Shown piece by piece: positions 1 through 64,000 of a stretch of DNA of 64,000 bases; the stretch's first letter is position 1; the number at the start of each line of letters is the position of its first letter. The position numbers were made by a program, and so were the translations under genes. This stretch comes from Rhizobium sp. N324. Its GTDB lineage: Bacteria > Pseudomonadota > Alphaproteobacteria > Rhizobiales > Rhizobiaceae. The notes under the pieces were generated by a model. That model saw only the letters and a list, made by a program, of their open reading frames with translations. It was not told the origin of the DNA and made no database searches. The DNA is taken from contig NZ_CP013633.1 of the NCBI RefSeq assembly GCF_001664485.1, positions 372,001 to 436,000 on the forward strand, in the 5' to 3' direction.

Positions 1-487
1 CCGGGCAGCGGCTGACGAGGTAATTCGCAACACGCTGTGCAGCCGTGTGCAGCCGGTCTCCCGCTATGCAATCCATGGCACCGAGCAGATGCCGGGCCAT
101 GATGCGCATGACGTTGCGACGCATGACGGGGTCCCGGTCGGCAAGCGCCCGCAACTCCACAAGGTCGAACAACGCGACCTCTGCGCCGTCGGCGGACCAT
201 GCGCTGTAGGTGTAGGAGCCGCCTCCCGACAGGAGATATTCACCGAACGTCTCGCCCGGTTCGCAGATGCAGATATCTGCCTGGCGCCCCGCGGATTCCG
301 ACTTCGAAAGTCGCACGAAGCCGCGCATCACGCAATAGACGAACGACGCCTGCTGGCCCTCGGCGATGATCCGCTCGTCCGGTGCGAAGCTCTGGAACTG
401 AGCCGTGTCGGCCAGTTCTTCTATCCTTGCTTTGTCCAGGCCGTGAAACAGGTCAGATCGCAAAAGTATGGGATGTCTCGATAGCAT
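1..487 (-). CDS. Crp/Fnr-family regulator, 3' end cut by window edge
   Basis: The reverse strand reads open from an ATG at 487, with an AAGGAAG ribosome site a few bases upstream, to the window edge (about 162 codons). Visible features are a cyclic-nucleotide-binding-type beta roll (FVYCVMRGFVRLSKS, CEPGETFGEYLLSGG) and the start of the dimerisation helix (AAQRVANYLVSRC). The DNA-binding helix lies outside the window. The N-terminal cysteine cluster of oxygen-sensing FnrN is absent, so direct oxygen sensing is unlikely. It lies 31 bp behind fixS on the same strand and could be read through from the fix operon. R. etli carries Fnr-type regulators of the cbb3 oxidase (StoR) linked to fix genes; this could be that gene, but that is inference. 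Confidence 0.8.
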   Translation of the reverse strand, partial: MLSRHPILLRSDLFHGLDKARIEELADTAQFQSFAPDERIIAEGQQASFVYCVMRGFVRLSKSESAGRQADICICEPGETFGEYLLSGGGSYTYSAWSADGAEVALFDLVELRALADRDPVMRRNVMRIMARHLLGAMDCIAGDRLHTAAQRVANYLVSRCP

Positions 488-518
488 CGATCTTCCTTTC
501 GTTTCGGCCGTGAGCGGT

Positions 519-677
519 TCAAGGTCTTTTGCAATCGGTTTCGTCCTCGACGAGGATTCGCCAAGCTGCTCCTTCAAGGTCGTCGTACTGGCGGTTCGAC
601 AGCGACCAGAGGAACGCCAGGAGACCCATTCCCCCCATCAGCATTGCGATCGGCATCAGATAGATCAGCATGTTCAT
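519..677 (-). CDS. fixS: FixS, small cbb3 oxidase assembly protein
   Basis: A 52-residue protein starting MNMLIYLMPIAMLMGGMGL, with one N-terminal membrane helix followed by the short polar tail (FLWSLSNRQYDDLEG) typical of FixS/CcoS. CcoS proteins help insert haem and copper into cbb3 oxidase. Its ATG overlaps the fixI stop codon in an ATGA arrangement, so the two are translationally coupled. It is the last gene of fixGHIS. The family assignment is secure from sequence, size and position. Confidence 0.93.
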   Translation of the reverse strand: MNMLIYLMPIAMLMGGMGLLAFLWSLSNRQYDDLEGAAWRILVEDETDCKRP

Positions 678-2944
678 GTGGTTTCAACTTCCGCACGTCC
701 GCCGGCAAGCGGCTCGCTCCATAGGCCGAAGGCATTTAATCGCAGCGCATTCGTCACGACGATGATCGACGAAGTCGACATGGCCACCGCCGCTATCAGC
801 GGCGTTGCCCCGCCGGCGATTGCGATCGGTACCGCAAGCACGTTGTAACCGATGGCGAGAGCTAAGTTCTGGCGAATGAGGCTGGCGGATCTTCGTGCAA
901 CGGCGATTGCCTCAGGAACGGCATCGAGACGATCGTTGAAGAAGATAAGGTCGGCGGCTTGCCTGCCGACGTCGGATGCGGTTGCGGGCGCCATCGAGAC
1001 CTGCGCGGCGGCCAGCGCCGGTGCGTCGTTGATCCCGTCGCCGACCATGAGCACGCGATAGCCCTCGGCCCCCAGCCTCTGGAGTTCCTCGACCTTCTGT
1101 TTCGGCCCCAGGTCGCCCAGAGCTTTGCCGATACCGAGAGCCCGCGCTGTGTTGTCGACGACGGCCTGCCTGTCGCCGGATACTATCAGCGTTTCGATAC
1201 CGGCTGCAGCGAGCTGGCGGAAAGCCTCCGCGGCGCCCGGACGAAGCGTGTCGTCAAACAGGAAACGGGCGAGATCGACGCCGTTTTTCGACAGGACCAC
1301 CTCCGAAAACGGAGTATCGCCCGCGGGCGTGAGCCCGGTTCCGCAGGCAAAGGCCCGGTTGCCGAGCCGATAGAAGTCCGCTCCTTTCCAGGCTTCCAGC
1401 CCCCCGCCGGCGATTTCCGTGACCCTGTCGAAGGCGAAGGGGTAAGAGATGTCTATGTCCCGCACCAGACCCTGGGAAAGCGGATGCCGTGAATTCGCCG
1501 CCATTGCGCAAACGATGGCGCTGTTGCCCGCGATCGCGTCGCTTCGGACGAGGCGGGGCCGGCCCATCGTCAGGGTGCCGGTCTTGTCGAAGGCCACCAT
1601 GTCCGCGTCGGCCAGTCTTTCGAGCGCCGAACCGTCCTTCACCACGATGCCCCTGCGGAAAAGTTCGCCGGCGGCGACCACCTGGACCACCGGTACAGCA
1701 AGGCCCAATGCGCAGGGGCATGTGATGATCAGCACCGCGACCGCGACCAGCATGGCCTGTTTCCAATCGCCCCCAAGCAAGCCCCAGGCGAGAAAGGAGG
1801 CCAGCGCCAACAGGTGCACGGCGGGAGAATAAAGTGCTGCGGCGCGATCGGCGACCCGGCGATAACGAGCCCTGCCGCCCTCGGCCGCTTCCATCAGGCC
1901 GATGATCTCGGAAAGAAGCGAATCCCTTGCCACTTTGGTCGCCCGCAGGACGAGCGAACCGGTCAGGTTCATCGCACCCGAATTCAGCGCGCTGCCTGCG
2001 GCGACGGCGACCGTGCTGCTTTCACCGGTGACGATGGAGAGGTCAACATCGCTCTCGCCGCTGACGATCATGCCATCGACGGGAATGCGTCGGCCGGCGG
2101 CAATCGCGATGTTATCCCCGACGGCGATCTCTTCGACCGGGATGTAGTGCCGCGACCCGTCCGGCATCATCAGCTGCGCCCCGCGCGGCGCCAGTCTGGC
2201 AAGCCCGTTGATCGCGGCGCGGGCTTTTTCCCGCATTACATGATCGAGGGTTCTGCCGATCAGCAGGAAGAACAGCAGAGACACCGACGCGTCGAACCAG
2301 GCATGTTCGCCATGGTGCATGGTTTCCCATAGGGAAACCGCATAGGACAGCGTCACTGCAAGCGAGATCGGAACATCCATGTTGGTGCGCCTACGCTTGA
2401 GCCCGCTCCAGGCCGATTTGAAGAAGAAGCGTCCACCATAAACCAGCGCCGGCGCCGCGATCATCGCCGAGATCCAGTGAAACATGTCGCGCGTGGCCGC
2501 ATCGGCGCCCGACCATACCGACACCGAGAGCATCATGATGTTGGCGGCCGCAAAGCCGGAAACTCCAATCGCTAGCAGTAGCTGGTTCCGGATCCTGTCG
2601 GTTTCGGGTGCTGTCGACGTGATGAGATGGGCGCGGTATCCGGCCAAGGTGATCGCGGCGAGGATTTCGGAGGGATCGGTCGCCTTCGCCTCGATCTCTT
2701 CCTGATAGACGCAGGTGACACGCCTGGCGGTGAGATTGACCCGGGCTTTCCTGACGAACGCAAGCGCCGACAGCGCTTTTTCGAGGGTCAATATGCAGCC
2801 GCCACAGTGGACGTCGGGCACGCTGAGGTCGACTTGGCGTAACCCAGCCCCGAGCGGGTGGCTTGCAAGGCATACCTCCTCGGCGCTGGCGGATGTCGCG
2901 CTGAGGCCGAGAACGCTTTCCGCATCCATCGAGCAGCAGGTCAT
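674..2944 (-). CDS. fixI: FixI, copper-translocating P-type ATPase
   Basis: A 756-residue P1B-type ATPase (CcoI) that supplies copper for cbb3 oxidase assembly. Visible features in order are a metal-binding domain with HCGGC (Cys47, Cys50), several membrane helices, the TGES actuator motif, the transmembrane CPC motif (ITCPCALGLAV), the phosphorylation site DKTGTLT, and the hinge GDGINDAPAL. An additional cysteine-rich N-terminus (MTCC) may also bind metal. Its start overlaps the fixH stop and its stop overlaps the fixS start, so it is the third cistron of fixGHIS. Confidence 0.96.
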   Translation of the reverse strand: MTCCSMDAESVLGLSATSASAEEVCLASHPLGAGLRQVDLSVPDVHCGGCILTLEKALSALAFVRKARVNLTARRVTCVYQEEIEAKATDPSEILAAITLAGYRAHLITSTAPETDRIRNQLLLAIGVSGFAAANIMMLSVSVWSGADAATRDMFHWISAMIAAPALVYGGRFFFKSAWSGLKRRRTNMDVPISLAVTLSYAVSLWETMHHGEHAWFDASVSLLFFLLIGRTLDHVMREKARAAINGLARLAPRGAQLMMPDGSRHYIPVEEIAVGDNIAIAAGRRIPVDGMIVSGESDVDLSIVTGESSTVAVAAGSALNSGAMNLTGSLVLRATKVARDSLLSEIIGLMEAAEGGRARYRRVADRAAALYSPAVHLLALASFLAWGLLGGDWKQAMLVAVAVLIITCPCALGLAVPVVQVVAAGELFRRGIVVKDGSALERLADADMVAFDKTGTLTMGRPRLVRSDAIAGNSAIVCAMAANSRHPLSQGLVRDIDISYPFAFDRVTEIAGGGLEAWKGADFYRLGNRAFACGTGLTPAGDTPFSEVVLSKNGVDLARFLFDDTLRPGAAEAFRQLAAAGIETLIVSGDRQAVVDNTARALGIGKALGDLGPKQKVEELQRLGAEGYRVLMVGDGINDAPALAAAQVSMAPATASDVGRQAADLIFFNDRLDAVPEAIAVARRSASLIRQNLALAIGYNVLAVPIAIAGGATPLIAAVAMSTSSIIVVTNALRLNAFGLWSEPLAGGRAEVETT

Positions 2945-3426
2945 TGGCGGAACTCCGTGGTGTCGAAGCGTTTGGCCTCATGCATGACGACCGCCCCTTT
3001 CATTCTCGATATGGCCTCGACGATCCAGTCGCCGGCGACAACCTGGTGATCGGCTTCGAACCGCCCTTCGCCCGTCTTCCGGAGCGTCACGCGGAAATCC
3101 TCATGATCGCCGACGGGCCGTTTGAAGTTCAGCGTGACATCATCGATGATCGCAGGCGTGCCGGCCTTGTCGTGGATGTCGTAACGGATTTGGCTGCCCT
3201 TAACGACGAGCGCGCCCTCGACGCCGGAGGCGGCCATTGCCTTCATCGCTGCCGCCCTGGTGTTGAATTCCTGGCTGGCCACATAGGTGTTTTCCACGAC
3301 GATGCCACTCCAGCTGGACGCAGCATAGAAGGCCATGGTGGCGTTTACGGCGATCACTACGGCGAAGAATGCCGAGGTGGCAAGCAGCACGTGCAAGCCG
3401 GTAAAGCCCTGAGTAGAAGTCTTCAT
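2941..3426 (-). CDS. fixH: FixH, cbb3 oxidase assembly protein
   Basis: A 161-residue membrane-anchored protein with one N-terminal helix (residues about 10-35, LHVLLATSAFFAVVIAVNAT) followed by a periplasmic domain. Sequence and position identify it as FixH/CcoH, required for stable cbb3 oxidase assembly. Its ATG overlaps the fixG stop and its stop overlaps the fixI start, both as four-base overlaps, indicating tight coupling. Confidence 0.95.
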   Translation of the reverse strand: MKTSTQGFTGLHVLLATSAFFAVVIAVNATMAFYAASSWSGIVVENTYVASQEFNTRAAAMKAMAASGVEGALVVKGSQIRYDIHDKAGTPAIIDDVTLNFKRPVGDHEDFRVTLRKTGEGRFEADHQVVAGDWIVEAISRMKGAVVMHEAKRFDTTEFRQ

Positions 3427-4997
3427 TTCACGTCTCCCGGCGCGTTGAACGCCGCGCGATAGCTCGCCCGGTCGGCTTGACCTGCGTCTTGACCTATATC
3501 TTCGATGACGAAGAGGAATTCGTTGATCTCTGCCCCGTCTGGGGCGCGCGTAACGAAGACCTTGAGCGTCGTGGCGGCGTCGGGTTCGACGTGAGCGGTG
3601 AAGCTGCGGGCATCCTGCCTGCCGAACTCGGGAATGCGCATTGTGCCCCCCTCCAGCCCGACGAGGGTGATGGTCACGTCCCGCGGCTTCGGCACCATGT
3701 TGAGGACACGCAGCGTGTAGCCGTTTCGGATGGAGCCGTCGCTTTCCAGAACATATTGAGGGTTCCGGTCGTGGATAACGTTGAGCCTGAGCCGATCGCG
3801 GAAGGTGAGATGGACGACCATGGCGATGCCGATCGATGCCCAGACGACACCGTAGAAGACGATTCTTCGGCGGAAGATGATGCGCCAGTCGAAATTCCGG
3901 ACAGCTGGCATGAAGCTTCCGTCGTCGTTTCGGACATTGGAGGGCTGGATGGCTGTCCGTCCTCCGTCAGTAGCAAGCGACATGTTGCTCGAATATTCCT
4001 TGAGCGTCGCATAGGCGATCAGGCCGTGTGGCTTTCCGAGCTTGTCCATGACGCCGCCACAGGCGTCGATGCAGAGGGCGCATGTGATGCATTCCATCTG
4101 CTGGCCGTCGCGGATGTCGATCCCCATCGGGCAGACGGCGACGCAGGCATTGCAGTCCACGCAATCGCCCACCGGCAGACCCTGAGCCTTCTTGCCATGG
4201 CGCGACCGCTGCTCGCCCCGCCAGTCGTTGTAGGTGACAACAAGCGAATTCTCATCCAGCATCGCGCCCTGAATGCGCGGCCACGGACACATATAGGTGC
4301 ATGTCTGTTCGCGCATGAGGCCGCCAAGCACATAGGTCGTCGCGGTCAGGGTGGCGATCGTGGCATACGCAGCGGCAGGAGCGCTGCCGTCAAACAGTGA
4401 AGCCGCCAGGCTCGGCGCGTCGGCAAAATAGAAGATCCATGCTCCGCCCGTGGCGACGGCGATCAGCAGCCAGATCGCGTGCTTGATCACCCGCTTCCTG
4501 AGCTTGTCGAAAGTGAAGGGGTCGGCATCGAGCTTCATCCGAGCGTTTCGGTCGCCTTCGACAGCGCGTTCGACGACGAGAAAGAGATCGACCCAGACGG
4601 TCTGCGGACAGGCATAGCCACACCAGGCGCGGCCGACAGCGGCGGTGAGGAGAAAGAGGCCGAAGCCCGCCATGACGAGCAGGCCCGCCACATAGTAGAA
4701 TTCCTGCGGCCAGATCTCGATGAAGAAAAAGAAGAAGCGCCGCGAGGCGAGGTCGACGAGGATTGCCTGATTGGGCGCATAGGGACCGCGGTCCCAGCGA
4801 ATCCACGGCGCGAGGTAATAGGTGCCAAGCGTGAGCAGCATCAAGACCCATTTGAACCGGCGAAAGGGCCCTTCGGCTCGTTTCGGAAAGATCTTCTTGC
4901 GCGGCGCATAGAGAGGCTGGCGGTTGCGCCGGGCGTTGACCGGTTCGACGCGAACGTGGTCAATGTCATTTAGATTAGGGCGGGTATAGAGATTCAT
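3423..4997 (-). CDS. fixG: FixG, membrane polyferredoxin
   Basis: A 524-residue CcoG/FixG protein. The start is placed at MNLYTRPNLNDIDHV because the longer open frame would run through a terminator hairpin and an anaerobox. It has several membrane helices, two ferredoxin-type clusters (CVDCNACVAVCP and CITCALCIDAC) and a C-terminal immunoglobulin-like periplasmic domain. CcoG proteins are implicated in copper reduction for cbb3 oxidase assembly. It is the first gene of fixGHIS and has its own Fnr-type box 53 bp upstream of the ATG. Confidence 0.95.
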   Translation of the reverse strand: MNLYTRPNLNDIDHVRVEPVNARRNRQPLYAPRKKIFPKRAEGPFRRFKWVLMLLTLGTYYLAPWIRWDRGPYAPNQAILVDLASRRFFFFFIEIWPQEFYYVAGLLVMAGFGLFLLTAAVGRAWCGYACPQTVWVDLFLVVERAVEGDRNARMKLDADPFTFDKLRKRVIKHAIWLLIAVATGGAWIFYFADAPSLAASLFDGSAPAAAYATIATLTATTYVLGGLMREQTCTYMCPWPRIQGAMLDENSLVVTYNDWRGEQRSRHGKKAQGLPVGDCVDCNACVAVCPMGIDIRDGQQMECITCALCIDACGGVMDKLGKPHGLIAYATLKEYSSNMSLATDGGRTAIQPSNVRNDDGSFMPAVRNFDWRIIFRRRIVFYGVVWASIGIAMVVHLTFRDRLRLNVIHDRNPQYVLESDGSIRNGYTLRVLNMVPKPRDVTITLVGLEGGTMRIPEFGRQDARSFTAHVEPDAATTLKVFVTRAPDGAEINEFLFVIEDIGQDAGQADRASYRAAFNAPGDVK

Positions 4998-5049
4998 AGG
5001 ACCTGTCCGATTTTCACCACTCTTTTCCCAGCCGTGGCGCATCCGTTCC

Positions 5050-5063
5050 TTGATGCAGATCAA
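5050..5063 (-). promoter_or_regulatory. Anaerobox (FixK/FnrN site) upstream of fixG
   Basis: TTGATGCAGATCAA matches the TTGAT-N4-ATCAA consensus perfectly. It lies between the terminator at 5083-5114 and the fixG ATG at 4997, so fixGHIS should have its own oxygen-regulated promoter. Confidence 0.88.
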
Positions 5064-5082
5064 GAACGACCGTGCAGAAGCG

Positions 5083-5114
5083 AAAAGGCCACGCCCCAGA
5101 GTAAGGGCGTGGCC
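5083..5114 (-). terminator. Intrinsic terminator between fixP-ORF61 and fixG
   Basis: On the minus strand a 10-bp GC stem (GGCCACGCCC / GGGCGTGGCC, 8-base loop) is followed by TTTT. A second hairpin (arms GGAGGAC / GTCCTCC with an inner CAGCGG / CCGCTG stem) lies just before it at about 5114-5154. Together they probably separate fixNOQP from fixGHIS transcription. Confidence 0.75.
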
Positions 5115-5164
5115 GGAGGACAGCGGCGGAGAAACCGCTGGGACGTCCTCCACAGGAGCTGAAA

Positions 5165-5350
5165 CTATCGGCTCGTCTGCTTGTGGTCTTTGAGGCAGAT
5201 CAAACTCACCATCGAATTGCCGATTTTTGCCGGGTCGTCCTGCTCCGAAGACGCAGGCATCTGTTGGGCGCGGGCTGAGACACGCGATCGGATAACAGCA
5301 CGCGGCGCGCCGTAGAGACGGAGGATCGGATTGCGGTCGTGGGCTGTCAT
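5165..5350 (-). CDS. Small protein (61 aa) at the end of the fixNOQP operon
   Basis: A 61-residue open frame begins 11 bp after the fixP stop and has a near-perfect ribosome site (AAGGAGA, 6 bases before the ATG), so it is very likely translated with fixP. The product starts MTAHDRNPILRLYGAPRAV and is basic at the N-terminus, with no clear membrane helix and no cysteine pair except one Cys near the end. I do not recognise the family. It ends just before two strong hairpins that close the operon. Confidence 0.65.
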   Translation of the reverse strand: MTAHDRNPILRLYGAPRAVIRSRVSARAQQMPASSEQDDPAKIGNSMVSLICLKDHKQTSR

Positions 5351-5361
5351 GTCTTTTCTCC

Positions 5362-6225
5362 TTACATGCCGCCGCCGAGCGCATGAACGAAAATAGTAAG
5401 CTCGTTGACCGTTGTGTCCCCCAGGCGCGCTGCCCAGGCAGGCATTACGCCATGTTTGGGAGAGGCAACCTGACGAAGGATGGCGTCTTCACCCCGCGAC
5501 TTCAGCCAGATTGCGTCGGCGAGATCCGGCGCACCCATTTCCACCTTTCCTTTGGCGTCCTCGCCGTGACATGGGGCGCAATTGTCTAAGAAAACCTGTT
5601 TTCCGGCCGCCGCCAGACCGACATCCGAGGGCGTATTGGTCAGCCCCCAGACAAAGGCGGCGACCTGCTTCATCTGGATGGGCTCCAGAACACCGGCAAA
5701 GGGCGGCATTTCGGAGGAATGGCTATCCGTATCGCCGTCGAAGCGGATGCCATGCGAGATCGTGGCCTGGATGGCATTCAGATCCCCGCCCCACAGCCAG
5801 TCGTCGTCGTTGAGATTCGGAAACCCCGGACCGCCGCTCGCTCCCGATCCATGGCAGGGCGCGCAGTTCATCTTGAAAGCGGATGCGCCGCCAGCGATCG
5901 CGAATTTACGAAGAGCAGGATCCGCGTCGATCTCCTCCACTGTCTTGGCAGCGATCAGGTCATGGAACTCCGTCTGCGATGACTTAGCGAGATTGAGGTC
6001 CTGCTGCAGCTCGGCGCGCGTTGAATAACCGAGATAGCCGTAAGTGGCGGAAGTGATCATCGGGATGGCCGGGTAAGCGATGGCGTAGCCGATCGCCCAG
6101 AGGATCGTCACGTAGAAGGTCCAGATCCACCAGCGCGGCATGGGATTGTTGAGCTCTTGGATGCCGTCCCATTCATGACCCGTCGTTTCGACGCCGCTCA
6201 GTTCATCGATATGCTTTTGCGACAT
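5362..6225 (-). CDS. fixP: FixP, dihaem cytochrome c subunit of cbb3 oxidase
   Basis: A 287-residue CcoP-type subunit. There is one N-terminal membrane helix (WWIWTFYVTILWAIGYAIAYP), then two cytochrome c domains, each with a CAPCH haem site (NCAPCHGSGA and NCAPCHGEDA). Distal methionines are likely in the EMPPF and GVMPAW segments. It passes electrons from the bc1 complex/cytochrome c to FixO and FixN. It follows fixQ with a 1-bp gap. Confidence 0.97.
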   Translation of the reverse strand: MSQKHIDELSGVETTGHEWDGIQELNNPMPRWWIWTFYVTILWAIGYAIAYPAIPMITSATYGYLGYSTRAELQQDLNLAKSSQTEFHDLIAAKTVEEIDADPALRKFAIAGGASAFKMNCAPCHGSGASGGPGFPNLNDDDWLWGGDLNAIQATISHGIRFDGDTDSHSSEMPPFAGVLEPIQMKQVAAFVWGLTNTPSDVGLAAAGKQVFLDNCAPCHGEDAKGKVEMGAPDLADAIWLKSRGEDAILRQVASPKHGVMPAWAARLGDTTVNELTIFVHALGGGM

Positions 6226-6226
6226 C

Positions 6227-6379
6227 TCAATCGTCCTTCAAGGGAATAACGGCGGCATCTTTGGCCGTCTGCTTGCTACCTGGGCGAAGGGTGAGCATGA
6301 CCGCGCCGACGAAGAATGCGGCCATTGCCAGGAGGCCCCAGCTGTCGGAGAAGTGTCTCATTGCAGTGTAAGTTTCCAT
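6227..6379 (-). CDS. fixQ: FixQ, small subunit of cbb3 oxidase
   Basis: A 50-residue protein (METYTAMRHFSDSWGLLAM...) with a single membrane helix (LLAMAAFFVGAVMLTL) and a short charged C-terminus, as expected for FixQ/CcoQ. It lies between fixO (8 bp) and fixP (1 bp). A GGTGAGGTG sequence precedes the ATG and can serve as ribosome site. Confidence 0.93.
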   Translation of the reverse strand: METYTAMRHFSDSWGLLAMAAFFVGAVMLTLRPGSKQTAKDAAVIPLKDD

Positions 6380-6387
6380 GGATCACC

Positions 6388-7122
6388 TCACCGGTAGCCG
6401 GTCGCGTCGTCATAGGTCGAGAAATTAACCAGCGTTCCGAGCATCTGCAGGTAGGACACCAGCGCGTCCATCTCGGTCAGCCGGGTTGGATCGCCGTCGA
6501 GATCGCCGACATTCGCATTTGGGTAGCGCTTGAGTAGAGCCGCCGTGTCCGCGTTCGGATCGGCCTGGGCTCTCATGTCGGTCTCGGCATTCGCCAGCAT
6601 GTCGTCGCTGTAAGGCACGCCCACGTCCTCATTGGCCTTGAGGTCCTCTCCGACACTCCTGACCGTCACCTCCTTCTCTTCGAGGAAGGCGTAGCTCGGC
6701 ATGATTGATTCCGGCACCACGGCCCGCGGATTTGCGAGATGCTGGACGTGCCATTCGTTCGAGTAACGCCCCCCGACGCGGGCCAGATCGGGCCCTGTCC
6801 GCTTGGATCCCCATTGGAACGGGTGGTCGTACATCGATTCCGCGGCGAGCGAATAATGGCCGTAACGTTCGACCTCATCACGGAACGGCCGGATCATCTG
6901 GCTGTGGCAGAGATAGCAGCCTTCACGGATGTAGATGTTCCGTCCGGCGAGCTCTAGCGGCGTGTAGGGCCGCATGCCTTCGACTTTTTCGATCGTGTTC
7001 TGCAGGTAGAACAGCGGTGCGATTTCAACGATGCCGCCAATGCTGACGACCAGCAGCGAGCCGACCAGAAGAAGCGTCGCGTTTTTCTCGAGGGTCTTAT
7101 GTTTATCAAGTAACGATGCCAT
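6388..7122 (-). CDS. fixO: FixO, monohaem cytochrome c subunit of cbb3 oxidase
   Basis: A 244-residue CcoO-type subunit. The N-terminal membrane anchor ([21 protein letters not shown]) is followed by a haem c site CYLCH in the characteristic context [15 protein letters not shown]. Length and motifs match the family. It starts 8 bp after the fixN stop and is the second gene of fixNOQP. Confidence 0.97.
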
Positions 7123-7130
7123 GTCTCACC

Positions 7131-8753
7131 TCACTCGGCAGGCTGTGCCTGGGGCAACAAACTGGTCGGGATTGGCGCTTCGTCGCGCAGGTGGCCGCGG
7201 ATCGTCATAAACACGTTCCAGGCCATGACGAGGCCACCCGCTAGGTAGAGTGCTCCGCCGACGGCACGCAGCACGTAATAGGGGATCATCGCCGCGACCG
7301 TTTCAGCGAAGGAATAGACGAGGAAGCCCTGGGAATTGTATTCTCGCCACATCAGTCCCTGCTGGATGCCCGCGACCCAGAGCACCGCGGCGTAGATCAC
7401 GATCCCGAGCGTCGCAAGCCAGAAGTGCCAGTTGACCATCCGCAGGCTGTAGAGGCGCTCGCGCCCCCACAGTTTCGGCGTCAGGTAGTATATCGCCCCG
7501 AAGGTGATCATACCCACCCAGCCAAGTGCTCCGGAATGCACGTGACCGATCGTCCATTCGGTATAGTGGCTGAGCGAATTGACCGCCTTTATCGACATGA
7601 TCGGGCCTTCGAAGGTCGACATCCCATAAAATGCGATGGCGACGATCATCATCCGGATGATCGGGTCGGTGCGAATTTTGTCCCAAGCGCCCGAAAGGGT
7701 CATCAAACCGTTGATCATGCCGCCCCAGGAGGGCATCCAGAGCATGACGGAGAAGACCATTCCGAGCGTCTGCGCCCAGTCAGGCAGCGCCGTGTAATGC
7801 AGATGATGCGGGCCGGCCCAGATATACATGAAGATCAGGGCCCAGAAGTGGATGATCGACAGCCGGTAGGAATAAACCGGCCGGTTGGCCTGCTTCGGCA
7901 CAAAATAGTACATCATCCCCAGGAAGCCGGCGGTGAGGAAGAAGCCGACGGCGTTGTGGCCGTACCACCATTGGGTGAGTGCATCCTGGACGCCGGAGAA
8001 GAGAGAATAGCTCTTGGAGCCGAGGAACGACGCCGGAACAGCGAGGTTGTTGACCACATGCAGCATCGCAATGGTGACTATGAAGCTGAGATAGAACCAG
8101 TTTGCCACGTAAATATGCGGCTCTTTGCGCTTCAGGATCGTTCCGAGATAGACGGCCAGATAGGCGACCCAGACGATGGTAAGCCACAGGTCGACGTACC
8201 ATTCGGGCTCGGCATATTCGCGCGACTGATTGATGCCGATCACGTAGCCGGTGGCAGCCATCACGATGAACAGCTGGTAGCCCCAGAAGACGAACCAGGC
8301 GAGTGTTCCTCCGAAGAGACGCGCGCGACAGGTGCGTTGCACCACATAGAAGGATGTCATGATCAGCGCGTTGCCGCCGAAGGCGAAGATCACCGCCGAT
8401 GTGTGAACCGGCCGCAATCTTCCGAAATTCCAATAGGGCGCGATGTTGAGGTCGGGAAAGGCGAGCTGCAGCGCGATGATCACGCCGACGAGGAAGCCGA
8501 CGACGCCCCAGAACACCGTAGCGATCAGGCCGTAGCGGATTACCTCGTCGCAATAGCCCGTAAGCTCTGTTTTGCGCTGTTGGCCCGTCGGCGAAAACTC
8601 TGCGTTTCTGACAAGCAGCAGCGTTCCCGCAACCAGGCAGAGGCAAAGTATACCCATATGGACCGCAAACAGATGATCGTGCGCGAATGCGGCCGCGAGC
8701 AGCGCCAGAAACGCTGCGACCGCGATCACCATCGTTTCTGTCGTGTAATTCAT
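7131..8753 (-). CDS. fixN: FixN, catalytic subunit of cbb3 cytochrome oxidase
   Basis: A 540-residue haem-copper oxidase subunit I of the C type with twelve or more predicted membrane helices. Conserved histidines occur in [16 protein letters not shown] (low-spin haem), [15 protein letters not shown] (CuB/active-site His) and [13 protein letters not shown] (CuB pair), and the segment [14 protein letters not shown] carries the haem ligands. The enzyme is the high-affinity terminal oxidase used in bacteroids. It is the first gene of the operon, with an anaerobox 89 bp upstream. Confidence 0.98.
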
Positions 8754-8841
8754 GATGTCGTCTCCAGTGCGCAGACGACCGCCTCGCGGCCGGCTTTCTC
8801 GGATTTCGAGGCAGGACTGTCACGAAGACGGGAACGGCTCC

Positions 8842-8855
8842 TTGATCTACATCAA
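8842..8855 (-). promoter_or_regulatory. Anaerobox upstream of fixN (shared with divergent fixK remnant)
   Basis: TTGATCTACATCAA is a perfect TTGAT-N4-ATCAA match, 89 bp before the fixN ATG. Because the decayed fixK-like gene runs the other way, the box probably once served both directions. Confidence 0.9.
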
Positions 8856-8994
8856 CAAGCGGACTGGAAGCGGTGGACGAACCGGCGTTGTTACACTCTG
8901 TTGCAAACTTCCCCCCTTTGGCACCGCCCGCTTATTCCCGTGTGACGCAGCTGCTTTCTACCGCACCCACTGCCACAAGGGGCGATGAAGATGC

Positions 8995-9407
8995 TGTGCA
9001 GAACAACCACGCGTTTGATAATGGCGAGAAGGGGCGCGAAGCCATACATGCCGGCCAATCCCTCTCTTCGCTGTTCGTAGGCTCGGCGGCCGAGGCCGTC
9101 GCAGCCGGTAAGGCGATTTGGTGGGAGGGTGATAAGCAACCATCTTGTCCAGGTGGAAGAAGGTGTCGTGCGCCTGCTTCGTATCATCGGCGAAGATCGT
9201 CGCGTGATAATCGCTTCAATTCGCCGGCAATCTCGACGGCGCGTCGCTGCAAAACGATTTCCTTTTTACGTCTGAGGCCGTCACGAATGCAAGATCCGCC
9301 GGATATCGCACATGAGTGTCCACGGCGAAGTCGCTCGGCCTAATGCGCTCGCTCGACCTAGCTCTCGTTGCTCTGGCAGGAGGCGGCCGCTTCGCATGAA
9401 CAGATGG
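8995..9407 (+). pseudogene. fixK-like regulator pseudogene, 5' part
   Basis: In one frame the text reads QSLSSLFVGSAAEAVAAGKAIWWEGDK. After a frameshift near 9135 the next frame continues FQVEEGVVRLLRIIGEDRRV. Both match the beta-roll domain of FixK proteins. The reading frame then runs into stops and is interrupted by the IS21 element at 9408; the C-terminal HTH part resumes at 12050. It is divergent from fixN. The 138 bp between the anaerobox and this remnant hold no other recognisable gene. Confidence 0.75.
9400..9407. repeat. Target-site duplication of IS21 copy 1 (left)
   Basis: ACAGATGG directly abuts the element on this side and recurs at 12050-12057, marking a simple insertion into the fixK-like gene. 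Confidence 0.8.
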
Positions 9408-9458
9408 TTATAGCGCGACGATCAGGATGAGACGGCGGCGACAATCTGGATGAGACTC

Positions 9459-10351
9459 TTATGTCGCGGTCGGCATGAAGGTATCATGCTGATTGTCGCT
9501 GGCAAGGGTCGGATCGGATTCTGATTGCCGCTCCGCGACAAACGGGGAAGAGCTTTTGATTGTCGCGAAGGCGGCAGGTCTGCCGCGCTGGCGTTTGGCT
9601 TCCATGGCGGAACGTCGCCGGTAGCTTTCGACGTTCATTTCGAAGATCGTTGCGTGATGAACAAGTCGGTCCACCGCGGCAAGCGTCATAGCCGGGTCCG
9701 GAAAGACGCGGTTCCATTCTCCAAAGGGCTGATTGGCGGTGATCATGATGGAACGCCGCTCATATCTTGCGGAGATGAGTTCGAAGAGCACGCTGGTCTC
9801 GGCCTGGTCCTTGGTGACGTAGGCCAGATCGTCGAGGACAAGCAGATCGAACTTGTCGAGCTTTGTGATGGCGGACTCGAGCTGGAGTTCACGCCGTGCG
9901 ACCTGAAGCTTCTGGACGAGGTCGGTCGTGCGCGTGAACAGCACCCGCCAACCGTTCTCGATCAGCGCGAGGCCGATGGCGGCAGCGAGATGGCTCTTTC
10001 CGCCGCCGGGCGGACCGAACATGAGGATATTGGCACCTTTGGCGAGCCAGCTATCGCCGGCGGCAATGGCCATGACCTGGGCCTTGGAGACCATGGGCAC
10101 GGCGTCGAAAGCGAAGCTGTCGAGCGTCTTTCCAGGCGGCAGATGCGCCTCGGCGAGATGACGTTCGATCCTGCGATGCGCCCGTTCAGCCAGTTCATGC
10201 TCGGCGATAGTCGAGAGGAAGCGAGCCGCAGGCCACCCTTCACGATCGGCCTGTTCGGCAAATTGCGGCCACAGCGTTTTGATCGTCGGCAACCGGAGCT
10301 CATTCAGCATGATGCCGAGGCGGGCTTCGTCGATGGTGTTGTGGACGTTCT

Positions 10352-10355
<4 letters not shown>
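9459..10355 (-). CDS. istB: IstB-type transposition helper ATPase
   Basis: 298 residues with an AAA+ core: Walker A GPPGGGKSHLAAAIG, Walker B LLVLDDLAY, and the IstB-characteristic ITANQPFGEWNRVF segment. IstB controls target selection for the IstA transposase. Its start overlaps the preceding small ORF by four bases. The C-terminus carries a longer variable tail than usual. Confidence 0.92.
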
Positions 10356-11918
<1,563 letters not shown>

Positions 11919-12049
11919 TCATGAGACGCCTAAAAATTGCGCCGCGGCGGGGGTGTAACTCCGGTCGGGCTACGCCCTCCCTTCGTCACACCCCCGCCGC
12001 CGAGTCTCATCCTGATTGACGCTGAGTCTCACCTTGATTGCCGCCGCGC

Positions 12050-12352
12050 ACAGATGGTGCTGTTGCCGAAGAAGAACGCCGAGGAGCGCCCCTGCAGCTT
12101 CATCGTGAAGCTTGCATTCCGGCGCAACCCGCGTCCGCCAAGGTCCGTTGCGCGTTTCCATGAATCGTCAAGACATTGCGGATCATCTCGGCCTGACCAT
12201 TGAGACCCTGGCCCACACCGTTACGAAACTTGCGTCGCGCAACATCGTTATTCCCGAGGGCAGGCACGACCTGCGGAACGTCAATCTTGTCCGCTGGTAC
12301 GGTTATCGGGCGACACTGATGATTTTTCCGAGGATTTCTGTCAGAGGGTAAA
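12050..12352 (+). pseudogene. fixK-like regulator pseudogene, 3' part
   Basis: Directly after the IS21 duplication the frame reads AQMVLLPKKNAEERPCSFIVKLA. After another frameshift near 12160 it continues [25 protein letters not shown], the FixK helix-turn-helix, and then [10 protein letters not shown]. The gene therefore carries an IS insertion and at least two frameshifts and cannot make a FixK protein. Confidence 0.78.
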
Positions 12353-12579
12353 CCTCAACACACGCGACAAGCCGCGGGATCGACATTCATGCCCTCCGCG
12401 AACTTCTCGACGCGATATGAGCTCAGTCACGGCAATCCCAAGCTGTTCAGCAGCGCCGATGTTCGCCGAGCGTGCTTGTCCTTCGGTGATTCCTACATCG
12501 CTTGCAGGCTGCCATGTCCCTCGCAAGGGCGCTGGGCAAGCAGGCAAAAATTGGGACCTTCTGCCTTTTTTCCTCGAAT

Positions 12580-12593
12580 TTGACGGGCGTCAA
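12580..12593 (+). promoter_or_regulatory. Anaerobox-like site upstream of azu
   Basis: TTGACGGGCGTCAA is a perfect palindrome fitting TTGAY-N4-RTCAA, 72 bp before the azu start, suggesting micro-oxic control of pseudoazurin. Confidence 0.75.
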
Positions 12594-12665
12594 AGAGCCC
12601 AATTCCGGCATCTGCTAAGACACATTCATGAGGCTGATTGGGTCTCGCAGAACAGGAGCTTGCAA

Positions 12666-13109
12666 ATGCGGTTAAAATTCGGTCTGATCGCTGCAGCGGC
12701 AGCCTTGATTGTTTCGGCAGCGCCGTTGATGGCGGCCGATCACCAGGTTCGGATGCTCAACAAAGGCACGGAAGGCGCGATGGTGTTCGAGCCTGGCTTC
12801 CTGAAGATCGCCCCAGGCGACACCGTCACCTTCATCCCCACCGACAAGGGCCACAACGTCGAAACCTTCAAAGGCCTCATTCCGGATGGCGTTGCCGACT
12901 TCAAGTCAAAGCCGAATGAGCAATATCGCGCGAGATTCGATGTTCCAGGCGTCTATGTCCTGAAATGCACCCCACATTCCGGCATGGGCATGGTTGCCCT
13001 GATCCAGGTGGGTGACAGTCCGCCCAATCTCGAAGCGATCAAGACCGCAAAGGTGCCGAACATGGTGCGCAAGCGGCTCGATGCCGACCTCACAAACATC
13101 ACCCAGTGA
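12666..13109 (+). CDS. azu: Pseudoazurin, periplasmic blue copper protein
   Basis: 147 residues. The ATG at 12666 was chosen over the longer frame because it gives a clean signal peptide ([21 protein letters not shown], cleavage near residue 24) and has AGGAGC upstream. Copper ligands are visible as His63 (KGHNVE), Cys101, His104 and Met109 in [11 protein letters not shown]. Pseudoazurins shuttle electrons in the periplasm, classically to nitrite reductase; no such gene is seen here, so its partner in this organism is unknown. Confidence 0.95.
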
Positions 13110-14072
13110 GACACAGCAGGTGCGGATGACCGCGCAGCCCATGACGATGGCTTTCGTGGCAGCTGTTTGCCTCGCCAGGAGCAGCTGATGCTCAGTGAGC
13201 ATCGAGCACAGCCAGGCGCTGTCAGGCAAGACGTCCAAGGCAGTGGTCGGACACGGTTGTCGGCAAAGCCGATGCCGAAACCTGGTGGGACCGTCGAGAA
13301 AGTGAATGTGGCCTGTGAAAAGAGCTATGATCTGCACGGCAGACCTGTGAAGGAACGCGTGGGCAAGATCACTAGCCCGGCGGCAATCTCGCTGACGACG
13401 AATATAACGAGGTCGTTTTTTTGCGCGGCAGTCGTGAAGGAGATGCCAGCCAAAACCCGGGGTCTCGTTCTGGTTACCCAAGAATTGCACGGAAGGCGCA
13501 GTCGAACGTTTGATCGAAATCCCCGCGGCAGGCAAGTCCTACAACTACGAGACCCCTGCCTCGTCCTTCGACGTGCTCGAACAACCGCGTTCGTGAGAGG
13601 GCGAGAGCCGTCGATCAGTGGCGCTCGGTAGCTCACCTCGCGACAAGGCTCCTTCAGGCGCCTGCGCGGCCGCCATAATCGCGATGGGCACAACTCTGCG
13701 GACCGGCGCTTGCCCACGCCACCTTAAAGGTTCGACGTCAGTCGCCAACGATACCCTGGGCCGGGGCCTGCCGAGATCGAGCTGTATTTGAATGAGCCGA
13801 AAAGCTCGACGATAACGACCTCGACGTCCAGGCGGTGATACGGGCGCCCATCTACTTGTGACAGGGCGGCCCGATGACCGTATTTGTGAGTGCGCCCGCC
13901 CTGCTTCACACGAACTTGCGACGTCGATCCTCCTCGACGTGCCGTTGTCGACGGGACTCCTGGGAAGATAACTGCAGGGTCCTCGATCGAGAAACGGGAA
14001 CTCGATGTCTTCTCGCGCGGCTTTGATGCGTTTCGTGTCGCCGGAACCGATGCACACTTCCGGCGACAAGTA
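13110..14072. other. 963 bp without a confident gene
   Basis: No full-length gene is seen. A plus-strand stretch around 13445-13595 reads like a coding fragment (EGAVERLIEIPAAGKSYNYE) and ends in a stop; frames before it are shifted. I do not recognise it. It looks like decayed coding DNA. Confidence 0.5.
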
Positions 14073-15425
14073 CTAGGCTGCCTTGCTGTGCGTGTGCCCG
14101 TGCGAGCTAAAATAGGCGTCGAATGCCGCCGCGACTGCACGGACCATGAAGCGCGCCTCCTCGCATACGACAATCCGCTCACCGCTGATCGTCACGACGC
14201 CGTCGGCCATAAGCTCGTCGAGACGGTCGTTGCGCTCGACAAGGAAGCCGGTGTCGAAACCCGATCCGCTGCTCAACTGGCCGAGATCGGCTTCGAAATC
14301 GCACATCAGCCTCTCGATGACCCTCGCCCGAAGCTTGTCCTCCTCGCTGAGAAGATATCCCTTGGCGGTCGGCAGCACCCCGAAGGCAATTCGCTCGGCA
14401 TAGAGGCCGAGAGGCACGTGGTTCTGCATATAGCCGGCCGGCAGCCGCCCGATCGCAGATGCGCCGAGGCCGATCAGGCTATCGCAATCATCCGTGGTAT
14501 AGCCCTGGAAGTTTCTCCTCAGCGCTCTGTTGCGCGCGGCGAGCGCCAACTGATCGTTCGGCAGTGCAAAATGATCGAGCCCAATGCGCAGATATCCGGC
14601 CTTCTGGAGCTCCTCGGCGATCACTTCCGCCTGCTCGTTCCGCTGTTTTGCGTCCGGCAGCGATGCTTCGTCGATCAGGCGCTGATGTTTCTTAAAAGCG
14701 GGTATGTGAGCGTAACCGAAAACGGCGAAACGTTCGGGACGCAGTTCTGCAGCCAGCCGGACCGTCTCGATGCAAGATTGGACAGTCTGTTTTGGAAGGC
14801 CATAAATTAGGTCGAAGTTGATGCTGCTGACGCCTGCTGAGCGCAACCCGGCGACCGCCCTTTCCGTCTGCTCAAAGGATTGCAGCCGCTTGATACCGGC
14901 CTGCACGATCGGATCGAAGCTCTGGACGCCGAGGCTTGCGCGGTCGACGCCGTTTTCGGCGAGCGCATCGATCATGGGGGCGACCAATGTGCGAGGGTCG
15001 ATCTCGACTGCGACGCCGGCTTTCGCTTCAAACGTGAAGGCACTCCTGAGCTTTGCCATTAGAGCCGAAAATTCCTGCGGCTTCATGACCGACGGCGTGC
15101 CGCCGCCGAAATGCACGTACTTGACGGGCACGTCGTTTCCGGCCGCAAAAGAGACGAGCTCGATCTCTTCCTTCATCACGTCGAGATAGTCGGCGACCGG
15201 AGCGTCTTGCCGGGTGATGGTCGTGTGGCAGCCGCAGTACCAGCATATCGAACGGCAGAACGGGACGTGGAGATAAACCGAAACTGGGCCAGCCGCGGCG
15301 ATATGGGCGAGATTGCCGGCATATTCATCCGGCCCCACGGCTGCAGAAAAAGCCGCCGCCGTCGGGTAACTCGTATAACGCGGAACCCGCGCATCGCCGT
15401 ATTTGGCGATCAGATCATCAGACAT
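14073..15425 (-). CDS. hemN: HemN, oxygen-independent coproporphyrinogen III dehydrogenase
   Basis: 450 residues from the ATG at 15425 (AAAAGGGA upstream). A radical-SAM cluster motif CRSICWYC lies at about residues 57-64 and is followed by the extra Cys of CGC, as in HemN. VHFGGGTPS and the SLGVQSFD segment are also family signatures. It converts coproporphyrinogen III to protoporphyrinogen IX without oxygen and so supports haem synthesis for the cbb3 oxidase in micro-oxic cells. Confidence 0.95.
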   Translation of the reverse strand: MSDDLIAKYGDARVPRYTSYPTAAAFSAAVGPDEYAGNLAHIAAAGPVSVYLHVPFCRSICWYCGCHTTITRQDAPVADYLDVMKEEIELVSFAAGNDVPVKYVHFGGGTPSVMKPQEFSALMAKLRSAFTFEAKAGVAVEIDPRTLVAPMIDALAENGVDRASLGVQSFDPIVQAGIKRLQSFEQTERAVAGLRSAGVSSINFDLIYGLPKQTVQSCIETVRLAAELRPERFAVFGYAHIPAFKKHQRLIDEASLPDAKQRNEQAEVIAEELQKAGYLRIGLDHFALPNDQLALAARNRALRRNFQGYTTDDCDSLIGLGASAIGRLPAGYMQNHVPLGLYAERIAFGVLPTAKGYLLSEEDKLRARVIERLMCDFEADLGQLSSGSGFDTGFLVERNDRLDELMADGVVTISGERIVVCEEARFMVRAVAAAFDAYFSSHGHTHSKAA

Positions 15426-15481
15426 TTTCGCATCCCTTTTCAAAACAGGATGCTTTATGACCTCCGGCCGCGCCGGCTTCC

Positions 15482-15495
15482 TTGTCCCAAATCAA
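15482..15495 (-). promoter_or_regulatory. Imperfect anaerobox upstream of hemN
   Basis: TTGTCCCAAATCAA keeps one half (ATCAA) but is degenerate in the other. It lies 57 bp before hemN, the usual distance for FixK/FnrN control. Suggestive only. Confidence 0.35.
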
Positions 15496-15660
15496 TGATG
15501 ACGTCTCAGGCCAGAATCAGCCGGATCTTTGTCCGCTGTGAAAGTCGGCACTTTCGAACCCGCCTAACATCTCGTTCTGACATGGGTCGAGCCGCGGTCC
15601 CGGCTGTTCGAAGAGACGTGCCACAAGGAAATGAGCAAGAATGACTGATACGCAAAACGG

Positions 15661-16133
15661 GTGAAACAAATTGGTGTCCGCGTGCTGTCGCCGGTCGAGC
15701 CATCCCACGGTTTCGGCTCGCTCCATGCGCTGGCCCCCGGCGATAGTTTGTTGATCGCCAGTGGAACTGGTGCCGGCCTAACGGCGGGAATCTCGAGCGA
15801 AGCCTACCGAAACGCGGAAGTCGTGGTCGTTTTCCAATTCCACAGGCCCTCGCCGCGGCCGCCGACGTGATCGTCAAGGTGCGCCTCGATCAATGAGGTC
15901 GCCCTGCTGTCGCCTGAAAAGACGCTAGTCGCTTTCTTCTATCCCGCAGCCAACAATGAGTTGCTCAAGCGGGCTCTGCATTCGGGCGCGAATATAAGCG
16001 CCATAGACATGGTCCCGCGCATCAGCCGTGCACAGAAGATGAATGGGAAAGATCGGGGTTACCGGGCGGTCATCGAAGCGAGTGCGAACTTCAGGTGTTT
16101 CTTCACCGGGCAGATCACCGCGCGGTATTTCTA
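15661..16133 (+). pseudogene. pntA-like transhydrogenase alpha-subunit remnant
   Basis: Fragments in different frames resemble the N-terminal domain of NAD(P) transhydrogenase alpha: ALLSPEKTLVAFFYPAANNE, DMVPRISRAQKMNGK and GYRAVIEASANFRCFFTGQ. The frame shifts near 15885 and the fragment stops at FTGQITA. There is no intact gene; the rest of the subunit is missing. Confidence 0.7.
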
Positions 16134-16147
16134 GGGTCTCCTCAGTT

Positions 16148-16603
16148 TTACGTCGCCTTGAGGTCCGTCAGGACCTTGTCAAAAGCATCCTTGACCGGCT
16201 TTGAGATTTCCTCCACCGCCCTGCTTGAGAGCACCCGGACTTCCTTGGCGTGCTGCAAACTTGTCTCAACGCGCTTGCGGAAAAAGGTCGACTGCTGTTC
16301 GAGGATCTGCGACGGCGAATTCGCGCCCAGCAAAGCTTGCAAATGTGAGAAGCTGGCCTCGGCGTCGGCCTGCAGTGCAGCGATCGTCTTCCACCACAAT
16401 TCGTTGCCGAATAGACTTGTCGTTTCGAGGATCGGAGGCAGCATTTTCTGTGTCGCTTCAGCGCCGGACGCAAATTTCAAAAAAGCCTCTGTCACCTTCT
16501 TGTTCCCCTTTTCAACAGATGCGCCGAACTGATCTGGCACCTTGAGCGACGATGACCCCGGGTTTTCGATCGTTTCAAAGGATCTTTCGGAAATCTTGGT
16601 CAT
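16148..16603 (-). CDS. Phasin-family protein, copy 1
   Basis: 151 residues starting MTKISERSFETIEN, with the amphipathic helical composition and phasin core (FLKFASGAEATQKMLPPILE, LFGNELWWKTIAALQADAEA). Phasins coat polyhydroxybutyrate granules, a major carbon store of bean-type bacteroids. The start has GAAGGAAA upstream. A -24/-12 promoter lies about 190 bp upstream. A nearly identical copy lies inverted at 63447-63902. Confidence 0.85.
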   Translation of the reverse strand: MTKISERSFETIENPGSSSLKVPDQFGASVEKGNKKVTEAFLKFASGAEATQKMLPPILETTSLFGNELWWKTIAALQADAEASFSHLQALLGANSPSQILEQQSTFFRKRVETSLQHAKEVRVLSSRAVEEISKPVKDAFDKVLTDLKAT

Positions 16604-16789
16604 TGCATTTTCCTTCTCTTTGAGTTGGTTGCAAGCTGTGACATCGGGATTGACCCTTCCGCCGGCGGACTATGCATGGCCGCTTGGTAGAACGCGGATC
16701 CGATGACGAACGGTCAGGTGGCCTCCGTTCCGTTCGTTTCATGAACCGGCATAATGCAGACTGCTTTCTGCCGCTTGTAACCAGGGATC

Positions 16790-16805
16790 AGCAAACACCA
16801 TGCCA
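16790..16805 (-). promoter_or_regulatory. Sigma-54 promoter of phasin copy 1
   Basis: TGGCATGGTGTTTGCT on the minus strand fits TGGCAYG-N4-TTGCW with 10 bases between the invariant GG and GC. It is conserved in copy 2. Confidence 0.75.
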
Positions 16806-16951
16806 ACTGCTCCGACGCGCCAAGAAGATGATTTTCTTTTATCAATGGGCGGGTTGAGGGCAGGTTGATGTGTATTTGACGGAGACCGGCGAACAAAACG
16901 TTCCAATCACGACAAACCTGACAAAAGTGGCGGTGACCTTGCCCCCAAGTT

Positions 16952-18022
16952 TTATCCAGTTTTGAGTTCGCTCCGACGGTTTTGGGTTGCTGTATTTGCG
17001 GCGGTAGCGGCGGGTTGCGGTGCGGAGCCATTCCGGCTGCGCAGCACCGCATCACGTCGCGGGTTGATGGTCTGGGCGAACTCGGCCGGTGTCAGCCAGC
17101 CGAGGCCGGAATGCGGTCGATGATCGTTGTAATCGCTGCACCAGTTTGAAAGCGCTGACCGAGCATACGCCAGTGACGAGAAGAGCGTTTCATTCAGGAA
17201 CTCGTCTCGCAGCCGCCCATTGAAGCTTTCGATGAAGGCGTTCTGGATCGGCTTGCCGGGCGCGATGTAGTGCCATTCCACCTTGGTCCGATCCGTCCAT
17301 TGCAGGATCGCGTTGCTGGTGAACTCACTGCCATTGTCGCTGACGATCATCTTCGGTTTGCCTCGCCCCTCGATGATCCGGTCCAACTCACGAGCAACCC
17401 GCAGGCCGGAAAGGGACGTATCGGCGACGAGCGCCAGGCACTCCCTGGTGCAATCATCGACCACGGTCAGCACTCGGAACCTGCGCCCATCGGTGAACTG
17501 ATCCGACACGAAGTCCAACGACCAGCGATCATTGGCTGCCATCGGGATCAGCATCGGCGCTCGTGTGCCTATCGCTCGCTTGCGGCCGCCGCGCTTGCGC
17601 ACGGCCAGCTTTTCCTCTCGATAGAGCCGGAAGAGCCGCTTGTGGTTCACAAGATGTCCCTCACGTCTGAGCAGCACATGAAGACGTCGATAGCCAAAGC
17701 GGCGGCGTTCATGGGCCAGCGCCTTCATCCGATCGCGAAGGTCATGGTCGTCACCGCGCCTGGTTTCGTAACGGATCGTCATCCGACAATAGCCGATGGC
17801 TTTACACGCCCGCCGTTCGCTCATCTGATGTTGATCAACCAGATGCGCGACAGCTCGCCGCTTTGCTGCGGGCGTCACCACTTCTTTCCCAAAAGGTCTT
17901 TCAAAGCGGCATTGTCGAGCATGGCATCTGCCAGAAGCCGCTTCAGCTTTGTGTTTTCGTCCTCCAGCGTCTTCAGCCGTTTGGCTTCCGACACTTCCAT
18001 GCCGCCGAACTTCGCTTTCCAT
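16952..18022 (-). CDS. IS3 orfB transposase (DDE)
   Basis: The open frame holds the HTH-like N-terminus ([21 protein letters not shown]) and an rve integrase core with DFVSDQF (first Asp), [10 protein letters not shown] (second Asp) and [12 protein letters not shown] (Glu). The part upstream of about 17880 is only frame overlap with orfA; translation probably enters by a programmed shift near the end of orfA. It appears intact. Confidence 0.85.
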
Positions 18023-18141
18023 TTATAGATGCTGGCATCGCTGACACCGTGTTTGCGGCAAAGCTCCAAGACCGGCGTGCCAGCCTCGTGCTCCTTCAGA
18101 ATCCCGATGATCTGTTCGTCTGTGAAACGGTTGCGCTTCAT
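17875..18141 (-). CDS. IS3 orfA, HTH protein
   Basis: 88 residues ([21 protein letters not shown]...) with a helix-turn-helix ([19 protein letters not shown]) and the leucine-zipper tail ([18 protein letters not shown]) typical of IS3 OrfA. It overlaps orfB. Confidence 0.88.
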
Positions 18142-18335
18142 TCTCTGGTCCTCTCAATGGGCCAGAGCTTACTTCAAAATGGATTATCTCGACGGGGCAA
18201 GGTCACCACCATCGCAGCGCTAACTTTGTGGATGGAATGCCACACGAAGTAACTACGTTCGTTCGTTTGCGCAGACGACGAGCAGCAGGAGACAACAAAC
18301 GATCTGAAGGTAACAGCGTTGACTTGTTCGCGAGA

Positions 18336-18653
18336 TCACGCAGTAACCTTGTCTGCCGCGACATGGATCTGACAGTTCTTCGGGCAGACGCGCGCGCAGG
18401 CGCCGCAACCAATGCAGCGGCCGGCCTCATCGACAACCATGATCATACGATTGAGCTCGCCATCGAAGTCTTCCTCCTCGTCGTCGCAGATGCCGAGGAT
18501 TTCACCCGCTTCACCGACGCCATAGAGGTGCATGACTTCGCGAGAGCAGGCTTTGAAGCATCGGCCACAGCCGATGCAGGTTGTAGCATCGATGCAGGTC
18601 AGGTACTCCGGCACCCAGCTGGAGCCGTCGCGCGTGACGAAAGGGCCAGTCAT
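18336..18653 (-). CDS. fdxB: FdxB, nif-type 2[4Fe-4S] ferredoxin III
   Basis: 105 residues with two cluster motifs, CIGCGRCFKACS and CIGCGACARVCP, separated by the acidic insert DDEEEDFDGE that marks nif-associated ferredoxin III. It probably donates electrons for nitrogenase or cofactor assembly. It overlaps the DUF683 gene by four bases and is the last gene of the nif operon; 130 bp later the IS3 element begins. Confidence 0.93.
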   Translation of the reverse strand: MTGPFVTRDGSSWVPEYLTCIDATTCIGCGRCFKACSREVMHLYGVGEAGEILGICDDEEEDFDGELNRMIMVVDEAGRCIGCGACARVCPKNCQIHVAADKVTA

Positions 18654-18853
18654 CGTGAATTCTCCAATGCAGCGAGCTCTTCCTTCGCAGCGTTCAACTC
18701 GGCGAAGGCGTCGAACGTCTCTCCTGCAATGGTCTTGATTCTAGCCCAATTAATCGGAAGGTCCTCGGCAAGATCGTGCAACTCCATCTTCGCAGCGGCG
18801 GCGCGGGACTGCAGCTTGCGGACCTTCTTCAGCTGCTCCACAATGTCTGACAT
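18650..18853 (-). CDS. CCE_0567/DUF683-family small nif protein
   Basis: 67 residues, helical (MSDIVEQLKKVRKLQSRAAAAKMELHDLAEDLP...), always found between the NifX-associated gene and fdxB in diazotrophs. Function unknown. It overlaps fdxB by four bases (ATGA). Confidence 0.88.
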   Translation of the reverse strand: MSDIVEQLKKVRKLQSRAAAAKMELHDLAEDLPINWARIKTIAGETFDAFAELNAAKEELAALENSR

Positions 18854-18877
18854 GATCTCTTTCCTCGAAAATTGATT

Positions 18878-19363
18878 TCATGATGCCCGCGCCACGTCGG
18901 GATAGGTTTCGATAACTTCAATAGCGTCATCGACCATTTTCGTGCCGGTCTCGGCGAGCTTGCCTAGCGTCTCAAAGCCGAACCGGTGGACATCGCGCAG
19001 GGTCTTCGACAGAACGACCAACCGTCCAGTCGTCAAAAGCAAGCGGCCGAAGCCCTCATGGCCGATCGTCATGATCGGCGATGCCAACAGGCCTGTGCAC
19101 TCTTCGATCACAAGCCCCACGCAACTGTAAAAATTCTGTAGCCTCCACAGCACATCAGGATCCGGGTCGCCTATGATCGGGATCTTACGGCGCTGCTCCT
19201 TGGTGAGGATGAAGTCGGCCAGCAGGTCAGCGTCCGATTTGCCTTCCCACGCCCCATGGGCATCCTGAGCGCGGATGAGCCTTATCAGGCATCTGAGAAA
19301 AGGGGTGGCGAGATCCCCTTCGTTGACAGCAGGGCCATTCGTACTTCCTGTCAATGTACCCAT
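18878..19363 (-). CDS. NifX-associated protein (DUF269), copy 1
   Basis: 161 residues matching the DUF269/NifX-associated family (ATPFLRCLIRLIRAQDAHGAW, TGRLVVLSKTLRDVHRFGFE). It has a strong ribosome site (GAGGAGG) and starts 3 bp after the truncated nifE. The family sits in FeMo-cofactor gene clusters; its biochemical role is unknown. A divergent second copy is at 54974-55459. Confidence 0.9.
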   Translation of the reverse strand: MGTLTGSTNGPAVNEGDLATPFLRCLIRLIRAQDAHGAWEGKSDADLLADFILTKEQRRKIPIIGDPDPDVLWRLQNFYSCVGLVIEECTGLLASPIMTIGHEGFGRLLLTTGRLVVLSKTLRDVHRFGFETLGKLAETGTKMVDDAIEVIETYPDVARAS

Positions 19364-19366
19364 GTC

Positions 19367-19699
19367 CTAGTCCTCCTCATCGAAAGGCTTCTTTTCAATG
19401 GCGCCTGCGTCGGTCAGCGCCGTGAAGCTCGTGCGCCAGAGCGTTGGACCTGAGGAAGCCGATCCGCGGTTGTCCCAGGAATTGCCCTCACAGCCGAGAG
19501 GCCCATGGATCAGGTGCGCGACGTCGGTGATCGGCTGCAGCACGATCTTGGCGCCATCGAAAGCGCATCCGCCGGCTGCCGCCCCGGGGATCAGCGGCTT
19601 CGAACAGCCGTTTTTGCGCGCCTTGGAATCCTTGCTGCGGTTCTTCTCGCAGGCAGGCTCGTCAAAGACATCCTGGACTTTAGCATTGAGCAAGGGCAT
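19367..19699 (-). pseudogene. nifE: Truncated nifE fused to a short foreign tail
   Basis: 110 codons. Residues 1 to about 92 are the N-terminus of NifE (KNGCSKPLIPGAAAGGCAFDGAKIV... HLIHGPLGCEGNSWDNRG... WRTSFT), including two cluster-region cysteines. The frame then ends within about 18 residues (ALTDAGAIEKKPFDEED). Full NifE is about 470 residues. A deletion joined early nifE to the end of another gene; because the next gene is the NifX-associated one, the tail may be the end of nifX. nifN is missing. The fragment cannot act as a NifEN scaffold. Confidence 0.85.
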
Positions 19700-19722
19700 T
19701 GCGGTCTCCAAGTTCAGATGAA

Positions 19723-19750
19723 GGCGGCCGGCCTAGCAAGGCCGACCGCC
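19723..19750 (-). promoter_or_regulatory. Hairpin between nifK and truncated nifE
   Basis: Twelve-base arms (GGCGGCCGGCCT / AGGCCGACCGCC, one mismatch) around a 4-base loop, 8 bp after the nifK stop. It probably sets mRNA stability or partial termination. Confidence 0.7.
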
Positions 19751-19757
19751 GCCGCTC

Positions 19758-21299
19758 CTAGCGGGTCAGGTCGTAAGAATAGTCCGTCACACCCGGCTCG
19801 CTCGTCTCGCGATCGAGCTTGTCGAAGATCTTGTCGAGGATCGTCGTCAGGACGCGCAGGCCGCCCTGGTAGCCCATGAGCGGGAAACGGTGGTGATGGT
19901 GCCGGTCGAATATCGGAAAGGTCAGCCGGATCAATGGGGTGCCGGTGTCGCGCTCGAGATACTTGCCATAGGAATTGCCGATCATAAGATCAACCGGCTC
20001 GGTAAAGAGCAGCGAGCGCAACGCCCACAGGTCCTTGCCCGCCCAGACCTGGGCATCCTTGCCGAAGGGCGAGGATGCGAGCAACGCCTTCATCTCGGCT
20101 TCCCAGGCCGACGTGCCGTTGGTAGCAAGGCAGTGGGTCGGCTCACCGCCGGTTTCCAAGACGAACCGGGCAACGGCGTAGACGAAGTCAGGATCGCCGT
20201 AGATCGCGTATTTCTTCCCGTGCAGCCAGGCTTGGCTATCTGCCATAGCGTCGACGAGACGGCCGCGTTCCAGGCCGATTGCCGGAGGAATTTCCTTGCC
20301 GGTAATCTCCGAGACCTTCATCAGGAATTCGTCGGTCGCCTGAACACCCAGCGGATAATGGAACGAAGCCGTAACCTGACCGACCTCCTTGCAATATTCC
20401 AGCGTTTTGCGCGTGTTATAGTGCTGCAGCGACAGGGTCGCTTCGGCATTCAACGCCGTTTTCAAGTCCTCGATCTTCGTGCCGCCGTCATACATGCGGT
20501 ACGTACCGTCAGACGGCGTGTCGAACTGGTCGGAGGCATCCTGGATGAAGATGTAGGATACGCCCATCATGTCGAGCAGGCGCTTCAGTTCGCGGTTGTT
20601 GCCGACGCAGAAGCCGTCGAAGCCGGGAATGATGTTGATGGCTTGAGCAACCTCCTTCCGCTCGTTGCCTTTCCAGAAGTTCTCCAGAATGCCCTTGATC
20701 ATGCCGTCATAGCCATCGACGTGGCTGCCGACGAAGGCAGGCGTGTGGGCGAAAGGAACATCGAAGTCGTGCGGGACCGACCCTTCGTTCTTTGCGTTTT
20801 CGATGAAGCCGTGGAGGTCGTCTCCAATGACTTCGGCCATGCAGGTGGTCGAGACGGCGATCATCTTTGGATCGTAGAGCTTGTATGTATTGGCGAGCCC
20901 GTCGACCATGTTCTTCAACCCGCCGAACACTGCCGCGTCCTCCGTCATCGAGGACGAGACCGCCGATGAAGGCTCCTTGAAGTGACGCGACAGATGCGAA
21001 CGGTAATAAGCGACGCAGCCCTGGCTGCCATGGACGAAGGACATCGTTTGCTCAAAGCCTGCGGCTGCGAAGACGGCACCGAGCGGCTGGCAGGCTTTGG
21101 CCGGGTTCACGACCAGGGCTTCGCGGCCCAGGTTCTTTTCGCGATACTCCCAGGTCTTCGTGAAGTCGTTTTGATCGGCAACGACCTGATCCGGGTGGGG
21201 GCATTCGAAATTGGCTTTCTTCTCGGCGAGCATCTGCCTGTATTCCGGCTCGCGGAACAGGGGAGCATGGTCAAGAACTTTTTCCGCCGACTGCGGCAT
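19758..21299 (-). CDS. nifK: NifK, nitrogenase MoFe protein beta chain
   Basis: 513 residues from [15 protein letters not shown] (AAAGGTG upstream; the longer frame is not used). P-cluster cysteines are visible in [37 protein letters not shown] and [14 protein letters not shown]. Length and motifs match functional NifK. It is the third gene of nifHDK. Confidence 0.98.
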
Positions 21300-21384
21300 A
21301 GTAAGCACCTTTCTTTTCATCGCGCCGCACCGGTGGCGGCAATGGGATGTCATCTGTCACGAGTGCGGATCAAGTCCGATGGGA

Positions 21385-21423
21385 AGAGCCTGGCCTGCCC
21401 CTTCCCAAGACAGGCCAGGCTCT
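21385..21423 (-). promoter_or_regulatory. Hairpin between nifD and nifK
   Basis: Perfect 13-bp arms (AGAGCCTGGCCTG / CAGGCCAGGCTCT) with a 13-base loop begin at the nifD stop codon. There is no U-run, so it is more likely an mRNA stabiliser or processing site than a terminator. Confidence 0.8.
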
Positions 21424-22925
21424 CATTCGGCCGCAACCGCCTCAGCTGGCGCGGCCTCTTTTTTCCAGGGGACGTCGTAGAGATCCCACACCGGATTATT
21501 GATGGCCAGATCCATGTCGCGGGCGAATATGGCGAAGCCGTCATAGCCGTGATACGGGCCGGAATAATCCCAGGAGTGCATCTGGCGGAAGGGGATGCCC
21601 ATCTTCTGCACCGGATACTTCTCTTTAATGCCGGACCCAACAAGGTCGGGGCGGATGCCTTCGATGAACTTTTCCAGCTCGTAACCGGTCACGTCGTCAT
21701 AGATCAGCGTACCCTTGTTCACATAATGGCCGGTGCGCTGATAGTCGTCGTTGTGGGCGAACTCGTAGCCGGTGCCGACGATCCGCATGCCGAGGTCCTC
21801 ATAGGCCGTGATGACGTGGCGAGGACGCAGGCCGCCGACATAGAGCATCACCGTCTTGCCTTCGAGGCGCGGCCGGTACTTGTCGACGACAGCATCGACC
21901 AGGGGCCGGTACTTGGTGATGACAGCCTCGGTCTTGTCGACGATTTCCGGACCGAAGTGCTTGGCTATTTCGCGCAGGGAGGTTTCGATCTGGGACGGAC
22001 CAAAGAAATTGTATTCCATCCACGGGATGCCGTATTTTTCCTCCATGTGCCGACAGATGTAGTTCATCGAGCGGTAGCAGTGGATGAGGTTCAGCTTGGC
22101 CTTTGGCGCGCGCTCGACCTCAGCGAGCGTGGCATCACCCGACCAGTTGCCGACCACGCGCAGCCCCACCTCCTCCAATAGAATGCGCGTAGCCCACGCG
22201 TCGCCACCGATATTGTAGTCGCCGACGACGTTGACATCGTAAGGGCCGGTCTCAAACTCGACTTCGTTCTTGTCGAAAACCCAGTCACGGATGGCGTCGT
22301 TGGCGATGTGGTGGCCGAGCGATTGCGAGACGCCGCGGAAGCCCTCGCAGCGCACCGGCACGATCGTCTTTTCGTGCTCCTTGGCCTTCTTGCGCGACAC
22401 CGCCTCAATGTCGTCGCCAATCAGCCCGATCGGGCATTCCGACTGCACGCTGATGCCGTTGTTGAGGGGGAAAAGCTCCTCGATCTCGTCGATGACCTGT
22501 TCAAGCTTCTTGTCGCCGCCGAACACGATGTCCTTTTCCTGGAAGTCTGAGGTGAACTGCAGCGTCACGAACGTGTCGATGCCCGTCAGGCCGACGTAGT
22601 AGTTGCGGCGTTGCGACCAGGAATAATGACCGCAACCGACCGGCCCGTGCGAGATGTGGACCATGTCCTTGACCGGCCCCCATACCACGCCTTTGGAACC
22701 GGCATAGGCGCAGCCGCGGATCGTCATCACGCCCGGAATGGACTTGATGTTCGATTTGACGTCGCATTCGGAAAGGGCCTTCGGCTCATCGCCAGGCTCG
22801 TCGCCGCTCGTTGCGACGCTGAGGTGCTTCTTGCGGCGCTTCGCCGCCTTGTCTGGATATTGCGCTAACACTTCCGCAATGAGCTGTTCATGCAAAACGC
22901 TGTCATTCTCGTAATCAAGGCTCAT
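21423..22925 (-). CDS. nifD: NifD, nitrogenase MoFe protein alpha chain
   Basis: 500 residues. P-cluster cysteine contexts are [28 protein letters not shown] and [14 protein letters not shown]. The FeMo-cofactor Cys lies in [10 protein letters not shown], and the His ligand region is [18 protein letters not shown]. It appears intact and full-length. It follows nifH after a strong hairpin. Confidence 0.98.
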
Positions 22926-22986
22926 GGGCCCCTGCCCCTTTCAAGGTTCGGGTTAGGTCGTCGTCGCCGAAGCGGCTTTCTTGGAA

Positions 22987-23016
22987 GGACGCGCTGGCGC
23001 AAGGGCCAGCGCGTCC
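22987..23016 (-). promoter_or_regulatory. Hairpin between nifH and nifD
   Basis: Perfect 12-bp GC-rich arms (GGACGCGCTGGC / GCCAGCGCGTCC) and a 6-base loop lie 16 bp after the nifH stop. Such structures favour high nifH transcript levels over nifDK. Confidence 0.82.
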
Positions 23017-23031
23017 TGTCGACAGCGGCAG

Positions 23032-24147
<1,116 letters not shown>

Positions 24148-24159
24148 TCACTTGCACCG

Positions 24160-25170
24160 CTAGAGCAAATCCTGCTCAATCTGGGTCATATCCAGCGGCC
24201 TTAAGGTAGTTTGCGCATTCTGCCGCAGTGAAGCGAGGTATCAAGGCCCCGACCGCATCCCATAGAGCATCGATCTTTCGCTCGGCTCGGCCTCGCAACA
24301 TGGCTTTCAGCTTCGAGAATGCGTTCTCGATGGGATTGAAGTCCGGACTATAGGGCGGCAGGAACATGAGCTTGGCGCCGGCACGTTCGATGGCATCGCG
24401 GACACCGGCTATCTTGTGTGCAGGCAGGTTATCCATAATGACGACGTCGCCGATCTCCAGGGTCGGCACCAGCACCTGTTCGACATAAGCAAGGAAGACG
24501 TTGCCGTTCATCGCGCCATCGTAGACGAATGGTGCGGTCATTCCGCTGAGGCGCAACGCACCGGTGAAAGTCGTTGTTTTCCAATGGCCGTGCGGCACGC
24601 CGGCACGGCAACGCTCACCTCGCAATGCACGTCCGCGCAGACGTGACATCTTGGTCGAGAGGCCGGTTTCGTCGATGAAGATCAGTTTCTCCGGATCGAG
24701 GTCCAATTGACCATCGAACCAGGCGCGCCGGCGCTTCAGGACGTCCGGTCGGTCCTGCTCCAGTGCGTGTGCGGTCTTTTTTTAAAGGTCCACCCACGGC
24801 CTCGAAGCCAGGCGCCAAGTGCGCTGCGGCTGATCTTCACCTGCCGCTCGACGGACAAGCGCTCAACCATCTCATCGAGCGTCACATCCCTACGCTCGTC
24901 GATCAACGCGACAACGAATTCCTCGTGTGCATCCACTGCCGAAGGTCGTCTCCAGCTCTGTGGCAGAGCAGTTAACTCACCCTCTTTCGCTCTTGCAATC
25001 CAGCGGATCGCCGTCGAAATCCCAACTCCGAAACGTCCGCAGCCTGTCGAGCCGACATGCCCGCCGCAGACGCTTTCAAAACCCGTATTAGGAGATCATC
25101 GCTCAGGGCCTGTCCCATCATCCACCTCTCCGCTGTGGATGTTGAATCAGCTTCGACCGGCCCCGTCACC
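24160..25170 (-). mobile_element. IS630-family element, broken (ends approximate)
   Basis: It contains a split IS630 transposase. I could not fix the terminal inverted repeats; candidate ends are near 24163 and 25180. It lies just beyond the nifH NifA site and separates nif from the nod-gene remnants. Confidence 0.7.
24176..25121 (-). pseudogene. IS630-family transposase with two frame changes
   Basis: Starting at MMGQALSDDLLIRVLKASAAG (25121), the frame breaks near 25050 at a one-base deletion. It continues in the next frame as FGVGISTAIRWIARAKEGEL through DAHEEFVVALIDERRDVTLDE to WTFKK, and then changes frame again at an A7 run (24780-24786) into [20 protein letters not shown]. The DDE core ([30 protein letters not shown]) is otherwise whole. 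The A7 step could be a programmed -1 shift; the first break cannot. Confidence 0.8.
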
Positions 25171-25407
25171 TCACAATCGATTCATCAATCGCAGGACATG
25201 TCTAGGTCGACCGCGCGCCAGCGCGACCGCGACTATCAGCAGGACAAAGAGCTTTGAAAACAGGAGACAATCGCACATCCCTGTAGCCAAGAGAGAAATG
25301 GCGTATCGCACGGGAGACGCTGCGAGCGCCCAGGTGATAGAGCTTCGCCTTGTGGCTGAACAAGCCAACTTCGATCGCGCAGGCCCGCCGCGCCCGACAG
25401 CTGGCCA

Positions 25408-25808
25408 AAAACAGCGCCAGGAGCTACGACTGGGGCCACGCACGTGAGTATGTCGAGGGCATGTCGCGCATGCTGCAGCAGGACAAACCGGATGGCCACG
25501 TCTTGGCGACCGGCGAGACGACGAGTGTCGGCCAATTTCTCGAGCGGGCTTTTGCCGACGTGAACATTACTTTGGAATGGAAGGCGTCCGACGTCGACTG
25601 GCTACGACTCCGCGTCCGGTGCCTGCCTTGTTGAAGTCGATCCTCGATACCTCCGCCCGACGGAAGTTGATCTTCTGCCGGTGATCCGACCAAGGCCCGC
25701 CAGAAGCTGGGCTGGCAACACAAGGCCCCGGTTCAGGAGCTCGTCGCCGAGATGGTGCGCGAGGATGTCAAGCACTGGAAGGCCCTGAACAGCCGGGAAG
25801 AGCTCTGA
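25408..25808 (+). pseudogene. noeL: GDP-mannose 4,6-dehydratase (gmd/noeL-type) 3' remnant
   Basis: The C-terminal part of a Gmd protein is readable across three frames: [20 protein letters not shown], then [16 protein letters not shown], then GDPTKARQKLGW and ELVAEMVREDVKHWK to the stop. At least two frameshifts and loss of the N-terminus make it non-functional. In rhizobia this enzyme makes the GDP-fucose precursor for Nod-factor fucosylation. Confidence 0.8.
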
Positions 25809-25887
25809 GTGTACGACTTGTCCAACAAGAAGATCTGGGTTGTCGGCCATCGCAGTATGGTCGGCAGTGCGCTTGTGCGCAGGCTCC
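25809..25887 (+). pseudogene. nolK: GDP-fucose synthase (nolK/wcaG-type) 5' remnant
   Basis: Directly after the gmd stop (TGAGTG overlap) the frame reads YDLSNKKIWVVGHRSMVGSA then LVRRL, the NAD-binding start of GDP-fucose synthase, and loses similarity after about 26 codons. The usual GHRGMVGSA has Gly changed to Ser. Confidence 0.75.
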
Positions 25888-25889
25888 GA

Positions 25890-26218
25890 TGCCGTGCTCT
25901 GCGGCAGTGGCGTCAGTTAGCGGGTCGAACGAGGAGCGCGGATCGTGAACCCGCGAGCGCGCAAAAATACGGCATTAGCCGATGATGTTCATACTTCCAC
26001 CAGGTGCCCGGATTGCGGTACCGAGGCTTCGGGGCATATGTTCCTGATGGTCCTGCTTGTCTCGAATATCTCACGCTTGACGTCTAAGCGTTCGCAGATC
26101 GAAAGGTGCGGGATGTGTCATCGTGTGGGTCGGTCCGTCATCGAGGGTTAAATAGACGCACCGATCACTGGGCCGCCACCGTCTCTTCGGATAACTTCAG
26201 CTATGGGACCATGCTCTT
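25890..26218. other. 329 bp without a recognised gene
   Basis: A plus-strand frame of 68 codons (25945-26151) has CPDCG and CGMC pairs like a small zinc ribbon, but no ribosome site and no family match that I recognise. Probably remnant sequence after the nolK break. Confidence 0.3.
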
Positions 26219-26806
26219 TCATAGCTCAGGGCCATTCCGCTCGATCAAGGTCCCCGATGGCCAATCACTCATTGAGCATCCTATTGGGAATACTACCAAA
26301 ATTACGTTTTCACAGCGCGTCGGCGGGAGGTTGAGATAAACATCGGCAAGGGTGGATCGCACGCGTACCCCTTCCAAAACCGTCGCAAGACCATTTCGGC
26401 AGAGCCTGAGAACAAGGTTGCGCAACGCCTGCCGAACACCGCCGAACGCAAACCGAACGCCAAGTTGCTGCAGCACTGGGTAAACAATGCGCATCGAATT
26501 AATGCCGTACCCCTCAAGATCTGGACGCACGCCCCACAATCCAAGCTCGCATACGAGTAGATCGACCTCGCCAACCCGAACGAAACGACGCAACAACCCC
26601 ATGTGAGCGGCCACACCGTGCGCATCATAGCCTATTACGCGAAGCTCGGGCCTAGCTCCTGACCAACTACGAGCACCTTCGAATGGAAGGGCGTTGTAAG
26701 CTCCAGTTGGCCCATAGGTCTTCCGAAAGAAATCTGCGAGCTCCGTGTGGTCAGAGAGCTCCAACTCGTTTTCCCAGCACACTTTCCACCGCACCTGAGG
26801 GCTCAT
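26219..26806 (-). CDS. nodA: NodA, Nod-factor N-acyltransferase
   Basis: 195 residues from [20 protein letters not shown]; the longer frame adds 15 residues not found in NodA. Family signatures are [33 protein letters not shown] and [16 protein letters not shown], ending IERNGPEL. It adds the fatty acyl chain to the chitin oligomer backbone. nodB and nodC do not follow; an isolated nodA is known in R. etli-type symbiotic plasmids. A nod box lies 91 bp upstream. Confidence 0.97.
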
Positions 26807-26896
26807 ACCTAAACCTCCACTTAATACTCTGTCCAGGCGTCGACAGAGCAACTACTTGATACGCACTCGTTGGGGCGCTTCTAATGGCACTGGTAT

Positions 26897-26945
26897 AAGC
26901 TGGTGAAATCATTTGTTTGGATGGAACTCATCCGTCCAATGGATG
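26897..26945 (-). promoter_or_regulatory. nod box of nodA
   Basis: On the minus strand it reads ATCCATTGGACGGATG, then ATCCAAACAAATGATTTC, then ACCAGCTT, with the spacing of the NodD-binding consensus. It points toward nodA. Confidence 0.9.
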
Positions 26946-27690
26946 CGTTCCAATCAATCGGCCTGCCATCGGCTGCCGACGCCAGATGAAGCGGCCGGGC
27001 TCCAACTTCTTCGTGAACATGCCGCCTTGTCCATCATGCTGGATCATCTTGATCAGGCATCCAGGACATTGAACTGAAAAGTTGACCATGACTGAGAGGC
27101 TCGCTACTCAGGCAGAAGCAAGCCAAAGACGTTTTCGGCGATAATCAGGCAAATTGTCGAGATCACATTAGAACCCTCGGCGGAACCGGGCTGGTCTATC
27201 CCGGCGTCGAAAGTCGTCGAACGACCCGACCTGGCGGAGGGGTTTTTTCGGAATGTTCGGTTTGCGCCCGTCTGATTCCACACAAAATGGGACGCGGCGA
27301 TAGGCAGCAGCATTCTCCTGTTGAATCTGAAAGGGGTTCCCCTCGCAAAACGCCCTGGTTCGCTTTGGCTATCGCAGCCCATGGACCGGCACGCTGGGTA
27401 TCGGCGAAGATTGCCAGAGGACATACTTGCCTGGCGATCCCGACCTCGGGAGAAGATGATGGGTACAGGAATGGATTCGCAGATCAGTGCGTTTCCGGTG
27501 CAAGCTTTTAGGACCCCGGACACAGCAAACGTCTCCCAGGACTGGCGAGGCGGCCGCGAGATCGCAATTTTCTCCTAGATAACGGTATGAGGTGATCGTC
27601 ATACCCTGGTCACCGGATGCCGATCGTCACGCACATGGTCTGGTACAGAGCCGGCGGCGCCGATGAGCCCCCGAGGAAATACTTAGTGAC
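26946..27690. other. 745 bp without a confident gene
   Basis: Minus-strand frame 27104-27523 (139 codons) and short plus frames are open, but none has family features or a good ribosome site. I see only the leader region of nodA on one side and of the metallopeptidase promoter on the other. Confidence 0.4.
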
Positions 27691-27706
27691 TGGCACGGTT
27701 GTTGCG
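27691..27706 (+). promoter_or_regulatory. Sigma-54 promoter upstream of metallopeptidase
   Basis: TGGCACGGTTGTTGCG is a full TGGCACG-N4-TTGC match with 10 bases between GG and GC, 37 bp before the ATG at 27744. No TGT-N10-ACA site is visible in the 200 bp above it. Confidence 0.82.
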
Positions 27707-27743
27707 TCGTCTCACGAAAGACAGCCGTTAACGAGAGGTCACG

Positions 27744-28658
27744 ATGATGGATGTATGCTCGATGGGGATGGTGTTGTGCGGTGGGTACCTTCTTGCTGCA
27801 TCCGCAGGCAGACTCGGCGGCGCTGAGAATGTCTTATCTGACTCGCCTTTGTCCGCGGCTGATGTATCGAGTTTCGAGACTTTCATAGTTCGCAGCCCAC
27901 CGACATCACTCAATCTGGATCCATTTTATGCCAAATATGCTGACGCAGCGGGCATACCTATTATTTCGTCAAACAAGGTTCCAGACACGGCACTATTGAT
28001 CTCACGTGACATTGTCCTCTACATGTTGTCAGAACGCCGTGATGTCCGCGATGCTTTAATCCAGGCTGGAGCGCGGGTGGGCGTCATGGCAATTGACGAG
28101 ACGACGACTGATATTCCCGAGCAGCGGGATTGGAAGAAGCCTCTTCCCGATGATCCACGTCTCACCCCTGACGAGCGGCGGGATTACGCCAACACGATCG
28201 GCAAGATGACTGCCCGAGACTACTGGGCACAAAGGGCGCGCGGCATGGGCGGGCTCTACACGACGGGAGCTGTGGAGAATTTGATGGGCGTGCCGGGCAC
28301 GCGGTATTACGGCGGGAACATTCTTGTTCACGAATTCTCACATAATATTTTCAACGCGCTGCGCACGGTAGATCCTGATCTCGTTGCACGAGTTGAACGT
28401 GCCTATTCGCACGCCTACGAGAAAGGCTTCTGGGCGTGTTCCTATATGGAGAACAACGTCGATGAGTATTGGGCCGAGGGCACGCGATTTTGGTTCAATA
28501 CGAACTTGGCTTACAGCCGAGGCAATCTCACCATTGCCACATCAGAAGATTTCGAGGCTCACGATCCAAGCCTCTATAATATCATGGCCGAAGTCTACCG
28601 CCATGACCACCACATTCTGGCGGATGTCTATTACCGGCATTCGGCGAAGTCGCAGTAA
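27744..28658 (+). CDS. Secreted zinc-metallopeptidase-like protein
   Basis: 304 residues with GAGAGG before the ATG. The hydrophobic N-terminus (residues 7-22) looks like a signal peptide. HEFSH at residues 196-200 fits the HExxH zinc motif, and VDEYWAEGTRFWF (residues 239-251) supplies a likely third ligand (Glu241 or Glu245), as in gluzincin-type peptidases. I do not recognise a named rhizobial gene. The sigma-54 promoter 37 bp upstream suggests expression with nif genes, so a bacteroid-period secreted protease is possible; its substrate is unknown. Confidence 0.75.
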   Translation: MMDVCSMGMVLCGGYLLAASAGRLGGAENVLSDSPLSAADVSSFETFIVRSPPTSLNLDPFYAKYADAAGIPIISSNKVPDTALLISRDIVLYMLSERRDVRDALIQAGARVGVMAIDETTTDIPEQRDWKKPLPDDPRLTPDERRDYANTIGKMTARDYWAQRARGMGGLYTTGAVENLMGVPGTRYYGGNILVHEFSHNIFNALRTVDPDLVARVERAYSHAYEKGFWACSYMENNVDEYWAEGTRFWFNTNLAYSRGNLTIATSEDFEAHDPSLYNIMAEVYRHDHHILADVYYRHSAKSQ

Positions 28659-28975
28659 TGTCCTTTGGTATTGACTGCCGGCCTCATGCTGCAATCCCGC
28701 TGGAGACCCGAACTATCGCTGATCGTCCGTAATTTGTCAGAGCCAGCCATAAATTTGAGTTTCCGTTCAATTGAAGCGCCCATGTTGTTCCCACGGGTGC
28801 ATACCAAGTACTTCGTGGCCGCTGGAATTGGCTCCTTGTGCAACATCGAGACCAAATGACCTGCCACTGAATTTTCATCCGGCGGCGATTAGAGCCTCGG
28901 CGGTCTTGAACCGCTCCCAAACGTTGGACCACCGGATGCTAGAGTTTTCCGGCTTCATTCAGGGAGGCGGGCTGG

Positions 28976-29581
28976 TTGCGCCTCCCGAATTCACCAACGA
29001 GATCGGCACCTTGTTGCCGATCGCACCATGAGGTCTTTCCTCATTGTACAACAGGGCGACGGAACACCCACGGGACCGAGGTTCGCGAGCTTTTATATCC
29101 GTGGCATCCCTGGTCTGGGCGGCTTATCCATATCCATGGATTGGTGGACAAGGGGTCTGCTGTGTTCCGCTGCAGCCTTTCGGGTTCGACGTCATGTCGG
29201 TTGCTTGAGGTCCCGGTGTGGATGTTTGACCGAACACTGAGTGCGCGGTGGTTGGCCTTACCAATTGCGTATGCCGATTTAGCTTGCCTGCTTGCTTTGG
29301 CAAAGTTGCTGGAAGAGGCAGGCACTCCCTCACAGGGCGCGGATATGAGCGCAGCATTGATCTCTCACGAAACGAGTCGGGGAGATGTCCATGCCACGCC
29401 AGTTTACGACATATCAGTTCGATCTGTTCTCGAGTGCCCACAGCGGGAAGACGCCAGCGATGCCGCAATGGCAGACGTTGCCGGAAGGAACACAACAGGC
29501 GTTGACGGCGCTCATCGTGCGGCTGCTCGTCGACCACTCAAACGGCGAGAGCGCCTCCCAGTCGAAGGAGGCCAATCATGA
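28976..29581 (+). CDS. DUF5372-like accessory protein of recombinase element, copy A
   Basis: 201 codons from a TTG; the true start is uncertain. The middle ([43 protein letters not shown]) resembles the short DUF5372 family that accompanies recombinase genes in rhizobia. The last 65 codons overlap the next ORF in another frame and may not be conserved. Role unknown, presumably in element mobility. Confidence 0.6.
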
Positions 29582-29588
29582 TGCATGA
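29385..29588 (+). CDS. Small middle ORF of recombinase element, copy A
   Basis: 67 codons ([20 protein letters not shown]...) with GGGGAG before the start, overlapping the recombinase start by 11 bases. The order small ORF then recombinase is kept in all three copies. Not recognised further. Confidence 0.6.
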
Positions 29589-31641
29589 GAAGATCAGCGC
29601 CCACCATCTTGAACGCAAGGCCATTCTGTACGTCCGACAATCGTCGGCTCATCAGGTTCTGCACAATCGCGAAAGTAGCGCGCTTCAATACGCCATGCGC
29701 GACCGCTTGAAAGCACTTGGCTGGGCGCAGATCGAAACAGTCGATGAAGATCTAGGCCGTTCGGCCGCCGGAGGCGTAACCCGCGCCGGTTTCGACCGGA
29801 TGGTTGCCGAGGTCTGCCTTGGAAAGGTTGGAGCGGTTGCAGCACGAGAGGTATCGCGCTTTGCCCGCAACAGCCGGGATTGGCAACAGCTCATTGAGAT
29901 GTGCCGCGTCGTCGACACCGTTCTGATCGACCAGGAAGCGGTCTATGCACCGCGCCAGGGTAATGACCGCCTGCTTTTGGGGCTGAAGGGTAGCCTCAAC
30001 GAGTATGAGCTGGATCTCTTGCGCCAACGCTCCCTTTCCGCCCGCTATGAGAAGGCGCGCCGCGGTGAGCTTGTCGTTACTGTCCCGATTGGATTCTTGA
30101 AGGCCGGCGACAGGATCGAGAAGGATCCCGACCGGCGCATCCAGGAGGCCATTGCGCTCGTCTTCAACAAGGTTGCCGAACTCGGCAGTGCCAGGCAGGC
30201 GCTACTATGGTTCCTCGAGCAAGGCCTGGACCTGCCGGTCAGGCGCGCCAACGGCGAGGTCACCTGGCGCAGGCCCAATTACGCAACCATCCATCGGATG
30301 ATTGATAATCCGATCTACGGAGGCGCGTATGCTTATGGTAAGAGTCGCTCCATGCCGGGATACGATGGCCGATCCGGAATTCGCCGCAAGGCGCGCGCTG
30401 AATGGCTGGCCTTGATCCCGGATGCCCACGAAGGCTACGTCAGTTGGGAACGGGCGGAGGAGATCCGCAAAATGGTCAGCAATAATGTGCCTGCCAGCCG
30501 ACATCACGGGGCGCCGAAGCATGGCGACGCTCTGCTTGCCGGCCTTTTCCGTTGTAAGAGGTGCGGGCGGAAGCTGACGGTCCGCTACACTGGAAACAAT
30601 CATAACATTCCGCGCTATTCCTGCTGGCGTGGCCTGCTCGACAACGGTGAGCCTCGCTGCATCGCCTTCGGTGGCCTGCGGGTCGACGATGCGATCGAGG
30701 AGATGCTTCTTGGCGTCGTTGAACCAGGAGCCATTGCTGCTAGCGCTGAAGCAGAACGCAACATAGCCAACCGTCGTGATCAAGTTCACGACGCCCTTCA
30801 GCGAGATCTCGAGGCGGCGAGCTTTGCGGCCGACCGGGCATTCCGGCAATATGACACTGCTGATCCCGAGAACCGGCTGGTGGCATCGGAGCTCGAGGCG
30901 CGCTGGAACAAGGCTCTCATTCGCGTTGGCGAGATCGAGAATAAGATTGCCAGCCACAAAGCCGCGATACCGCAAGTGTCGTCGTATTCCATGTTGGATA
31001 TAGCTGCTCTTGCCGGGGACCTTCGTGCCGTCTGGTCGGCGCCAACAACCGATACCAGGCTTAAAAAACGGATCGTGCGCACGGTCATTCATGAAGTGAT
31101 CGCCGATCTCGACGATGTGGCTTCAGAGATCGTCCTCGTCATCCATTGGGCTGGTGGAGTTCACACCGAACTGCGACTGCCGAAACGACGTCGTGGACAA
31201 AGAAACGCGACCCCCGACGACCTCATTGAGGCAGTACGGCAGCTCGTGCTCATTGCCAATGACGACCTTATTGCCGGGATACTCAATCGCAATGGATTGG
31301 CCACCGGCAATGGCAATCGCTGGACAAGGGAACGTGTCACAGCACTCCGGTCGTACCGCAAGATCCCGGTCTACCGGCCGCAGTCAGACGGGATAGAGCC
31401 TTGGCTCAACCTGGGAAAGGCGGCGAAGCTACTTGGCGTTACGCCAAAAACATTGAGAATCGCCGCCGAAACAGGTGAGATCGAGGGCGTGCATCCCTTG
31501 CCGGCAGGCCCATGGATCTTTAGTCGCTCAAAGCTTGAACTCCCGCAAGCAAAACAGCTCGTCGATCGAGTACGACAGAACCCCAGACACCCCGCGGGAT
31601 CGCCTCAAAATCAAGGAAACCTATTTACTTCAACAACATAG
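29578..31641 (+). CDS. Large serine recombinase, copy A
   Basis: 687 residues, preceded by GAAGGAGG. The N-terminal resolvase domain has the nucleophile in [10 protein letters not shown] and the [13 protein letters not shown] segment. A recombinase domain follows ([13 protein letters not shown] region), then a zinc ribbon ([14 protein letters not shown]), a coiled-coil stretch and a C-terminal MerR-like HTH ([20 protein letters not shown]). Such enzymes integrate or move DNA between short att sites. Appears intact and identical in copies B and C. Confidence 0.9.
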
Positions 31642-31652
31642 AAAGATGGGCG

Positions 31653-32395
31653 TTATGAAACAGGATTGTAGTATCTACGCCAATCCTCCATCTTTTCGCG
31701 GGCATCCGCAAGGGTCAGGAACCAATCCTGGTTCAGGCATTCTGCACGGAAGCGGCCATTGAACGCTTCGATGAAAGCATTATCAGTCGGCTTGCCGGGG
31801 CGTGAGAAGTCCAACGTCACACCCTTGGAATAGGCCCACAGGTCCAAGTCGCGCGACACGAACTCGGTCCCTTGGTCGACACGGATCGTTTTCGGATAGC
31901 CGGCTTTTTGGCACACCGTTCAAGGGTTTGCACAACGTCTTCGCCTCTATAGCTATGACGCGGATCAAGCACCGGCACGTAGCGCGAGAAGGTGTCGACC
32001 ACCGTCAGCACGCGCAGTTTCTTACCCGTTGCGAGTTGGTCGTGAACGAAGTCCATCGCCCAGACGTCGTTGGGTCCGACGGCCATGTGCCGATCCTCGC
32101 GAAGCTTGGCCTTTACCCTCCGCTTCGGTGTCTTGTTCCGCAACGGTAGCCCCAAGTCCCTGTAAATGCGGTAGGTTCGCTTGATGTTGGTGCCCCAACC
32201 CTCGCGTTCCAACAGCACATGCACGCGGCGATAGCCGTACCGCACACGGATCTCGCAGATCTCGCGAATACGACGTTCCAGACCGGCCTGATCAGCGCGG
32301 CGAGAGGTATAGTGGTGAGTTGATCGATCGAAGTTCAACGCTCCACAAGCACGTCGGATCGAGATCGCCCAATCGCAGCACATGCCTTTCACCAT
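31653..32395 (-). pseudogene. IS3 orfB with frameshift and lost 3' end, copy A
   Basis: The frame from MVKGMCCDWAISIRRACG holds RYGYRRVHVLLEREGWGTN and the first Asp region (WAMDFVHDQLATGK), then breaks near 31916 by loss of one G. The next frame carries VDQGTEFVSRDLDLW and AFIEAFNGRFRAECLN and stops at YYNPVS, where the recombinase element abuts. The same one-base loss is present in copies B and C. Confidence 0.85.
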
Positions 32396-32758
32396 CTCCC
32401 GCTTCCGAGCAGGCCTTAGAGCTTTCGGCGGATGACATCCTGCAACATCTCGCGGTCCAGCGTCAGATCCGCGACGATCTTCTTCAGGCGCGAATTCTCG
32501 TCCTCGAGCTGCTTCAACCGTTTCATCTCCGGCGGCAGCATGCCCGCGTATTTTTTCTTCCAGTTGAAATAGGTCGCCTGGCTGATCCCTGCCTTCCTGC
32601 AGATTTCAGCAACCGACACGCCTTCATCACCTTGCTTCAGAATGAACGCCTTCTGGGCGTCCGAAAACTGCGATGCTTTCATCGTCTTCTGGTCCTTTCC
32701 CAGCCAGGAAAATGCACCGGAAAACTCTAACCAAAATTGGTCCAGTTTGAAGGGTTCA
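31661..32758 (-). mobile_element. Truncated IS3-family element fused to recombinase element A
   Basis: It holds orfA and most of orfB and ends at TGAACCCTTCAAACTGGACC (right end, 32758). The other end is missing: orfB is cut at the recombinase element boundary. Confidence 0.8.
32416..32682 (-). CDS. IS3 orfA, copy A
   Basis: 88 residues (MKASQFSDAQKAFILKQGDE...) with HTH AEICRKAGISQATYFNWKKK and zipper LEDENSRLKKIVADLTLD. Intact, but its partner orfB is broken. Confidence 0.85.
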   Translation of the reverse strand: MKASQFSDAQKAFILKQGDEGVSVAEICRKAGISQATYFNWKKKYAGMLPPEMKRLKQLEDENSRLKKIVADLTLDREMLQDVIRRKL

Positions 32759-32759
32759 G

Positions 32760-33373
32760 ATCAGCATCAGCCGCAACTTTCTACCAGCGCCGTCGCTTAT
32801 CCGATCCGACGACCATGTCTATTTTGTGGGGGAGAACGGTGTTGCCGGTGGTCATGTTGGCGATCGGTGCTTGTACGTTCGCAGGCCTGTCCACGTTTCA
32901 AAGCATATATGCCGAAACGCGCGGACTCTCACCGAATGTCTTCTTTCTGACATTCACCGTCACGACTGTCACATTGCGATTCTCCGTCGCGGGTATGATC
33001 GGTAAGTTGCCGCTTGGGCGCCTAGCACTCACCCTCTTCGTGACGACACTGATTGGGATCGGACTTTTGGTTTTGAACCCGGGAAGCGAGCTGCTGTACG
33101 TCGTCGCCACCGTTCTCTTTGCGACAGGCTACGGTCTCACTTATTCGACCTTGAATGCGATGGTGGTGAACCTCGCTGGCGAACGTAGTCTGTCAATCTC
33201 AACGGCCTCCCAAGTCTTTACACTCGCTTATTTTCGTGGGTTCGTTCGAATTCCCGTATCTCGGTGGCACATTAATTGCTGTTTATGGCATCGACGTTGC
33301 CATGCTCGTGATGGCGGGTCTGGTCGCTCTCAACATCGCAATCGCCAGTCAGACATTGTGGAGGGCGGTGTAG
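32760..33373 (+). pseudogene. MFS transporter 3' remnant
   Basis: Only the C-terminal half survives after the IS3 end. Helices such as VVMLAIGACTFAGLSTFQSI, FLTFTVTTVTLRF and LLYVVATVLFATGYGLTYS are readable. An extra T near 33236 shifts the frame, which continues GSFEFPYLGGTLIAVYGIDV to a stop at 33373. It lies 72 bp before a siderophore-type hydroxylase remnant, so it may have been the siderophore exporter. Confidence 0.8.
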
Positions 33374-33445
33374 GAGACAGACGTCCTTCGATAATGATTT
33401 CCGTATCGCTGCCCACGTGCCCGCCCAACCAAAGGAAGTGTGTTT

Positions 33446-34317
33446 ATGCAAGTGCTGGATCTCATCGGTATAGGCATCGGACCCTTTAATCTTAGTCTTG
33501 CAGCACTCGCGTGTCCGACGCCGCTGCGCACTGCCTTTTTCGAAAAGGAAAGCGGCTTCGATTGGCATCCTGGGCTGCTGCTGCCCAACAGTCGCCTGCA
33601 GGTATCTCCGCTGAAGGACTGTGTGACACTTGCAGATCCGACCAGTCCGTTTTCGTTTCTCAACTACCTCGCGGTGCATGGACGGCTGTACAGCTTCGTA
33701 AACCGGTGCGACGCGACCACGTCGCGAAGAGAGTTCACACAGTATTTCCAATGGGTTGCGCATCAGTTGCCACAACTCCGGTTTGGGGAGGAGGTTACCG
33801 ACGTAACCAGATTAGACGAGGGTTACCGCGTGACGACGACTCGAGATCACTACCATGCACGCTCAGTTGCGATTGGCGTCGGTGTCGTTGCAACAATTCC
33901 CGAATGCGCCAAACCTTGGCTGGGCGAGAAGGTCTACCATGTGGCGAGCTATCTGGATCGGCCACAAATCGACATCGGTGAACGCGTATTAGTCGTTGGT
34001 GGGGGGCAGAGCGGTGCGGAGGTTGTTGAACACCTATTGGGCAGTCCGGGTATCGGTAAAATTACATGGGTGACGTCACGCGGGAACCTGTTCACGAGGG
34101 ATGACAGCTCTTTTATCAACGTGTCATACACGCCGTCTTACAGCCAGCGCTTTCATTCGCTGCCACTTAAAAAACGTCGCACTATTGTCGACGACGAAAA
34201 ACTCACCAGTGACGGCATTTCAGCAGAATTGAGCAACCGCATTTACGAAACTATCTATCACCGCAGCGCGACTGGCAATATTGACGATGTCATTCAACTG
34301 CTACCCGCAGTCGTCAT
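33446..34317 (+). pseudogene. Lysine/ornithine N-hydroxylase, C-terminally truncated
   Basis: About 290 codons from the ATG at 33446 (AAAGGAAG upstream). FAD-binding GIGIGPFNLSLAAL, FHWHP-like FDWHPGLLLPNSRLQ and NADPH-binding VVGGGQSGAEVVEHLL identify the IucD/SidA/PvdA family that starts hydroxamate siderophore synthesis. The family is about 430-450 residues long; here the frame runs into an IS3 orfA remnant at about 34318 and loses its last third, so it is probably inactive. Confidence 0.82.
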
Positions 34318-34400
34318 GTATCCAGGATCTGCTCGGCGAGCAGTCTCTTCAGTGTGGCGTTCTCTTCCTCAAGCGCCTTCAGGCGCGTTGATCTTTTCAT
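34318..34400 (-). pseudogene. IS3 orfA remnant
   Basis: The minus strand encodes RLKALEEENATLKRLLAEQI LD, the zipper end of an IS3 OrfA different from the other IS3 copies here. It marks the insertion that cut the hydroxylase gene. Confidence 0.7.
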
Positions 34401-34718
34401 CACAAATTACTGGCACGCCACCAATATCTTGAACATGCTTCCAAACAGAAGGAGCCCGCCAGTCGATAGCCAGCGTACGGCAAAGCCTCTCCGGTATCGC
34501 GATATGATGAACCTACTTCCGCCCATCCGTTCACTAGCATTTCATGTCGCTCGGTGACGCCGCTCCACATCGCCTATTGCTAAGGTGCCATTCGATATTT
34601 AAAGTGGATTATCTGCAACTATAACGTCTATCGTAACTATGCGGCCTACTTAATTGGTCACCAAACTAACCTAAGCCTTTTTGACGAACCTTCATTGGAT
34701 CTATGCTGGAAGGTTCTG
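34401..34718. other. 318 bp without a recognised gene
   Basis: AT-rich sequence downstream of an orphan nod box (reading leftward). No open frame with family features is seen. Confidence 0.4.
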
Positions 34719-34765
34719 TACTGGAAAAATCGATTGTTTGGATATAAAATATCCGTTGTTTGGAT
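34719..34765 (-). promoter_or_regulatory. Orphan nod box divergent from nodD
   Basis: Minus strand: ATCCAAACAACGGATATT, then ATATCCAAACAATCGATT, then TTTCCAGTA. The core ATCCAAACAATCGATTTT is a near-perfect NodD-box match. It points away from nodD (34776), but no nod gene follows to the left. Confidence 0.85.
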
Positions 34766-34775
34766 GTGACTAAAG

Positions 34776-35732
34776 ATGCGTTTCAAGGGCCTTGATCTAA
34801 ACCTGCTCGTTGCATTGGATGCGCTCACGACCGAGCGCAACCTAACGGCTGCCGCACGTAGTATCAATCTAAGTCAACCAGCAATGAGTGCCGCCATTGG
34901 TAGGCTTCGGGACTATTTCCGCGACGAATTGTTTACAATGAATGGTCGAGAACTTCGGCTGACGCCCCGTGCCGAAGGACTTGCCTCGGCAGTGCGTGAA
35001 ACTCTCTTGCAGGTACAATGCTCAATCATCTCTTGGGAGCCGTTTAACCCGTCGAAGTCTGACAGATGCTTTAGAATAGTTCTGTCCGATTTCATGATGC
35101 TGATATACTTCAATAAAATCATTGAGCGAGTTGCTCGAGAAGCGCCCGCAGTCAGCTTTGAGTTGCTGCCTTTGGATAGTGATCCGTACGAGATGCTTAG
35201 CCGCGGTGACGTCGACTTCCTCATCGTGCCTGAATTTTTTCTCTCGGGCGCACACCCGAGCGCAAAACTGTTCACAGAGAAGTTTGTATGTGTAGCCTGT
35301 TCGACAAATGTGGACCTACCTTCAGCGCTGACGATCGAGCAATATGTCTCCACGGGACACGTCGCTGCCGCGTTTGGGCGCTTTTTGAAGCCATCGGTCG
35401 AGGGCTGGTTCTTGCTCGAGAATGGTATTCAGAGGCGGGTGGAGGTCGTCGTGCAAGGGTTTAGCTTAATACCACCAGTCCTGCGTGGCACGAACCGCAT
35501 AGCTAACCTACCGCTTCGCTTAGTCGAGCATTACGAAAGTACTTTCCCTTTGCGGATCATCAACCTTCCGTTACCGCTCCCCGTCTTCACAGAAGCTGTT
35601 CAATGGCCAGCGCTCCATAATGCCGATCCAGGGAGCATCTGGTTCAGGGAGATATTGGTTGAGGAAGCTTCCCGTATGATGTCCTCCAACGCACCTAAAA
35701 TACATGGGTTGCTACAACAATCCGGTTCCTGA
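34776..35732 (+). CDS. nodD: NodD, LysR-type nodulation regulator, copy 1
   Basis: 318 residues starting [22 protein letters not shown]. The N-terminal winged helix-turn-helix ([25 protein letters not shown]) is nearly identical to other NodD proteins, followed by the LysR effector domain that senses flavonoids. It starts 10 bp after a divergent nod box. It is about 10-16 residues longer at the C-terminus than copy 2. The sequence differs clearly from copy 2 in the effector domain, so inducer response may differ. Confidence 0.96.
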
Positions 35733-35824
35733 CCAAGGTTCCTGCTTGAGTAAGATCCGCCCGAGCCCGAATAAGTTCAACAGCCACCAAAGAGGCTTTT
35801 CAAAGGTATCCATCCGGGGAAGGC

Positions 35825-35924
35825 CGCTGACCTTGCTCCCAAGTTTTATCCAGTTTTGAGTTCGCTCCGACGGTTTTGGGTTGCTGTATTTGCGGCGGTA
35901 GCGGCGGGTTGCGGTGCGGAGCAA
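35825..35924 (-). repeat. Left-end remnant of the IS3 element seen at 16934
   Basis: About 95 bp match the end of the IS3 element at 16936-17030 with two differences; the element body is absent. A one-ended deletion or recombination scar between the two nodD genes. Confidence 0.85.
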
Positions 35925-36140
35925 TTGTGGTCCCCCAGCACCCTTCGATTTGCCGCCGAAGGTGCTAGACAGCACGTCGCGCAATCGTCCGAAGGGCGGC
36001 CGATCGGCGACGGACGTAGCGCTCAGCTTCGTCGATAAAATGGCCTGCGGGTCACTCACAGGTGGTGCCGTCTTCAGCTAATCGGCCGCGTCGCGGGTCG
36101 TCGCTCCCAATGCAGCCCAGCTTCCTAGGTTTCAGGATGG

Positions 36141-37049
36141 TCACGGCAATCGCGCTGCCTCCTGAACCATTATATCCCGCATCCAGATATTTGCCGGATC
36201 TTTGTCGTGAAGTACCGGCCATTGGACTGCCTCGGTGAATGTCGGCAGCGCTATCGGGGGCGCAGTCATCCGCAATGGTATCGTGTCCTCAAAAAGCCCA
36301 ACTAGTCGTAACGGAACGGTTGCGATGCGATCGGTGCCCATTAGGGCGGCGGGGATCATGCTAAAGCTTGAAACAACGACTTCGACCCGCCTCTTGAGGC
36401 CATGCTCCTGCAAGAAGCAATCTTCTATGGTAGGCTGCTGCGTCCGACCGAACCTAACTACCGCGTGCCCCATTGAAGAATACTCCTCGGCAGTAAGGGC
36501 TTCCTCAAGTTGTTTGTTATTACTGCAGCCGACGCAAGTCAGTCGTTCCTGAAATAGATCTATCTTAGGGTGCGCGCTCGACATGAATAGCGGTGGGCTA
36601 ATAAGGAAGTCTACGTCGCCGCGTCGCAATAGCTCGTCTGGATTGTCAGTAAGAGGCAGCAAGTCAAAACTAATGCCGGGTGCTTCCCGCGCAAGACGCT
36701 CCAGTATCTTCTGAAAAAGAACAACTGTAACGAAATCGCATAAGCTTACTCGGAAATGACGATCTGATTGATCAGGAGTAAATTTATCCCAGGGTATGAT
36801 ATTGAGCCGAATATGCTGTAAAGCCTCACGAATCGCAGGCGCGAGGTCTTCCGCACGCGGAGTTGGAACGAACTCACGACCACGCATCGTAAATAGTTCA
36901 TCGCGGAAATAGGAGCGGAGCCGGCGGACGGCTGCACTCATTGCGGGCTGGCTCAGATTAATGCTACGTGCCGCCGCAGTAAGGTTGCGCTCAATCATTA
37001 GTGCATCGAGCGCGACAAGGAGATTTAGATCGAGGCCCTTAAATCGCAT
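36141..37049 (-). CDS. nodD: NodD, LysR-type nodulation regulator, copy 2
   Basis: 302 residues ([22 protein letters not shown]). The DNA-binding domain is almost the same as copy 1 while the effector domain has diverged (for example [20 protein letters not shown] and [15 protein letters not shown]). It is convergent with copy 1. No clear nod box is seen in the 150 bp above the start, only a CACAGAGA inverted repeat at 37151. Confidence 0.96.
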
Positions 37050-37150
37050 ATCTTTTAACTATCCAATAGTGCAGCCCATTCCACAATGGCTGTTCCTACG
37101 GCGATGGCTGAATTCGCCTTGGCGCTCCTCAATCGATTTGAGGGCGCGGC

Positions 37151-37171
37151 CACAGAGACTTAATCTCTGTG
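37151..37171. promoter_or_regulatory. Inverted repeat between nodD copy 2 and the flavin oxidoreductase
   Basis: CACAGAGA-N5-TCTCTGTG, a perfect 8-bp palindrome with no U-run on either strand. It lies between the oxidoreductase stop and the nodD start, so it could be a weak terminator or an operator. Confidence 0.5.
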
Positions 37172-37200
37172 ATCGGAAAGCAACCTGAGGCCAGTCCAGA

Positions 37201-38226
37201 TTAAGCCATAACTCCAGAGTGAACGCTCGTTGCAGTGTAATAGGAAGCCTCCAATGGCAAATCACCAAACGCCAGCTGGCAAAGAAGATAATTAGCACCT
37301 GCTTCCTCGACATGATCGAGAAGATCTTGCCTAACTGAAGCAGCAGTACCAACTACGCACAACTGACAGTCTACTGCTGCATCAAAATCCGGCGGGAGGT
37401 TCTGAGGAGTCTGTATCCCGTTAATCTCGTACAGAAACCTAAAGCTCCGAAGCCACCGTTGATAAGCCGGGGCCGCGAGCGAAATGGCATGCTTCGTCGT
37501 GCTGCCGGCCACCACCATTCGGACCAACCCAAGGAACGGCGCCCGTTTCCTGCCCCCGGCGGTACGTCTCTCGTGTGCTCGGTAGGCATCAGTGATCTGG
37601 CGAACAGCAGAAGCAGGGCCCCCGCAGGCAAGATTTGTATCGTTCTCAGCCGCCCAGCGCGCAACCTCAGGACGACTGGTTGTAATCCATGTCGGAGGCT
37701 GAGGACGTTGGTGTGGCCGCAACATCAACGGGACTTTGTCTAGTTCAAAGTGTTCGCCTTTGTAGGAAAGAGCCTGAGCTCCTTCCTTCATCGCTTGGAT
37801 GACGATCTCGCTGGCTTCGAGATAGCGCGATGTCGCCACCTCCTCATCAATACCGAAAAAGCTCCATTCGATTGGTAAGGAGCCGCGCCCCATGCCCAAC
37901 TCGAGCCTGCCACCGCTCAGATGATCCAGCATGCAAATTTCTTCAAACGCACGTAACGGATGATAAAGGTTCAACAGCATAACCAAAGGACCGAGACGAA
38001 GATGCTGCGTGCGCTGAGCTACGCTTGCTAGAAATAGATTCGGCGAAGGTCCTCTGCCGTGGGGAGTACAGTGGTGCTCTGCGACGTGATATCCATAAAA
38101 GCCAAGGCGATCGCAGACCTCTGCCAACTTCATCCGATCTTCATACTGGTGCGCAATCTCCCTTCCGTCTTCGTCCAAATGGTCGAAGATACCAACCATC
38201 AGCTTTGCGGGAAGAGAGTTTTTCAT
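37201..38226 (-). CDS. LLM-class (luciferase-like) flavin-dependent oxidoreductase
   Basis: 341 residues with TTGGAGAC before the ATG. Family features are AEHHCTPHGRGPSPNLFLAS, RLGPLVMLLNLYHPLRAFEEICMLD and GRLELGMGRGSLPIEW, typical of bacterial luciferase-like monooxygenases using FMNH2. The substrate is unknown. It follows a 105-residue ORF behind a nod box, so it is likely induced by NodD and flavonoids. Confidence 0.9.
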   Translation of the reverse strand: MKNSLPAKLMVGIFDHLDEDGREIAHQYEDRMKLAEVCDRLGFYGYHVAEHHCTPHGRGPSPNLFLASVAQRTQHLRLGPLVMLLNLYHPLRAFEEICMLDHLSGGRLELGMGRGSLPIEWSFFGIDEEVATSRYLEASEIVIQAMKEGAQALSYKGEHFELDKVPLMLRPHQRPQPPTWITTSRPEVARWAAENDTNLACGGPASAVRQITDAYRAHERRTAGGRKRAPFLGLVRMVVAGSTTKHAISLAAPAYQRWLRSFRFLYEINGIQTPQNLPPDFDAAVDCQLCVVGTAASVRQDLLDHVEEAGANYLLCQLAFGDLPLEASYYTATSVHSGVMA

Positions 38227-38322
38227 TTAAATGTCTCCAAGTTTGGCGGCGAATTTTCGGTGACCAAGACCGGAGGGTGGCCCCGATGTCTTTCGCCAGG
38301 AATCATCGAAAAGCTGCTGGTT

Positions 38323-38640
38323 CTAAAAAACGATGCTGACGCCGATGAGCTGATCATAATGCTCACGTTGAAATGACATTGAATCATTCGTATTCATGTA
38401 TGACTTCGCGGTGGGTAACACCCCATCTCGCATACCCACAGCTCCGTTCACTTTTGAGAAGCCAAGGATTGGCAAGATCGGATAGTGGTTGTTCAGCTTT
38501 TGTGGCGACCCAAATGTGTTAAAGCTGGTATTCGGTTTAATGCGACGAGGCTCCTGCAGTAGGCGAAGAAAGGACCCAGAGCTATGTCTCGGCGCTTGAT
38601 TGGCAGACGAGAGCGCCTTCTGCAGTTCCACGTTGGCCAT
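38323..38640 (-). CDS. Nod-box-linked unknown protein (105 aa)
   Basis: Start at MANVELQKALSSANQ, chosen because GGAGAC lies 6 bases before this ATG (a frame start 12 bases earlier has none). The product is basic, with no signal peptide or membrane helix and no family that I recognise. It begins 111 bp after the nod box and is followed after 96 bp by the flavin oxidoreductase, so the two probably form an operon. It could also be a truncated larger gene. Confidence 0.5.
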   Translation of the reverse strand: MANVELQKALSSANQAPRHSSGSFLRLLQEPRRIKPNTSFNTFGSPQKLNNHYPILPILGFSKVNGAVGMRDGVLPTAKSYMNTNDSMSFQREHYDQLIGVSIVF

Positions 38641-38750
38641 GTTCGTCTCCATTTACCGGCCAGGTCTGTGACCTTGCCCTCGGCTGCTCTCGGTGGAGCA
38701 ACATCATGGGGTCCCCAATTCATAATCGAGGTGTTTAATAACATCCCATG

Positions 38751-38797
38751 GCTTCGTAAAATTGATTGTTTGTATGGCATTGATCCACCAGGTGAAT
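38751..38797 (-). promoter_or_regulatory. nod box of the flavin oxidoreductase operon
   Basis: Minus strand ATTCACCTGGTGGATC, then CATACAAACAATCAATT, then TTACGAAGC: a strong nod-box match pointing to the ORFs at 38640 and 38226. Confidence 0.85.
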
Positions 38798-39126
38798 AAC
38801 CAGGAATCTTCACCGTCAAAGGGTTGCTGATCGAACTAGCATACGGTCGACCCAGGCGAGATCACGGCCCCTTCCGAAGGTGGAAGAATCAGGAGCCAGT
38901 GCGGTTTTGGCCGCAGCGCAACAGCGCCGATACCAGAAATAGATGTGACGCAGTTGGCTTCCGCGTCTTTCGTGCACGCTGTTATATGTCCTTAACATTC
39001 CCCATCTTAACTTCATAGGATCACAGGTTTTACGATAGGGAAATTGCTCTCAACCCTTCAAACTGGACCAATTTTGGTTAGAGTTTTCCGGTGCATTTTC
39101 CTGGCTGGGAAAAGGAACGGAACACG

Positions 39127-39393
39127 ATGAAGGCATCGCAGTTTTCGGACGCTCAGAAGGCGTTCATTTTGAAGCAGGGTGATGAAGGCGTGTCGGTTGC
39201 TGAAATCTGCAGGAAGGCGGGGATCAGTCAGACGACTTACTTCAACTGGAAGAAAAAGTACGCCGGCATGTTGCCGCCAGAGATGAAGAGGCGCAAGCAG
39301 CTTGAGGACGGGAATTCGCGATTGAAGAAGATCGTCGCGGATCTGACGTTGGACCGTGAGATGCTGCAGGACGCCATCCGCCGAAAGCTCTAA
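39127..39393 (+). CDS. IS3 orfA in remnant
   Basis: 88 residues, close to the other OrfA copies (MKASQFSDAQKAFILKQGDE), HTH intact; the zipper has small changes (RRKQLEDGNSRLKK). Confidence 0.75.
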   Translation: MKASQFSDAQKAFILKQGDEGVSVAEICRKAGISQTTYFNWKKKYAGMLPPEMKRRKQLEDGNSRLKKIVADLTLDREMLQDAIRRKL

Positions 39394-39423
39394 GGCCTGA
39401 GGGGTAGCGGGAGGTGGTGTCAT

Positions 39424-39874
39424 GTGCCGCGATTGGGCGATCTCGATCCGGCGTGCCTGTGGCGCGTTGAACTTCGATCGGTCGACCGATCACTACATCT
39501 CTCGCCGCGCCGAGGCCGGTCTAGACCTGTGAGCGCGGGTGCGCTACGGCTATCGTCGCGTGCCTGTGCTTTTGGAACGCGAGGGTTGGGGCACCAACAT
39601 CAAGCGAACCTATCGCATTTACAGGGACTTGGGACTGCAGCTGCGGAATAAGACTCGGAAGCGCCGTGTTAAGGCGAAACTTCGCGAGGATCGGCAAATG
39701 GCTGTCGGACCAAATGACGTGTGGGCGATGGACTTCGTGCACGACCAGCTCGCAACCGGAAAGAAACTGCGGGTCCTGACGGTGGTCGCCACCTTCTCAC
39801 GCTATGTTCCCGCGCTTGATCCGCCTCACAGCTATCGAGGTGAAGATGTCGTGCAGACGTTGGGACGGGTGTGA
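39424..39874 (+). pseudogene. IS3 orfB fragment
   Basis: Reads RDWAISIRRACGALNFDRST, loses frame around 39520, then RYGYRRVPVLLEREGWGTN to WAMDFVHDQLATGK and stops at TLGRV. The second Asp and the Glu of the DDE triad are missing. Confidence 0.8.
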
Positions 39875-40026
39875 CGATTTTCGTTATAGTGCGCACTATG
39901 AGTCCGATTACGCAACATACGTATTGAACCCTCATTCTCTAATCGAGGCGCCGTTACGTGGAACCGCATTTCCTTTCCCGAAGAAATAACCTACCTCACG
40001 GCATCTCTATGAAAGGTGACGAGGCG

Positions 40027-40548
40027 TTAGGTTTGACTGGCCCGTCCACGCGTCTGTAACGGCTGCCCGATCTTCCAAAGCATGCTTGTGTCGATCTCAA
40101 GCTCGACTCCAACCTTGCCCGCACCTGTGACTACGGTAGGATAAGAAAAAAGGGCGGTGTCGATCAGTACAGCGATCTTCTGGAGACCGAATGGTGATAC
40201 GCTTCCTGACGGGTAGCCGAAGAGATCGAGTACCTGTTCTTTCTGAGCAAGCTCGGCTCGTTTCCATCCATACGTGCCAGCAACCGCTTTCATGTCAATC
40301 TTTGAAGGTGATGGCAGCAAAACGGCACAAAGGTGGCGCGCAGGATGAGACCGGCGCATCACATCGTTCGCTTTCTGCTCGGCAATAATCATCGTCTTTG
40401 CAACGCGCCCCACGGGAACGCCGATAGCGGAGGCTAAATCGGAAGGAGATGTAATAGGGGTGGCGAACTCACTATAGCGCCACAATCGTACCGTCGAAGC
40501 TCCGATCTGGTGCAGTTCAGCAAGTACGTTCGGATGAACGTCCAACAT
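40027..40548 (-). CDS. YbaK/ProX-type aminoacyl-tRNA deacylase domain protein
   Basis: 173 residues from MLDVHPNVLAELHQIG (AAGGAAAC upstream). The YbaK/EbsC fold is indicated by AKTMIIAEQKANDVMRRSHPARHLCAVLLPSPSKID and GYPSGSVSPFGLQKIAVLID, which contains the conserved GxxxGxVSPFG segment of trans-editing deacylases. It would remove mischarged amino acids from tRNA or act on related aminoacylated compounds. It follows the unknown gene at 40634 on the same strand, 85 bp apart. Confidence 0.8.
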   Translation of the reverse strand: MLDVHPNVLAELHQIGASTVRLWRYSEFATPITSPSDLASAIGVPVGRVAKTMIIAEQKANDVMRRSHPARHLCAVLLPSPSKIDMKAVAGTYGWKRAELAQKEQVLDLFGYPSGSVSPFGLQKIAVLIDTALFSYPTVVTGAGKVGVELEIDTSMLWKIGQPLQTRGRASQT

Positions 40549-40633
40549 AGTCGTTTCCTTCCGGTTCACCTGGTAGGACGATCGAGGATAGCTGTTTCAG
40601 CGACTGCGAGTACAGCCCTCTTGCGAGTAAGTT

Positions 40634-41329
40634 TCAGGCGGTTCGCTCCAAAAGCTGCCTAATGCGGCGGCGACCCTCGTTCCCAAAAATACTGAAGTAA
40701 GCCTCCAGGCACTTATCGCTATCGAGCATGAAAGGAGCATCATATTTGGTGATATGCCGAATAGCCAAGGCTGGAACCGTTGTGTCGAGCGGTCGAAACA
40801 TCCTGTTGTGCAAACCGGGCTCCGGGCAACCTGGATAAAATTCACCGATCATGTAACCTTCCTGAATGAAGTCGGGCTTCAGCCGTTTTTGCAGTTGACC
40901 AATCCTGATGATCTCTCCTTCATCCTGTATTCCAGGAAGGGCAATGATAATGGCCTTATAGATCCAGTCGCCCGTTCGATCGTTGAAGGACTTTACGGGT
41001 TTCATCTGGCTGAAGACGGCGAGCATACGCGCCAAATCGTTTTCGATTTCGTCAACTGCAACAGCTTGCGACGCGGCAACCCGTAAAAGCCCCTTCGTCA
41101 GAGCCTCGGGAACGAAAGGGCAAACGCTCCCGTCCCGACCTAAATGAGGATGTGGATTGGAGAGGAATTCTGAGGCATACCGAGCAAATTTCTGAAGAGC
41201 TGCGTTTGCATACTCATCATAGGCGTTGTATCCCGCATCAATATTCTTTTCCAGAATTTCGCCCACTGTCATCAATGGACCAATCGTCCCGAAAGGTTGG
41301 CTGTAATCTTTCCAAATCTCTTTATTCAT
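40634..41329 (-). CDS. Unknown protein with CPFVPEAL motif (DUF6875-like)
   Basis: 231 residues from MNKEIWKDYSQPFGTIG (AGGGATCCG upstream). It has HPHLGRDGSVCPFVPEALTK near residue 60 and a downstream EGYMIGEFYPGCPEPGLHN segment with another Cys-Pro; both resemble a domain seen in small biosynthetic or regulatory clusters. No membrane helix or signal. Function unknown. Its leader carries a long hairpin (41365-41439), and a palindromic operator lies between it and the divergent regulator gene. Confidence 0.6.
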   Translation of the reverse strand: MNKEIWKDYSQPFGTIGPLMTVGEILEKNIDAGYNAYDEYANAALQKFARYASEFLSNPHPHLGRDGSVCPFVPEALTKGLLRVAASQAVAVDEIENDLARMLAVFSQMKPVKSFNDRTGDWIYKAIIIALPGIQDEGEIIRIGQLQKRLKPDFIQEGYMIGEFYPGCPEPGLHNRMFRPLDTTVPALAIRHITKYDAPFMLDSDKCLEAYFSIFGNEGRRRIRQLLERTA

Positions 41330-41364
41330 TTCGGATCCCTGGTTCGAAAAGCCACGTGCAAAAC

Positions 41365-41439
41365 GGAAGGTCGGGCTCTTGCATGCCAGCTCGGGCGGCG
41401 GGCGAGCTGGTCGGGGGCCAATCAAGAGGCCGACCTTCC
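41365..41439 (-). promoter_or_regulatory. Long structured leader (nested hairpin) before the CPFV gene
   Basis: The outer 17-base arms (GGAAGGTCGGGCTCTTG / CAAGAGGCCGACCTTCC, one mismatch) enclose an inner stem (CCAGCTCG / CGAGCTGG). The structure ends 36 bp before the ATG and has no U-run. It may be an attenuator, a mobile palindrome or a regulatory RNA element. Confidence 0.6.
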
Positions 41440-41476
41440 ATCGGAAGCGAAGCTCCCGAATTTTGGTAGCACTCGT

Positions 41477-41494
41477 AGTTACACTTGTGTAACT
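41477..41494. promoter_or_regulatory. Palindromic operator candidate
   Basis: AGTTACACTTGTGTAACT is a perfect palindrome (8+2+8), placed between the divergent CPFV gene and the regulator gene. A likely site for the regulator at 41683. Confidence 0.6.
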
Positions 41495-41682
41495 GTTTTT
41501 TTAAATGGATGTGAAAACAAGAGCGGGGGCTCGTGCACGATGAAGGTTAGTCTCACGACCGCCCGCAAATTCTTATATTCGTCGTAGTTATGAAGACATA
41601 CATATGATAAATGTCGCCGCGATGGGATCCGGTAACAGGCTTTGGGTGAAAACAGAACGACCCATTGCGCAGAGGCGTGGCC

Positions 41683-42225
41683 GTGGCGAAGACAACACGA
41701 AGAGAAATATATACGCCAGAACAGATCGACGTCGGCGTAAAGCATAAGCTTGAGAAAATTGACTCGTTTTTGTCAGATCTCTTTAGCGAAAATTCCGAAG
41801 AAGAACTATTCCTGAGGAATATTCTTGGATTGATGCTTAAAGTATATCATATGGACGCCAATAACAAACCCATGACGAAGATGCAGGCGTGTCGCTATCT
41901 GCCTTTCAAAAACCAGACTGTTTGCCAAAAGTATGTCGAGGCAGCGCATTTGCGTGGGTTCATCGACATCACTCGGGATAAAACGGACAAACGGCGTCTG
42001 ATTGTTGTTCCAAAGGAGCCGTTGGTTGTCTATGTCAATGAATATATAGCTGACTTCCTTGATGACTGCCGTAGAGCGATTGACAGTGCCGCTCAAGTAG
42101 CTACGCTTCCTGAGGAAGGGATGGCAACGGCAAGTTCTTCATCTATTGATAAATCGCCAGCGTCTTCTGGGGCACCTGTGGGTTCCTCTCAAAAGAGAGT
42201 CGATCGAAAAGCCAGGAAATTTTAG
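41683..42225 (+). CDS. Putative winged-helix-like regulator
   Basis: 180 residues from the GTG at 41683 (AGAGG 8 bases upstream; TTG or GTG starts 6-18 bases earlier are possible). The segment KMQACRYLPFKNQTVCQKYVEAAHLRGFIDITRDKTDKRRLIVVPKE fits the recognition helix and wing of MarR-like proteins; a basic serine-rich tail follows. No family name is certain. It probably binds the palindrome at 41477. Confidence 0.6.
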   Translation: MAKTTRREIYTPEQIDVGVKHKLEKIDSFLSDLFSENSEEELFLRNILGLMLKVYHMDANNKPMTKMQACRYLPFKNQTVCQKYVEAAHLRGFIDITRDKTDKRRLIVVPKEPLVVYVNEYIADFLDDCRRAIDSAAQVATLPEEGMATASSSSIDKSPASSGAPVGSSQKRVDRKARKF

Positions 42226-42519
42226 CGAGTTTTATTGTGGGAAAGCAAAAGTAAGAAGCCGGTCTCGCGCGCGTTTATCCTTTCATCAATCAAATGTTTC
42301 ATCCGTAAACAAGCTTCATCGAGGTAACCCGCTTCGCTTAACCGGCCTGACGGCCGGTGCAGGCGCTGCTAGGGGGAGCGGCTGTATCGTCGTTTCGGCC
42401 AAGAAACTGCGCGGGAAGTTCGGCGGCATCCTCAGCCTTATCACCTTGGCATTTACGCTATCTTTTTAGGCGAGGCGGAAACCGCTGACGCGGTCCTCCA
42501 TCTCTTGGTCGAGACAGTG
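42226..42519. other. 294 bp without a gene
   Basis: Nothing recognised. A plus-strand frame through this stretch lacks a start signal. It ends at recombinase element B. Confidence 0.4.
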
Positions 42520-42639
42520 TGACCTGCCACTGAATTTTCATCCGGCGTCTGACCTGCCACTGAGAATTTCTGAACCGCTCCCAAACGTTGGACCACCGGA
42601 TGCTAGAGTTTTCCGGCTTCATTCAGGGAGGCGGGCTGG

Positions 42640-43245
42640 TTGCGCCTCCCGAATTCACCAACGAGATCGGCACCTTGTTGCCGATCGCACCATGAGGTCT
42701 TTCCTCATTGTACAACAGGGCGACGGAACACCCACGGGACCGAGGTTCGCGAGCTTTTATATCCGTGGCATCCCTGGTCTGGGCGGCTTATCCATATCCA
42801 TGGATTGGTGGACAAGGGGTCTGCTGTGTTCCGCTGCAGCCTTTCGGGTTCGACGTCATGTCGGTTGCTTGAGGTCCCGGTGTGGATGTTTGACCGAACA
42901 CTGAGTGCGCGGTGGTTGGCCTTACCAATTGCGTATGCCGATTTAGCTTGCCTGCTTGCTTTGGCAAAGTTGCTGGAAGAGGCAGGCACTCCCTCACAGG
43001 GCGCGGATATGAGCGCAGCATTGATCTCTCACGAAACGAGTCGGGGAGATGTCCATGCCACGCCAGTTTACGACATATCAGTTCGATCTGTTCTCGAGTG
43101 CCCACAGCGGGAAGACGCCAGCGATGCCGCAATGGCAGACGTTGCCGGAAGGAACACAACAGGCGTTGACGGCGCTCATCGTGCGGCTGCTCGTCGACCA
43201 CTCAAACGGCGAGAGCGCCTCCCAGTCGAAGGAGGCCAATCATGA
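42640..43245 (+). CDS. DUF5372-like accessory protein, copy B
   Basis: Same 201-codon frame as copy A, no coding differences seen. Confidence 0.6.
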
Positions 43246-43252
43246 TGCATGA
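43049..43252 (+). CDS. Small middle ORF of recombinase element, copy B
   Basis: Same 67 codons as in copy A, overlapping the recombinase start. Confidence 0.6.
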
Positions 43253-45305
43253 GAAGATCAGCGCCCACCATCTTGAACGCAAGGCCATTCTGTACGTCCG
43301 ACAATCGTCGGCTCATCAGGTTCTGCACAATCGCGAAAGTAGCGCGCTTCAATACGCCATGCGCGACCGCTTGAAAGCACTTGGCTGGGCGCAGATCGAA
43401 ACAGTCGATGAAGATCTAGGCCGTTCGGCCGCCGGAGGCGTAACCCGCGCCGGTTTCGACCGGATGGTTGCCGAGGTCTGCCTTGGAAAGGTTGGAGCGG
43501 TTGCAGCACGAGAGGTATCGCGCTTTGCCCGCAACAGCCGGGATTGGCAACAGCTCATTGAGATGTGCCGCGTCGTCGACACCGTTCTGATCGACCAGGA
43601 AGCGGTCTATGCACCGCGCCAGGGTAATGACCGCCTGCTTTTGGGGCTGAAGGGTAGCCTCAACGAGTATGAGCTGGATCTCTTGCGCCAACGCTCCCTT
43701 TCCGCCCGCTATGAGAAGGCGCGCCGCGGTGAGCTTGTCGTTACTGTCCCGATTGGATTCTTGAAGGCCGGCGACAGGATCGAGAAGGATCCCGACCGGC
43801 GCATCCAGGAGGCCATTGCGCTCGTCTTCAACAAGGTTGCCGAACTCGGCAGTGCCAGGCAGGCGCTACTATGGTTCCTCGAGCAAGGCCTGGACCTGCC
43901 GGTCAGGCGCGCCAACGGCGAGGTCACCTGGCGCAGGCCCAATTACGCAACCATCCATCGGATGATTGATAATCCGATCTACGGAGGCGCGTATGCTTAT
44001 GGTAAGAGTCGCTCCATGCCGGGATACGATGGCCGATCCGGAATTCGCCGCAAGGCGCGCGCTGAATGGCTGGCCTTGATCCCGGATGCCCACGAAGGCT
44101 ACGTCAGTTGGGAACGGGCGGAGGAGATCCGCAAAATGGTCAGCAATAATGTGCCTGCCAGCCGACATCACGGGGCGCCGAAGCATGGCGACGCTCTGCT
44201 TGCCGGCCTTTTCCGTTGTAAGAGGTGCGGGCGGAAGCTGACGGTCCGCTACACTGGAAACAATCATAACATTCCGCGCTATTCCTGCTGGCGTGGCCTG
44301 CTCGACAACGGTGAGCCTCGCTGCATCGCCTTCGGTGGCCTGCGGGTCGACGATGCGATCGAGGAGATGCTTCTTGGCGTCGTTGAACCAGGAGCCATTG
44401 CTGCTAGCGCTGAAGCAGAACGCAACATAGCCAACCGTCGTGATCAAGTTCACGACGCCCTTCAGCGAGATCTCGAGGCGGCGAGCTTTGCGGCCGACCG
44501 GGCATTCCGGCAATATGACACTGCTGATCCCGAGAACCGGCTGGTGGCATCGGAGCTCGAGGCGCGCTGGAACAAGGCTCTCATTCGCGTTGGCGAGATC
44601 GAGAATAAGATTGCCAGCCACAAAGCCGCGATACCGCAAGTGTCGTCGTATTCCATGTTGGATATAGCTGCTCTTGCCGGGGACCTTCGTGCCGTCTGGT
44701 CGGCGCCAACAACCGATACCAGGCTTAAAAAACGGATCGTGCGCACGGTCATTCATGAAGTGATCGCCGATCTCGACGATGTGGCTTCAGAGATCGTCCT
44801 CGTCATCCATTGGGCTGGTGGAGTTCACACCGAACTGCGACTGCCGAAACGACGTCGTGGACAAAGAAACGCGACCCCCGACGACCTCATTGAGGCAGTA
44901 CGGCAGCTCGTGCTCATTGCCAATGACGACCTTATTGCCGGGATACTCAATCGCAATGGATTGGCCACCGGCAATGGCAATCGCTGGACAAGGGAACGTG
45001 TCACAGCACTCCGGTCGTACCGCAAGATCCCGGTCTACCGGCCGCAGTCAGACGGGATAGAGCCTTGGCTCAACCTGGGAAAGGCGGCGAAGCTACTTGG
45101 CGTTACGCCAAAAACATTGAGAATCGCCGCCGAAACAGGTGAGATCGAGGGCGTGCATCCCTTGCCGGCAGGCCCATGGATCTTTAGTCGCTCAAAGCTT
45201 GAACTCCCGCAAGCAAAACAGCTCGTCGATCGAGTACGACAGAACCCCAGACACCCCGCGGGATCGCCTCAAAATCAAGGAAACCTATTTACTTCAACAA
45301 CATAG
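43242..45305 (+). CDS. Large serine recombinase, copy B
   Basis: 687 residues, identical to copy A at protein level, with catalytic serine region [10 protein letters not shown] and zinc ribbon intact. Confidence 0.9.
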
Positions 45306-45316
45306 AAAGATGGGCG

Positions 45317-46059
45317 TTATGAAACAGGATTGTAGTATCTACGCCAATCCTCCATCTTTTCGCGGGCATCCGCAAGGGTCAGGAACCAATCCTGGTTCAG
45401 GCATTCTGCACGGAAGCGGCCATTGAACGCTTCGATGAAAGCATTATCAGTCGGCTTGCCGGGGCGTGAGAAGTCCAACGTCACACCCTTGGAATAGGCC
45501 CACAGGTCCAAGTCGCGCGACACGAACTCGGTCCCTTGGTCGACACGGATCGTTTTCGGATAGCCGGCTTTTTGGCACACCGTTCAAGGGTTTGCACAAC
45601 GTCTTCGCCTCTATAGCTATGACGCGGATCAAGCACCGGCACGTAGCGCGAGAAGGTGTCGACCACCGTCAGCACGCGCAGTTTCTTACCCGTTGCGAGT
45701 TGGTCGTGAACGAAGTCCATCGCCCAGACGTCGTTGGGTCCGACGGCCATGTGCCGATCCTCGCGAAGCTTGGCCTTTACCCTCCGCTTCGGTGTCTTGT
45801 TCCGCAACGGTAGCCCCAAGTCCCTGTAAATGCGGTAGGTTCGCTTGATGTTGGTGCCCCAACCCTCGCGTTCCAACAGCACATGCACGCGGCGATAGCC
45901 GTACCGCACACGGATCTCGCAGATCTCGCGAATACGACGTTCCAGACCGGCCTGATCAGCGCGGCGAGAGGTATAGTGGTGAGTTGATCGATCGAAGTTC
46001 AACGCTCCACAAGCACGTCGGATCGAGATCGCCCAATCGCAGCACATGCCTTTCACCAT
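45317..46059 (-). pseudogene. IS3 orfB with frameshift and lost 3' end, copy B
   Basis: Same one-base loss (near 45580) and the same truncated end YYNPVS as copy A. Confidence 0.85.
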
Positions 46060-46423
46060 CTCCCGCTTCCGAGCAGGCCTTAGAGCTTTCGGCGGATGAC
46101 ATCCTGCAACATCTCGCGGTCCAGCGTCAGATCCGCGACGATCTTCTTCAGGCGCGAATTCTCGTCCTCGAGCTGTTTCAGCCTCTTCATCTCCGGTGGC
46201 AGCATGCCCGCGTATTTTTTCTTCCAGTTGAAATAAGTCGCCTGGCTGATCCCCGCCTTCCTGCAGATTTCAGCAACCGACACGCCTTCATCACCTTGCT
46301 TCAGAATGAACGCCTTCTGGGCGTCCGAAAACTGCGATGCTTTCATCGTCTTCTGGTCCCTTTCCCAGCCAGGAAAATGCACCGGAAAACTCTAACCAAA
46401 ACTGGTCCAGTTTGAAGGGTTCA
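45325..46423 (-). mobile_element. Truncated IS3 fused to recombinase element B
   Basis: As in copy A, but the orfA half differs from A at several silent positions (46170-46260) and by one extra base near 46357, so this end of B has a different recent history from A. Confidence 0.8.
46080..46346 (-). CDS. IS3 orfA, copy B
   Basis: 88 residues, protein nearly identical to copy A despite silent base differences. Confidence 0.85.
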   Translation of the reverse strand: MKASQFSDAQKAFILKQGDEGVSVAEICRKAGISQATYFNWKKKYAGMLPPEMKRLKQLEDENSRLKKIVADLTLDREMLQDVIRRKL

Positions 46424-47689
46424 GATCAAAGTGCACAAGATGGTGGCGAATGGGAACGTAGGGTCGTCGCCTCGATCGCCAAGAAATTGAAAAGGGGCCA
46501 GCGAGGAGCGCCTTTTGGCTCGCATCGCCGGGTCCGCGATCAAGGCCCTCGACGGAGCGGTGCCGAAATTGCCGAACAGGCGATACTTTCGGCTCTGGTC
46601 CGCAAATACAAGACTGGCGGTTCCTAAGCAGCGAGCCCAGGCGGTGCCACGTTCCTCCTACGGCATTTCATTATCCACGCATGTTGCCGAGGCTGCTGAG
46701 CCTGCTCGAATTCCGGAACAATGCAGCACATCGGGTCCGCCATCGCGGCGCTGGAATGGCTCAAGCGTCTGATCGACGAGGACGACAGACGGATCGACCC
46801 GTATCGATCCGAGACCTGGCTGTAGGCCTGAAGGCCTAGCATCCTGCCGTATTTCACGTTTACCAGGGCGTCGCCTTGCGCTGTGGCGGCAAATAATAGG
46901 CCGTCGCTCGAAGCCGGAGTGCCCATGGATCGGTAACCCCGCCTGCGCCTCGACCACCCTGGCTAGCGCCCGGTCGTAGGCTTCGCTCTCGACATGCCAC
47001 TGTCGAACACGGATTAACACCCACAAGGTGTGGGTGTCTGTGGCATCGGCCATCATGCGCAGGCCAAAGCTAGTCTCTTCTGCGAGGATGACGTTCATCG
47101 CAGGGCGCTCCTGTACGCAGATGACTGAATGCTTCGCAGAAGCCAGTCGCAGCATCCACGTCTGGACGTCGCCTTCGCAATCGAGCCGCCCGGAATCGTA
47201 ACAGCCCGAGCTGGCGCGGCCAAGCTCGCGTAACCGGATGTCGAGGTGAGCTTGAGATTTGCCAGCTATCCTCCTGTCGCAACGGCCCCGCGAGACGATC
47301 GCTGTCGGCCACAGCCTGGGCCGGAACAAGTGCAGGTCTGAGATCGCCATAGCGTCGGGACCCGCCCAAGCATTGCCCAATAGGTGTCTCGTGTTTCTTT
47401 TCGCATCCGGTGGATCTTTTACTTGACACATCCGGCCATAGCATCTGCCAATAGGGACAAGGCCCGCGGCACCAAGCGGCGCATCCGCGCCCACTAACGT
47501 GCGGAGGGCCACTAACAATTCACCAGGTTTCAGAGTGCATCAGCAGCAACAAAAATCGACGGCAAACTCGATGGGGGCTACGCGGATGGGGGCGCGCTTA
47601 CTGAGCGCCGAGTCTCAACTGTACCGTCGCCACCGAACTTTGGAGCTGTCGATCCTGTTCAGGACGTTCATTCAGAACCCTACTCGGTT
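46424..47689. other. 1.27 kb of decayed or unrecognised sequence
   Basis: A 286-codon minus frame (46658-47518) has no family features, signal or ribosome site that I recognise. A plus-strand piece at about 46722-46826 ends like a small gene (IAALEWLKRLIDEDDRRID). Several frames look like broken coding DNA. It separates recombinase element B from the peptide operon. Confidence 0.4.
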
Positions 47690-47705
47690 TGTCGTGCTTG
47701 CGACA
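47690..47705 (+). promoter_or_regulatory. NifA upstream activator site of the peptide operon
   Basis: TGTCGTGCTTGCGACA is an exact TGT-N10-ACA, centred about 109 bp above the promoter (106 bp at nifH). The optional central T is absent. Confidence 0.75.
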
Positions 47706-47798
47706 GCGTGATGTGCGGTTTGGCACGTCTCGGCGCTCTAGGGCAGCCATTGAATAACATACAGAACAGTTTTCTGATGCTTTTCGCTCCTTCTGCAT

Positions 47799-47814
47799 TG
47801 GCACGAATCTTGAA
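47799..47814 (+). promoter_or_regulatory. Sigma-54 promoter of the peptide operon
   Basis: TGGCACGAATCTTGAA has the same TGGCACG-N4-TTGAA form as the nifH promoter at 23999, with the invariant GG and 10-base spacing. It lies 78 bp before the precursor gene, and the region between this promoter and the NifA site is AT-rich. Confidence 0.78.
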
Positions 47815-47892
47815 CCTTTTTGTTGCGCGCCGCTAGGAGCTCCCAACGGGGGCCTTGGCATCTTCTCAATCCAGCTCTGAACGGAGACACCA

Positions 47893-48018
47893 ATGATGAA
47901 CAACATGGCAGCCTATCGTGTAACCGAATTAACCCCTCAAGAAGCAGCTGAAACCTCCGGAGGTTGGTATTTTTGGGTTTACTTGTTTTTGCGACGTTAC
48001 GGACACTTGTTTGGTTGA
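47893..48018 (+). CDS. Double-glycine-leader peptide precursor (41 aa)
   Basis: 41 codons with CGGAGAC 7 bases before the first of two adjacent ATGs. The leader ends ELTPQEAAETSGG, matching the double-glycine leader pattern (acidic, hydrophobic positions, GG at 23-24) cut by C39 peptidases. The predicted core is WYFWVYLFLRRYGHLFG: 17 residues, rich in aromatics, two adjacent arginines, no cysteine. It is 18 bp before an HlyD-type adaptor and a C39-peptidase ABC exporter, its natural partners. It could be a bacteriocin, a signal or a peptide acting on the plant; nothing in the sequence decides. Confidence 0.85.
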   Translation: MMNNMAAYRVTELTPQEAAETSGGWYFWVYLFLRRYGHLFG

Positions 48019-48036
48019 TAAGCGAGCTGGCTCTCG

Positions 48037-49218
48037 ATGGCTCCTAGTGACTACAGACTAGCAGTTCCCCTTTCTGCTGAAACGGCCAGCTGCACCGCAG
48101 AAAGCATACTGGCGCGACGATCAGGACGATCCTTGAGCATTTATAGGGCGATCTTGCTCTTCGTCGCCGCGGCATTTGGCTCACTGCCACTCGTTACCAT
48201 ACCGGTCTCCATGCAGAGTGTCGGTACTATTCGCCCGATCGTGGAGAAGACGCCCCTGATAGCGCCCGTCTCCGGACGCATCTCCCGTGTCCTTGCCTTT
48301 GAGAACGATGTCGTTGCTAAGGGGAAGGAAATAATCGCCTTTGACGATCATGTAATCGAGGAAAAGCTCAGCGGGGTTTTAGCCGACATTCATGCCAAGA
48401 GCGATCTTGCCCATGACTTCCAAACGCTCATTTCTTCCGGCGCAAGGCTCAGCGTCTCGCCCCCCCTCCAAACCGAATCCGCGACGGCTGAAAGGGTGCA
48501 TTTTCTCAACTTGCTGCGCGAGAACCAAAATGCGCGCAGTAACGCCGCGGCGGAACTCGACCGCGCAAAGCGACTTGTCTCGGCTGCTGCGGCGCCGGCG
48601 AAGACCGTTGACGAGAAGGCTTTCGCTCTCCAAAATATCGAGGTCCAAGGCGAGATCCTCGTGCGACGCAAAACCGCTGATTGGAACCAGAAGCTCCTTG
48701 ATGCTAACCTGCGCTTAAAGGAACTCACGGCCACCTTGCATCAGCTCGAGCACGAACGGGACCTGCACCGCATCCGCGCCCCAGTATCGGGTGCTCTCGA
48801 GCAGTTCTCCGGCCTCGCGCACGGAAGCTACGTGCAGAGCGGGCAAACCGTTGGTTGGATCTCGCCGAACGACGATCTGGTGGCGGAAATCTACGTCTCC
48901 CCCAACGACATTGGCTTTGTGCAGCCTGGTCAGCCGGTGCGGCTCCAAGTGGATGCCTTTAACTACAACCAATGGGGTGTCATCAAAGCAAGGGTGGTCG
49001 AGGTGGCGCAGGACTTCACTCTGCATGACGGGAACCCGGTCTTCAAGGTCCAGTGCGCGCTCTCTCGCAGCGAACTCGCGCTGAAAAGCGGGGCCATCGG
49101 CCACCTGAAGAAAGGCATGACCGTGCGGGCTCGCTTTCTGTTGGCCAATCGCACTCTCCTGCAACTGCTCTACGACGAGGCAGACGATTGGCTCAACCCG
49201 ATGCTGGCGGGGCGCTAA
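48037..49218 (+). CDS. HlyD-family membrane fusion protein
   Basis: 393 residues. One N-terminal membrane helix (IYRAILLFVAAAFGSLPLVTIPV, residues about 35-57) is followed by a lipoyl half (PLIAPVSGRISRVLAFENDVVAKGKEI), a coiled-coil hairpin (residues about 115-245), the second lipoyl half (HRIRAPVSGALEQFSGLAHGSYVQSGQTV) and a beta-barrel domain. It links the ABC exporter to the outer membrane channel. The start has only a weak ribosome site, so it probably depends on translation of the peptide gene 18 bp upstream. It is 27 bp before the transporter. Confidence 0.9.
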   Translation: MAPSDYRLAVPLSAETASCTAESILARRSGRSLSIYRAILLFVAAAFGSLPLVTIPVSMQSVGTIRPIVEKTPLIAPVSGRISRVLAFENDVVAKGKEIIAFDDHVIEEKLSGVLADIHAKSDLAHDFQTLISSGARLSVSPPLQTESATAERVHFLNLLRENQNARSNAAAELDRAKRLVSAAAAPAKTVDEKAFALQNIEVQGEILVRRKTADWNQKLLDANLRLKELTATLHQLEHERDLHRIRAPVSGALEQFSGLAHGSYVQSGQTVGWISPNDDLVAEIYVSPNDIGFVQPGQPVRLQVDAFNYNQWGVIKARVVEVAQDFTLHDGNPVFKVQCALSRSELALKSGAIGHLKKGMTVRARFLLANRTLLQLLYDEADDWLNPMLAGR

Positions 49219-49245
49219 TATTGTCCCAACAGCCAGCGAGCCTCC

Positions 49246-51393
49246 ATGTCGAGTAAGGCCATTAAGTTCAAACAGCGTGACATCACGGATTGCGGCGCCG
49301 CCAGCCTCGCATCTGTCGCAGCCTTCTATGGCTACAAGTTGCCATTGGCGCGCATCCGCCAGTATGCGTCGACCGACCGCTCCGGTACGAGTGTGCTGGG
49401 GCTCACGGAAGCGGCGCAGAAGCTGGGCTTCATCGCGAAAGGCGTCAAAGGTGGCTTCGACAGCCTGTACAAGATCCCCAAGCCCGCTATCGCGCACGTC
49501 GTCAAGGAGGACCTGCACCATTTCGTAGTGGTCCATGCGATCGACGCCAAGTGGGTCATCGTCATGGACCCGGCCTTGGGCGAAATCTGCAAAGTGCCGC
49601 ATCAGGAATTCATGGAGCAATGGACCGGCGTTCTGGTTTTGCTGGTTCCGGCAGACACATTCAATCGTCGAGACGAGACCACGTCGCCCCTCGCCCGATT
49701 CGCCCGCCTACTCGCGCCACACCGCACGGTGATGGCGCAGGCTCTCGTCGGCGCTCTTGTGACGACCGTCCTCAGTCTCTCGACGGCGATCTACGTTCAG
49801 AAGATCGTTGATCACGTGATCCCAGCGGGAAACCGCAACCTGCTCAACTTGATGAGCATCGCAATGCTGCTGATCCTAGCGATACAGATCCTGATCAACC
49901 TCCTAAGAGGCCGACTCGTCCTGCAGACGGGGCAGAAGATCGACGTATGCTTGATCCTCGGTTATTACAATCACATCCTGGCCCTGCCCCAGAAGTTCTT
50001 CGATAGCATGCGCATGGGAGAAATCGTGTCGCGCATGAACGACGCTGTGAAAATCAGGAGCTTCCTGAACGACGTTTCGATAAACATGTTTGTTGACATT
50101 TTAATGATACTGTTCTCGTTCGGAATGATGTTCATCTATTCCTGGAATATTGCTTTGATCGTGGCGCTCGCCATTCCAATGTACATCCTGGTATATTGGG
50201 CCATCAATCGGATGAATCGAAATCTCCAACGAGTCATCATGGAAAATGACGCCAAACTCGAGGCGCAACTGGTAGAATCACTCGGAGCTGTCTCCACCAT
50301 TAAGACTTCCGGCGTCGAGAGCTTCGCAAACTTCAAAATGGAGACCCGCTTCGTAAAGATGCTGCATTCCGTCTACAGCTCCGGGCTGATCTCAATCTGC
50401 GGCGACAACGCCTCGGCGTTGCTGTCGGTCCTGTTCACCATCGTGCTGATGTGGTTTGGAACCACGCTTGCGCTCGAACAGGCCGTCACGCCCGGCGAAT
50501 TGCTGTCCTGCTATACGTTGCTTGGCTATATCACCCGGCCGGTCGCCCGCCTGATCCAGACCAACCGGATCGTTCAAGACGCGTTTATCGCGGCGGATAG
50601 ACTTTTCGAGATCTTTGAACTGGAGTCGGCAAGCAGCAGCGGCATCGATGCTACGAAGACCGATCTCGGAGATATTCGCCTGGAGAACGTCACATTCCGC
50701 TATGGCGCGCAGGCGGAGGTTTTCAGCGATCTAAGCGTCTCCTTTCGCCAAGGAGAGTTGACGGCCGTCGTGGGTGAGAGCGGCTCGGGCAAAAGCACCC
50801 TTGCGGCTCTGCTGCAGAATGTCTACCAGCTTGAGGATGGATGCATTCGGATCGGCCAATATGCCCTCCAGGATTTCTCGAGCGCATCACTGCACAAGGT
50901 CATGGCTGCAGTACCGCAATCGATAGACGTCTTCTCCGGTTCCGTGATCGAGAACATCGCCCTGGGCGAGTTCGAACCGGAGTTCGATAAGATCGTACGC
51001 ATCTGTGATCGAATAGGACTGCGGGAGTGCATCGAGCGCTGGCCCGGGCGGTTCCAGGCCCATCTGGGCGAGAACGGGGTTCGCCTCTCCGGAGGTGAGA
51101 AGCAGCGCCTCGCATTGGCTCGGGCCCTGTACCGGGATCCCGACGTTCTAATCCTTGACGAAGCGACCTCCTCTCTGGACTCAGCAGCCGAAGAATTTGT
51201 GCTGCGGGTTGTTGAGGATCTGTCTCGCGCTGGGAAGACCATCATAGTCATCACTCATCGGTTGAGCACCGTTCGTGGGGCGGACAATATTGTGGTCCTG
51301 GACAAGGGGCGGGTCATTGAGGAGGGAAAGCACGCTGACCTAGTGAGAACTGATGGCCCTTACGCTCGATTATGGCGGGCGCCAAGGTCGTGA
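49246..51393 (+). CDS. Peptidase-containing ABC exporter (C39 domain)
   Basis: 715 residues. The N-terminal C39 peptidase has oxyanion Gln10, catalytic Cys16 (DITDCGAASLAS), His92 (HHFVVVHAID) and Asp108 (VIVMDPALG), all intact, so it should cleave after Gly-Gly. Six membrane helices follow (residues about 160-440). The ATPase has Walker A GESGSGKSTLAAL, signature LSGGEKQRLALARAL, Walker B VLILDEATSSLD and the H-loop VITHRLS. It both matures and exports the peptide. No outer membrane TolC gene is present in the window. Confidence 0.93.
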   Translation: MSSKAIKFKQRDITDCGAASLASVAAFYGYKLPLARIRQYASTDRSGTSVLGLTEAAQKLGFIAKGVKGGFDSLYKIPKPAIAHVVKEDLHHFVVVHAIDAKWVIVMDPALGEICKVPHQEFMEQWTGVLVLLVPADTFNRRDETTSPLARFARLLAPHRTVMAQALVGALVTTVLSLSTAIYVQKIVDHVIPAGNRNLLNLMSIAMLLILAIQILINLLRGRLVLQTGQKIDVCLILGYYNHILALPQKFFDSMRMGEIVSRMNDAVKIRSFLNDVSINMFVDILMILFSFGMMFIYSWNIALIVALAIPMYILVYWAINRMNRNLQRVIMENDAKLEAQLVESLGAVSTIKTSGVESFANFKMETRFVKMLHSVYSSGLISICGDNASALLSVLFTIVLMWFGTTLALEQAVTPGELLSCYTLLGYITRPVARLIQTNRIVQDAFIAADRLFEIFELESASSSGIDATKTDLGDIRLENVTFRYGAQAEVFSDLSVSFRQGELTAVVGESGSGKSTLAALLQNVYQLEDGCIRIGQYALQDFSSASLHKVMAAVPQSIDVFSGSVIENIALGEFEPEFDKIVRICDRIGLRECIERWPGRFQAHLGENGVRLSGGEKQRLALARALYRDPDVLILDEATSSLDSAAEEFVLRVVEDLSRAGKTIIVITHRLSTVRGADNIVVLDKGRVIEEGKHADLVRTDGPYARLWRAPRS

Positions 51394-51502
51394 TCCGTGT
51401 AGGCCCTGTCGGCTCGAGGATTGAAAACGGTTGTGAACGTCACGGTTAAGCAGCATGGCAACATTGTCGGCTGTGAACTTGAAGCGGCGGTGATCGGAAC
51501 GT

Positions 51503-51911
51503 GGGCGATGGACTTCGTTCACGACCAACTCGCAACGGGTAAGAAACTGCGCGTGCTGACGGTGGTCGACACCTTCTCGCGCTACGTGCCGGTGCTTGAT
51601 CCGCGTCATAGCTATAGAGGCGAAGACGTTGTGCAAACCCTTGAACGGTGTGCCAAAAAGCCGGCTATCCGAAAACGATCCGTGTCGACCAAGGGACCGA
51701 GTTCGTGTCGCGCGACTTGGACCTGTGGGCCTATTCCAAGGGTGTGACGTTGGACTTCTCACGCCCCGGCAAGCCGACTGATAATGCTTTCATCGAAGCG
51801 TTCAATGGCCGCTTCCGTGCAGAATGCCTGAACCAGGATTGGTTCCTGACCCTTGCGGATGCCCGCGAAAAGATGGAGGATTGGCGTAGATACTACAATC
51901 CTGTTTCATAA
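51503..51911 (+). pseudogene. IS3 orfB 3' fragment fused to recombinase element C
   Basis: It begins abruptly at WAMDFVHDQLATGK, carries the same one-base loss near 51648 and ends YYNPVS at the element edge. The orfA and first half of orfB are missing, so copy C was shortened at this end. It begins 110 bp after the transporter stop. Confidence 0.85.
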
Positions 51912-51922
51912 CGCCCATCTTT

Positions 51923-53986
51923 CTATGTTGTTGAAGTAAATAGGTTTCCTTGATTTTGAGGCGATCCCGCGGGGTGTCTGGGGTTCTGTCGTACTCGATC
52001 GACGAGCTGTTTTGCTTGCGGGAGTTCAAGCTTTGAGCGACTAAAGATCCATGGGCCTGCCGGCAAGGGATGCACGCCCTCGATCTCACCTGTTTCGGCG
52101 GCGATTCTCAATGTTTTTGGCGTAACGCCAAGTAGCTTCGCCGCCTTTCCCAGGTTGAGCCAAGGCTCTATCCCGTCTGACTGCGGCCGGTAGACCGGGA
52201 TCTTGCGGTACGACCGGAGTGCTGTGACACGTTCCCTTGTCCAGCGATTGCCATTGCCGGTGGCCAATCCATTGCGATTGAGTATCCCGGCAATAAGGTC
52301 GTCATTGGCAATGAGCACGAGCTGCCGTACTGCCTCAATGAGGTCGTCGGGGGTCGCGTTTCTTTGTCCACGACGTCGTTTCGGCAGTCGCAGTTCGGTG
52401 TGAACTCCACCAGCCCAATGGATGACGAGGACGATCTCTGAAGCCACATCGTCGAGATCGGCGATCACTTCATGAATGACCGTGCGCACGATCCGTTTTT
52501 TAAGCCTGGTATCGGTTGTTGGCGCCGACCAGACGGCACGAAGGTCCCCGGCAAGAGCAGCTATATCCAACATGGAATACGACGACACTTGCGGTATCGC
52601 GGCTTTGTGGCTGGCAATCTTATTCTCGATCTCGCCAACGCGAATGAGAGCCTTGTTCCAGCGCGCCTCGAGCTCCGATGCCACCAGCCGGTTCTCGGGA
52701 TCAGCAGTGTCATATTGCCGGAATGCCCGGTCGGCCGCAAAGCTCGCCGCCTCGAGATCTCGCTGAAGGGCGTCGTGAACTTGATCACGACGGTTGGCTA
52801 TGTTGCGTTCTGCTTCAGCGCTAGCAGCAATGGCTCCTGGTTCAACGACGCCAAGAAGCATCTCCTCGATCGCATCGTCGACCCGCAGGCCACCGAAGGC
52901 GATGCAGCGAGGCTCACCGTTGTCGAGCAGGCCACGCCAGCAGGAATAGCGCGGAATGTTATGATTGTTTCCAGTGTAGCGGACCGTCAGCTTCCGCCCG
53001 CACCTCTTACAACGGAAAAGGCCGGCAAGCAGAGCGTCGCCATGCTTCGGCGCCCCGTGATGTCGGCTGGCAGGCACATTATTGCTGACCATTTTGCGGA
53101 TCTCCTCCGCCCGTTCCCAACTGACGTAGCCTTCGTGGGCATCCGGGATCAAGGCCAGCCATTCAGCGCGCGCCTTGCGGCGAATTCCGGATCGGCCATC
53201 GTATCCCGGCATGGAGCGACTCTTACCATAAGCATACGCGCCTCCGTAGATCGGATTATCAATCATCCGATGGATGGTTGCGTAATTGGGCCTGCGCCAG
53301 GTGACCTCGCCGTTGGCGCGCCTGACCGGCAGGTCCAGGCCTTGCTCGAGGAACCATAGTAGCGCCTGCCTGGCACTGCCGAGTTCGGCAACCTTGTTGA
53401 AGACGAGCGCAATGGCCTCCTGGATGCGCCGGTCGGGATCCTTCTCGATCCTGTCGCCGGCCTTCAAGAATCCAATCGGGACAGTAACGACAAGCTCACC
53501 GCGGCGCGCCTTCTCATAGCGGGCGGAAAGGGAGCGTTGGCGCAAGAGATCCAGCTCATACTCGTTGAGGCTACCCTTCAGCCCCAAAAGCAGGCGGTCA
53601 TTACCCTGGCGCGGTGCATAGACCGCTTCCTGGTCGATCAGAACGGTGTCGACGACGCGGCACATCTCAATGAGCTGTTGCCAATCCCGGCTGTTGCGGG
53701 CAAAGCGCGATACCTCTCGTGCTGCAACCGCTCCAACCTTTCCAAGGCAGACCTCGGCAACCATCCGGTCGAAACCGGCGCGGGTTACGCCTCCGGCGGC
53801 CGAACGGCCTAGATCTTCATCGACTGTTTCGATCTGCGCCCAGCCAAGTGCTTTCAAGCGGTCGCGCATGGCGTATTGAAGCGCGCTACTTTCGCGATTG
53901 TGCAGAACCTGATGAGCCGACGATTGTCGGACGTACAGAATGGCCTTGCGTTCAAGATGGTGGGCGCTGATCTTCTCATGCATCAT
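51923..53986 (-). CDS. Large serine recombinase, copy C
   Basis: 687 residues, identical to copies A and B. Confidence 0.9.
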
Positions 53987-54179
53987 GATTGGCCTCCTTC
54001 GACTGGGAGGCGCTCTCGCCGTTTGAGTGGTCGACGAGCAGCCGCACGATGAGCGCCGTCAACGCCTGTTGTGTTCCTTCCGGCAACGTCTGCCATTGCG
54101 GCATCGCTGGCGTCTTCCCGCTGTGGGCACTCGAGAACAGATCGAACTGATATGTCGTAAACTGGCGTGGCATGGACAT
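53976..54179 (-). CDS. Small middle ORF of recombinase element, copy C
   Basis: Same 67 codons as in copies A and B. Confidence 0.6.
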
Positions 54180-54588
54180 CTCCCCGACTCGTTTCGTGAG
54201 AGATCAATGCTGCGCTCATATCCGCGCCCTGTGAGGGAGTGCCTGCCTCTTCCAGCAACTTTGCCAAAGCAAGCAGGCAAGCTAAATCGGCATACGCAAT
54301 TGGTAAGGCCAACCACCGCGCACTCAGTGTTCGGTCAAACATCCACACCGGGACCTCAAGCAACCGACATGACGTCGAACCCGAAAGGCTGCAGCGGAAC
54401 ACAGCAGACCCCTTGTCCACCAATCCATGGATATGGATAAGCCGCCCAGACCAGGGATGCCACGGATATAAAAGCTCGCGAACCTCGGTCCCGTGGGTGT
54501 TCCGTCGCCCTGTTGTACAATGAGGAAAGACCTCATGGTGCGATCGGCAACAAGGTGCCGATCTCGTTGGTGAATTCGGGAGGCGCAA
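53983..54588 (-). CDS. DUF5372-like accessory protein, copy C
   Basis: Same 201-codon frame as in copies A and B. Confidence 0.6.
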
Positions 54589-54708
54589 CCAGCCCGCCTC
54601 CCTGAATGAAGCCGGAAAACTCTAGCATCCGGTGGTCCAACGTTTGGGAGCGGTTCAGAAATTCTCAGTGGCAGGTCAGACGCCGGATGAAAATTCAGTG
54701 GCAGGTCA

Positions 54709-54852
54709 TTTGAAGGCCAACCACCTACCATCCTGCCGAACACTGGCAGACCAGAAAACAAGGGGCGCAGCCAATACACGTCGCTTGATCAGTGCTTGTG
54801 AGATACGCCGGAGCCAAAGAGGAGCCGTAGTGAGTAGTGAACGCACTGTCAT
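54709..54852 (-). pseudogene. fdxB: fdxB 5' remnant
   Basis: After the ATG at 54852 and a one-base shift, the minus strand reads TTHYGSSLAPAYLTSTDQAT then CIGCAPCFLVC, matching the start of FdxB (GSSWVPEYLTCIDATTCIGCGRCFKAC). The frame is cut by recombinase element C. The region upstream holds an 11-base C run (54871-54881). Confidence 0.75.
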
Positions 54853-54973
54853 GCAGGTTCCTCCATGTCGCCCCCCCCCCCGCGCCAAGAACGCTAGGGC
54901 ACACCCCCGGATTGCTTGATTGCTGGGCAGATTAGCGAAGAATTCCGCCCTATATGAGCCGTTTCAACCGCAC

Positions 54974-55459
54974 TTAAACGCGCGCTACATCTGAATAGGT
55001 CTTAATTGTTGTTAAGCCATTATCGACCAGGCCAGTTCCCGCCTCGGCGAGCTTTTGGAGGTTGTCGAAGCCAAATCGATGTACGTCGCGGAGCGTCTTC
55101 GAGAGTACTACGAGCCGCCCCGCCGTGAGTAATATCCGACCGAATCCCTCATGGTTCACAGTCAACACCGGTGACGCCATCAGTCCGGACTGCTCCTCTA
55201 TAGCAAGTGCTACGGCGGCATAGAAGATCTCAAGCCGCCACTGCACCTCTAGGTCAGGTCCCCCGATGAGAGGAATCGCCCTACGCTGCTGCCTCGTCAC
55301 GATGAAATCACAGAGCAAATCGGTGTCCGATTTCTCTTGCCACAATTCAAAGGTGTCTTGAGCACGCATCAGACGCAAGAGGCACTTAATGAAAGGCGTG
55401 GCGAGAGCATCTTTCTCATCTAATCGAGCATTGTTGGGGACAGGGGTGACGTTTGACAT
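54974..55459 (-). CDS. NifX-associated protein (DUF269), copy 2
   Basis: 161 residues, intact, with AGGAGGA before the ATG. It aligns along its length with copy 1 at 18878 (ATPFIKCLLRLMRAQDTFELW, TAGRLVVLSKTLRDVHRFGF) but has diverged. It lies between a decayed nifH and a decayed fdxB and is the only intact gene of this second cluster. A sigma-54 promoter and NifA site remain upstream, so it may still be expressed. Confidence 0.85.
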   Translation of the reverse strand: MSNVTPVPNNARLDEKDALATPFIKCLLRLMRAQDTFELWQEKSDTDLLCDFIVTRQQRRAIPLIGGPDLEVQWRLEIFYAAVALAIEEQSGLMASPVLTVNHEGFGRILLTAGRLVVLSKTLRDVHRFGFDNLQKLAEAGTGLVDNGLTTIKTYSDVARV

Positions 55460-55544
55460 CAGTTAAAATCCTCCTGAGTGTTGGATGCGGTTTGACTAAG
55501 GGCCACACCCGCTTCCGGTAACACCATCCCTTAAAATGGTGCGG

Positions 55545-55899
55545 CAGATGGGACCTGTGGCGACGCAACTTGGCCCGGACGAATGACATGGCCCCTCGAA
55601 ACGGGGCGGCCGCAACAACAACGGCAAGCGGCGGGCAACGCTGGCGGGCTTGACGAAAAGCGCTTCACAAGCGAGATTCCCGTCGCGATAGTCCAGTGGC
55701 GGTAGGTTTCGCCGCGAACTCCACCCTCAAGCAACCTATTCGCCGCCAGGTGTAAAACCGTGTCTCGGGCTTTCGAATTGAGGATCAGGCGGGGGGTGGA
55801 ATCAGCTTTTCGAGGTCGACAAGGGCAGTGAGAGTATCTTGAGAGGCCGTGTACTTGCCGATACCCCCTTTTCCGTGCGAACTGATGCAGACCTGCCAT
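55545..55899 (-). pseudogene. nifH: nifH 5' remnant
   Basis: From the ATG at 55899 the frames read HGKGGIGKYTASQDTLTALV then DLEK and, after a shift, [23 protein letters not shown]. These match NifH residues about 10-65, with the P-loop Ser changed to Tyr, an inserted Pro and an internal deletion. The rest of nifH and all of nifDK are gone. Confidence 0.85.
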
Positions 55900-55983
55900 G
55901 TATTTTCCCTTCAAGGTTCAAATCGACTTCGACCGGACGCCACACGTTCCACCAGGCGATTGCCCGCCGCGTAGTTCTGGGAG

Positions 55984-55999
55984 TTCAAGACTCATGCCA
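55984..55999 (-). promoter_or_regulatory. Sigma-54 promoter retained above the nifH remnant
   Basis: TGGCATGAGTCTTGAA, the same form as the nifH promoter (one change in the -24 box), 85 bp before the remnant start. Confidence 0.78.
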
Positions 56000-56085
56000 G
56001 TCTCCTCCGCTGAGGTCCGGAACACGGCATCTGTATTGTTTCCAGCTTCTTAGCTAGCCCATGAAGAATTGATCGAGGACAACGT

Positions 56086-56101
56086 TGTCGTGAACCGGAC
56101 A
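56086..56101 (-). promoter_or_regulatory. NifA site retained above the nifH remnant
   Basis: Minus strand TGTCCGGTTCACGACA fits TGT-N4-T-N5-ACA, centred about 102 bp above the promoter. Confidence 0.75.
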
Positions 56102-56552
56102 AGACGCGGTGGGGATCGAAGAAATGCCATCCCGGTGCAGCGGCGGAAGCCTATCTCCGGCCACGTCAGCAACAAATAACACCCGCCGAAGCCGCTCCGC
56201 TCTCAATTCGCAGATTGGGCGCAATGTCCGGCCGCTTGCCGAGGTGCAGCCGGTCGATCTTCTTTGCTTGGCGATCACAGCGCCTCCCAGTGATGGACTC
56301 CGAGACCCGCATGCATCACTGGCTGGAGCTCCCTTCCTCGACAGTTAGCGCCGTCGTTTGGGGGGAATGCCGCGGGCAAATGGAATGCGGCATCGGCCCC
56401 CGCGACGCCGGCGACAGCTCAACAACGCTCTGAATTTCCACAGTGAACGGCTGTTAGACGTAAGCCGGCAAAGGGGAAGCTCACGAAGATCAGATGGCCC
56501 TTCAGGGCCGGGTCCTGGTTCCGATGCCCACCGGATCGACCGGCTGCAAGGT
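56102..56552. other. 451 bp without a recognised gene
   Basis: A 74-codon minus frame (56054-56278) and short plus frames are open but unrecognised. The stretch ends in CAAGGT (56547-56552), repeated after the IS21 copy at 59195-59200. Confidence 0.4.
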
Positions 56553-56683
56553 GCGCGGCGGCAATCAAGGTGAGACTCAGCGTCAATCAGGATGAGACTC
56601 GGCGGCGGGGGTGTGACGAAGGGAGGGCGTAGCCCGACCGGAGTTACACCCCCGCCGCGGCGCAATTTTTAGGCGTCTCATGA

Positions 56684-58246
<1,563 letters not shown>

Positions 58247-58250
<4 letters not shown>

Positions 58251-59143
58251 AGAACGTCCACAACACCATCGACGAAGCCCGCCTCGGCATCATGCTGAAT
58301 GAGCTCCGGTTGCCGACGATCAAAACGCTGTGGCCGCAATTTGCCGAACAGGCCGATCGTGAAGGGTGGCCTGCGGCTCGCTTCCTCTCGACTATCGCCG
58401 AGCATGAACTGGCTGAACGGGCGCATCGCAGGATCGAACGTCATCTCGCCGAGGCGCATCTGCCGCCTGGAAAGACGCTCGACAGCTTCGCTTTCGACGC
58501 CGTGCCCATGGTCTCCAAGGCCCAGGTCATGGCCATTGCCGCCGGCGATAGCTGGCTCGCCAAAGGTGCCAATATCCTCATGTTCGGTCCGCCCGGCGGC
58601 GGAAAGAGCCATCTCGCTGCCGCCATCGGCCTCGCGCTGATCGAGAACGGTTGGCGGGTGCTGTTCACGCGCACGACCGACCTCGTCCAGAAGCTTCAGG
58701 TCGCACGGCGTGAACTCCAGCTCGAGTCCGCCATCACAAAGCTCGACAAGTTCGATCTGCTTGTCCTCGACGATCTGGCCTACGTCACCAAGGACCAGGC
58801 CGAGACCAGCGTGCTCTTCGAACTCATCTCCGCAAGATATGAGCGGCGTTCCATCATGATCACCGCCAATCAGCCCTTTGGAGAATGGAACCGCGTCTTT
58901 CCGGACCCGGCTATGACGCTTGCCGCGGTGGACCGACTTGTTCATCACGCAACGATCTTCGAAATGAACGTCGAAAGCTACCGGCGACGTTCCGCCATGG
59001 AAGCCAAACGCCAGCGCGGCAGACCTGCCGCCTTCGCGACAATCAAAAGCTCTTCCCCGTTTGTCGCGGAGCGGCAATCAGAATCCGATCCGACCCTTGC
59101 CAGCGACAATCAGCATGATACCTTCATGCCGACCGCGACATAA
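58247..59143 (+). CDS. istB: IstB-type helper ATPase, copy 2
   Basis: 298 residues, identical to 9459-10355; Walker motifs intact. Confidence 0.92.
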
Positions 59144-59194
59144 GAGTCTCATCCAGATTGTCGCCGCCGTCTCATCCTGATCGTCGCGCTATAA

Positions 59195-59788
59195 CAAGGT
59201 TTTAGGACCGTTTCAACAACCAGCCCCTGGGCGCCTCGGCGGCGTGTATCTTAAGTTGCCGGCGTGCGTCGGCCGCGTTCACTCTCTATCCGCACCAGAA
59301 CACGGCCCCCGGGGGATCATGCTGCTGGCACGACCTAGCTGGCCGGTACCGTCGGCGCCGGCAAGAGGATGACTGTGGCAGCGGCCGTCATGGAGCAGTG
59401 CTGCCTCGGTGTGACCGCTGAGGCGATGCTCGCTGTTTCCGGTCATATTGCTTGGCACAGGCCGGAAAAGCGTTTCTAGTACCTTAGCGAACGCTTGCGA
59501 CTTTAGCAGGGACAACGGGACCTGGCGGCAGCGGACCCCGAACAAGTGCGAAGCAAACCGAATCTTTGGCAACCTCAAAGAGGGTGGAGTCGATACCCTG
59601 GCGGTCAAGCGCCCGCGTCGTCGCGGAGCATCGGGCGCGGAGGGGTTTGCGGATTCTCGATACGTGATTGGCACATCAGTCGGACCTCAGCCAATCTTCG
59701 TGCAAAAGGATCCTTTAAAAATGGGCCCCTTAACGCGTGCCTTGGCATGTTGCTTGCTGACGAAGTTTAGGTTGAGAATTGAACACCG
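59195..59788. other. 594 bp without a recognised gene
   Basis: Open frames here lack family features and ribosome sites. It is the downstream flank of IS21 copy 2 and the 3' flank of nolL. Confidence 0.4.
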
Positions 59789-60967
59789 CTAGTTATTCGC
59801 AGGATTGCTCGGCAAACGAACGAGGCGGGGTGGCGTTCCAAGCATGATCTGGGACAGATAGGGAATGTCGCGCACGCTCCAGCGAACTGCTAGTGCTACG
59901 GCAATGATCATCGTCCCGAGAATTCCCGCCGCGCCAGACCTCATTGTGGGAGCCCATTGTTCTCCGTATTGTATCAAATCCATGAGACGGAATACCGTAG
60001 CCTGCACCAGGTACAACACGAGCGTGCTCTGCCCCACTTCCACGGCGATAAAGCGAACCACCCGGTTCGAGCGTCCAATTTTCCAGGATTGAAGCAGAAT
60101 CTCGATCATCACTGCAGAGGCCACTGTCGAGCCAAAAAACATCAGAAGGATATCTTTTGCCGACTGCAGATCCTGGATTAAGGCGAGATTGTTGTAGACA
60201 TAGGTGTCCTCGCGCCACGCCATAAAGCACAAGCTAGCCGCGATAGAGGCGGACATCATCAGGCGTGGCTTATGATACCGCATTATGCTCGTCCACCAAT
60301 CTCTCGACTGCGCAAATGAAAATCCCATGCAGAAAAAGGGATAGGTGTACTTTATGAGAGGGAATATAGAAAACGTCACGGGGGCAACTGCGACCAGTAT
60401 GGATGAGACAAGCAAAGAGCGTGCCGACCCGGAGTTGAAGATCGAAATAAGTTTGACCAAAAGCAAAGAAGCAAACGCAGCCCAGATGAACCAGTATGTG
60501 CCGACGAAATCGTGCATGAATTGCAAAAGGTTGCCAGGTGCGTCCGGCGGCCGGGGAAACATAAGCAATTTGACTGCCTCCAAAAGGGTGCACCAGAACA
60601 GCGTCGGCACCAGGAGCTGCAGCGCGCGATCACCGATGGCTTGCCTGAACGATTTACCTAGTAGCCCTGATCTAGAGAGATATCCGCTTATCGCCATAAA
60701 GAGAGGCATGTGAAACATGTAGATCGATTTGAAGCATGCCGAATCCCAGAAGCCATCACCCTCGTAAAAGATATATTGTATCAGGTGACCGAAAATCACC
60801 AAGACGATGAGTATTCCTTTGGCGAAGTCTAAAGCTAGATCGCGATCGTCGGCCTCTGGCGCCTCAGGCACTGTCTTTCCACCTACAATTCTTGCTCGCA
60901 TTCTCACCATCTCACGATGCCTACGGGAGCCTTTGAAAGCGGCATTTCCCAACCTCTCGTTCATCAT
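59789..60967 (-). CDS. nolL: NolL-type acyltransferase (Nod-factor fucose O-acetylation)
   Basis: 392 residues of the acyltransferase-3 family with about ten membrane helices. The hallmark segment LDFAKGILIVLVIFGHLIQY contains the conserved His, and MFHMPLFMAISGYLSRSG follows. NolL acetylates the fucose on the Nod-factor reducing end. The exact start is uncertain (ATGs at 60967, 60964 and further in). No clear nod box is seen upstream. The fucose-supply genes seen in this window (25408-25887) are broken. Confidence 0.82.
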   Translation of the reverse strand: MMNERLGNAAFKGSRRHREMVRMRARIVGGKTVPEAPEADDRDLALDFAKGILIVLVIFGHLIQYIFYEGDGFWDSACFKSIYMFHMPLFMAISGYLSRSGLLGKSFRQAIGDRALQLLVPTLFWCTLLEAVKLLMFPRPPDAPGNLLQFMHDFVGTYWFIWAAFASLLLVKLISIFNSGSARSLLVSSILVAVAPVTFSIFPLIKYTYPFFCMGFSFAQSRDWWTSIMRYHKPRLMMSASIAASLCFMAWREDTYVYNNLALIQDLQSAKDILLMFFGSTVASAVMIEILLQSWKIGRSNRVVRFIAVEVGQSTLVLYLVQATVFRLMDLIQYGEQWAPTMRSGAAGILGTMIIAVALAVRWSVRDIPYLSQIMLGTPPRLVRLPSNPANN

Positions 60968-61774
60968 GCAGGCTAATCCAGCTTCCGATCAGCGCTCCGA
61001 CTTCGGCATGCTGAACGACGGCCAACGGTCATACAATTTGCCTGGGTTCCAAGTTCACAGGGCGACCGTGGCGACTTAGGCCCAGTAGCCGTTTTCGGCG
61101 TGTCCATTGGCTGTTTTTCGCCGCAACCTACGCCCCGCCTAAACTCGCTGCCGCGCAACTGCTTGGGCTGCCACGTCGTCGAAATCTTCTCACGGACATT
61201 TGCGCGTATGCAAGTAGCGCTGCTTGACTCTGCACTCGGCTATTGTTGCGATTGCATATGATTCTCCATACCAAACTTACGCGACACCGTATCAAAAGAA
61301 CATATTGCCGATTCAATGGCTCCTAGCCGCTGTGGATATCGTCTATCACCTACCGGCGCTTGGGTGTGGATCGGCACCCCAGCGCAACCCCCCAGACGCT
61401 GGAGATTTGCTCCATTAGATCCGCCGCCCAACGTGTCCTATATGGCAGCCTCACCATTGTAAAATTCATGCTCCTAATGACACGCATCTGCGGTATGGAT
61501 GAGTATCGCGGACCCTTGACAACCTTGAGCGGAAGGTCGGTGAGTATCGCGATACACGAGGCTTTGGCCGCGATCGCCGCCGTTTTGGATCGCCGCGAAT
61601 GATCGCTGGACGTTGGGCTGCGATTGTCGATCCGTATGCGACGTTTGTCGATACGTCAGAGACGACCGTGGTCCCAATCCGTTGGAAGATCGCAGTAAGC
61701 GTCAAAATATGCGGGATGCAACGGCCAATGTCTGAGGATGCGCTCCCCTGCTAAGGTCGAGACCCCCTCCTCGA
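60968..61774. other. 807 bp without a confident gene
   Basis: Short frames only. A partial resemblance to a nod box near 61242-61275 was judged too weak. Nothing else recognised. Confidence 0.4.
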
Positions 61775-62548
61775 TCAGTGGCTTTCCCTTTTTGGGATAC
61801 CTCTCCTTCGGTGGCGAAAGAATGAAACCGGGCTGGATATGTCGCTGGTCATATCGCGCGATTCAAATTGGCGCAGACTTTGCGGCTCGCTTGACGCGAG
61901 GATCCCCCTGAGCTGAAGAAGGCCGGCCGCAATAGCGCCGAGCATTGGCGCGCATATATAAAGCCAGAGTTGAGAGAGTGCCGCCCCTCCTGCGAAAAGT
62001 GCTGGGCCGATCGATCGTGCTGGATTCACAGAAGAACCCGAAACGGTGATACCGCCAAGGTGGATCGCAACTAAGGCAAGTCCAATCGCCAATCGTGCAA
62101 CAGCGCCGCGTCCAGCCGTGCATTTGAGGAATACAGTTACGAACAGGAACGTGGCGATAAACTCGAATAGGAACGCAGCTCTCCATCCGTAGACTACCCA
62201 GCCGGTTTGGGCGAAACCTTCTAGGGTGATATCGTAACCGCCGACCTTGTTCATAGCGATAAGGTAGAGCGTGCCTGCCGCCGCGATAGCTCCTGCACAT
62301 TGGGCGGAGACATACGCGAGAAAGTCCCACACTCTCAATCGGCGCGACACGAGGAAACCCAGGCTGACCGCCGGATTGAGATGCGCGCCCGAGACTGGGC
62401 CAATCGTGTAGGCCATTGCAACCACGGTCGTCCCGAAGGCTAAAGCGACACCCAACAGGCCCACCTCTTGACGCATATAAAGCAATGTGCCGCAGCCGAG
62501 GAAGACAAGTGTGAAGGTCCCGAAGAATTCGCAAACATACTTTTTCAT
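61775..62548 (-). CDS. Aquaporin (MIP family)
   Basis: 257 residues with six membrane helices and both NPA boxes (GAHLNPAVSLGF and GSSVNPARSIGPALF). The second-NPA arginine is present and the selectivity-filter region VAIHLGGITVSG has a histidine, both pointing to a water channel of the AqpZ type. The C-terminal 40 residues are polar and unusual for AqpZ. It stands alone, and no symbiotic promoter is visible. Confidence 0.9.
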   Translation of the reverse strand: MKKYVCEFFGTFTLVFLGCGTLLYMRQEVGLLGVALAFGTTVVAMAYTIGPVSGAHLNPAVSLGFLVSRRLRVWDFLAYVSAQCAGAIAAAGTLYLIAMNKVGGYDITLEGFAQTGWVVYGWRAAFLFEFIATFLFVTVFLKCTAGRGAVARLAIGLALVAIHLGGITVSGSSVNPARSIGPALFAGGAALSQLWLYICAPMLGAIAAGLLQLRGILASSEPQSLRQFESRDMTSDISSPVSFFRHRRRGIPKRESH

Positions 62549-63089
62549 TTTTCACTCCATTGATTAGACCCCACGTACTTTTCGGTGTCATCCTCGTGCC
62601 GCCAAGCGTTCCGCATGCACCGAACCAATCATCGTGTCAGGTCCCGAAAACCTCCGTAGTTGACTTCAATTGCGTCCTTGTCCGACGAGATCGGCATCAG
62701 AGCCTATGGTCAACCAGCGTCACCGATCACCAGCAAACGTCGTACCAAATGAAATATGTTGCGCATCACAGCGATCGCTCTGGTGACGTTCGGTCTTTAT
62801 GTTCGAAAGTGCCGTGAACAGGATAGGCAGGCGAACCGTACCGAGACGTATGGACCCGAGCTGGGCTACGAACAAATCGCCAAGCAGCCCATCCTCAAAT
62901 TATCGAAACAAAGACCCTCTTCATGGCTCCAAGCGGAAGGTGGTGCAAAGCAGGAACCAGGACAAGGGTTGATAAGACCGCCAGGGACGTTCACGAGAAT
63001 CCGGGTAACGCCCCTTAGCCACGAACAGGCACATGATCCTTGGCGCGATTTGAAGTCCACGTGAATTCCCTTGTCCCCAGCGCAACCGT
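62549..63089. other. 541 bp without a recognised gene
   Basis: A 102-codon plus frame (62756-63064) has no ribosome site or family match. Otherwise nothing seen up to the palindrome at 63090. Confidence 0.4.
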
Positions 63090-63110
63090 CGACATTTCTC
63101 GCAAATGTCG
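63090..63110. promoter_or_regulatory. Palindrome upstream of phasin copy 2
   Basis: Arms CGACATTT and AAATGTCG with a 5-base spacer. It sits just outside the repeated phasin region, so phasin copy 1 lacks it. Possible operator. Confidence 0.45.
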
Positions 63111-63134
63111 GGCATCCGCCACTTTTGTCAGGTT

Positions 63135-63150
63135 TGTCGTGATTGGAACG
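63135..63150 (+). promoter_or_regulatory. Near-match NifA site above phasin copy 2
   Basis: TGTCGTGATTGGAACG fits TGT-N10-ACA except for the last base, about 110 bp above the promoter. Also present above copy 1. Confidence 0.35.
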
Positions 63151-63244
63151 TTTTGTTCGCCGGTCTCTCCGTCAAATACACATCAACCTGCCCTCAACCC
63201 GCCCATCGATAAACGAAATGATCTTCTTGGCGCGTCGGAGCAGT

Positions 63245-63260
63245 TGGCATGGTGTTTGCT
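63245..63260 (+). promoter_or_regulatory. Sigma-54 promoter of phasin copy 2
   Basis: TGGCATGGTGTTTGCT, same as in copy 1, with the correct 10-base GG-GC spacing. Confidence 0.75.
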
Positions 63261-63446
63261 GATCCCTGGTTACAGCGGCAGAAAGCAGTCTGCATTATGC
63301 CGGTTCATGAAACGAACGGAACGGAGGTCACCTGACCGTTCGTCATCGGATCCGCGTTCTACCAAGCGGCCATGCATAGTCCGCCGGCGGAAGGGGTCAA
63401 TCCCGATGTCACAGCTTGCAACCAACTCAAAGAGAAGGAAAATGCA

Positions 63447-63902
63447 ATGACCAAGATTTCCGAAAGATCCTTTGAAACGATCGAAAACCCGGCGTCATCG
63501 CCGCTCAAGGTGCCAGATCAGTTCGGCGCATCTGTTGAAAAGGGGAACAAGAAGGTGACAGAGGCTTTTTTGAAATTTGCGTCCGGCGCTGAAGCGACAC
63601 AGAAAATGCTGCCTCCGATCCTCGAAACGACAAGTCTATTCGGCAACGAATTGTGGTGGAAGACGATCGCTGCACTGCAGGCCGACGCCGAGGCCAGCTT
63701 CTCACATTTGCAAGCTTTGCTGGGCGCGAATTCGCCGTCGCAGATCCTCGAACTGCAGTCGACCTTCCTTAGCAAGCGGGTTGAGACAAGTTTGCAGTAC
63801 GCCAAGGAAGTCCGGGTGCTCTCAAGCAGGGCGGTGGAGGAAATCTCAAAGCCGGTCAAGGATGCTTTTGACAAGGTCCTGACGAACCCCAAAGCGACGT
63901 AA
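63447..63902 (+). CDS. Phasin-family protein, copy 2
   Basis: 151 residues differing from copy 1 at about ten positions (for example ENPASSPLKV, LELQSTFLSK, KVLTNPKAT). The start is the second of two close ATGs (AATGCAATGACC), since the first runs into a stop at once; GAAGGAAA is upstream. Probable polyhydroxybutyrate granule coat protein expressed with the nif regulon. Confidence 0.85.
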   Translation: MTKISERSFETIENPASSPLKVPDQFGASVEKGNKKVTEAFLKFASGAEATQKMLPPILETTSLFGNELWWKTIAALQADAEASFSHLQALLGANSPSQILELQSTFLSKRVETSLQYAKEVRVLSSRAVEEISKPVKDAFDKVLTNPKAT

Positions 63903-64000
63903 AGTTGACTCGGCACTAAGATCAGGGCTGGACGAATCATGATCGGAGCTTCTTTCGAGGAGACAACATTATGCGGCCGACTGATGTTTCATCTGTTCGC

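What the first reader, a model, noticed from the sequence alone, without database searches (positions are those of the whole stretch)
47690..51393. NifA/sigma-54-controlled double-glycine peptide and C39 exporter operon
Seen: a 41-codon precursor with a GG leader (core WYFWVYLFLRRYGHLFG), an HlyD-type adaptor and an ABC exporter with an intact C39 Cys-His-Asp triad, 18 and 27 bp apart. Upstream are TGGCACG-N4-TTGAA and TGT-N10-ACA at nearly the same spacing as at the local nifH. Known: C39 exporters cut double-glycine leaders and export the core. Inference: bacteroids or micro-oxic cells export a small aromatic peptide in step with nitrogen fixation, either against competing bacteria or toward the host. 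I know of no described peptide of this sequence. The precursor is easily missed by annotation.
Basis: partly seen in the sequence, partly recalled or inferred. Interest (0 to 1): 0.95.

Follow-up and report, generated by a model that had tools for sequence, protein, structure and literature searches.

The report
Nitrogen-fixation-timed rhizobial peptide export operon
A plasmid of a bean-nodule type of Rhizobium carries a three-gene set behind the same kind of DNA switch as its nitrogen-fixation genes; it is predicted to make, trim and export a short peptide, and relatives with the same leader but very different end pieces occur in four other genera of nodule bacteria, so these bacteria likely release peptide weapons (or, less likely, signals) while they fix nitrogen.

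Summary
Window 47690-51393 holds a NifA-type site and a sigma-54 element, a 41-codon double-glycine precursor, an HlyD adaptor and a C39-ABC exporter. In the whole 7.0 Mb genome the exact combined promoter pattern occurs five times, all on the nif-bearing contig C4; the reversed pattern gives none. It is not a one-off: precursors with the same leader lie in 36 of 36 exporter-positive handles tested, in five rhizobial genera. A sigma-54 element lies within 165 bp of 57 of 92 precursor records against 5 of 345 control ORFs; 34 of 55 promoters carry an exact TGT-N10-ACA above it (0.7 expected). Leaders are conserved, cores hypervariable; most cores resemble two-peptide, GxxxG, class IIb-type bacteriocins. 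The bean-symbiont version is derived: the first precursor is gone and the second core has 17 instead of 30 residues. Transcription, cleavage, export and target are untested. Most likely a NifA-timed, bacteriocin-like peptide system; a host-directed role, or decay in this lineage, is not excluded. Ten paper searches and passages of 14 papers showed no description, but the R. etli NifA-regulon paper was not held.

The parts
47690..47705 (+). NifA-type upstream activator site TGT-N10-ACA
   Evidence: 93 bp above the -24 element as against 90 bp at nifH; part of the genome-wide pattern
47799..47813 (+). sigma-54 -24/-12 element TGGCACGAATCTTGA (same TTGA variant as the local nifH)
   Evidence: conserved above orthologous precursors
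47883..47886 (+). GGAG ribosome-binding-type sequence before the precursor
   Evidence: sequence itself; similar purine-rich stretches before most relatives
47893..47964 (+). leader of the precursor, 24 codons, ends in Gly-Gly
   Evidence: M1, G23, G24 invariant in 27 aligned members
47965..48018 (+). core of the precursor, 17 codons plus stop (predicted exported peptide)
   Evidence: homologous in its 3' end to the 30-residue peptide B core of relatives
48037..49218 (+). HlyD-type periplasmic adaptor
   Evidence: start supported
49246..51393 (+). C39 peptidase-containing ABC exporter (triad C16, H92, D108)

Best explanation
This is an operon behind a NifA/sigma-54-type promoter that encodes a 41-residue double-glycine precursor, an HlyD-type adaptor and a C39 peptidase-ABC exporter, and it is predicted to trim and export a 17-residue peptide when the nitrogen-fixation genes are on, likely as a bacteriocin-like, membrane-active agent against competing bacteria. 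Shown: the genes, the promoter architecture, the catalytic residues, and a family in five rhizobial genera with a conserved leader and hypervariable cores, often with several precursors per exporter. Inferred: NifA and RpoN switch the operon on at low oxygen in nodules; the C39 domain cuts after Gly24; a chromosomal TolC-type channel completes the export path; the relatives' GxxxG-type cores insert into bacterial membranes, as two-peptide pairs where two precursors stand in tandem. In the bean-symbiont lineage the locus is reduced: peptide A is gone and the peptide B core is shorter.
For: Promoter: (five sites genome-wide; the other four lie at two nifH copies, a P450 gene and a nifH remnant beside the NifX-associated gene), and across relatives. 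Machinery: PCAT1 4ry2 E 2.3e-145 and ComA, triad, purifying selection on the exporter, dN/dS 0.14-0.17 in three comparisons. Family: precursors in 36 of 36 exporter-positive handles. Link to nif: 29 of 29 exporter-positive Rhizobium genomes have nifH (21) or, where nifH was missed in drafts, nifA (8); 18 of 19 exporter-positive Mesorhizobium and Sinorhizobium genomes have nifH. Bacteriocin-like: 56 of 76 cores TM-like, 55 of these with [GA]xxx[GA]; tandem pairs 33-39 bp apart; one precursor passes NCBI's class IIb model; leaders 64% but cores 30% identical (shuffled 25%).
Against: No conserved immunity-like ORF near the operon in 32 loci. The R. etli core itself is not TM-like by my measure and matches no family model. 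Only 1 of 10 precursors scanned passes the class IIb cut-off. Two R. leguminosarum plasmid precursors lack the sigma-54 element, as does another on the second of these plasmids. 36 of 57 nifH-positive Rhizobium genomes lack the exporter, so it is accessory. nif genes were not tested on the Bradyrhizobium plasmids. Nodule transcriptome papers whose passages I saw do not mention the operon; their tables were not open to me. No expression, cleavage or killing data.
Confidence: 0.5

Rival explanations
1. Host-directed peptide: bacteroids export the peptides into the symbiosome to act on plant membranes or plant signalling, a bacterial counterpart of plant nodule peptides.
For: Control by the nitrogen-fixation regulator; no immunity-like gene found nearby; exporter clade at 68% identity or more is rhizobial wherever hits are named; hypervariable cores beside conserved leaders.
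Against: Most cores look like class IIb bacteriocins; closely similar core types recur in strains of different genera; 36 of 57 nifH-positive Rhizobium genomes do without the exporter.
Confidence: 0.2
2. Decaying locus in this lineage: the two-peptide system works elsewhere, but in bean-symbiont Rhizobium the loss of peptide A and shortening of core B left an inactive remnant on a young, widely spread plasmid.
For:: peptide A gene absent, core B 39 nt shorter, R. altiplani A gene internally deleted; the R. etli core fits neither core class; R. sp. NXC14 keeps both precursors and HlyD but shows no exporter gene beside them.
Against: The short form is an open 41-residue frame in 38 of 38 plasmid records that hold it; exporter dN/dS 0.14 within the lineage and intact triad; promoter elements intact. 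In IE4803 4 of 17 core residues differ and 0 of 24 leader residues, while the exporter differs at 19 of 2145 bases, which looks like change focused on the core rather than random decay.
Confidence: 0.2
3. Peptide signal between cells: the exported core is a pheromone sensed by the producer's own kind.
For: The exporter also resembles ComA, which exports a pheromone precursor (8hf7, 1.4e-125); short core in R. etli.
Against: No conserved receptor or kinase gene among ORF families shared by the loci; several different cores per strain behind one leader fit an arsenal better than one signal.
Confidence: 0.07
4. Chance: a short ORF and a promoter-like match with no joint meaning.
For: The activator site alone is at chance level in the window.
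Confidence: 0.01

Closest known systems
PCAT/ComA-type C39 peptidase-containing ABC exporters with double-glycine substrates (PCAT1, PDB 4ry2; ComA, 8hf7)
   Same: Domain order, catalytic triad, adjacent GG precursor.
   Different: Works with an HlyD adaptor, as expected in a Gram-negative; NifA/sigma-54-type promoter; rhizobial clade with its own leader.
Class IIb two-peptide bacteriocins (NCBI TIGR03949, lactobin A/cerein 7B)
   Same: GG leader, about 30-residue hydrophobic cores with GxxxG-type motifs, tandem pairs in relatives.
   Different: No immunity-like gene found; 1 of 10 precursors scanned passes the model; the R. etli form is single and 17 residues long.
Caulobacter CdzC/D glycine-zipper contact-dependent bacteriocin (PMC5380434, passages seen)
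   Same: Alphaproteobacterial two-protein, glycine-zipper, type I-exported system.
   Different: Cdz proteins are 84-86 aa, induced in stationary phase, with immunity protein CdzI; here precursors are mostly 41-63 aa, NifA-type promoter, no immunity gene found.
Known rhizobial bacteriocins: trifolitoxin, RTX-like rhizobiocins, 'small' (an acyl-homoserine lactone) (PMC8416774 and PMC6927923, passages)
   Same: Rhizobial competition factors.
   Different: Different chemistry; none of the passages seen links them to NifA control or to double-glycine processing.
Known NifA-RpoN regulon of alphaproteobacteria (PMC4999443 and PMC3538637, passages)
   Same: Promoter architecture; P450 and nif targets share it.
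   Different: No HlyD, bacteriocin or peptidase target is mentioned in the main text (term counts 0 in PMC4999443; bacteriocin and peptidase 0 in PMC3538637). Salazar 2010 on R. etli (78 genes, as cited in PMC11387232) was not held.

Membership tests
C39 peptidase-containing ABC exporter (PCAT) | C39 peptidase, transmembrane and ATPase domains in one chain | tested here: met
C39 peptidase-containing ABC exporter (PCAT) | catalytic Cys-His-Asp | tested here: met
C39 peptidase-containing ABC exporter (PCAT) | cognate double-glycine precursor beside it | tested here: met
C39 peptidase-containing ABC exporter (PCAT) | cleavage after Gly-Gly and export | not testable with these tools
   needs biochemistry
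NifA-sigma-54 regulon | -24/-12 element | tested here: met
NifA-sigma-54 regulon | TGT-N10-ACA about 90 bp above it | tested here: met
NifA-sigma-54 regulon | NifA- and RpoN-dependent transcription | not testable with these tools
   no expression data reached; supplementary tables not open
Class IIb bacteriocin | match to TIGR03949 above cut-off | tested here: not met
   window precursor: no family. Relatives: 1 of 10 scanned passes, 25.6 vs 21.5 bits; 8 of 27 match at E up to 10
Class IIb bacteriocin | two complementary peptides | tested here: not met
   one precursor in the window's genome; tandem pairs 33-39 bp apart in 10 fetched loci of Sinorhizobium, Mesorhizobium and Rhizobium
Class IIb bacteriocin / Cdz | immunity gene next to the peptide genes | tested here: not met
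   no ORF family of 40 aa or more shared by at least 4 of 32 loci other than precursor, HlyD, exporter, their shadow frames, mobile-element, nod/nif or regulator pieces; an unlinked gene is not excluded
Class IIb bacteriocin / Cdz | killing of bacteria | not testable with these tools
   needs experiment
Class II microcin (microcin V type) | closer kinship to CvaB/CvaA-type exporters than to others | not tested
   not compared

The most novel reading that the evidence does not exclude
Symbiotic rhizobia of at least five genera deploy a nitrogen-fixation-timed peptide arsenal: a dedicated exporter and up to seven precursors per genome with a shared leader and fast-changing cores, behind NifA/sigma-54 promoters even where a precursor lies far from the exporter, released inside nodules by bacteroids to police rival bacteria or to act on the host, without a dedicated immunity gene. 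It would be a bacterial mirror image of the plant's nodule peptides.
Probability: 0.4. Interest if true: 0.9.

Novelty: new variant of a known kind. Interest (0 to 1): 0.78.

Why it matters
NifA regulons are usually read as nitrogenase assembly, electron supply and micro-oxic adaptation. A conserved peptide-export branch would tie competition or host dialogue to the moment of nitrogen fixation, and would give a testable genetic basis for nodule competitiveness, an old applied problem. The family is poorly visible to standard tools: a BAGEL4 survey of Mesorhizobium integrative elements reported no bacteriocins (PMC8627217, passages), and precursors here are often unannotated or called hypothetical. 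The shared leader gives a simple handle for finding and testing them.

Tried and rejected
Chance ORF or promoter: rejected. The activator site alone was not significant in the window, so I did not rest on it.

RefSeq's shorter HlyD start (48133): I first accepted it (notes), then rejected it because the extension is conserved and the IE4803 record uses the longer form.

Simple frameshift origin of the aromatic core: undecided. The 3' end of core B is homologous to the 30-residue form, but the middle aligns poorly (shuffles reached the score in 13 and 5 of 500), and WFFW- or WWFW-starting cores in Mesorhizobium are an alternative source.

Order-wide survey (397 genomes): 4 hits each, the same four genomes, all of the window's genus. 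The first look passed on at most 16 and 2 candidates per genome, and the kinds of genome are not told, so it says little. Searches scored 7 candidates per genome, so their counts could be low.

Precursor search with the single sequence found 2 proteins; the alignment found 27 (7987 candidates scored, capped), those with names all rhizobial.

Immunity gene: sought, not found. A 7-locus ORF family just below the exporter looks like the exporter's own out-of-frame end and matches no Pfam family.

Papers: ten searches, passages of 14 papers and one short section of one. None that I saw describes these peptides or an HlyD/C39 operon under NifA control. [quoted passage not shown] a micro-oxia-induced HlyD adaptor blr7872 (PMC6515984, passage), kinship not tested. 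Salazar 2010 and the paper looked up by DOI 10.1186/gb-2003-4-6-r36 were not held, so a mention in a regulon list is possible.

Rows dropped before counts: one search left out 11 loci named in its script, matches with under 120 bp above them, and duplicates of protein plus promoter; its 92 records are not independent and include degenerate or start-less hits and second genes of operons. The 345 control ORFs are mechanical ORFs of at least 150 codons (stop counted) from the same loci, not proven genes. One search kept 76 of 86 proteins. The 36 handles include the plasmid of M. huakuii 583 twice, and 12 of them hold members of the alignment used as query.
Full report
1. What is there. The exporter has C39, transmembrane and ATPase domains; its best solved match by sequence is PCAT1 (4ry2, E 2.3e-145), then ComA. 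C16, H92 and D108 are in 42 of 42 aligned exporter ORFs (the window's own counted twice, Cys partly by the script's filter). The adaptor is HlyD-like. The precursor matches no Pfam or NCBIfam model.

2. Where it lies. The window is base 372001-436000 of contig C4 of a 7.0 Mb, six-contig genome. The operon is 99.8-99.9% identical in the 20 best of 67 plasmid records, among them R. etli CFN42 p42d, where the precursor is RefSeq WP_004676277.1, a hypothetical protein. In one search, 38 of 60 plasmid records carry the 41-residue form at 90-100% identity; 33 of these 38 list Phaseolus vulgaris as host or source.

3. The promoter. The exact pattern TGT-N10-ACA, 75-105 bp, TGGCAYG-N4-TTG occurs five times in the whole genome, all on C4, against none for the reversed pattern. 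Two sites belong to nifH copies. One lies above a cytochrome P450 gene (Pfam p450 1.8e-12); NifA control of a P450 (cpx) is stated in PMC4999443 (passages). One lies above a nifH remnant and the NifX-associated gene at window 55.0-56.1 kb. The fifth is this operon. The pattern was drawn up after seeing the window's sites.

4. A family, not a single gene. From the fetched loci I collected 92 precursor records (86 distinct proteins) in Rhizobium, Sinorhizobium/Ensifer, Mesorhizobium, Bradyrhizobium and Microvirga. The leader consensus is MKxDMSAYGVTELTPxEASATSGG; M1, G23 and G24 are invariant in 27 aligned members. In 36 of 36 genomes or plasmid records that hold the exporter there are 1 to 7 precursor matches (one plasmid is in twice); several lie far from any exporter. 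In the alignment-based protein search all hits with names are rhizobial (27 hits, some unnamed). The exporter behaves likewise: among the best 120 of 7409 hits, every named one at 68% identity or more is rhizobial; then come Bradyrhizobium sp. 83012 (60%) and, at 57-58%, named deltaproteobacterial-type sequences. On plasmids, 76 of 81 records with the exporter are of rhizobial genera; the other 5 are Bacteroidota at 50-55% in the four rows shown.

5. The promoter travels with the precursors. At least 10 of 11 sigma-54 bases lie within 165 bp of 57 of 92 precursor records (at least 9: 72 of 92), against 5 of 345 control ORFs (at least 9: 16). Of 55 distinct promoters with a score of at least 9, 34 have an exact TGT-N10-ACA 50-130 bp above, where shuffles give 0.7. 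An earlier control: 2.8% of 3000 random 420-bp stretches of these loci reach 10. Some of the remaining records are second genes of a tandem pair, whose promoter lies further up. Exceptions: two R. leguminosarum plasmid loci without the element (L042, L043) and a further precursor on the second plasmid (L148).

6. Link to nitrogen fixation. In the genus Rhizobium 29 of 148 genomes have the exporter and 57 of 148 have nifH. Of the 29, 21 have nifH; the other 8, all drafts of 60 or more contigs, each have a full nifA. nifA was not tested in the exporter-negative genomes. 36 nifH-positive genomes lack the exporter, so it is an accessory trait of symbiotic strains. Mesorhizobium: 12 of 146; genus of Ensifer aridi: 7 of 33; 18 of these 19 have nifH. 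nif genes were not tested on the Bradyrhizobium and Microvirga plasmids.

7. What the peptides look like. Leaders share 64% mean pairwise identity, cores 30%, where shuffled cores give 25%. Of 76 kept, 56 cores are TM-like and 55 of those hold a [GA]xxx[GA] motif; 13 are Pro- or Cys-rich; 7, among them R. etli's, fit neither. In 10 fetched loci of Sinorhizobium, Mesorhizobium and Rhizobium two such precursors stand 33-39 bp apart, a two-peptide layout. One of 10 precursors scanned, the second one of S. fredii NXT3, passes the NCBI class IIb model, which explains the RefSeq name there.

8. What happened in the window's lineage. Aligned with R. sp. NXC14, R. altiplani and S. americanum, the R. 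etli locus lacks the first precursor, and core B is 39 nt shorter with a homologous stop codon. R. altiplani has an internally deleted first precursor. Variants of the short form exist: LYFW-, -VYVFL- and, in IE4803, WMLAVYVFLRRYGHLFG with an unchanged leader, while the IE4803 exporter differs at only 19 of 2145 bases. The exporter is under purifying selection (dN/dS 0.14-0.17 in three comparisons).

9. How it most likely works. NifA and sigma-54 turn the operon on at low oxygen (inferred from the promoter). The precursor is cut after Gly24 by the C39 domain and pumped out with the HlyD adaptor and a chromosomal TolC-type channel (inferred; general knowledge of C39 exporters). In relatives the products likely act as membrane-active, bacteriocin-like peptides. 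The absence of an immunity-like gene near 32 loci is the main point against a textbook bacteriocin and the main opening for a host-directed role.

10. Against known systems. It is a PCAT-type exporter with its substrate. It works like class IIb or Cdz systems (PMC5380434, passages) but is not filed with them, because model match, two-peptide layout and immunity gene were tested and not met for the window's own locus. The novelty lies in the NifA-type promoter, the rhizobia-wide leader and the core diversity.

Noticed in passing
window 43001-45726 and 51502-54227: A perfect inverted repeat of at least 2726 bp (serine recombinase and transposase pieces) flanks the operon; the stretch searched began at 43001, so it may be longer. 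CFN42 has the recombinase only on the upstream side in the stretch shown.
   Followed up: partly
window 46866-47464: About 600 bp just above the operon is inverted relative to R. etli CFN42.
   Followed up: no
window about 55811-56101, minus strand: A complete NifA/sigma-54-type promoter stands above a short nifH 5' remnant (77% over 94 bp) and then the NifX-associated gene.
   Followed up: partly
L032 9478-10305, L033 9474-10301: A calcium-binding protein gene follows the exporter in S. fredii NXT3 and S. americanum; from memory this recalls the secreted protein calsymin of R. etli, not tested.
   Followed up: no
L125 8873-13138: A Bradyrhizobium japonicum plasmid holds three successive precursor copies with the same leader, the first two with altered core ends, each followed by an IS3-type element.
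   Followed up: no
L131 3110 onward: In one Mesorhizobium genome an orphan precursor leader reads on in one open frame into an HlyD-like sequence.
   Followed up: no
L127 (Rhizobium sp. NXC14): Both tandem precursors and HlyD are present but no exporter gene is annotated beside them.
   Followed up: partly
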